Source: a virus. Taken from it: a DNA stretch of 30,145 bases. The DNA lies in the IMG/VR virus record IMGVR_UViG_3300042463_001415, positions 1 to 30,145 of that record; one strand, given 5' to 3'. Both the position numbers and the translations under genes were made by a program. The notes below the pieces were generated by a model that saw only the letters and a program-made list of their open reading frames with translations, was not told the DNA's origin and ran no database searches. Every line of letters starts with the position of its first letter. Within the stretch, counting starts at the first letter, position 1. Below are positions 1 to 30,145 of this stretch, in pieces.

Positions 1-221
1 CACTAACCTTTATTGCTAAGATTATTATTAAGCCAGATATACCGCTTAATGTAGCAACTATCGAAATAGTTAGACTACAAGCAATTGCTGCAAAGATGGC
101 TTTTAAAGCTACTTGGATGGCCAATGTAGATAAGTCAGATAGAGGCAAGAAGAACTTGTATTATACGGCAGCAGAGTCAATAAACAATCTTGTTTCTGCA
201 TTGAAATATATTACACGCTAG
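1..221 (+). CDS. 3' end of a phage protein of unknown function (partial)
   Basis: An open frame enters from the left edge (first full codon at base 3) and stops at TAG 219-221, giving about 72 C-terminal residues. The fragment is basic and looks helical; it begins LTFIAKII and ends ALKYITR. No start lies in the window. It precedes the nuclease gene in the same direction, separated by a promoter that overlaps its last codons, so the next unit is probably transcribed separately. I do not recognise the family; an accessory role in replication or recombination is only a guess from position. Confidence 0.7.
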   Translation, partial: LTFIAKIIIKPDIPLNVATIEIVRLQAIAAKMAFKATWMANVDKSDRGKKNLYYTAAESINNLVSALKYITR

Positions 222-229
222 TGTATAAT
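201..229 (+). promoter_or_regulatory. sigma-A-type promoter upstream of the nuclease gene
   Basis: TTGAAA at 201-206 and TATAAT at 224-229 are separated by 17 bp. The predicted start near 236 gives a leader of about 20 nt before the ATG at 257, with a GAAAAG-like ribosome site. It probably drives the run of overlapping genes from 257 onward. Confidence 0.65.
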
Positions 230-256
230 GGATAGAACAACAGAAAAGATAAAATA

Positions 257-1048
257 ATGGCTAAGAATTTTTTACAAGAAGTAATGGTTAAGAAGATCTC
301 AGATACGAAATCTTTCCTTGATCAAGATGCCCTAATTGAAAAGATTAGGTCTGGTTATACAGTAAATCGTATTGATAAGTTTACTCAAAAGAAAACTTTT
401 GCACCAAGCACAATTGCTTTCTCTCACGGAGAGTGTCCTCGTTACTGGTACCTAGCATTTAATGGTGCGGTATTTGAAGACAATGCTGACGCTTATGGTG
501 GTGCTAATATGACAGCAGGAACCAAGTCTCACGAAAGAATTCAAGAAGCTATGGGTAATGTTGATAACTTCCTGGTTGATTCAGAATTTAAAATAATTAA
601 TAACGATCCACCAATTTTTGGATTTGGAGATGTTATTGTAAATTGGGAGGGTGAGGAATTACTTGGTGAAATTAAGACTATGCCCAATGAAGGTTTTGAA
701 TACCGAAGAATTAGTGGTAAGCCAAAGGCTGGTCACCTAATCCAACTTCTTATCTATATGAAAATATTAAAGAAGGCAAGAGCAGTTCTTATTTATGAAA
801 ACAAAAACAATCACGACTTGCTTGTGATTCCTGTTGAAGTAAATGATTATTATAGACAGTGGGTAGATAATGCATTCCAGTGGATGAGAGACGTTCGTGA
901 TGCTTGGTTTAAACAAACATTGCCAACAAAAAATTACAGATCTAATTCTAGAATCTGTAAGACTTGTCCAGTAAAAAAGGCGTGCGTGGAAGCAGGGACT
1001 GGATCTATAAAGATCGCATCTCTGGAGGCTTTGAGTGAAACAATGTGA
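257..1048 (+). CDS. Cas4/RecB-like PD-(D/E)XK nuclease with probable Fe-S cluster
   Basis: 263 residues. The core of the PD-(D/E)XK (RecB/Cas4/AddB) fold is visible in order: GTKSH with His92, GFGD with Asp125, GEIKT with Glu138 and Lys140, then Gln163 and Tyr167 in a QLLIY motif. Cys60 and the C-terminal CxxCx5C (234, 237, 243) are the four cysteines that hold a [4Fe-4S] cluster in Cas4/AddB-type nucleases. Known members are DNA exonucleases acting in recombination, end processing or host DNA breakdown. It opens a co-directional unit with the Zn-finger protein and the RuvC-like resolvase, which fits phage recombination. Fold assignment is firm; the precise role is inferred. Confidence 0.85.
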   Translation: MAKNFLQEVMVKKISDTKSFLDQDALIEKIRSGYTVNRIDKFTQKKTFAPSTIAFSHGECPRYWYLAFNGAVFEDNADAYGGANMTAGTKSHERIQEAMGNVDNFLVDSEFKIINNDPPIFGFGDVIVNWEGEELLGEIKTMPNEGFEYRRISGKPKAGHLIQLLIYMKILKKARAVLIYENKNNHDLLVIPVEVNDYYRQWVDNAFQWMRDVRDAWFKQTLPTKNYRSNSRICKTCPVKKACVEAGTGSIKIASLEALSETM

Positions 1049-1331
1049 TTGGTGTAATAACTATTTTTCACCTGCCGTAAGCTATCAAGTTTACTGCAAT
1101 TCATCTTGTCGTGAAGAAGCAACAAAAGAAAAAATTACTGAAAGACACAAACAGGTAAAACGTCAAAAACGTCAAAAGAAAGATAGGTTGTGTCTTGGTA
1201 AGTGTGGAACTAGGTTATCAATTTACAACGATCACAAATGGTGTGACAATTGTTATATCAATGAAAAAGAAGTAAACAGAAAGATAAAACAAATTAGGGT
1301 GATGATGCACGACTATGAAAACAATACTTAG
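1035..1331 (+). CDS. small basic Zn-finger protein
   Basis: 98 residues from a GTG at 1035, supported by a CTGGAGG ribosome site at 1022-1028. It overlaps the nuclease by 14 bases. There are two cysteine groups: CDWC with a downstream CNSSC, and CLGKC with a downstream CDNC, separated by a highly basic segment rich in KRQK. This suggests two small zinc-binding modules joined by a nucleic-acid-binding linker. It also overlaps the start of the resolvase gene, so the three are likely co-translated. Exact function unknown. Confidence 0.75.
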   Translation: MKQCDWCNNYFSPAVSYQVYCNSSCREEATKEKITERHKQVKRQKRQKKDRLCLGKCGTRLSIYNDHKWCDNCYINEKEVNRKIKQIRVMMHDYENNT

Positions 1332-1881
1332 TGAGTCAAAGCCTGCAACGTTTATGTCTATTGATGCAAGTACAAATAGTCTTGCTTTTGCTGTCTTTGC
1401 AAATGAAGAATTGATCCAGTATGGAAAAATTAAATTTGTTGGTATAACAGCCTATGATAAGGTTGTTGATGCAGCAAGAAAGTTAAGATCATACTTTGAC
1501 TCATATGTTGACATTGATGCTATAGTCATTGAGCATACTGTATTTATGAATAGTCCAAAGACTGCTGCAGACCTGGCATTAGTACAGGGTGCTATTCTTG
1601 GGGCAGCTGGAGTAAAGACGGTTAGATCAGTAGCACCAATTACCTGGCAAAACTTTATTGGTAATAAAAGACCAAGCAAGGAAGAACTGCTTAAGATTAA
1701 ATCCGATAATCCTGATAAGAGTGATTCTTGGGTTAAGACTTATGTTAGAGAACAAAGAAAACAAAAGACAATTAATTTTATTAATATCCAATACGATAAG
1801 AAAGTATCAGATAATGACATCGCTGATGCAATTGGAATTGGATATTACGCTATGAAAAATTGGGGAAAGTTGACAAGGTAA
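1315..1881 (+). CDS. RuvC-like Holliday junction resolvase
   Basis: 188 residues with the RNase H-like arrangement of RuvC: SIDAS with Asp17 on the first strand, IVIEH with Glu73 on the fourth, and the C-terminal SDNDIADA pair Asp168/Asp171. These four acidic residues bind the catalytic metals. RuvC-type enzymes cut four-way junctions; in phages they resolve recombination intermediates and clear branches before packaging. It overlaps the Zn-finger gene by 17 bases and its stop shares bases with the next ATG. Family assignment is good; substrate preference is inferred. Confidence 0.85.
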   Translation: MKTILSESKPATFMSIDASTNSLAFAVFANEELIQYGKIKFVGITAYDKVVDAARKLRSYFDSYVDIDAIVIEHTVFMNSPKTAADLALVQGAILGAAGVKTVRSVAPITWQNFIGNKRPSKEELLKIKSDNPDKSDSWVKTYVREQRKQKTINFINIQYDKKVSDNDIADAIGIGYYAMKNWGKLTR

Positions 1882-2033
1882 TGGCAAAGTTATATACTAA
1901 TGAAAACTGGCTTACAAAAAGATATCGTTTTGACAAGAAGTCTCCAGAAGAGATTGCTAAAGAGTGCGGAGCTAGTGTAGAAACCATATATGTTTATCTT
2001 GCTAAGTTTGGATTAAGAAAGTCAAAAAGATGA
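1881..2033 (+). CDS. 50-residue helix-turn-helix protein
   Basis: The ATG at 1881 overlaps the TAA of the resolvase (TAATG) and the frame ends with TGA 2031-2033. The 50 residues contain a likely helix-turn-helix: PEEIAKECGAS, then VETIYVYLAKFGLRK, as in Sigma-70 region 4 or resolvase C-terminal helices. The ends are basic. Probably a small DNA-binding protein, perhaps a regulator or a packaging or recombination accessory. It overlaps the next small gene by four bases (ATGA). Confidence 0.65.
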   Translation: MAKLYTNENWLTKRYRFDKKSPEEIAKECGASVETIYVYLAKFGLRKSKR

Positions 2034-2191
2034 TTTCACATTTTGTAAATGTCTTTAAGAAAAAGCTTGAAGCGATAAACTGTAAGCACGAAGTATCCTA
2101 TGAAGCTTCTTGTCCATATACTGGCAAGACCTATACTGGTTGTCAAAAATGTTTAAAAAGGTTAGGGGTAAGGGAAACTAATGAGCAGTGA
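2030..2191 (+). CDS. 53-residue cysteine-containing protein
   Basis: ATG at 2030 in an ATGA overlap with the previous stop; ends at TGA 2189-2191, overlapping the next gene by 11 bases. Four cysteines (18, 28, 38, 41) and His20, in the pattern CKH...C...CxxC, suggest a small zinc ribbon. The N-terminus is basic and helical. Continuous translational coupling on both sides supports a real gene. No family recognised. Confidence 0.6.
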   Translation: MISHFVNVFKKKLEAINCKHEVSYEASCPYTGKTYTGCQKCLKRLGVRETNEQ

Positions 2192-2414
2192 GTTAACAGT
2201 AAGTGTTGATCAGGTAAATCATCCAGAACACTACACATCAGATCCAAGTGGTGTAGAGTGTCTATCAATTACACGTCATCGTAATTTTAATATTGGTAAT
2301 GCTATTAAGTACCTTTGGAGAGCAGGGCTTAAAGATGAGGGTAGACATATAGAAGATCTTAAAAAAGCCATATTCTATATTAATGATGAGATTAAGAGAC
2401 TAGAGTCAAAGTAA
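2181..2414 (+). CDS. DUF3310-family phage protein
   Basis: 77 residues with the recognisable DUF3310 (SaV-like) pattern: VNHPEHYTS near the N-terminus, then IGNAIKYLWRAGLKD, then EDLKKAIFYINDEI. These small proteins are common in phages of many hosts; some have been described as nucleotide-kinase-like, but their role is unsettled. A good ribosome site (GGGAAAC just upstream) and a TAATG junction to the next gene support the call. Confidence 0.85.
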   Translation: MSSELTVSVDQVNHPEHYTSDPSGVECLSITRHRNFNIGNAIKYLWRAGLKDEGRHIEDLKKAIFYINDEIKRLESK

Positions 2415-2659
2415 TGTCTAATATGAAAAAAACAGAAAAGTTTACTCTTCCAGATGGCAAGGTAATTCAACAAGGAGACCTGATTAAGGTTTCTGGTGAA
2501 TACGGAACAGTGTTTAGGTTTATGTACTTTGTTGAAAACTTAGGTTCTGGACGCAATTGGATAGACTGTTTTGAGCTATATCGTGGAACAACTGGGCCAT
2601 ATAGAAGCTTTGATTGTGATAGAATTAAACGTGTGCCAAAGAAAAGAGTAAAGAAGTAA
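2414..2659 (+). CDS. small phage protein, probable beta-barrel fold
   Basis: 81 residues, coupled on both sides by TAATG overlaps (start 2414, end 2659). The sequence alternates short hydrophobic strands (FTLPDGKVI, GDLIKVSG, FRFMYFV, WIDCFELY) and ends in a basic tail (KRVPKKRVKK). This looks like a small SH3-like or similar beta-barrel. Its position right before the terminase genes suggests a DNA-binding accessory, but this is inference only. Function unknown. Confidence 0.7.
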   Translation: MSNMKKTEKFTLPDGKVIQQGDLIKVSGEYGTVFRFMYFVENLGSGRNWIDCFELYRGTTGPYRSFDCDRIKRVPKKRVKK

Positions 2660-3201
2660 TGTCTGCTGAAGAAGATTTAGTCAAGCATTTAGACGAAGTA
2701 AACAAGGTTGTAGAAAAATATCTACAGGGTAATGACCCCACTCAGATTTCAAAAGAGTTATCAATGACTCGTACAAGAGTCGTATCTTTGATTGACGAGT
2801 GGAAAGTTTTTGCATCTGACAATGCTGCAATCCGTGCTCGTGCTAAAGAAGCCCTGGCAGGAGCAGATACTCATTATAATAAGCTTATTCAAAAAGCATA
2901 TGAAGTTATGGATGATGCAACTACTACAGCAAATTTAGGTGCTAAGAATGCATCTATTAAATTAGTTATGGATATTGAAAAGACCCGTATTGAGATGTTA
3001 CAAAAAGCAGGGCTACTTGAGAACCAAGAGCTTGCTGAAGAAATGGTTCAAATAGAAAGAAATCAAGAAGTCTTAAAAGGAATCCTTCGTGACATTGCCT
3101 CTGAGTATCCAGAAGTTCGTGATGAAATTATGCGTAGACTTTCTCAAGTTGCCAAAAAAGGTGAAACCATTACTGTGATTCACGAACAGCAAGGTGAATA
3201 G
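2659..3201 (+). CDS. probable terminase small subunit
   Basis: 180 residues, largely helical. Residues about 25-50 (GNDPTQISKELSMTRTRVV) form a helix-turn-helix, followed by long helices and a short C-terminal tail. It lies two bases upstream of the large terminase gene, the usual place of the small subunit, which recognises the packaging site and loads the motor. The family itself is too divergent to name from motifs; the call rests on fold plus position. Confidence 0.75.
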   Translation: MSAEEDLVKHLDEVNKVVEKYLQGNDPTQISKELSMTRTRVVSLIDEWKVFASDNAAIRARAKEALAGADTHYNKLIQKAYEVMDDATTTANLGAKNASIKLVMDIEKTRIEMLQKAGLLENQELAEEMVQIERNQEVLKGILRDIASEYPEVRDEIMRRLSQVAKKGETITVIHEQQGE

Positions 3202-3203
3202 TT

Positions 3204-4979
3204 ATGTTTGATGATTTTTTAGAAGTATTAAAAAACGATAACTTTGCAGAGATACCAGTTGATGCTAAGACTTTTGTTGAGGGTGAGCAATACTTAAATC
3301 AACCACCACTTTCTGAAATTCAATATGACATTGTAGAAGCAATGAGTCAAATCTATAAGAAAGAAGATCTTATGGATATTATGGGGGCAGTTGAGGGTGA
3401 AAAATATTACAAAAAATATACAAAAAATGAAGTAATCCTACAGCTAGGCAAGGGTTCAGGAAAAGACTTTACCTCTACAGTTGCTTGCTCATACATTGTA
3501 TATAAATTATTATGCTTAAAAGAACCAGCTCGTTATTTTGGCAAACCTACTGGAGACGCTATTGATATTATCAACGTGGCTATCAACGCACAGCAGGCTA
3601 AGAATGTGTTCTTTAAAGGCTTCAAGAACAAGATTGAGAACTCTGAATGGTTCGCTGGTAAGTTCTACTCCAAAGCAGAAAGTATTGAATTTAATAAATC
3701 TATTACTGTGTATTCAGGTCACTCAGAGCGAGAATCACACGAAGGTTTGAACTTGATTCTAGCGGTACTTGATGAGATCTCTGGTTTTGCACAGGAAATT
3801 GGAACAGGAAACGATCAAGGAAAAACTGCAGACAATATTTATAAAGCTTTCCGTGCATCTGTAGATTCTCGTTTCCCAGACCTTGGAAAGGTTGCACTGC
3901 TTTCATTCCCTCGTTTTCCAGGAGACTTTATATCACAAAGGTATGATGCAGTAATTGCTGATAAAGACGTGATACACAAGACACATAAGTTTATTATGAA
4001 TCCAGACTTACCAGAAGATGCAGAAGGCAACTCATTTGAGATTGAGTGGGACGAAGATGTTATTCTTAATTATAAGTTCCCTGGAATGTTTGCTATTAAA
4101 CGTCCTACTTGGGTTGTAAACCCTACTCGTAAAATTGATGACTTCAAGCTTGCCTTTTACACTGACCTTGGCGATGCAATGCAACGCTTTGCTTGTGTAC
4201 CAACCTACTCATCTGATGCATTTTTTAAGCAGGTAGATAAGATTAGAGCCTGTATGAGCATTCGTAATCCTGTTGATTCCAATAAGTCATTAGATGAAAC
4301 ATTCAAGCCAGATCCAGATAAATTTTATTACGTACACGCTGACCTTGCACAAAAACACGACAAGTGTGCAGTAGCAATTGCACACGTTGACAAGTGGGTA
4401 AATGTTCAAGTAGTAAAAGACTATGCACAGGTTATGCCAATTGTAGTTGTAGATGCAGTGGTTTGGTGGGAACCTAAAAAAGAAGGTCCAGTAAACCTAT
4501 CAGAAGTAAAGCAATGGATTCAGGGATTACGCAGACAGGGTTTAAATCTTGGGATGGTGTCGTTTGACCGTTGGCAATCTTTTGATATTCAGAATGAGCT
4601 AAAGCAGGTTGGTATTAGAACTGAAACAGTTTCTGTTGCCAAAAAACATTATGAAGATATGGCTATGCTAGTTTACGAAGAAAGATTGATTATGCCTGCT
4701 ATTGATTTGTTGTTTGAAGAACTAACAGAGCTTAAGATTATGAAGGGTAATAAGGTGGACCACCCTAGAAAACTTTCTAAAGACTTAGCTGATGCTGTTT
4801 GTGGTGCTGTATTTGGTGCTATATCTCACACACCAAAAGATCTAAATCTTGAGGTTGAGGTCCATACTTGGTCACAATCTAAGAAAGAAATTGAAGAACA
4901 AAGAATTCTAGATGATCACACTAGGAAAGAAATTCCTGATGATGTTCGTGATTATTTAAGTGACTTTAATTTACTTTAG
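3204..4979 (+). CDS. terL: terminase large subunit (packaging ATPase-nuclease)
   Basis: 591 residues, usual length for a large terminase. The N-terminal ATPase shows Walker A GKGSGKD at residues 82-88 and Walker B LAVLDE at 186-191, where Glu191 is the catalytic acid. The C-terminal RNase H-like nuclease shows Asp380 (VHADLAQ), Asp455 (SFDRWQS) and the Asp527/Asp530 pair (KDLADAV). The protein drives DNA into the prohead and cuts the concatemer. It follows the small subunit by two bases. The portal gene that normally comes next is absent; a ribonucleotide reductase follows instead. Confidence 0.93.
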   Translation: MFDDFLEVLKNDNFAEIPVDAKTFVEGEQYLNQPPLSEIQYDIVEAMSQIYKKEDLMDIMGAVEGEKYYKKYTKNEVILQLGKGSGKDFTSTVACSYIVYKLLCLKEPARYFGKPTGDAIDIINVAINAQQAKNVFFKGFKNKIENSEWFAGKFYSKAESIEFNKSITVYSGHSERESHEGLNLILAVLDEISGFAQEIGTGNDQGKTADNIYKAFRASVDSRFPDLGKVALLSFPRFPGDFISQRYDAVIADKDVIHKTHKFIMNPDLPEDAEGNSFEIEWDEDVILNYKFPGMFAIKRPTWVVNPTRKIDDFKLAFYTDLGDAMQRFACVPTYSSDAFFKQVDKIRACMSIRNPVDSNKSLDETFKPDPDKFYYVHADLAQKHDKCAVAIAHVDKWVNVQVVKDYAQVMPIVVVDAVVWWEPKKEGPVNLSEVKQWIQGLRRQGLNLGMVSFDRWQSFDIQNELKQVGIRTETVSVAKKHYEDMAMLVYEERLIMPAIDLLFEELTELKIMKGNKVDHPRKLSKDLADAVCGAVFGAISHTPKDLNLEVEVHTWSQSKKEIEEQRILDDHTRKEIPDDVRDYLSDFNLL

Positions 4980-5058
4980 TCACACCAGTAACAGTTTTGT
5001 ATTTTTTAAAACTCTAAACTACAAATATAGATAGCGTTTTGTTTTTTTATAAACACTG

Positions 5059-5067
5059 TGCTATAAT
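5059..5067 (+). promoter_or_regulatory. extended -10 promoter before the ribonucleotide reductase
   Basis: TGCTATAAT, an extended -10 with a perfect TATAAT at 5062-5067, lies in a T-rich intergenic stretch (4980-5103). No good -35 is visible. The leader of about 30 nt contains GAAAGG at 5088-5093, ten bases before the ATG at 5104. Confidence 0.65.
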
Positions 5068-5103
5068 TTACACTTATTATACTTTTTGAAAGGTCGTATA
5101 TAA

Positions 5104-7152
5104 ATGTCAGATTTTTTCTCATTCAGGCTTCCAGTAGATTTCGTTGAAAAATACTCTACTTTAGAGGCACCATTTGGTTTTAAAGATGCAGGAGAAAACT
5201 CCATTGGAGAAATTACTTTTGCTAGAACGTACTCACGCATCAAAGATGATGGATCTAAAGAACGCTGGTATGAGGTTTGCCGTAGAGTTATTGAGGGAAT
5301 GTATTCTGTACAGAAAAACTATGCAAAAGATAACCGTCTTCCTTGGAATGATCACAAAGCTCAGGCCTCAGCCAAAGAAGCTTTTGACCGTATGTTTAAT
5401 TTAAAGTGGACACCTCCAGGACGTGGGCTGTGGACATTTGGAACTGCTCTAACAATGGAAAAGCGTAACTCTGCTGCTCTACAAAACTGTGCAGCAGTTT
5501 CTACAAAAGACATAGATAAGAACGATCCAGGTGCGTTGTTTGCTTGGGTTATGGATGCCCTGATGCTTGGCATTGGTGTTGGCTTTGATACTCTTGGTCA
5601 AGATAAAAATCTTCCAATTTCTGAACCAGCAGAACCAGCGGTTGTTTATGAAATTCCAGATACTCGTGAGGGGTGGGTAGAGTCAACAAGACTACTGATT
5701 AACTCATTCTTAAGATCAAATCAAAGTGTTCAAGAATTTGATTATTCTGTAATTAGGCCTTTGGGATCACCAATTAAGGGGTTTGGTGGAACTGCATCAG
5801 GTCCAGAACCACTACAACAACTTCATAATCAAATCCGTAAGGTGATTGGAAGTCGTGCTGGAGAAACACTAGACTCTCGTGCAATTGTAGATATCGTAAA
5901 CTTAATTGGTACTTGTGTTGTTTCTGGAAACGTTCGCCGTTCCGCAACCCTTGCATTAGGATTAGAAGATGATGATGCCTTCTTAAATTTAAAGAATGTA
6001 GAAGCGTTCCCAGAACGTAACAGCTATGACCCAGAAAATCCAGGTTGGGCTTGGATGAGTAACAACTCTATCTCAGCTAACGTTGGTATGGATTACTCAA
6101 AATATGTAGATCGAATTGCAGACAATGGTGAGCCAGGATTTATTTGGCTAGACGTTGCTCGAAATTATGGTCGTTTAGCAGACCAGCCTGATGGTGCAGA
6201 TTATCGTGTAGTTGGCTTTAATCCTTGTGCAGAACAACCACTTGAGTCATATGAACTTTGTACATTAGTTGAGGTACATCTAAATCGTCACGATTCAAAA
6301 GAAGATTTCTTGCGTACACTAAAGTTTGCATATTTATATGGAAAGACTGTAACCTTGCTTCCAACTCACTGGCAGCAGACTAATGGAATTATGCAACGTA
6401 ATCGCCGTATTGGAACATCACTTACTGGTATTGCATCATTTGCTGATGAGAACGGTTTGCCAACTGTTCGTAATTGGATGGATGAAGGATACAATAAGAT
6501 TCGTTTCTATGACAAGAAGTACTCAGAATGGCTATGTGTTCGTGAATCAATTCGTGTAACCACAGTAAAGCCATCAGGTTCAGTGTCATTGCTTTCTGGA
6601 GCAACTCCTGGAGTTCACTGGGGACCAGGTGGAGCATTCTATCTACGTGCTATTCGTTTTGGCAACACAGATCCAATGCTACACTTGTTCAAAGCAGCAG
6701 GGTATAAGTGTGAAGACGACCTAGTGTCAGCAAACACTACAGTAGTATACTTCCCAATTAAGTCTGGTCAGAAGCGTAGTGAAAAACAGGTTACCCTATT
6801 TGAAAAGATGTCCCTTGCAGCCACAGCTCAAGAATATTGGTCAGATAATGGTGTCTCAGTTACCTTATCATTTGATAAAGAATCAGAAAAGCAACACGTA
6901 GCATCTGTTCTTAATATGTACGAGGGTAAGCTAAAGGCAGTATCATTCCTTCCAATGGGAAATCAAGTATACCCTCAACAACCATACACAGAAATTACAG
7001 AAGAAGAATACGATTACTACATTGGTCGCATTTCTAAGATTGATTTTTCTGCAATCTATGATGGTGTAGAAAACTTAGAAGCCGTTGGCGAAAGTTATTG
7101 TACAACAGACTACTGTGAAATTAAAGTTCCAGATAAAAGAGCAAAAAAATAA
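5104..7152 (+). CDS. nrdJ: class II (B12-dependent) ribonucleoside-triphosphate reductase
   Basis: 682 residues, close to the monomeric RTPR of Lactobacillus leichmannii. Motif spacing matches that enzyme: Cys129 in LQNCAAV and Cys386 form the active-site redox pair; NPCAE at 373-377 holds the thiyl-radical Cys375 and Glu377; the C-terminal shuttle pair Cys666/Cys671 is five apart, as in the model enzyme. Cys375 to Cys386 is 11 residues, as known for C408/C419. It converts NTPs to dNTPs using adenosylcobalamin, without oxygen and without a second subunit. It is a single-gene unit with its own promoter and terminator. Confidence 0.95.
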   Translation: MSDFFSFRLPVDFVEKYSTLEAPFGFKDAGENSIGEITFARTYSRIKDDGSKERWYEVCRRVIEGMYSVQKNYAKDNRLPWNDHKAQASAKEAFDRMFNLKWTPPGRGLWTFGTALTMEKRNSAALQNCAAVSTKDIDKNDPGALFAWVMDALMLGIGVGFDTLGQDKNLPISEPAEPAVVYEIPDTREGWVESTRLLINSFLRSNQSVQEFDYSVIRPLGSPIKGFGGTASGPEPLQQLHNQIRKVIGSRAGETLDSRAIVDIVNLIGTCVVSGNVRRSATLALGLEDDDAFLNLKNVEAFPERNSYDPENPGWAWMSNNSISANVGMDYSKYVDRIADNGEPGFIWLDVARNYGRLADQPDGADYRVVGFNPCAEQPLESYELCTLVEVHLNRHDSKEDFLRTLKFAYLYGKTVTLLPTHWQQTNGIMQRNRRIGTSLTGIASFADENGLPTVRNWMDEGYNKIRFYDKKYSEWLCVRESIRVTTVKPSGSVSLLSGATPGVHWGPGGAFYLRAIRFGNTDPMLHLFKAAGYKCEDDLVSANTTVVYFPIKSGQKRSEKQVTLFEKMSLAATAQEYWSDNGVSVTLSFDKESEKQHVASVLNMYEGKLKAVSFLPMGNQVYPQQPYTEITEEEYDYYIGRISKIDFSAIYDGVENLEAVGESYCTTDYCEIKVPDKRAKK

Positions 7153-7174
7153 ATTTATTTATTTAAAAAATATT

Positions 7175-7205
7175 AAAGAGACATCTATTCGGTGTCTCTT
7201 TTTTA
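7175..7205 (+). terminator. Rho-independent terminator after nrdJ
   Basis: AAAGAGACA (7175-7183) pairs perfectly with TGTCTCTTT (7193-7201) around a nine-base loop and is followed by a T run. It isolates the reductase gene from the downstream unit. Confidence 0.85.
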
Positions 7206-7216
7206 TTATAATCCTA

Positions 7217-7225
7217 TGATATAAT
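7217..7225 (+). promoter_or_regulatory. extended -10 promoter of the secreted repeat-protein gene
   Basis: TGATATAAT with TATAAT at 7220-7225, directly after the terminator; a second TATAAT overlaps at 7207-7212. The transcript would start near 7232, at the beginning of an inverted repeat. Confidence 0.65.
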
Positions 7226-7229
7226 TATC

Positions 7230-7254
7230 TTGTTAGTCTTATCCCAACTAACAA
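7230..7254 (+). repeat. 8-bp inverted repeat next to the ribosome site
   Basis: TTGTTAGT (7230-7237) and ACTAACAA (7247-7254) are perfect inverted copies with a nine-base loop. The right arm abuts AAGGAGA (7253-7259), the ribosome site of the ATT-started gene. It could be an operator or a leader hairpin affecting translation. Confidence 0.5.
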
Positions 7255-7266
7255 GGAGACCCCAAA

Positions 7267-8940
7267 ATTAAAAAAATATTACGCTTAGCAACAGTTTTTA
7301 TGTTGTCACTTGTTCCTTTAATATTTATTTCACCTACGACCAATGCGGTTATAGCTGAACAGCCTTGCAATACTTATTCTTGGACAGGAGAAGATGATAC
7401 TGCTCATCAAATGGATCTGACAAACCCTTTAAATCTTGGAGATGTGACATACGACACTACTTATGTAACTACTAATGGAACTCTTACTTTTGGTACTCCT
7501 GACGCTAATTTTAGTTCATACCCTAATACCCCATCCATATCCTTGGCTGGCTATGACTGGGTAACATTTGGTGAGGGTACTAGCTTAAGCTATGGTTCAA
7601 CAAATACAGGATTTTGTGTAGAGTGGAAGGTAAGACCTTTTCCCCAAAATACTGGAAACATTACAACCATCAAACTAACTGTTGATACCTCAAGACTTCC
7701 CTCTTGGTCTGGAATTATTGAAACTACTGGTTGGCTTCCAGCAGATCTTAGAAGAGGTATCAGGTTTGCACCTGGACAAGATGTTGTTACTATATCAGAA
7801 GCTTTTACAATTAATGGTGGAGTTCCAGTAGAAATGCAAACTTGTTGGGATGGAACAATTATTCCAATGTCTGGAACCTGTCCTGCAGAACCACCACCTG
7901 GCCAATGCTGGGATGGATCAACTGTTGCTTACAACGAAACTTGTCCCCCAATTCCACCTGACACACAATGTTGGGATGGTACTTGGATTGCTTGGAGCCA
8001 AACCTGCCCACAGCAGCCACCACCAATTGAGTGCTGGGATGGTAGCTCAGTTAACTGGAACGCTCAGTGTCCTCCAACCCCACCTAATATTATTTGTTGG
8101 GATGAGTCTGTAGTTTTGTGGAATCAAATATGTCCTGTGGAACCCACACCAGAACCAACATTAACCCCTACTCCAGAACCAAGTGAAAGCTTAACACCAG
8201 AGCCAACTCTAGAACCAACACCAAGCGTTACTCCAGAGCCAACACCTATTCCAACCCAAACAATGGAGCCAACACCAACTCCAGAACCAACGCCAAGTGC
8301 TGAGCCAACACCTATTCCAGATCCAAGTGTTGACCCAACTCCAGAGCCTACATCAATAGTAGATCCAACTCCAGAACTAACAGAAGAAACTGTTGCACCA
8401 ACACCAGAAGAGACACTGGAGCCTACCCCTTCCCCAGAACCTTTACCTAGCACAGAAGAAACAGATCCCCCTACTACTACAGAAACTTCTGAAGAGGAAC
8501 CAATTTCTTCTGCAGAAAATATACCAAACGAATTATCTGTTGACGAGCTAATGCAGATAGACCTAGAAGAGATTGTGGCTACAGATCTAACAGTTGAGCA
8601 GCTAGATGCTTTGACTGAGGCAGCCTTGGAAGTTTTTGAAACAGCAGAGCCAGGGTCTGAAGAATATCAACAAGCTCTTGAAACTCTATTTCTAGTAGCT
8701 CAAGCAGATGATATTATTTTGAATGAATCTCTAGCAGCTATTCCACTTCTTGGAGATATCCTTGGTGGTACAACAGAACTCATTAACTTTTTGGGAAATG
8801 TGGGGGCAGATATGAGTCCTCAGGTTAGAGAGCAGTCAGAAAAAATAGTCGTTACAGCAGTTGTTGCAGTGCAAGTAGCACTATCAGCAATTTCTTTAAG
8901 CGGTATAGCAACAACAGTAAACCTAAGAAATGGAGCATAA
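7267..8940 (+). CDS. secreted, membrane-anchored repeat protein with ATT start
   Basis: 557 residues from ATT at 7267, chosen because AAGGAGA lies seven bases upstream and only this start restores a full signal peptide (Lys-Lys, then a hydrophobic core, then NAVIAE). The first ATG (7300) would remove its basic end. Order: signal peptide 1-30; beta-rich domain about 31-190; five 21-residue CWDG repeats 193-290; a long Pro-Glu-Pro-Thr linker to about 415; an acidic helical domain; a hydrophobic segment near 526-548. It should be exported and tethered to the envelope. It heads the unit with two small membrane proteins. A role in superinfection exclusion, adhesion or lysis control is possible; I do not recognise the family. 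Confidence 0.8.
   Translation: MKKILRLATVFMLSLVPLIFISPTTNAVIAEQPCNTYSWTGEDDTAHQMDLTNPLNLGDVTYDTTYVTTNGTLTFGTPDANFSSYPNTPSISLAGYDWVTFGEGTSLSYGSTNTGFCVEWKVRPFPQNTGNITTIKLTVDTSRLPSWSGIIETTGWLPADLRRGIRFAPGQDVVTISEAFTINGGVPVEMQTCWDGTIIPMSGTCPAEPPPGQCWDGSTVAYNETCPPIPPDTQCWDGTWIAWSQTCPQQPPPIECWDGSSVNWNAQCPPTPPNIICWDESVVLWNQICPVEPTPEPTLTPTPEPSESLTPEPTLEPTPSVTPEPTPIPTQTMEPTPTPEPTPSAEPTPIPDPSVDPTPEPTSIVDPTPELTEETVAPTPEETLEPTPSPEPLPSTEETDPPTTTETSEEEPISSAENIPNELSVDELMQIDLEEIVATDLTVEQLDALTEAALEVFETAEPGSEEYQQALETLFLVAQADDIILNESLAAIPLLGDILGGTTELINFLGNVGADMSPQVREQSEKIVVTAVVAVQVALSAISLSGIATTVNLRNGA
7843..8157 (+). repeat. five tandem 63-bp (21-residue) CWDG repeats
   Basis: Cysteines fall at residues 193/205, 214/226, 235/247, 256/268 and 277/289 (numbering from the ATT start), an exact period of 21. 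Each unit begins CWDG (CWDE in the last), ends in CP, and is joined by a short Pro-rich linker. The strict Cys spacing suggests one disulfide per unit. Confidence 0.9.
8139..8470 (+). repeat. Pro-Glu-Pro-Thr low-complexity linker
   Basis: Repeated PEPT/PTPEP/PIP units encoded by degenerate CCA-GAA/ACA triplets. It is a typical extended stalk for a surface protein and could carry O-linked sugars on Thr. An open antisense frame of 109 codons across it is a composition artefact. Confidence 0.85.
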
Positions 8941-8941
8941 A

Positions 8942-9130
8942 ATGAAATTTTTAGCAGCATTAGTCAAAGACCTTCTAGAGCAATCCTGGACATTGCTTGG
9001 AATGGTCATTGCTTGGCTAGTTCTTGAGGGTTCCGCAAAAACTCTCACAGGAAAATTAATATTAATTACCCTATTAGTATGGGCAGTTAGTTTTCCAATT
9101 TTTCGTTATGAAAAAGAAAACAACAAGTAG
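8942..9130 (+). CDS. small two-TM membrane protein, possible holin
   Basis: 62 residues from ATG 8942, preferred over ATG 8930 because GGAG at 8932-8935 is correctly spaced for it; 8942 also follows the upstream stop at once. Two hydrophobic segments (about 14-31 and 38-52) flank a short turn, and the C-terminus is charged (RYEKENNK). Size and topology fit a holin or an antiholin-like partner of the next gene, 15 bases downstream. No specific family recognised. Confidence 0.65.
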   Translation: MKFLAALVKDLLEQSWTLLGMVIAWLVLEGSAKTLTGKLILITLLVWAVSFPIFRYEKENNK

Positions 9131-9145
9131 AAAGGAAATACAAAT

Positions 9146-9421
9146 ATGAAAAAAGAAGTAGAAGTCGTTGCAGTAGCAGGAGGACTTAGCACACTGAAGA
9201 ATGTGTTTTGGCGTATCCTAGCTGTCTTCGCAGCATCAAGCCTATCTGTTTTAGGTGCAGGTGCTGTAGTTGGCATAGATTTAATTTCAGCAGTTCTTAT
9301 GGCAGGTATTCTAGGAGTAGCAACAGTAATTGAAAAGCTCGCTAGATCTTTCCTAGAAGATGGAAATTTGTCACTAGAAGAAATCAACGCTGCCTTTGCT
9401 AAGGTAGACAAAAACGCTTAA
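9146..9421 (+). CDS. holin-like membrane protein
   Basis: 91 residues, ATG 9146 after a GAAAGGA ribosome site. Two hydrophobic helices (about 22-44 and 47-64) are followed by a charged, probably cytoplasmic tail (LARSFLEDGNLSLEEINAAFAKVDKNA). Topology and length resemble r1t-type holins of actinophages, which form the membrane lesions that release endolysin. It is close to the M23 peptidase and the lysozyme-like gene. Family assignment is tentative. Confidence 0.65.
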   Translation: MKKEVEVVAVAGGLSTLKNVFWRILAVFAASSLSVLGAGAVVGIDLISAVLMAGILGVATVIEKLARSFLEDGNLSLEEINAAFAKVDKNA

Positions 9422-9442
9422 ATACTACAATTAGGCAACCCC

Positions 9443-9471
9443 TTGACAGTCCCCTCTAGATAGTGTATACT
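9443..9471 (+). promoter_or_regulatory. consensus promoter of the Ntn-hydrolase gene
   Basis: TTGACA (9443-9448) and TATACT (9466-9471) with a 17-bp spacer. The start falls near 9478, leaving a leader of about 24 nt that contains GGAGGGG before the ATG at 9502. Confidence 0.8.
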
Positions 9472-9497
9472 TATATGTGACCATTCTGGAGGGGACT
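9448..9497 (+). repeat. 13-bp inverted repeat spanning promoter and ribosome site
   Basis: The arms 9448-9460 and 9485-9497 are inverted copies with 12 of 13 positions matching. The left arm covers the end of the -35 box and the spacer; the right arm contains the GGAGGGG ribosome site of the gene at 9502. Confidence 0.6.
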
Positions 9498-9501
9498 TTT
9501 T

Positions 9502-10035
9502 ATGACCTGCATAGCTGCAGTAAAAGCTAACGGCAAAGTATACGTAGCAGGAGATCGTGGAGCATCAGATCAAGATGCCCATATGATATTAAACTTATCA
9601 AAACCAAAAGTCTTTAAGGTTGGAGACTATGTATTTGCATTTGCAGGTACTATGGAGGGTCAACGTGTCGCATATAGTTTTGATCCACCAAAGCCACACC
9701 CTGAAGAAGATCTTGATGTATTTATGCACACCATATTCTTAAAAGCATTACGTGCATACTATGAAGAGTGGTGGTTTCCAACTGATAATGAATCAGAATT
9801 CTCTATGATCATTGCGTATAAAGATAAGCTATACGAGCATAATGCTGCAGATATGTCTATGACAGAATATACCGCAAATTTTATAGCAATTGGTTCTGGA
9901 GCAGAATATGCTATGGGATATCTTTCTGCTGTTATAGCATCTAAAAATCCAGAACAGGCTGTTGAGTCTGCAGTAAAAACTGCAATTAAATTTTCACCAA
10001 CTTGTTCTGGAACGGTTGACATTTTTACCACTTAG
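9502..10035 (+). CDS. proteasome/HslV-like Ntn-hydrolase
   Basis: 177 residues starting Met-Thr-Cys-Ile-Ala-Ala. After removal of Met, Thr1, Asp17 (AGDRGAS) and Lys33 (LSKPK) sit at exactly the catalytic positions of proteasome beta subunits and HslV. The following YVFAFAGT strand and the later IGSGAEYA loop also match the fold. It lacks a propeptide, like HslV. Known relatives are threonine proteases in ring assemblies fed by an ATPase; no ATPase partner is seen here. It has its own strong promoter. It could modify the host proteasome, process virion proteins, or act alone. Fold well supported; substrate unknown. Confidence 0.8.
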   Translation: MTCIAAVKANGKVYVAGDRGASDQDAHMILNLSKPKVFKVGDYVFAFAGTMEGQRVAYSFDPPKPHPEEDLDVFMHTIFLKALRAYYEEWWFPTDNESEFSMIIAYKDKLYEHNAADMSMTEYTANFIAIGSGAEYAMGYLSAVIASKNPEQAVESAVKTAIKFSPTCSGTVDIFTT

Positions 10036-10044
10036 TGGTATGAT
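10016..10044 (+). promoter_or_regulatory. leaderless promoter inside the end of the Ntn-hydrolase gene
   Basis: TTGACA 10016-10021, 17 bp, then TATGAT 10039-10044 preceded by TGG (extended -10). Exactly six bases separate it from ATG 10051, so the transcript should begin on the start codon. Confidence 0.75.
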
Positions 10045-10050
10045 TTATTT

Positions 10051-10245
10051 ATGGGTATGATAAAAGATATGGCAATTAATGTAGATGAGGCCTGGGAATG
10101 GCTAGAAATCGGAATAGAAAAAGGGTGGGTAACAAAACCCTTCTGCTATACTCACGATGGTGATCCTTATATGACTGAGGAAGAGTATCAGGAGTGGGAT
10201 GAGGGTGGAGATCCTTGTGCTCCAGTTATTAAATTCTTAGTATAA
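10051..10245 (+). CDS. small acidic protein of unknown function
   Basis: 64 residues, acidic and Trp-rich (AWEWLEIGIEKGWVT, YMTEEEYQEW). There is no ribosome site; the start is set by the promoter six bases upstream, so it is read as a leaderless mRNA. A second in-frame ATG (10057) is less likely. Separately promoted single gene just before the tRNA array. Function not recognised. Confidence 0.7.
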   Translation: MGMIKDMAINVDEAWEWLEIGIEKGWVTKPFCYTHDGDPYMTEEEYQEWDEGGDPCAPVIKFLV

Positions 10246-10246
10246 T
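10241..10246 (+). promoter_or_regulatory. possible -10 box for the tRNA array
   Basis: TATAAT overlaps the stop codon of the preceding gene, about 40 bases before tRNA-Gly. No convincing -35. A 14-bp palindrome (10274-10287, GCAAAC-AA-GTTTGC) runs into the tRNA's first bases. Confidence 0.4.
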
Positions 10247-10285
10247 AACTTTAACATAATAAATAAATAGTGTGCAAACAAGTTT

Positions 10286-10359
10286 GCGAATGTTGCATAA
10301 AGGTAGTGCCTCTGCCTTCCAAGCAGACGGTGAGGGTTCGATTCCCTCCATTCGCTCCA
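10286..10359 (+). tRNA. tRNA-Gly (anticodon TCC)
   Basis: Acceptor GCGAATG pairs with CATTCGC; anticodon stem TCTGC/GCAGA with loop CTTCCAA; T-stem GAGGG/CCCTC around TTCGATT. The CCA end is encoded, the only complete one among the seven tRNAs here. Reads GGA codons. Confidence 0.93.
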
Positions 10360-10361
10360 AT

Positions 10362-10435
10362 GGTCTGGTGGCTCAGTTGGTTAGAGCACCGCCCTGTCAC
10401 GGCGGAGGTCGTGGGTTCAAGTCCCATCCAGATCG
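10362..10435 (+). tRNA. tRNA-Asp (anticodon GTC)
   Basis: Acceptor GGTCTGG/CCAGATC, anticodon stem CCGCC/GGCGG with loop CTGTCAC, discriminator G. Followed by CA only, so the host must complete CCA. It begins three bases after tRNA-Gly, so the two are probably co-processed. Confidence 0.95.
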
Positions 10436-10449
10436 CATAAAGCACCAAA

Positions 10450-10530
10450 GGTAGAGTTGGGCAGGTGGTGAGCCCCTTTGACTGTAAATCAAACGCTTTA
10501 GCTGTGTAGGTTCGATTCCTATCTCTACCA
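10450..10530 (+). tRNA. tRNA-Tyr (anticodon GTA)
   Basis: Acceptor GGTAGAG/CTCTACC, anticodon stem TTTGA/TCAAA with loop CTGTAAA, and a long variable arm as expected for bacterial tRNA-Tyr (class II). Discriminator A; CCA not encoded. Confidence 0.93.
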
Positions 10531-10535
10531 CGCAA

Positions 10536-10608
10536 TCCCCAATAGCTCAATTGGCAGAGCGTTAAACTGTTAATTTAAATGTTCCTGGTTCGAGTCCAGG
10601 TTGGGGAG
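10536..10608 (+). tRNA. tRNA-Asn (anticodon GTT)
   Basis: Acceptor TCCCCAA/TTGGGGA, anticodon stem TTAAA/TTTAA with loop CTGTTAA, T-arm around TTCGAGT, discriminator G followed by CA. Last of the four-gene array. Confidence 0.93.
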
Positions 10609-10631
10609 CAAAAGTAATATTATTTTTTTAA

Positions 10632-10640
10632 TGGTATAAT
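10632..10640 (+). promoter_or_regulatory. extended -10 promoter of the M23 peptidase gene
   Basis: TGGTATAAT with TATAAT at 10635-10640. The leader of about 38 nt contains a small hairpin (GGGT at 10647-10650, ACCC at 10655-10658) and GAAAAGG at 10669-10675 before ATG 10685. Confidence 0.6.
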
Positions 10641-10684
10641 TAAGTTGGGTTTTTACCCCGTTTAATTTGAAAAGGATGATATAT

Positions 10685-11074
10685 ATGGGTTCACCAATTG
10701 TTGGAGGTAAGGTTACAACACCTTACAAGAAGCTTGGAAAAATGTGGAGCAAAGGTTACCACACAGGAGTAGACTATGCTTGCAAAGTAGGAACAGACAT
10801 TGTTGCTGTTGCAGATGGCAAGATTGAAAATGCTACCTGGGGTGCCAGCTATGGCACTCAACTAGTTCAAAAAGTTGAGGGTGGCTGGGTAATCTATGCA
10901 CACCTTTCAAAGGCTCTAGTTAAGGCTGGAGACAAAGTAACAAAGGGACAGCACATTGCAGAGTCTGGTAATACAGGTAACTCTTCAGGTCCTCACCTTC
11001 ACTTTGAAATGAGAGATAACATTAGATGGAGTGCAGGTAAGGATATTGATCCTGCTGCAATTCTAGCTAAGTAG
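10685..11074 (+). CDS. M23 (LytM-type) peptidoglycan endopeptidase
   Basis: 129 residues from ATG 10685, placed nine bases after GAAAAGG; TTG 10667 and ATG 10676 are in frame but lie in or beside the ribosome site. It is a bare catalytic domain with the M23 zinc ligands His26 and Asp30 (HTGVD) and the HLH pair at 104-106, plus YAHLS between. Such enzymes cut peptide cross-bridges of the cell wall. There is no signal peptide or wall-binding domain, so release would depend on a holin. A terminator follows. It could instead be virion-associated, but its place beside the lysozyme-like gene favours lysis. Confidence 0.9.
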   Translation: MGSPIVGGKVTTPYKKLGKMWSKGYHTGVDYACKVGTDIVAVADGKIENATWGASYGTQLVQKVEGGWVIYAHLSKALVKAGDKVTKGQHIAESGNTGNSSGPHLHFEMRDNIRWSAGKDIDPAAILAK

Positions 11075-11083
11075 TCTTAGATT

Positions 11084-11112
11084 TAGCCCTTGAGTTTTTC
11101 AGGGGCTATTTC
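11084..11112 (+). terminator. stem-loop terminator after the M23 gene
   Basis: TAGCCCTTGA (11084-11093) pairs with TCAGGGGCTA (11099-11108), ten pairs with one G-U, loop of five, followed by TTTCT. The weak T tract makes termination probably partial. Confidence 0.65.
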
Positions 11113-11121
11113 TATGCCTAT

Positions 11122-11150
11122 TTGACAAATATTGTTACATATGTTAAACT
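11122..11150 (+). promoter_or_regulatory. leaderless promoter of the exported lysozyme-like gene
   Basis: TTGACA 11122-11127, 17 bp, TAAACT 11145-11150 preceded by TGT. Six bases later comes the second of two adjacent in-frame ATGs (11154 and 11157). Confidence 0.7.
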
Positions 11151-11153
11151 AGA

Positions 11154-11687
11154 ATGATGCGTATCAGAACCTTGGTTTTGGTATCCCTAACTGCGGTTCT
11201 TGTTGCAACAGTAAATGGAAATTTACGAGCAACACCCCTACCAGTTAGCCAATACCAAACCAGTGCTAATGCACCGCAAAAAACAAAACTGGATTTAATT
11301 ATGCCAGAGACTGCTATACAAAGCAACCCCATAAAAGCTGAAAGAGCTAGTAGAAGCAATGTTAGAAAAACAAACTCTAACATTGAATCCAATAAAGCTT
11401 TTGCTCAGTCATTTATGGCAGAAACATATGGATGGAAAGAAGATCAATTTCAATGCTTGGTCTCTTTATGGGAAAGAGAAAGTGGATGGAAGCATACTGC
11501 TGATAACCCAAACTCAAGTGCTTATGGAATCCCACAGGCACTCCCAGGAAAGAAAATGGCAAGTTCTGGATCTGATTGGGAAACTAATCCACACACCCAG
11601 ATTAAATGGGGTCTAGAGTACATACAGGGGCGTTACGACACTCCCTGTGGTGCCTGGAAGTCATTTAAGAAGAAAGGCTGGTATTAA
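11154..11687 (+). CDS. exported lysozyme/transglycosylase-like protein
   Basis: 177 residues (176 if the leaderless ATG 11157 is used). N-terminal signal peptide (Arg-Ile-Arg then a hydrophobic stretch to about 21), a Ser/Lys-rich linker to about 80, then a lysozyme-superfamily domain: CLVSLWERESGW with likely catalytic Glu107 or Glu109, the SSAYGIPQALPG loop, and a C-terminal WGLEYIQGRYDTPCGAW resembling actinobacterial SLT/Rpf-like hydrolases. Two domain cysteines may form a disulfide. It should cut glycan strands outside the membrane via Sec export, complementing the M23 peptidase. Followed by tRNA-Met. Confidence 0.8.
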   Translation: MMRIRTLVLVSLTAVLVATVNGNLRATPLPVSQYQTSANAPQKTKLDLIMPETAIQSNPIKAERASRSNVRKTNSNIESNKAFAQSFMAETYGWKEDQFQCLVSLWERESGWKHTADNPNSSAYGIPQALPGKKMASSGSDWETNPHTQIKWGLEYIQGRYDTPCGAWKSFKKKGWY

Positions 11688-11698
11688 GTAAACCAGTA

Positions 11699-11772
11699 GG
11701 GGTGTTAGCTCAGTTGGTTAGAGCAGCAGACTCATAATCTGCCAGTCGTAGGTTCGAGCCCTACACACCCCA
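11699..11772 (+). tRNA. tRNA-Met (anticodon CAT)
   Basis: Acceptor GGGGTGT/ACACCCC, anticodon stem GCAGA/TCTGC with loop CTCATAA, discriminator A followed by CC. The first pair is a normal G-C, so it is not an initiator type. A lysidine-modified Ile tRNA cannot be excluded from sequence alone. It starts 12 bases after the lysozyme-like gene. Confidence 0.9.
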
Positions 11773-11783
11773 CCTTAATGCAG

Positions 11784-11789
11784 TATAAT
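11784..11789 (+). promoter_or_regulatory. -10 box before tRNA-Ile
   Basis: TATAAT ends ten bases before the tRNA's first base, so the primary transcript would have almost no 5' extension. Confidence 0.55.
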
Positions 11790-11798
11790 TTAATACAC

Positions 11799-11869
11799 GC
11801 TCCTTTAGCTTAGTGGTAGAGCTCGCCCTGATATTGCGAATGTCGTCAGTTCGATTCTGACAGGGAGCA
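11799..11869 (+). tRNA. tRNA-Ile (anticodon GAT)
   Basis: Acceptor GCTCCTT/AGGGAGC with wobble pairs, T-arm GTCAG/CTGAC around TTCGATT, discriminator A. The anticodon loop reads CTGATAT. The last stem pair below the loop is a C-T mismatch (TCGCC/TGCGA), an oddity. CCA not encoded. Confidence 0.85.
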
Positions 11870-11876
11870 CTGAATA

Positions 11877-11885
11877 TGTTATAAT
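11877..11885 (+). promoter_or_regulatory. extended -10 promoter of the Hsp20 gene
   Basis: TGTTATAAT with TATAAT at 11880-11885, just past tRNA-Ile. The leader of about 50 nt holds a GC-rich patch (CCC ATCA GGG) that may fold, then AAAAGGAGC before ATG 11942. Confidence 0.6.
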
Positions 11886-11941
11886 AGATTTGCTTGCCCA
11901 TCAGGGGAGCAAAAAATAACTCGCTTAAAAGGAGCAAAAAT

Positions 11942-12349
11942 ATGAATAATCTAAATGCGTGGGCAAATAACCCATATATGATTGGTTGGGATACATTTTT
12001 CCCAAAGCTAGAAACCCTAGCAAAGACAAACTCAACGAGTTTTCCTCCATACAACGTCAGAAAAGTAGATAGTGATAATTTTATCATTGAGTTGGCAGTT
12101 GCTGGCTACAATAAGTCAAATCTAACTGTTACAGAAGAAGATTGCTGTGTGACAGTAGTTGGAGAACTTCCTGAAACAAATGATGAATATCTACATAAAG
12201 GTATCGCTGGTAGAAAGTTTACAAGAACCTTTTCTTTAGCTGAGCATATGCTCACAGATGGTCTAAATCTAGTTGATGGTATGCTTTTAATTAAAATTAA
12301 AAGAGAAATTCCAGAAGAAAAAAAGCCAAAAACTCTTACAATTAAATAA
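11942..12349 (+). CDS. small heat-shock protein, Hsp20/IbpA-like
   Basis: 135 residues from ATG 11942, which has AAAAGGAGC nine bases upstream. The alpha-crystallin domain is clear: YNVRKVDSDNFIIELAVAGY, then GIAGRKFTRTFSLAEHM, then LVDGMLLIKIKREIPEEKKP and a short C-terminal tail. IbpA-like proteins hold unfolding proteins as oligomers. Phage-encoded Hsp20 is common in T4-like aquatic phages and is thought to aid late protein folding or virion assembly. Separately promoted. Confidence 0.92.
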   Translation: MNNLNAWANNPYMIGWDTFFPKLETLAKTNSTSFPPYNVRKVDSDNFIIELAVAGYNKSNLTVTEEDCCVTVVGELPETNDEYLHKGIAGRKFTRTFSLAEHMLTDGLNLVDGMLLIKIKREIPEEKKPKTLTIK

Positions 12350-12376
12350 ATTTCCAAAAGGAAGCTACCTTAGGAA

Positions 12377-12406
12377 ACAGCCTGGACACGCTGTAAAACT
12401 GTCCAT
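12377..12406 (+). other. structured intergenic segment with two competing hairpins
   Basis: ACAGC (12377-12381) can pair with GCTGT (12390-12394), and TGGACA (12383-12388) with TGTCCA (12400-12405). The arms interleave, so only one stem can form unless the two make a pseudoknot. Poorly T-rich sequence follows. It may be a weak terminator for Hsp20. Confidence 0.35.
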
Positions 12407-12416
12407 ATGTTTTATT

Positions 12417-12425
12417 TGGTATAAT
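12417..12425 (+). promoter_or_regulatory. extended -10 promoter of the FmdB-like gene
   Basis: TGGTATAAT with TATAAT at 12420-12425; the transcript starts near 12432, within or just before the AGAAGGAT ribosome site of ATG 12443. Confidence 0.65.
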
Positions 12426-12442
12426 ATTATAGAAGGATAACA

Positions 12443-12619
12443 ATGGCTACATACGAATATAGATGTTCTAATTGTGATATTACTATTACAATTAATAGGG
12501 CTATGACAGAGGAAGATCCTGGATACAAGTGCAAGACTTGCCAAAATGATCTAAATAAGGTATACTCTATAGGAGCGATTACTTTTAATGGCCCTGGTTT
12601 CTATAGAACGGATAAGTAG
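12443..12619 (+). CDS. FmdB-type zinc-ribbon protein
   Basis: 58 residues: MATYEYRCSNC near the start, a second KCKTC knuckle at about 31-34, and a C-terminal GPGFYRTD, the signature layout of FmdB/CxxC_CxxC_SSSS zinc ribbons. These small proteins occur widely in bacteria and phages, with proposed regulatory roles that are poorly proven. It begins a unit of four closely spaced genes ending with the 109-residue protein. Confidence 0.85.
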   Translation: MATYEYRCSNCDITITINRAMTEEDPGYKCKTCQNDLNKVYSIGAITFNGPGFYRTDK

Positions 12620-12621
12620 TT

Positions 12622-12855
12622 TTGGTTATAGATAAAGCAAGCAAAGAGTGGCAGCTAACTGCAATGCATCGTTGTGATTCTTGTGGTGCTCAAGCTTACA
12701 TAAAAATCAAGGGTATAACAGGTGAGCTATTATTCTGCTCCCATCATTATGATAAGATTATGAATAATACAACTGGATATACAAAGATGATGAGCTTTAT
12801 GTTAGAGATTGTTGATGAACGTGAAAGACTTGTTAATACTGAAAAGGAAATTTAA
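12622..12855 (+). CDS. DUF7455-like Zn-binding actinobacterial protein
   Basis: 77 residues from TTG 12622; no upstream ATG exists and an internal ATG (12664) would remove the conserved LTAMHRC. The pattern LTAxxRCDSCGAQAY...GELLFCSHHYDK matches small proteins typical of Actinobacteria and their phages (DUF7455-like), with CxxC and CxHH as probable zinc ligands. Function unknown. Its TAA overlaps the ATG of the thermonuclease gene (TAATG). Confidence 0.75.
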   Translation: MVIDKASKEWQLTAMHRCDSCGAQAYIKIKGITGELLFCSHHYDKIMNNTTGYTKMMSFMLEIVDERERLVNTEKEI

Positions 12856-13259
12856 TGTTTGAATATTATGTAAAAGAAGTAGCCAACGTAGTAGATGGAG
12901 ACACCATTGACGTTGTAATTGATTTAGGATTTGATATTAGCTTTAGTTCACGTGTACGCTTGGCAGGTATTGATACTCCAGAAAGTCGTACAAAGGACAA
13001 AGCAGAAAAGGCTTTAGGTTTAGAATCTAAAAAGTATCTGGCAGATCGCATTAAGGCAGCAAAGACTGTTGTTATTAAAACTGAGAAGATGGATTCGTCT
13101 GAAAAGTATGGTCGTATTCTTGGTTGGTTATATCTTGATGGTGAGGGCAACTCAATCAATACTGAAATGATTGAAAAAGGATATGCCTGGGGGTATCTTG
13201 GAGATACAAAAGTTAAAAACTTTGAAGAGCTTGCTACAAAGAGAGCATTAAATAAGTAA
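12855..13259 (+). CDS. thermonuclease (SNase family)
   Basis: 134 residues, a complete SNase domain: VDGDT (13-17), RLAGIDTPES with Arg35, Asp40 and Glu43, and KYGR with Arg87. The catalytic Arg35/Glu43/Arg87 fall at the same numbers as in staphylococcal nuclease. Family members use calcium to cut DNA and RNA. No signal peptide is present, so it probably works in the cytoplasm, for instance on host nucleic acid. Coupled by TAATG to both neighbours. Confidence 0.93.
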   Translation: MFEYYVKEVANVVDGDTIDVVIDLGFDISFSSRVRLAGIDTPESRTKDKAEKALGLESKKYLADRIKAAKTVVIKTEKMDSSEKYGRILGWLYLDGEGNSINTEMIEKGYAWGYLGDTKVKNFEELATKRALNK

Positions 13260-13588
13260 TGATGTTAGAGCCAAGCATTGAAGAGTTGATTCTTGCAGGA
13301 GCAATTGAGGTTGCTGGAGTAGATCCAGAATCTGGAGAATTTCTATATAATTTTACAGTTGAGTCTGCTGAAATTATGCCTGAAATATTTCATCAACATA
13401 TGGAAATGCTGCACGATGAAATCACATTCTTTGTAGAAGAAGGATTTCTAGAAGTTGAGGACAGTGACAGAGAGTCTGGTGCTACTCTTTTCTTAACACC
13501 ACTTTCATTTGATGAGTCAGCAATAGGTGGTTTGCCATTAGAACGTCAAGAATCTCTAAAAGAGATTAAGCGAATGTTCGAAAAGTGA
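13259..13588 (+). CDS. acidic protein of unknown function
   Basis: 109 residues, strongly acidic, starting at two consecutive ATGs (13259, 13262) that overlap the thermonuclease stop. It looks like an alpha/beta protein: EELILAGAIEVAGVD, a short strand, then IFHQHMEMLHDEITFFVEEGFLEVED. No motif recognised. A DNA-mimic or regulatory partner of the thermonuclease is conceivable from its charge and coupling, but this is speculation. Confidence 0.65.
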   Translation: MMLEPSIEELILAGAIEVAGVDPESGEFLYNFTVESAEIMPEIFHQHMEMLHDEITFFVEEGFLEVEDSDRESGATLFLTPLSFDESAIGGLPLERQESLKEIKRMFEK

Positions 13589-13594
13589 TATAAT
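13586..13594 (+). promoter_or_regulatory. extended -10 promoter of the glycosyltransferase unit
   Basis: TGATATAAT with TATAAT at 13589-13594, overlapping the previous stop. A leader of about 50 nt ends in GGGGTGG before ATG 13651. Confidence 0.6.
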
Positions 13595-13650
13595 ATTATT
13601 AACAAATAAACATTTGGTAATAAGTAACTAATCTATTTTGGGGTGGTATT

Positions 13651-14469
13651 ATGAAAAATGCAATTGTCTATTCAATTTATTCTAGTCAAGACGAAATTGA
13701 ATTAAACTACAACTTTATGCAATTAAGATACTCAATTGACACCCTGCGTAAATTTAATCAAGATATTCAAATATATGTTTATGTAGCCCCAGAGGGAATC
13801 CTGGAAACCATTAGAGGTCCAGTAAATATGGAAAATGTTAAATACATATCTTATCAGTGTGAGCCAAACCCTAAATTAAATAATCAAGTTTATGCAACTT
13901 GGACAGCTCATAAATGGCCAAATGCATTTCACGCACTTGAATATTTTGAATTAGATAACGTTCTATATGTTGATGCTGATACTTTTTGGCAAAGAGATCC
14001 ACAAGAACTATTTGATAAATATGGAAACTCTGAATACATATATGCAAAACAAGATATCAATGGTCAGGAATATTCTCACCTACTTGAACTTAAAGCTCCA
14101 CCAATGAATGATGGAGTTAATCTACTTAGCAAAAAAGTGCTAAAATATAAAGAAGACCTATTGGATGCCAGAATTGATAAGGTCTTAGAGTGGCAAAACA
14201 TACATCAACATAATCCAGATGAGACTATAAGAGAAGATTTAATTCAATGGTTGTCCTGTCAGTACGCAGTTTCAGAACATATGTACGAAATTGGAAATGA
14301 GATTAAGTTTTTTGACGTATCAGATGTGGCTCTTGAAGATGAATGGGAAGAGATGTCACCCTCAGAGCGTAGAGAGGTTGCAGTTATGCACTACTTTAAC
14401 TATAATACTGAAGAGTATTTACCTCAAATGTATAAGATTTTAAGAGGACTGGTTGCAGATGGTAGCTAA
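13651..14469 (+). CDS. GT-A fold glycosyltransferase (GT8-like)
   Basis: 272 residues. The N-terminus (NAIVYSIYSS, then LRYSIDTLRKFNQDIQIYVYV) is the nucleotide-binding start of GT-A transferases. NVLYVDADTFW carries the metal-binding DxD (Asp108, Asp110), and a later MNDGVNLL acceptor loop supports a GT8-like or nucleotide-diphospho-sugar transferase. It overlaps the next gene by 11 bases. Likely adds a sugar to a host or virion glycan; donor and acceptor unknown. One of five glycosyltransferases between 13.6 and 21.5 kb. Confidence 0.8.
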   Translation: MKNAIVYSIYSSQDEIELNYNFMQLRYSIDTLRKFNQDIQIYVYVAPEGILETIRGPVNMENVKYISYQCEPNPKLNNQVYATWTAHKWPNAFHALEYFELDNVLYVDADTFWQRDPQELFDKYGNSEYIYAKQDINGQEYSHLLELKAPPMNDGVNLLSKKVLKYKEDLLDARIDKVLEWQNIHQHNPDETIREDLIQWLSCQYAVSEHMYEIGNEIKFFDVSDVALEDEWEEMSPSERREVAVMHYFNYNTEEYLPQMYKILRGLVADGS

Positions 14470-14854
14470 CACTGTTATATTTTTTGCTGGGTATTTGACA
14501 ATACAGTCTATCATTGCTATAATTAAATGGTACAGTAAGCGTAATCGTACTAGGGATAGTGTTCTAACACAGAGTGTAATATTTCTAGGAGTAAAAGCAA
14601 TACTCCCAGAATTATTTGAAACTATGAATAGAGTTAATACCCAAGTGCTTAGCTATGAAAATGGCAAATCGTTTAAGTATATCGAAATGCCTGACCAAAA
14701 GGTATATTGGATAGACAGAAACAGGATTTATTGTGCAGACGTAAGAGGTGGAAGTTTTGATCCAACAGAAGGAAAAGCTGTTAAGACAAAAAATCTATCT
14801 GAAGATGAAGTAACTAAAGTGCTATATATTTATGGCAGTTTGATGAACGGATAG
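14459..14854 (+). CDS. single-TM membrane protein of unknown function
   Basis: 131 residues from ATG 14459; AAGAGGA at 14442-14448 suits it better than TTG 14453. Residues about 4-24 form one transmembrane helix (NTVIFFAGYLTIQSIIAIIKW); the rest is a soluble, probably cytoplasmic domain with short strands (FKYIEMPDQKVYWIDRNRIY). Overlaps the glycosyltransferase gene, suggesting co-expression and perhaps a membrane tether. Family not recognised. Confidence 0.65.
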   Translation: MVANTVIFFAGYLTIQSIIAIIKWYSKRNRTRDSVLTQSVIFLGVKAILPELFETMNRVNTQVLSYENGKSFKYIEMPDQKVYWIDRNRIYCADVRGGSFDPTEGKAVKTKNLSEDEVTKVLYIYGSLMNG

Positions 14855-14858
14855 TAAA

Positions 14859-15209
14859 GTGATTATTGCAGTACAGGGGACAAGTAGTTTTGATGACTAC
14901 GATGTTTTTCTACGTTCTATGGCCGTAGGTATTTCTATGCTTCCAGAAGAAGATAAAGAAGTATTGGTATATAGCATTGGACCACATAACATTAATAGTT
15001 TTGTTGCAGGCTTTTGTAATATTACTGAACGTAGTCTTAAGCAAAGAGGTATTAAGATTAAGTATTTCAAGGTACCGATTTCCTGGGCTGAAGAAAATAT
15101 ATCATCATTCAATTACTTTATTTTTCTAAGCAAGCCAAATGAATACCAGTCTAAACTAGCTTCAAAAGTAGAGTTAGCTGGAATTGAAGTTGGACTGTTT
15201 AGGTATTAG
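14859..15209 (+). CDS. Rossmann-like protein, possible SLOG/DUF2493 relative
   Basis: 116 residues from GTG 14859, four bases after the previous stop. It begins IIAVQGTSSFDDYDVFLRSM, followed by alternating strands and helices (KEVLVYSIGP, IKIKYFKVPISW, FNYFIFLSKP). The first loop resembles the GSR-F-D loop of DUF2493/YspA proteins of the SLOG superfamily, which bind nucleotides or related ligands. Similarity is faint; a simple Rossmann-fold protein is the safer reading. Function unknown. Confidence 0.6.
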   Translation: MIIAVQGTSSFDDYDVFLRSMAVGISMLPEEDKEVLVYSIGPHNINSFVAGFCNITERSLKQRGIKIKYFKVPISWAEENISSFNYFIFLSKPNEYQSKLASKVELAGIEVGLFRY

Positions 15210-15239
15210 AAGATAATGCTCACAAAGGGGTAAAAAATA

Positions 15240-15449
15240 ATGCGAGTAAAATCACTTGAGAAGATGGAAGAAATCGTCTCAAAAAACAAGTCCTTATCTT
15301 GGGACGGGTGGAATGTAGTAGAACTCATTAAAAATCCATCGGCTATGTTTAAGCCAAATGGTGCAATTGTTAATGGAGTTTGGTTTGTAAAAAATATTTT
15401 CACAGCGGAACAAGATGGTTGGAGAATTCCCAATAAATATTCGGAGTAG
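15240..15449 (+). CDS. small conserved-looking protein of unknown function
   Basis: 69 residues, ATG 15240 preceded by AAAGGGG. It contains SWDGWNVVELIKNPSAMFKPNG followed by VWFVKN and a basic-aromatic end. Composition and tight spacing (3 bases to the WhiB gene, which reads from GGAG inside this gene's end) support a real gene. No family recognised. Confidence 0.7.
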   Translation: MRVKSLEKMEEIVSKNKSLSWDGWNVVELIKNPSAMFKPNGAIVNGVWFVKNIFTAEQDGWRIPNKYSE

Positions 15450-15452
15450 GCA

Positions 15453-15737
15453 GTGCAGAATCGTAATTGGAAAGACGAGGCTGCGTGTCTTGGACTGGAT
15501 AGAGAGCTATTCTTTGATAAGTATGAAGAAAATGTTGATATCAGAAAACAAATGGATGAATTCTGTAGGGAATGTCCAGTTAAAAAGGTGTGCTTTGCAT
15601 CAGCAATCTCAGATAAAAACTGGGGTCTTTGGGGTGGGGTATATCTTGAAAATGGTGAAATCTCTAGAGAATTTAATAGACACAAAACAAAGCAAGACTG
15701 GGCAGATACCTGGCAAAGTCTGACAATGGAGCAGTAA
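15453..15737 (+). CDS. WhiB-family Fe-S transcription factor
   Basis: 94 residues from GTG 15453, with GGAG at 15443-15446 six bases upstream. All WhiB marks are present: Trp6, AAC with Cys12, CxxCPVxxxC with Cys38, Cys41 and Cys47, then the WGLWGG turn and a basic C-terminal tail. These cysteines hold a [4Fe-4S] cluster; Wbl proteins bind region 4 of the principal sigma factor and redirect transcription. Phage Wbl proteins (for example WhiBTM4) can repress host whiB2 and block superinfection. It is the strongest pointer to an actinobacterial host. Confidence 0.95.
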   Translation: MQNRNWKDEAACLGLDRELFFDKYEENVDIRKQMDEFCRECPVKKVCFASAISDKNWGLWGGVYLENGEISREFNRHKTKQDWADTWQSLTMEQ

Positions 15738-15973
15738 TGTATACAGATCAAATGAAAATGGCATTTCATTCAATAAGGCCACCAAAAGGTTTTGCTGGTA
15801 TTGAATTGGTTGATGATGAATTTTTCATTACTATTAAGCTTGACGAAAAGAACTTCTTTAACCTGTCTGATTCTGATAAAAGATCAGCAATTGAATACGT
15901 GTTTAAAGTAAAAAGAGCATTAGAAGATAACGGTGCTACAGTTTTAATCGTTAGGAAAGCGGTAGGAAGATGA
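15737..15973 (+). CDS. small protein of unknown function
   Basis: 78 residues, coupled by TAATG to whiB and by ATGA to the next gene. It has FAGIELVDDEFFITIKLDE strands and a helix (DSDKRSAIEYVFKVKRALEDNGA) before a final strand, a compact alpha/beta fold. No motif recognised. Its coupling to whiB suggests simultaneous expression. Confidence 0.7.
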   Translation: MYTDQMKMAFHSIRPPKGFAGIELVDDEFFITIKLDEKNFFNLSDSDKRSAIEYVFKVKRALEDNGATVLIVRKAVGR

Positions 15974-16341
15974 TTGAATTAGCATTGACTTCATTATTAG
16001 TTGTAGCTTCTATTGTCTATGTTGTAACTATAATTAAATTAAGAAATAAGATAAATAAACTAAACAAAGATTTGGTAGAGCAGAAGGATAATTCCAATGC
16101 ATCTTATCAAAAATTCCTATTTGATTCAAGAACCTGGGCTTTCCAGTATATTGAAGAGGCTCAAAAAGAAATAGCCAATTTTATAAAGGCTGTTGATCCT
16201 AAATTGGAATATTATAACACTTATGGAAGAGTAATCGTTGGTCCACATATTGACTTATTGGATACCATATATCCAGCTTATGTTGAATTAAAGAAATTGC
16301 TTCCACAAGAAACAAACAAGGAGAAACAAAACAATGAATAA
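15970..16341 (+). CDS. single-TM protein with coiled coil (Rz/spanin-like topology)
   Basis: 123 residues, ATG in a four-base ATGA overlap. An N-terminal TM helix (about 3-22) is followed by a charged coiled coil (KLRNKINKLNKDLVEQKD) and a helical domain. It overlaps the start of the holin-like gene by eight bases. Topology recalls spanin or other lysis accessories, but actinophages usually lack classical spanins, so this is only a suggestion. Confidence 0.65.
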   Translation: MIELALTSLLVVASIVYVVTIIKLRNKINKLNKDLVEQKDNSNASYQKFLFDSRTWAFQYIEEAQKEIANFIKAVDPKLEYYNTYGRVIVGPHIDLLDTIYPAYVELKKLLPQETNKEKQNNE

Positions 16342-16609
16342 CACACAGTTAAAGGCAATGGCTGCCTCATACGGACGTGCCGTATTGGGTGCTGCCGTTG
16401 CACTATACCTTGCTGGAACGCCTACAGAAGACATCCTATGGTCTTTGGTTGGTGCTCTTGCTCCAGTACTAGCTCGCTATGTAAATCCTAACGACCCAGC
16501 ATTTGGACGTGTTCCAGAAGTTGTAGTTGTTGAGGAAGCTCTTGCAGATGTTAAGCCTAAGAAGGCTCCTGCTAAGAAGACTGCTGCAAAGAAAGCAGAA
16601 TCTAAGTAA
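16334..16609 (+). CDS. holin-like protein with Lys/Ala-rich tail
   Basis: 91 residues. Residues about 10-50 are hydrophobic (YGRAVLGAAVALYLAG, then LWSLVGALAPVLARYV), followed by NPNDPAFGR and a histone-H1-like KKAPAKKTAAKK tail. The segment resembles a small membrane protein family often found in aquatic phages and labelled holin. The ribosome site AACAAGGAG lies in the preceding gene. A terminator follows, closing the unit. A second holin candidate besides 9146-9421. Confidence 0.65.
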   Translation: MNNTQLKAMAASYGRAVLGAAVALYLAGTPTEDILWSLVGALAPVLARYVNPNDPAFGRVPEVVVVEEALADVKPKKAPAKKTAAKKAESK

Positions 16610-16621
16610 TAATACTAGATT

Positions 16622-16653
16622 GGGAGGGTCTTTAATTAGACCCTTCCTTTCTT
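16622..16653 (+). terminator. Rho-independent terminator closing the whiB-holin unit
   Basis: GGGAGGGTCT (16622-16631) pairs with AGACCCTTCC (16638-16647), ten pairs with one G-U, six-base loop, followed by TTTCTT. Confidence 0.8.
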
Positions 16654-16654
16654 G

Positions 16655-16660
16655 TATAAT
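16655..16660 (+). promoter_or_regulatory. -10 box of the next glycosyltransferase gene
   Basis: TATAAT lies immediately after the terminator and ends nine bases before ATG 16670, so the leader is at most about three bases. No good -35. Confidence 0.6.
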
Positions 16661-16669
16661 AGATATATT

Positions 16670-17353
16670 ATGGATGTTGTTTATATATGCCGTGCTGGAG
16701 ATAATGAGGAGTTAAGATACTCCATAAGATCTGTAGTTGAAAACTTACCACACGATAACCTGTGGGTAGTTGGTCAAAAGCCAGATTGGTACACTGGAAA
16801 CTTTGTTGATGTAAAACCCCTAAGCTCTAAGTATGCTACTGCTAGAAATAATTTAAAAAAGTTGGCATTGTCAAAAGAAATATCTGAAGACTTTATCTTA
16901 ATGAATGATGACTTTTATGTATTAAATAAATTAAACACTCTACCAGTTTTCAACGGTGGTACGTTAAAAGAAAAACTTGATCAGTATGAGTACTTAACTA
17001 AACAAACAAGCTATACAAGATCAATAGAAACAACTATGTACTGGATTGAAAAATATCTAAACACTGAGGCTCTAGACTATGAGCTACACGTTCCTATGGC
17101 TATGACAAGGGCTGGACTTTTGAAATCTCTTAGATGTCCTGGATTTTGGAGATCAGCCTACGGAAATATGTTTAATGTTGGTGGTACACGTATAGAAGAT
17201 GTTAAAGTTTATTCTTCCGAAAGTGTTTTGTATAGCAAATCTTTTAATATTAAAACTAAAACAGATTTTATATCTTCTGACGATATAAGTTTTAAGTTAC
17301 TCTATGAGTCTATCTTTAAAGATAAGTTTCCAAATAAAAGTCAGTATGAATAA
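16670..17353 (+). CDS. stealth/GT-A-like glycosyltransferase
   Basis: 227 residues from ATG 16670; the longer frame from TTG 16652 would run through the -10 box, so it is rejected. DVVYICRAGDNEELRYSIRSV opens the protein, followed by LWVVGQKPDWY, and ILMNDDF at 76-82 holds the acidic metal site. This arrangement resembles Stealth/capsular-polysaccharide phosphotransferase-like proteins of the nucleotide-diphospho-sugar superfamily. The predicted mRNA is nearly leaderless. It abuts the convergent exported-protein gene with no spacer. Confidence 0.75.
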   Translation: MDVVYICRAGDNEELRYSIRSVVENLPHDNLWVVGQKPDWYTGNFVDVKPLSSKYATARNNLKKLALSKEISEDFILMNDDFYVLNKLNTLPVFNGGTLKEKLDQYEYLTKQTSYTRSIETTMYWIEKYLNTEALDYELHVPMAMTRAGLLKSLRCPGFWRSAYGNMFNVGGTRIEDVKVYSSESVLYSKSFNIKTKTDFISSDDISFKLLYESIFKDKFPNKSQYE

Positions 17354-17845
17354 TTACTGTGGCAATAAAAAGTCTGAAAAGTCTGCAGGATAATCTGCTC
17401 CTGGGGTCCACATCTTAAACTGTCTGATATCAGACCTATATGACTTACTACCACCAGTAATTCTTACCTGTAATACAACTGGAGAGTTTGTATTAATCGC
17501 CCAACACCCAGCCCCAACAAATTCTTTAGAGGGCTTACTTGTTATAGGATAATAGTTGGTTGCTGTTGTATCTAACTTTCCACCCTCTTTAACCCTGGCT
17601 AGACGCACCTTAACATATTTTGGCTTTTTCTTGCCCTTCATATTAAGACCTATTTGATAACAAAATAAAGATCTATTTCCATTACCCTTTAGCTGTTTTT
17701 TTCCATTAAAGTCTAGCGTAACCCACTTACCCTTTTTAATTGTCTGGCTTTGAGTAGATTTATAACGAATGGATTCATCAGCATTAGCTGGTATTGACTG
17801 TCCAATTAAAAGAAAGGGTATAAGAAGTAGGGTTATTTTCTTCAC
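17354..17845 (-). CDS. exported protein of unknown function
   Basis: 163 residues from GTG 17845. A signal peptide (KKITLLLIPFLLIGQSIPANA, cleaved near 22) is followed by a basic beta-rich domain with two cysteines (YQIG... and AGCWAINT) that may pair. No catalytic motif. The GTG sits exactly six bases after a TATAGT box, so it is read leaderless. It is convergent with the plus-strand glycosyltransferase, its stop directly adjoining that gene's stop. It may act in the cell envelope, but family is unknown. Confidence 0.75.
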   Translation of the reverse strand: MKKITLLLIPFLLIGQSIPANADESIRYKSTQSQTIKKGKWVTLDFNGKKQLKGNGNRSLFCYQIGLNMKGKKKPKYVKVRLARVKEGGKLDTTATNYYPITSKPSKEFVGAGCWAINTNSPVVLQVRITGGSKSYRSDIRQFKMWTPGADYPADFSDFLLPQ

Positions 17846-17851
17846 TATACT

Positions 17852-17860
17852 ACTATACCA
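17852..17860 (-). promoter_or_regulatory. leaderless promoter of the exported protein
   Basis: Read on the minus strand: TGGTATAGT, then six bases, then GTG at 17845. No clear -35. Confidence 0.6.
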
Positions 17861-17883
17861 TATTTTTAAAAATGATTATCCTA

Positions 17884-18939
17884 TTATCTATGTCTTCTGC
17901 TAGACATAATTACTTGTTTCTGTCTAATTAATTTTTCTTTTTCATTTGGTATTTTGGCAGAATCTATAAAATCAGCTAATTTTTCCATCTCAATTGCTTG
18001 ACGAGCCTCTAGCCATTCAGCTCTTTTCCTAGCGTTATGGCTATATGCCTTATAATGTTTTTCAATAAGATTAATTCCATTTTTAGTTGCTTCCACATTT
18101 AGTGGTGGTACTAATATGGCACCATCTCCAATACCTTCCCTAACGTGAGGAGTATCAACGTGAACTGAAGGAATTCCATAGCCAGCAGCTTCAATAGCAG
18201 ACATACCATATGTCTCATATCTTGATGGCACTAACAATATCCTTGTCTGTTTAAAGTATTCTTCAACTTTTTCAGGTGGGACACGTGGATGCAGTTCAAC
18301 ATTGTCCAGACCTGCTGCACGTTCTTCTAAATTAGAAATACCGTGAGTTGCCTCTGCTGGAGACCTAACAATAATAAACCTTTGATTTGGATATAGCTTT
18401 GCTAGATCAAGCACGGTAGCCACACCCTTGTTAGATAGTGATGATAGTAGGGTATATGCATCACCCTTATTATCAAATTCGGAAGGGGCCAATGAAATAG
18501 GTGGGTGAATTACCAGGGCATTTGGCTCTCCCCATTCTCTAGCAGCAACCTCTGTATTATAAATAGCATAGTCAGTGGCAAACATTGCATTCATTATGCC
18601 TTTACCATATTTTGGTGGAGTATGAACATTCACTATTGATACAGCATCAACTAATTGAGCAGCCTTAACACCAGCCAAAGACAATTCGTTTTGTCCAATA
18701 ACAACCTTAGCCTTGAAATCTTTTAATTGTTTTGCAATTGGTACTGGGTTTGTTCCAACATCTAAAACATTAGTGGCATCAATTTTATTAACCTCAATAC
18801 CCTCAAATGTATATGATTTTTTTGTATCTGTTAAAACAATCTTATCACCATTAATTGCTGAAAGAGTTCTATGAAGAGATACCTCTCCACCCATATTCCA
18901 TAATGGTGGATATCCGTGTGATAGTGCTACAGTGCTCAC
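17884..18939 (-). CDS. GT4-like (GT-B fold) glycosyltransferase
   Basis: 351 residues from GTG 18939, sharing GTGA with the stop of the upstream transferase. The C-terminal half is typical GT4: VPSRYETYGMSAIEAAGYGIP holds the E-x7-E pair Glu242/Glu250 that binds the sugar nucleotide, preceded by a Rossmann segment. The N-terminal half begins ALSHGYPPLWNMGGEV, a GT4-like first loop with gly-gly. It should be a retaining, metal-independent transferase. Co-translated with the GT2-like gene, so the two probably build the same glycan. Confidence 0.88.
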   Translation of the reverse strand: MSTVALSHGYPPLWNMGGEVSLHRTLSAINGDKIVLTDTKKSYTFEGIEVNKIDATNVLDVGTNPVPIAKQLKDFKAKVVIGQNELSLAGVKAAQLVDAVSIVNVHTPPKYGKGIMNAMFATDYAIYNTEVAAREWGEPNALVIHPPISLAPSEFDNKGDAYTLLSSLSNKGVATVLDLAKLYPNQRFIIVRSPAEATHGISNLEERAAGLDNVELHPRVPPEKVEEYFKQTRILLVPSRYETYGMSAIEAAGYGIPSVHVDTPHVREGIGDGAILVPPLNVEATKNGINLIEKHYKAYSHNARKRAEWLEARQAIEMEKLADFIDSAKIPNEKEKLIRQKQVIMSSRRHR

Positions 18940-19607
18940 TGTTGAAGTGCTTTCTTTGCATCAACAAGGCCCTGTCCATCACGCCAGGTTTCAAAGGCAG
19001 CCCTATCAAACTCACGCTTAACTTTATCGTTAGCTTCTTGGTATGTCTTATCATCTGGAGCAGCCTTGTTCCAACGATGATAATGACTTAATTTTACATC
19101 TGGTAAATAAATAAACTTAGTTAATTTTCCTAGTTCTCTCCAGGTATTATCACAAAATAAATGTCTGCTGGTTGGTAGTCCAATCCATCCTAAACGGCGA
19201 TACATTTCTGTAGGAACAATAACGTGTGTTGGAAGGTCAGGTCCGTGAAGATGTTCTAAGCCATCACTACCATACACTACACCTAGCTCTGGAAGGGCAT
19301 TAACCATCTTCTCATCCCATCCAACAGTTTCTGGAACTACATCATCACCCAGTATTGCAATGTGCGTAAATCCCTCATTAAGAGCAATCTCTGCTAATTC
19401 ATTTAATGATGCTGTAAAGAAAATTCTAGGACCAATGATGTAAGTTACATTATCTAATTCAGGATACTTTGACTTATCATCATCATCAAGTCTTACAAAG
19501 ATCTTATGATCCATTGTTGAAGTTTTTTTAATTGCTTCTGATAATCTTATTAGATTTTTTGGTCTTCCACGAGATGGTACTGTTATGGCTAATTTGTTAT
19601 GATTCAT
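18936..19607 (-). CDS. GT2-like (GT-A fold) glycosyltransferase
   Basis: 223 residues. ITVPSRGRPKNLIRLSEAI is the N-terminal nucleotide-sugar loop of GT2-type enzymes; RLDDDD at 39-44 and ILGDDV at 85-90 are two acidic clusters, either of which may bind metal. A Trp/His-rich acceptor region follows. Its ATG lies six bases after TATAAT, giving a leaderless mRNA, and its stop overlaps the GT4 start. Related proteins are found in actinophages; substrate unknown. Confidence 0.82.
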   Translation of the reverse strand: MNHNKLAITVPSRGRPKNLIRLSEAIKKTSTMDHKIFVRLDDDDKSKYPELDNVTYIIGPRIFFTASLNELAEIALNEGFTHIAILGDDVVPETVGWDEKMVNALPELGVVYGSDGLEHLHGPDLPTHVIVPTEMYRRLGWIGLPTSRHLFCDNTWRELGKLTKFIYLPDVKLSHYHRWNKAAPDDKTYQEANDKVKREFDRAAFETWRDGQGLVDAKKALQQ

Positions 19608-19613
19608 ATGTAA

Positions 19614-19622
19614 ATTATAGCA
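19614..19622 (-). promoter_or_regulatory. leaderless promoter of the GT2-GT4 pair
   Basis: Minus strand TGCTATAAT, six bases, then ATG at 19607. The -35 region would fall inside the tRNA-Arg gene. Confidence 0.7.
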
Positions 19623-19627
19623 TAGGG

Positions 19628-19700
19628 TCCCTCTAGAGAGATTCGAACTCCCAACCTAATCGGTAGAAACGATGTGCTCTGTCCGTTGAGCTATAGAGGG
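19628..19700 (-). tRNA. tRNA-Arg (anticodon TCT)
   Basis: Minus strand acceptor CCCTCTA pairs perfectly with TAGAGGG; anticodon stem CATCG/CGATT (four pairs) with loop TTTCTAC; T-arm around TTCGAAT; discriminator A. Reads AGA, an Arg codon common in A+T-rich genes. It stands alone, between the four-TM gene and the glycosyltransferase pair. Confidence 0.9.
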
Positions 19701-19707
19701 GATCTTT

Positions 19708-20493
19708 TTATAGCTTAATAGCTTTAGCAAATACAACTCTAGATGCCATCTTGCTTGCAGAAATGATAGCAATTGGTGCTGCAATGGACAACACTACACC
19801 AGCCCACATTTGAGGGTTAGAAGTATTCCAATCCCAAAAATCAAGGGTGTGGAAGGCATTAGCACCAACAGCAATAGCAGCAAAGGAAATCATACCTGCC
19901 AATGCACCACCAGTTTTTTCTGGCTTACCATTTTCATCTACACGGGAAGATAGTAGAAGGTATGCAATAAGAAAAATAATATACATAAGCTCAATAAAGA
20001 AGAAGAACAGTCCAGCCATCCAGGATGCAGAGAGTCCAACAAATTGTGCAACAGCAGTGATACCATTAAAGGAAACAATAGCTGAAGAAACAAAGGCAAC
20101 TGCAACAGCAAGAGTCCAACCAAGAAGCATTAGCTTTTGATCTACTTGAATCTTTGCAGCACGCTTAGACTCTTGAAGCTCATACAACTCTTCACGCTTG
20201 GTCTTGCCTTTAGTAAGCTCTTCAACTACTACTTCTTTAACCAAATCTGGTTCTTCATTTACTAGCATTTCTTCTGCCTTTTCTTTTTTTGCTTTTTCTT
20301 CAAAAGACTTTTTTAGTTTGTCAGCAATTCTACTTGCACTTTCTTGCTGTTTTTCAACTAATGATGGTATACCAACATAAACTTCTTTTTCATTAAGTTC
20401 TTGATCAGCCACACTATCATCCTTCTTTACGGTTTCTGGGAACAAAGCTCTTCTATAAGTACTAAAAGCTTCATCGTATTCAATGTTTGACAT
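19708..20493 (-). CDS. four-TM membrane protein with coiled-coil N-terminus
   Basis: 261 residues. The first 120 are acidic and coiled-coil-like, rich in Glu/Lys (residues about 45-110); four hydrophobic helices follow at about 121-145, 150-182, 195-217 and 230-252. The helices and short loops suggest cytoplasmic N- and C-termini. AGGTGAT precedes its ATG. It ends eight bases before the tRNA-Arg gene. It could be a membrane anchor for the glycosyltransferases or a superinfection-immunity protein; no family recognised. Confidence 0.75.
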   Translation of the reverse strand: MSNIEYDEAFSTYRRALFPETVKKDDSVADQELNEKEVYVGIPSLVEKQQESASRIADKLKKSFEEKAKKEKAEEMLVNEEPDLVKEVVVEELTKGKTKREELYELQESKRAAKIQVDQKLMLLGWTLAVAVAFVSSAIVSFNGITAVAQFVGLSASWMAGLFFFFIELMYIIFLIAYLLLSSRVDENGKPEKTGGALAGMISFAAIAVGANAFHTLDFWDWNTSNPQMWAGVVLSIAAPIAIISASKMASRVVFAKAIKL

Positions 20494-20502
20494 ATATCAC
20501 CT

Positions 20503-20508
20503 ATTATA
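20503..20508 (-). promoter_or_regulatory. -10 box before the four-TM gene
   Basis: Minus strand TATAAT (TATAGT overlaps just upstream, 20508-20513), inside the last codons of the preceding gene. Only the TATAGT box leaves AGGTGAT intact in the mRNA. Confidence 0.5.
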
Positions 20509-21484
20509 CTATAAAAGTAGATGGAATTCCAGTGTTGTGTTTATTGTTTGGATTTTTTACATCAAATTCCCAACCAATATATTTATTATATCTTTCAATA
20601 ATTTCCTGATTTTCTGGGGCATCCATATACTTTATAAAATTATTTCTAGCCTTTATAGTTAAAAACAGGCTGTCATAATATACTGCATAATCTCCAAGAA
20701 TTTTTCTACGATCATTATAATCTCTATCTCCCTCAAGGGTATAGTAGTGCCCAATAACTGGATAATCAATATTTGGATAAACAAAAGAATACCCAAGCTT
20801 ACATAGCTCAAGGGTCTGCAAAATTTCTTCTTCAAAGAATACGATGTTTTTCGATATTCCACTATTTAGAGCAAACGATCCATCTGTAAATAAAAAGTTT
20901 GCGTTTACTTTTGCAATTGGAGCAAAGGGCTCTGAGATATCTTCTTCTACATCTTTCCACCCAGGAACAGTTTCATAAAAAGATCTAGAGTGCAAAAACT
21001 TTACATATCTAGGCCTTCCATTATTTCCAACTCTAGAATCTCCAAACTCTCTTTTGTTTTTTTTGTTAAAAGTATAATATCCTGCATATGCAGTAAGAAT
21101 TATCTTTTCAAGTTTTGTATATTCTTTTGCTTCTTTGTATAAGTTAATCATAGTCTTGTCCCAGTCTTTTGCAAACAAAGAATGAGAATCAATTTGTAAA
21201 AAGTAATCTTCTCCATTGTAAAACTTTATTGCTTCAGATCTTCCCATACCAACACCAAGCAAAGACTTTGCATTTTGTTTATTTATTTTATCAACTTTAA
21301 AAGAAATATTTTTGTTTTTTCTTACAAACTTTGTGACAGTATTAATAAATTTATCATCATCAGAAAGTAGTCGTAAGCCAATCTTTACTGTGTTGTCATT
21401 ACTACAGGACTTAAGCATATTCTTTATGGTTGGAATAAGCTCTGTATCGTCTAAAGAGCACATAGATACATATATACTACTCAT
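20504..21484 (-). CDS. GT60-like GlcNAc-transferase (PF11397-type)
   Basis: 326 residues. The opening IYVSMCSLDDTELIPTIKNML and the motif FLQIDSH at 95-101, followed by LFAKDWD, are hallmarks of the GlcNAc family that includes Skp1 hydroxyproline N-acetylglucosaminyltransferase (CAZy GT60); Asp99 and His101 fit its DxH-type metal site. A later FLFTDGSFALNSG loop supports the family. It has the strongest promoter in the window. Bacterial and phage members are uncharacterised, so the hydroxyproline substrate is not implied. Confidence 0.8.
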   Translation of the reverse strand: MSSIYVSMCSLDDTELIPTIKNMLKSCSNDNTVKIGLRLLSDDDKFINTVTKFVRKNKNISFKVDKINKQNAKSLLGVGMGRSEAIKFYNGEDYFLQIDSHSLFAKDWDKTMINLYKEAKEYTKLEKIILTAYAGYYTFNKKNKREFGDSRVGNNGRPRYVKFLHSRSFYETVPGWKDVEEDISEPFAPIAKVNANFLFTDGSFALNSGISKNIVFFEEEILQTLELCKLGYSFVYPNIDYPVIGHYYTLEGDRDYNDRRKILGDYAVYYDSLFLTIKARNNFIKYMDAPENQEIIERYNKYIGWEFDVKNPNNKHNTGIPSTFIV

Positions 21485-21506
21485 TTTAAATCTCCTCTAC
21501 ACTTAT

Positions 21507-21535
21507 ATTATAGTACAAAAACTATCAACTGTCAA
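21507..21535 (-). promoter_or_regulatory. perfect consensus promoter of the GT60-like gene
   Basis: Minus strand TTGACA, 17 bp, TATAAT: exact consensus at both boxes. The leader of about 16 nt contains AGGAGA (21491-21496) before ATG 21484. Confidence 0.9.
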
Positions 21536-21553
21536 TATTACAATGGCATATAG

Positions 21554-21562
21554 TGATATAAT
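21554..21562 (+). promoter_or_regulatory. leaderless promoter of the 53-residue protein
   Basis: TGATATAAT, then six bases, then ATG 21569. It is divergent from the GT60 promoter; no -35 is visible, so the extended -10 must carry recognition. Confidence 0.7.
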
Positions 21563-21568
21563 AATCTT

Positions 21569-21730
21569 ATGACAAAGACACGATTCCGCATTATGCCAAC
21601 TGAGACATATATTGTTGATGTTGGTGATCATAGTGAGGAGATGCAGGGTATTGATATCCTAGCAATCCTTGAGGCTGCCTTTGACGAAGCAGTGGTTTCT
21701 TCTGAAGAAATCAACTTCTTTGATAGCTAA
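21569..21730 (+). CDS. 53-residue acidic protein of unknown function
   Basis: Frame from ATG 21569 to TAA 21728-21730. Sequence begins MTKTRFRIMPTETYIVDVGD and continues with an acidic helix (LAILEAAFDEAVVSSEEINFF). The promoter spacing, six bases to ATG, is the main evidence for this gene and its start. Ends three bases before the convergent gene's stop. No family recognised. Confidence 0.65.
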   Translation: MTKTRFRIMPTETYIVDVGDHSEEMQGIDILAILEAAFDEAVVSSEEINFFDS

Positions 21731-21733
21731 TAA

Positions 21734-21898
21734 TTAAAAAGTAGAGTGGCATCCATAGCAGTATTGTTTTGGAGATTTATCCTTTTTATATCCACCAAGA
21801 GCAACCAGGTCAGCCTTTGCTAGCTCAATTGTGGCCTCAGATGGGATCCCATAAACAATATCAACAAGTGCCTGATCACAAAATAAACAATTTGTCAT
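21734..21898 (-). CDS. 54-residue zinc-ribbon protein
   Basis: Starts at ATG 21898, not at the longer frame from 21967, because a -10 box ends six bases before this ATG and the extra upstream residues read through promoter sequence. Two CxxC knuckles, CLFC at residues 4-7 and CYGC near the end, frame a short helical region and suggest one zinc site. Its promoter overlaps the divergent promoter for the gene at 21969. Confidence 0.65.
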   Translation of the reverse strand: MTNCLFCDQALVDIVYGIPSEATIELAKADLVALGGYKKDKSPKQYCYGCHSTF

Positions 21899-21904
21899 AG
21901 GTAA

Positions 21905-21933
21905 ATGATACCATAGTTGACACAAATAGTCAA
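21905..21933 (-). promoter_or_regulatory. leaderless promoter of the zinc-ribbon gene
   Basis: Minus strand TTGACT, 17 bp, TATCAT preceded by TGG, six bases, ATG 21898. Its spacer holds the -35 box of the opposing promoter. Confidence 0.75.
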
Positions 21934-21945
21934 TAATGATATAAT
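21917..21945 (+). promoter_or_regulatory. perfect consensus promoter, divergent and overlapping
   Basis: TTGACA 21917-21922, 17 bp, TGATATAAT with TATAAT at 21940-21945. It drives the gene at 21969, with a leader of about 17 nt containing AAAAGGATTGG. Confidence 0.88.
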
Positions 21946-21968
21946 TTAAGAAAAGGATTGGAAACAAA

Positions 21969-22157
21969 ATGGGTAGACTTGAAGACAGAAAAGAAAAGCG
22001 TAAGGCTGATAAGATTATTAACTCTGCTAAAAAAGATATGATGGAGTGGGTTCAAAAGATTGAGCGTCAACCAAATCCAGAAGAATATAGGGCTTGGCAA
22101 GATGGATATTTAGCTGGAATTAGTAGATTAAGAAAAATGGTAAGCAATGACGATTGA
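21969..22157 (+). CDS. small charged protein of unknown function
   Basis: 62 residues with ATG 21969 after an AAAAGGATTGG ribosome site. The first half is very basic (RLEDRKEKRKADKIINSAKKD), then MEWVQKIERQPNPEEYRAWQDGYLAGISRLRKMV, all likely helical. Nothing catalytic. Overlaps the next gene by 11 bases. Confidence 0.7.
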   Translation: MGRLEDRKEKRKADKIINSAKKDMMEWVQKIERQPNPEEYRAWQDGYLAGISRLRKMVSNDD

Positions 22158-22302
22158 GGTATTTGCGTTTTTTGTATTTTTGTTTTTGGGTCTTATATTT
22201 ATTTCACCAATTATTTTTTCAATTGCCCTTCTATCTTACATATACCTGGTCATTACTAAAAAAGAAAACAAAAAAGATATTGACAAATCCAACGATTTGT
22301 AG
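22147..22302 (+). CDS. 51-residue single- or double-TM protein
   Basis: ATG 22147 lies within the end of the previous gene; TAG at 22300-22302. Residues 4-36 are strongly hydrophobic with a Ser-Pro in the middle (FLFLGLIFISPIIFSIALL), enough for one long or two short helices, then a Lys-rich tail. The last codons contain the next gene's promoter. Possible holin or toxin-like small membrane protein; unknown. Confidence 0.65.
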   Translation: MTIEVFAFFVFLFLGLIFISPIIFSIALLSYIYLVITKKENKKDIDKSNDL

Positions 22303-22308
22303 TAAGAT
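22280..22308 (+). promoter_or_regulatory. leaderless promoter of the dimer-glycosylase-like gene
   Basis: TTGACA 22280-22285, 17 bp, TAAGAT 22303-22308, six bases, ATG 22315. Confidence 0.78.
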
Positions 22309-22314
22309 ATATGT

Positions 22315-22818
22315 ATGCAAACATTCTTGCCATACAAAGATTTTAATAAATCAGCACAGGTACTTGACTCAAAACGTTTAAATAAACAAATACTTGAGGG
22401 CTACCAAATTCTAAAAGTGTTAAACAATCCCGATCCAAAAGCTGCTTGGCGTAATCACCCTGCAGTAAAGATGTGGCGTGGCTATGAACATACTTTGTTT
22501 GGGTACATCTTATCTATGGTAGTTGAGGCAGATAAGCGTGGTATTAAAACTATTAACAATAAAAATAACATTATTGAATTGCGTAAAAATACCGTTCAAA
22601 ATTGGGGACAAAAAGATCCTGATTGGTATAGTAATGAAAACTTTATGAAATTAATCACAACAACCCACAAGGCTAACCTATATCGTAAAGATAACATATA
22701 CTACGAAGACTTTCAAGATGCAGCCAAGAGTAAGTATAACAAGCCCTGTTGTGATAAATGTAACTATTTTTGGGTAACTCACGTACTTGATAAAAAAAAT
22801 AAAATAAATAGTGTATAA
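22315..22818 (+). CDS. pyrimidine-dimer glycosylase-like protein (MSMEG_6728 type)
   Basis: 167 residues. MQTFLPYKDFNKSAQVLDSKRLNKQ, then GYQILKVL, then WRNHPAVKMWRGYEHTL match the MSMEG_6728/PF03013 family, which shares the T4 endonuclease V type fold with glycosylases of UV-induced dimers. A C-terminal CCDKC suggests an added metal site. DNA repair in a sunlit-water phage would fit. Read leaderless from its own TTGACA promoter. Family match good; activity not shown. Confidence 0.8.
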   Translation: MQTFLPYKDFNKSAQVLDSKRLNKQILEGYQILKVLNNPDPKAAWRNHPAVKMWRGYEHTLFGYILSMVVEADKRGIKTINNKNNIIELRKNTVQNWGQKDPDWYSNENFMKLITTTHKANLYRKDNIYYEDFQDAAKSKYNKPCCDKCNYFWVTHVLDKKNKINSV

Positions 22819-22819
22819 T
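22814..22819 (+). promoter_or_regulatory. leaderless promoter of the fibre unit
   Basis: TATAAT lies across the TAA of the previous gene and ends six bases before ATG 22826. The -35 is poor (TTGATA at 22787-22792 is too far away). Confidence 0.65.
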
Positions 22820-22825
22820 ATAGGA

Positions 22826-23113
22826 ATGGCAATCACTCACAACCTATATACTTTAAGCAATATATCTGCCACTAGACTAACCCCACAAGGAACTGGCTCT
22901 GGTATGGATATTACCGTTCAAAACATTAATGATTCTGCATATGTTTACATTGGTGGACCAGATGTTTCTTCATCTAATTTTGGATACCGACTTTCTCCAA
23001 ATACCGCTATTTCTTGGGAGCTTTCTGGAAAAGACAACAACTTGTTTGCAATTTCTGATATTAATGAATCACAACTTGCAGTAATAAAGACAGCTCTGGA
23101 GGTTGGAAACTAG
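22826..23113 (+). CDS. small beta-rich protein preceding the tail fibre
   Basis: 95 residues from ATG 22826, chosen because the -10 box ends six bases upstream; the longer frame from GTG 22811 would start inside the promoter. Alternating strands ([56 protein letters not shown]) suggest a beta-sandwich. Directly coupled to the fibre gene (stop and GTG overlap at 23111-23115), so a virion component or fibre chaperone is likely. Confidence 0.75.
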
Positions 23114-26100
23114 TGGCCAGATTTAATGGTGTTGCTGGTGAAGATGGTACTCCAGGACCACAGGGTCCTGTAGGTATAGCTGGTCCAACTGGTCCAGCTG
23201 GTGCTGATGGTGCACAGGGTCCTGTAGGCGATACTGGACCTCTTCCTTTTAACTATCAAGGTGATTTTGACTACGGAGTAACTTATGCTGGAAATGATGC
23301 AGTTACTTTTCAGGGTGGTCTTTGGAAGCTAAATAATTTTATTGGTGCTGCAGGATACGCTCCTACCCCAGGCCAGTGGACTCTAATTATCCCTGCTGGT
23401 ACAGCTGGAGCAGACGGTGCTCCTGGTGCAGACGGTGCACAGGGAGAACCAGGAGCCGATGGCATCCCAGGACTTGTTTATTTAGGAAGTTATGTTTCTG
23501 GTAATGGATATATTGCAGACATTGCTGTTGTAAAAGCAAGCGACAATAATTTATATATTGCAAAATCAAACGGTGGCCTAAGTGATCCAGTTGGAAATAG
23601 TGCAGAGTGGGACATATTTCTTCCAAAAGGTGAAGAGGGAGTACAAGGACCAACAGGACCTCAAGGTGAACAAGGCATTCAGGGTGATCAGGGTATCCAG
23701 GGAGAACAGGGATCACAGGGCATCCAAGGAGAGCAGGGTATTCAGGGTGAGGTTGGTCCTCAAGGCTTACAGGGCGAACAAGGTATCCAAGGTGAGCAGG
23801 GTATTCAAGGAGAAGCTGGATCATTTGGCGGAGCAGTATTTACTTATAACTACTTAACTAATACTGAACACACAGACCCTGGTGCTGGAAACCTAAAATT
23901 TAACTCTACATTAATTGCTGCTACTGAGCTATATATTGATCCACTAGATATGACCAACACAGACGTTAGTGCTTATCTAAATACAATTGATGATTCAACA
24001 TCAACCATCAAGGGGCACTTCAAAGTTCAACAAGTTGGTACCCCTGATAATTATGTCTACTACGCAATTAATGGAACACACACACACGAAGGTACAGAAG
24101 ACTTTTTTCACGTTCCAGTAGTGTACTTAACTGGCTCAGTAACCTCGTTTACTAATGGTACAGATGTAACTATCACTTTTGTTCGTACTGGTGATGCTGG
24201 TGATCCAGGTCTAGGTGGAACTGTTGCTAACTGGGGTTCGTTCTGGGATACCACGACTCAAATAGCTACTACAGCTGGTACTGCTTATGCAATGACTTTA
24301 AACAGTTTTGACGAAGACGGAATTGGTGTAACGGTAGTTTCGGGCAGTCGCATTACTATTGCTAATGCAGGTACTTACAACCTACAGTTCTCAGCACAGC
24401 TAGACAAAACCACTAACGGAACACACCAGACTGACATTTGGCTTCGTAAAAATGGCGTAGATGTTCCAGCAACAGATACTGAAGTAACCCTTTTAAAGGA
24501 TGAAAAAAAAGTAGCTGCTTGGAATTTTGTTTTTGAAGCAGCAGCAAATGACTACTATGAGTTAATGTGGTCAACTGAGGATGCTGGGCTAAGACTTCTT
24601 GCACAGGATGCTACTACATCCCCAGTTCGCCCAGCTATTCCTTCTGTAATTGTCACAGTTACTCAAGTTACTTATACACAAGAAGGTCCAACTGGACCAG
24701 CTGGACCAACAGGAGAAACTGGTCCTACAGGTCCAGAAGGTCCTCAAGGTATTAATGGTGAACAGGGAATTCAGGGTATACAGGGAATCCAGGGTATCCA
24801 AGGAGAGCCTGGAGCAGTACCTCCAGGATTTGAACTAGATGCAAAGATTCAAGATTTTGATCCAGCCACCTTTCCACAAGATGATGATGTTACAGATTAT
24901 TCAGATATGGAAATTGGAGATGTGTTGGTATTAGATGCTGACACAGCAAAAGCTGTATTTAAAATAGGAGATAGAGTTCGTGCTAACTCTGTATCACAAA
25001 GAGAGTATGTGTTTTCAGACCTTTCTTCTTCACTATTTAATTCAGCAACTGCAAGTATAAGAACAGAATTATATAATGAAGAAACTCAGCAGTATGATAT
25101 AACTCCAGGAGATACATTCACTTTTACAACAACAAATCCAAATCTTGCAATAAAGGTTGGATCATCCCTTGCACTATATAATGATACAAATCCTATATTT
25201 GGAAGTATTAATGTACTGGTAACATCTATTAGCTCAAATAGACTTACATATACTTGCGAATTACAATATGTAGACAAACCATTGGTTGAAGAAGTTCCTC
25301 AAGAATTTACAACTACATCTTGGAATGCGTTATTTTCCTTAGGTTCTACCCCACCTTATCATTACCCATCATTGTCAGGTGGTGTTTTTGACGAGGGAGA
25401 TTCTTTAGCAGGAGTAATTGCAAATGCTTATTTAGAAGGTATAGTAACAGGGTTAAATGAAGGTTCTGTTTCTATTACTATTGATAACTTAGGTCCTAGT
25501 GGTGCTCCAACTTGGTTTGAAAATATGAAAATATATCCTGCCCCTGGTAGAGACGGTATTGACGGTGATGACGGTCTAAGTTATGATATTTATCCAACTG
25601 TTGATAGTAATGGATTAACCCCCCCCTCCAACTTTGGAATAACTATGAACAATACCTCTATTGGTGGCACATATTCTATCTATGGAGCAGATACATTATT
25701 TAAAGCTGGAGACTGGATAAAATTAGTTTATATGGATCGTCCTGGAGGTGGTGGTAATGGAGACAACACCATCTATCCAGATGTTTTTGTTGAAGGATAT
25801 ATTTGGAGAATTACAAAATACCCTGAGTATAATTACAATGAGTACTCATTTACTGCTACAAAAATAAATGGTGGATCTCAAGAGGGAAATATTATTGATG
25901 AATGGACTACTGGACTTTTACCAGAACCAAAAGCAACGTATGAATTTCCAGCATTTATATATCCCGTTGGAGATTCTTTAGCAGGTGTCAGGACAGTACC
26001 TCCTTTAAAACCAGGAGGTGTAGGGGTAGAGTATGTAATTGAAGGGCAGCCTGGACTTTATCAAGTTGGACAAAAAATTAGAATGCAATCCTTAGACGAA

Positions 26101-28512
26101 TTTGGTTTAGCAATTCCTGAAGATTATGCAATACTTGAAGTTCTAGCTATTCAAAAATATATAGAAGGAACTCAACCAGACGGTCTTTATGTAAGATCCT
26201 TAGAAGTTTATACTGTTGAAGGACCCCCATATCCTCAGTCATATTCATTTAGTCTACACGCCTCAGATGGACCACAAGGTCCAGGATATGAAGTAACTTG
26301 GGATCAGAGTATTCATCCATATGGAGAAGATGTAACTACTGTCTGGGCAAATATAAATGTAAACAAGACTTCTTGGGCAGCAGGAGACCTTTATACTATT
26401 CCAGGAGATTTTTCAAACAGTGCATTCAAACCAGGAAGTTATGTAAGATATTATTTTGAAGATCCAACTTATACAGATGCCTGGTATATTGAAGGATGGA
26501 TTCGTGATATAAGTGAAATTGGTGGTTACGCACAGGTAGTTGTTCAAAGATGGTCTAATCATAGTGATTGGTCAGGAGCACTGGGTCAGGCCTGGTCTCC
26601 AACTCCAATATTCCCAGCATATTTTGAACCTGGATATAATTTTGACAAAATGGTAAGCATATCTGGTGGATATGTTGAACGTGCACCTGATGAGTATGAC
26701 TACCCATCGTTTACTGATGCTATGTCTTTTGACTCCCCTTGGATTTATTTTTCTGGATATCATCGTGGATCTTATAATCCTGGAGACTATGTAGTAATTT
26801 CATCTAGATCAAATCCAGGAATTAAAGTATTTGCTTATATTGGATCTATTGGATATACAGACTTTGACCTTGGTGAATTTTACATATATCCTCTTGAAAT
26901 ATTAACTTGGGATGCTAGTGAAGAAGACACATTTACTGATTGGACATTATCTATTGCGTCCCCTCCTAAAAAAGAATACAAGTTGTCTAAGCCACTACCA
27001 CTACCTTGGGATACAATAGATGGTGGACCAGCAGCACTTCCTCTTCTTCCACCATTTTTACAACCATCTGTATCAGATGTTGTATCAATTTTTGGAGATC
27101 CAGGATTATTTAAAGTTGGAGATCTTGTAAAAGCAATATCTAAGTCAGAACCAACTGCAGGATTTTACGGACAAATAACTGAATTAGGTTCTTTATCTAA
27201 TTCTTTCACTAATCAAATTGAAGTAACAGATATATCTATATGGACAGATACCCCTACAAATGCTTACTATGATTGGGAATTATCTTTAGCTGGACCTACT
27301 GGACCTACTGGACCTACTGGACCTGCTGGACCTACTGGACCACAAGGTGCTGGTGGTGGTGGTGGATTAGGATATAATTTAATTCCTAACGCAACTTACT
27401 ACGGTCCTGATTCTGGAAATGCACGAGCAGGAACTATTTATTTTGAAACAGGTTGGATAAATGCTTATGTTGTTGGAAGTCGTGTCAGAGCAACATTGCT
27501 ATCTGATCCAGCCTCATATGTTGAAGGAACTCTTATTGAGGTTAGTCCAGGAGTATCGTATGCGGTTGGCTATGATTTAGATACAATTAATGGAGGAAGT
27601 TTAGTATTTGGTCCATCACAGTGGAGCATTAGTGTTGCTGGAGAACGTGGAGCAAATGGTGAAGATGGAATAGGCTATAGTAGTACATTAGGAACAGTTC
27701 CCAATGATCTGACTATTGGTAATGTTAGTACCACAGGAAATTCAACACAAACATTTAATTTTCCAACTAGGCTTTCATATAAAATTGGAGATAGGATTAG
27801 AATATCTCAAGCAAATAATTATGTAGAAGGAAGTATTGAAACAATTAATGTTACTGCTTGGGGTACACCCACTTCTTATTCAACATCTATTAGCATACGC
27901 TTTGATGCAAAGGGTGGTTCTGGAACTTGGATAGCATACTCAACTCAATTATCTATAAGTTTAGCTACAACAAACACTCCACCAGCTTATGTGCCTTTTG
28001 TTTCACAAGGATTTTACAAAAGTCCAGGAGCTAATGGCAGCGGATTCTCAACTTCTTTAAATACTACAAACTTTACACACTTTTATGTAGGTAAAACTAC
28101 ATCATTTGACAGAATTGGATTTTCAACTGGAACAGTTACTACTGCTGGAATTGTAAGGCTTGGTATCTATCAAGACACAAATGGTGCACCAGGAAGTTTA
28201 GTTTTAGATGCTGGAACTGCTGCCTTTAACTCATCAAGTAATACCGCATATTTGATTACTATTAATCAAACTTTAACTCCTGGATGGTACTGGTTAGCAT
28301 TTAATATGCAATCTGGAAACTCTCTTTTCTTTGGAAATGGTGGAAATCAAACTGGTATATCAGGTGTGCAAAGAATGACATCAACAAGTCCATTTACAAC
28401 TATGGTAAGTGGATACAATCAATCATCAGTTAGTGGGGCATTCCCTTCAACGGCAACTGGAGCATTTATAACGGGTAATGGTACCTGTGTGGCGTATTTG
28501 AGGGCAACATAA
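23113..28512 (+). CDS. collagen-like tail fibre / receptor-binding protein
   Basis: 1,799 residues from GTG 23113. Layout: collagen Gly-X-Y (about 7-43); two chitin-binding-like modules near 45-92 and 120-170 with collagen between; long Gly-X-Y block 173-237 rich in IQGEQG; a beta domain to about 367; a C1q-like jelly roll about 368-523; collagen 524-572; eight or nine diverged beta modules 573-1625, each marked by a GD-V-R/K motif, interrupted by Gly-Pro-Thr collagen near 1392-1417; C-terminal adhesive domain 1625-1799. Collagen stalks trimerise; the ends should bind cell-surface glycan. Its ribosome site GGAGG is ten bases upstream. Confidence 0.92.
23629..23825 (+). repeat. main collagen-like Gly-X-Y block
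   Basis: About 65 residues of uninterrupted triplets dominated by Ile-Gln-Gly-Glu-Gln-Gly, encoded by a near-repetitive 18-bp DNA unit that invites slippage and copy-number change. Other Gly-X-Y blocks lie near 23130-23240, 23398-23475, 24682-24822 and 27290-27363. Confidence 0.9.
24950..27965 (+). repeat. array of eight or nine diverged fibre modules
   Basis: Anchor motifs of the form K/P-x-G-D/S-x-V/I-R/K occur near nt 24952, 25147 (weaker), 25695, 26056, 26425, 26770, 27109, 27465 and 27776. Most are about 100-125 residues apart and are followed by a (Y/F)VEG-x-I strand; several end in W-x-L/I-S-L/I-A just before collagen or the next module. Confidence 0.7.
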
Positions 28513-28622
28513 TGACACAACAAATAACTTATGGATTGGGCGGATACGACCCAACAAAAGAAAATGATAATATTGTAGAAGTTGTTGAAGTTTCAGACGA
28601 ATCCGATACAGTACCTGAATAA
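28512..28622 (+). CDS. 36-residue acidic protein
   Basis: ATG 28512 overlaps the fibre's stop codon region (TAATG); TAA 28620-28622. [20 protein letters not shown] is followed by VVEVVEVSDESDTVPE. It is short, acidic and without a hydrophobic core, so it is probably a flexible peptide. Its coupling to the fibre gene supports translation, but it could be non-functional. Confidence 0.5.
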   Translation: MTQQITYGLGGYDPTKENDNIVEVVEVSDESDTVPE

Positions 28623-28632
28623 ACCTAAAAGC

Positions 28633-28679
28633 TAATTAAACTGGTAGAATTAGAATTTCCTTCTAAGCCATCTTAATTA
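28633..28679 (+). other. long AT-rich stem-loop after the fibre unit
   Basis: TAATTAAACTGG (28633-28644) pairs with CCATCTTAATTA (28668-28679), 10 of 12 positions, enclosing TTAGAA/TTCTAA (28650-28655, 28661-28666) with loop TTTCC. Nothing T-rich follows, so it is not a classical terminator; it may end the fibre mRNA or protect its 3' end. Confidence 0.5.
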
Positions 28680-28682
28680 AAA

Positions 28683-28691
28683 TGGTATAAT
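28683..28691 (+). promoter_or_regulatory. leaderless promoter of the 263-residue protein
   Basis: TGGTATAAT with TATAAT at 28686-28691, six bases, ATG 28698. No -35 recognised; the stem-loop ends just upstream. Confidence 0.7.
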
Positions 28692-28697
28692 TGATAT

Positions 28698-29489
28698 ATG
28701 AAAAATAACGATTGCTGCCCAGAAGAATTAATCAATAAAGCTGACCCCTGTTGGGAAGGATATACCCAAAGAGGTATGAAGCCAAATGAAAATGGTGTAA
28801 TGGTTCCAAACTGCATTCCAGTATCTAAAATGGATGAGTCAATTGTTGAAGGTGATTTTGTAATAGCAATGACTACTGAAGGACCAGTTGTAGGGCAGGT
28901 AGAGCACATTATGATTGAGGGTGGAACTTATGGTCAGCCTGAAAATCCTTATGCAGTTGTGTCTACCCCAGAAAATCCTGCGGTGTCTGTAAGAATGCTT
29001 GAAGAAGAAGATGGTATGTATTTCTATACTCCATATTCAATTGGTGCCCTACTTTCAGATATGAAACGTATTGATATGCCAAACATCAGTATGGAAGATT
29101 ACGAAAGTGAAAAGTCTTTTAGTAAGGCAGAAGGTTTTGTTCCACCTTCAGGTGCTCGCTCAGCTGCAAGAAAAGCAATTAAGTTTAAAGAAGATGGTAA
29201 AGCAACAGGTGCAGGAACTGCTGTTGGATGGACGAGAGCACGTCAATTGGCGAATGGAGAAAGGCTATCTCTAAGCACTGTTAAGCGTATGTACTCTTAT
29301 TTTTCTCGTCACGAAGTAGACAAAAAAGGCAAGAATTGGGCCAATCAATCTGATCCTTCAAATGGTTACATTATGTGGCTAGCTTGGGGTGGAGATGCTG
29401 GTTTTGCCTGGTCACGAAGTATTGTAAATCGTGAAATGGATAAGTCTATCTTTTCAAATTTTGGAAAAGACCACACAAAAGTATTTTAA
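28698..29489 (+). CDS. phage protein with conserved RxR...FSRH...WGGDAG domain
   Basis: 263 residues. The N-terminus has Cys-rich CCPEELINKADPCWEGY and GMKPNENGVMVPNCIP. A middle beta domain (residues about 45-125) follows. The last 120 residues contain GARSAARKAIKFKEDGKA, GWTRARQLANGERLS, TVKRMYSYFSRHE, SNGYIMWLAWGGDAG, a domain I associate with proteins near phage head or portal genes, including prohead proteases, and with Cys-rich precursors. Function unproven; a structural or maturation role is inferred. Read leaderless. Its stop overlaps the convergent endonuclease gene by four bases. Confidence 0.7.
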   Translation: MKNNDCCPEELINKADPCWEGYTQRGMKPNENGVMVPNCIPVSKMDESIVEGDFVIAMTTEGPVVGQVEHIMIEGGTYGQPENPYAVVSTPENPAVSVRMLEEEDGMYFYTPYSIGALLSDMKRIDMPNISMEDYESEKSFSKAEGFVPPSGARSAARKAIKFKEDGKATGAGTAVGWTRARQLANGERLSLSTVKRMYSYFSRHEVDKKGKNWANQSDPSNGYIMWLAWGGDAGFAWSRSIVNREMDKSIFSNFGKDHTKVF

Positions 29490-30145
29490 TTTAAATCTTG
29501 ATTGTGTGACAAGCTAGCCCTAAACTTTTCAGGGTATGCAAATGGACAAGTCCCACAAGAGTTAGTATCACTATAAGGCAACCCTCCTCCTATAGAACTA
29601 GGGATAGGTATACCCAAAAAGACCTCTGGTTTGGTCTCTAACTTAACACATCTTTCACACATACGGGATTTGTATAGATTGCTATCTCGTGTAAGCATTT
29701 GATATTCCAGGGTGATTTTTTCTTCGTTCGTAATGTCTACTTTTGTTTCAGCTATATCTTTGGTTGCTGATCTACGAATTACTGGAACTCTGTGGTCAAT
29801 CTCTAGTGGGGTGGATGTGCGAATAAGGGTAAAGTTATCTACCCTGCCTAAGATCTTGCGGATAGCAGTAACTTCCTTTGGGCTATACATAGCACGAGCA
29901 TAGGCATTACCTGTAATATAGGGTTGTGCGATCTTATCCTTCGTTACAGTTCGGCCGTGGGTATCACACCTAACCATCTTGACCTTTGGTATATTTACTC
30001 CTGCTCCACGTAACTCTCGGATTTGGGCAGCAAGTTGTCCTATGTCTACATTATCTTTGATTAACAGTTCTCGCATACAGCAACGAGCAAGCCCACTAGG
30101 ATTCTCTAGGAGCAGGTCTAATACCTTTTGAGTTTTCGGAGATTG
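29486..30145 (-). CDS. HNH restriction-like endonuclease with winged-helix N-terminus (partial)
   Basis: The frame is open to the right edge: 23 further codons precede the ATG at 30076, so the true start lies outside the window. Visible residues begin with a winged-helix-like segment (LDLLLENPSGLAR, then DIGQLAAQIRELRGAG). The catalytic half has IDHRVPVIRR (beta-beta-alpha-metal His), NLYKSRMCERC and CGTCPFAYPEKF, with CxxC pairs as structural zinc knuckles, like HNH-type restriction or homing endonucleases. Lone on the minus strand. Target site and any cognate methylase are not visible. Confidence 0.78.
   Translation of the reverse strand, partial: QSPKTQKVLDLLLENPSGLARCCMRELLIKDNVDIGQLAAQIRELRGAGVNIPKVKMVRCDTHGRTVTKDKIAQPYITGNAYARAMYSPKEVTAIRKILGRVDNFTLIRTSTPLEIDHRVPVIRRSATKDIAETKVDITNEEKITLEYQMLTRDSNLYKSRMCERCVKLETKPEVFLGIPIPSSIGGGLPYSDTNSCGTCPFAYPEKFRASLSHNQDLN

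Follow-up and report, generated by a model that had tools for sequence, protein, structure and literature searches.

A proteasome/HslV-like threonine hydrolase gene preceded by a conserved promoter-overlapping hairpin in a clade of viral contigs

The viral contig analysed here, 30,145 bases long (the whole stretch, hereafter the window), encodes, at positions 9502..10035 of the plus strand, a proteasome/HslV-like Ntn hydrolase of 177 amino acids (177 codons); the open reading frame is real, and its homology to proteasome and HslV subunits is far beyond chance. Hydrolases of this type are already known from many phages, and the clade described here adds a member with a hairpin-gated promoter; this conserved promoter is a more instructive part of the locus than the hydrolase itself. 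The interpretation that we favour, with moderate confidence, is that the protein belongs to the branch of HslV and BPH (betaproteobacterial proteasome homolog) and is a probably active, self-assembling peptidase that works without an unfoldase and is encoded by a gene insulated by the hairpin.

Family assignment and predicted fold

The Pfam Proteasome profile (PF00227) matches the hydrolase with 30.6 bits, above the curated cut-off of 22.4, and PHROG_1040, “peptidase HslV family”, matches it with an E-value of 2.3e-23 over residues 1-176. The score against the HslV equivalog model of NCBIfam (TIGR03692) is 23.2 bits, below the cut-off of 157.75, and that against the PrcB model (TIGR03690, 20S proteasome beta subunit) is 18.1 bits, below the cut-off of 191.9. 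Given that both scores fall far under the equivalog cut-offs, HslV orthology and PrcB membership were dropped. A sequence search with the profile of the hydrolase family retrieves BPH (6e-9) and HslV (7e-9), followed by actinobacterial proteasome beta subunits (1e-6), and a library of anti-phage defence proteins gives no match.

An AlphaFold2 model built with 69 relatives from viral contigs reaches a pLDDT of 93.5 and a pTM of 0.89, and has its strands and helices in the same succession as a proteasome beta-type subunit, the helix pairs lying at residues 50-59/71-89 and 134-144/150-164. Among solved structures, the best match to the model is BPH (Z 20.6, rmsd 2.2 over 164 residues), followed by HslV (Z 20.3) and the 20S subunits (Z 18-19, with the Mycobacterium proteasome chains at about 19). 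The comparison of a predicted structure with HslV and PrcB that had been proposed in the preliminary description thus reveals the alpha-beta-beta-alpha sandwich, in the model and in its structural matches alike, rather than a fold lacking it, and places BPH and HslV nearer than PrcB. Together with PF00227 and PHROG_1040, the predicted fold and the structural matches bear out the original identification of the protein as a proteasome/HslV-like N-terminal threonine hydrolase. BPH (e.g., PDB entries 5ovs and 5ovu) is the best match both by structure and by profile, but is only about 20% identical to the hydrolase and is encoded by a bacterial gene. HslV (ClpQ) shares with the hydrolase the fold, the size and the positions of the catalytic lysine and threonine; the hydrolase differs in scoring far under the NCBIfam cut-off and in that no HslU partner is seen in 8 phage records.

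Relatives of the hydrolase are found in 150 records of isolated phages, and a scan derived from one alignment verified relatives in 278 viral stretches. Some are carried by phages that infect Vibrio, Salmonella and E. coli, bacteria that possess HslV and lack a 20S proteasome. Proteasome-like genes also occur in the actinophages DSL-LC01, Microbacterium phage Pumpernickel, and Arthrobacter phages Hum25 and Pitbull, and the present clade is added evidence that actinophages carry such genes. In a phylogenetic tree, the clade of the window stands alone (support 100/100) on a long branch, apart from these four phages; judging from the length of this branch, the function could have drifted. More distant relatives, at about 31% identity, are carried by rhizobial plasmids. 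On plasmid B of Sinorhizobium americanum (L144), a 32% identical homolog lies amid rpoN, nifQ, an iron-sulfur assembly gene and nifS; the homologs on other rhizobial plasmids (L145-L147) are found in different contexts.

Fuchs, Alva and Lupas (2021; PMC8665760) reported 22 new proteasome homologs, with PPH and AAH frequent in phages; they found propeptides to be limited to the proteasome beta subunit and HslV, no co-occurring AAA+ partner for the new homologs, and no Actinobacteria-specific phage with AAH. The genomic contexts in that survey, phage homologs included, gave no hint of function, and it is here that the present clade offers a handle. Like PHROG_1040, AAH and PPH, the hydrolase is a phage-encoded, compact group-I-like subunit with the Thr/Asp/Lys positions, devoid of a propeptide and with no dedicated AAA+ partner seen; unlike them, it forms its own long-branch clade, has Asp or Glu at position 18 and is preceded by the conserved hairpin-gated promoter. 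Membership in PPH (about 140 residues, without helix H2) was excluded, the hydrolase having 177 residues and both helices 50-59 and 71-89 in the model. The model fits the AAH architecture (compact group I, helices H1-H4; propeptide and C-terminal S12/H5 absent), a match by architecture only, and the rhizobial plasmid relatives would suit an AAH assignment although they are no proof of it.

Catalytic residues and selection

The open reading frame begins with Met-Thr-Cys and has no propeptide, in agreement with the preliminary description. The presumed nucleophile is Thr2 (codon 9505..9507, plus strand), which would become Thr1 once the methionine is removed. This residue is invariant in an alignment of 70 sequences and in all 14 clade members compared, and nearly so in a 13-row alignment, the exception being phage pT24, whose protein starts with Met-Ser-Thr; the profile alignment pairs it with Thr1 of HslV. 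The position of the proteasome Asp17 is taken by Asp18 (codon 9553..9555, plus strand), which in the clade alignment is Asp in 6 of the 14 members and Glu in the other 8, while the distant phage relatives in the 13-row alignment have Asp. The Thermoplasma beta subunit, which is established as active, also has Glu at the equivalent position (ATERR).

The probable catalytic lysine, equivalent to Lys33 of the proteasome and HslV, is Lys36 (codon 9607..9609, plus strand). It directly precedes the third main strand, is invariant in both the 13- and the 70-sequence alignments as well as in the clade alignment, and is matched by the profile alignment to the lysine of the HslV motif ARKVRKL (Lys33) and to the BPH lysine. 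Lys34 (codon 9601..9603, plus strand; residue 33 in Thr1 numbering) was rejected as a candidate: it is replaced by Arg in one close relative and by assorted residues in distant ones, and the residue aligned with HslV Lys33 is Lys36. Counting to 33 hits the wrong lysine because two residues are inserted in this hydrolase compared with its clade. Thus, the triad originally assigned as Thr1, Asp17 and Lys33 stands with respect to the threonine and to the acidic position, with Asp or Glu allowed, but its lysine is to be moved from Lys34 to Lys36, and with this correction the three positions are conserved among the relatives. As judged from these alignments, the hydrolase has an N-terminal threonine and the equivalents of Lys33 and Asp/Glu17, namely Thr2, Lys36 and Asp/Glu18.

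Two features count against the favoured interpretation, the Glu at position 18 within the clade and the residue at position 46, the probable oxyanion position, which is Ala in this protein only and Gly in 13 of the 14 clade members. Pairwise dN/dS values within the clade range from 0.007 to 0.19; therefore, the hydrolase is under strong purifying selection.

A hairpin over the promoter and the ribosome-binding site

A sigma-70-type promoter, TTGACA-17-TATACT, is located upstream of the hydrolase gene at 9443..9471 (plus strand). It agrees with the consensus at 11 of 12 positions, a score that never arose when the upstream 90 nt were mononucleotide-shuffled 1000 times, and is kept in the clade: of the 14 relatives compared, 12 have a promoter with 11-12 of the 12 positions directly before the hydrolase gene. 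In the other two (L025 and L038), the promoter and the hairpin described below precede an inserted extra first gene that is methyltransferase-like. The strong independent promoter noticed at the outset is thus confirmed as near-consensus, above shuffles and conserved, and it looks like one that the housekeeping sigma factor of the host would recognise. The inserts (L025:1242-2068 and L038:5183-6001), between promoter/hairpin and hydrolase gene, resemble SAM-dependent methyltransferases and, by eye, spermidine synthase.

A hairpin has its left arm, AGTCCCCTCTAGA (9448..9460, plus strand), in the last part of the -35 box and in the promoter spacer; this arm lies 5' of the expected transcription start and pairs over 13 positions with the right arm, TCTGGAGGGGACT (9485..9497, plus strand), containing the Shine-Dalgarno sequence GGAGGGG (9488-9494). 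The 80-nt RNA 9441-9520 has a predicted folding energy of -31.1 kcal/mol (z -4.4, with no shuffle equally stable), and across five loci the z values of the hairpin range from -3.2 to -4.4; the bare 64-nt hairpin segment (-26.4 kcal/mol) falls within the top 20 in stability when 7521 segments of the window are ranked. The Shine-Dalgarno sequence of the hydrolase is the most deeply buried of 24 starts examined, and its probability of being unpaired is about 0.00 in read-through RNA versus 0.44-0.78 in RNA from its own promoter at all 8 loci compared, for the latter of which transcription was assumed to begin about 24 nt upstream of the ATG. These predictions suggest that mRNA reading through from the upstream genes, in which the 13-bp hairpin can form, would have its ribosome-binding site hidden, and that mRNA starting at the gene's own promoter would leave the site exposed.

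Pairing of the arms survives compensatory and wobble changes within the clade (e.g., TA/TG/CG and GT/AT/TA), as counted after anchoring the arms at CCCCT and GAGGGG, given that MAFFT misregistered the right arm in part of the clade. Conservation of the right arm may partly reflect the constraint on the Shine-Dalgarno sequence. The left arm is conserved within a promoter spacer, although promoters need no fixed spacer sequence. Seventeen IMG/VR contigs each contain a single copy of the exact element, and its close form occurs once in the window, compared with 0.01 expected. Two contigs with the element are new: one is readable and has the hydrolase gene after the element, and the other ends just within the hydrolase gene. 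An Rfam search at the hairpin identifies no family.

In phage T4, hairpins mask the ribosome-binding sites of genes e, soc, 49 and I-TevI in read-through RNA (PMC2988022, PMC3014915). The present element, as computed, resembles them in that the site is hidden only in read-through RNA and in that the gene's own promoter overlaps the 5' arm; the gene and the phage group differ, and, unlike the late T4 promoters, the promoter here is host-sigma-like, such that the timing may be reversed. Because the promoter resembles one for the housekeeping sigma factor of the host, the hydrolase is probably made early rather than from late read-through transcripts. The extended version of this idea, namely, that the hydrolase is an unfoldase-free protease produced only early and that the hairpin blocks its late read-through translation as a reversed T4-type switch, sparing late virion proteins, is speculative and rather unlikely. 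The inverted repeat could instead be an operator acting as DNA or could terminate transcription, considering that such repeats within promoters frequently serve as operators and that some clade members have a T-run after the stem. The stem, however, tolerates G-T wobble pairs, as suits RNA, the T-run of several members is only TTTCTT, which is weak for a terminator, and one arm is complementary to the Shine-Dalgarno sequence itself, so that we regard a role other than a translational switch as a serious but minority possibility.

Gene neighbourhood, host and possible function

The clade comprises 23 IMG/VR loci with 57-100% identity, in which, wherever the contig reaches and with a few single-gene exceptions, the hydrolase gene is preceded by the same three genes on the plus strand. 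These encode a proline-rich protein (7300..8940), probably exported and anchored as judged from its sequence, the C-terminal part of which belongs to the conserved neighbourhood, a 66-aa hydrophobic protein (8930..9130), and a 91-aa hydrophobic protein that appears holin-like (9146..9421). The last of these matches PHROG_26427, labelled “nuclease”, yet its look is hydrophobic and holin-like. Downstream, a gene for a 64-aa protein (10051..10245, plus strand) has a 36-74% identical match after the hydrolase gene in relatives, and the surrounding M23 peptidase, Hsp20 and nuclease genes differ between relatives. An actinobacterial host is plausible because the window contains a WhiB gene (15453-15737) and a terminase 54% identical to that of Streptomyces phage Jay2Jay; whiB serves as an actinophage marker. 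The host is thus probably an actinobacterium. No close relative of the hydrolase emerged when bacterial genomes were scanned.

The preliminary description had noted that no ATPase partner is visible, and this extends to the window and seven related records, which may be incomplete: none of the 8 contains an AAA_2 domain (PF07724; HslU/Clp-type), and none of the seven contains a second proteasome-like gene, with at most one PF00227 match each. PF00004 gives three weak matches in the related records (in L122, G002 and a shorter frame of G007). The match in L122 was rejected as an AAA+ partner, reading as a kinase/nucleotidyltransferase-like P-loop protein, and that in G002 equals it in score and in the length of the frame.

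Because neither a propeptide nor a second subunit nor an AAA+ unfoldase is found in the window and the seven records, a self-assembling peptidase independent of an unfoldase is the likeliest form of the enzyme. In this scheme, the host methionine aminopeptidase would remove Met1 and free Thr2 as the nucleophile, the attack of which would be aided by Lys36 and Asp18, an activity to which the predicted fold, the conservation and the purifying selection point. The subunits would most likely form a homomeric ring or double ring, as in HslV and BPH, and would most likely need no dedicated AAA+ unfoldase to act on peptides or unfolded proteins, perhaps in turnover or quality control during infection. 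Purifying selection, the fixed gene order and the conserved on/off element together suggest that hydrolase made from the wrong transcript is costly.

The preliminary description had suggested that the protein could replace, poison or redirect host beta subunits, and a probable actinobacterial host and the match of the fold to the Mycobacterium proteasome chains would be compatible with an attachment of this kind to the host 20S proteasome (PrcA/PrcB). Nevertheless, BPH and HslV are nearest both in sequence and in structure, the family is also present in phages whose hosts have no 20S proteasome, and the premise that Actinobacteria own a 20S proteasome does not hold for all of them, the control genome of Corynebacterium glutamicum giving no PF00227 match; the proposal is unsupported and we consider it very improbable. 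An HslV-type fold in phages in whose records no phage-encoded unfoldase is seen would also suit a hybrid ATP-dependent protease formed with a host unfoldase (HslU-like, ClpX/ClpC or Mpa/ARC), which appears improbable in view of the survey cited above, where no co-occurring AAA+ interactor was seen (PMC8665760). Connectase shows that the superfamily is capable of other chemistry (PMC8665760), and the hydrolase might accordingly be a specific ligase or amidase rather than a general protease; against this, the first helix pair, missing in connectase, is present in the model, which is without an evident long insertion at the connectase site, and such an Ntn-type enzyme is quite improbable here.

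The unfoldase-independent peptidase remains our preferred interpretation, and several further features of the window are recorded alongside it. A gene for an Hsp20 small chaperone (11894-12349) is located near the hydrolase gene here and in several relatives. A cluster of six tRNA genes (Gly, Asp, Tyr, Asn, Met and Ile) occupies 10286-11870, and a tRNA-Arg gene is found on the opposite strand at 19626-19700. A class II (B12-dependent) ribonucleotide reductase of 682 aa is encoded at 5104-7152, its barrel domain being matched only weakly, and scans of bacterial genomes found no close relatives of this phage enzyme. A second promoter-like site close to consensus, TTGACA-17-TATGAT (10016..10044, plus strand), overlaps the 3' end of the hydrolase gene and precedes the next small gene; at this site there is a perfect TACCACTTAGTGGTA inverted repeat, which is absent from most relatives.
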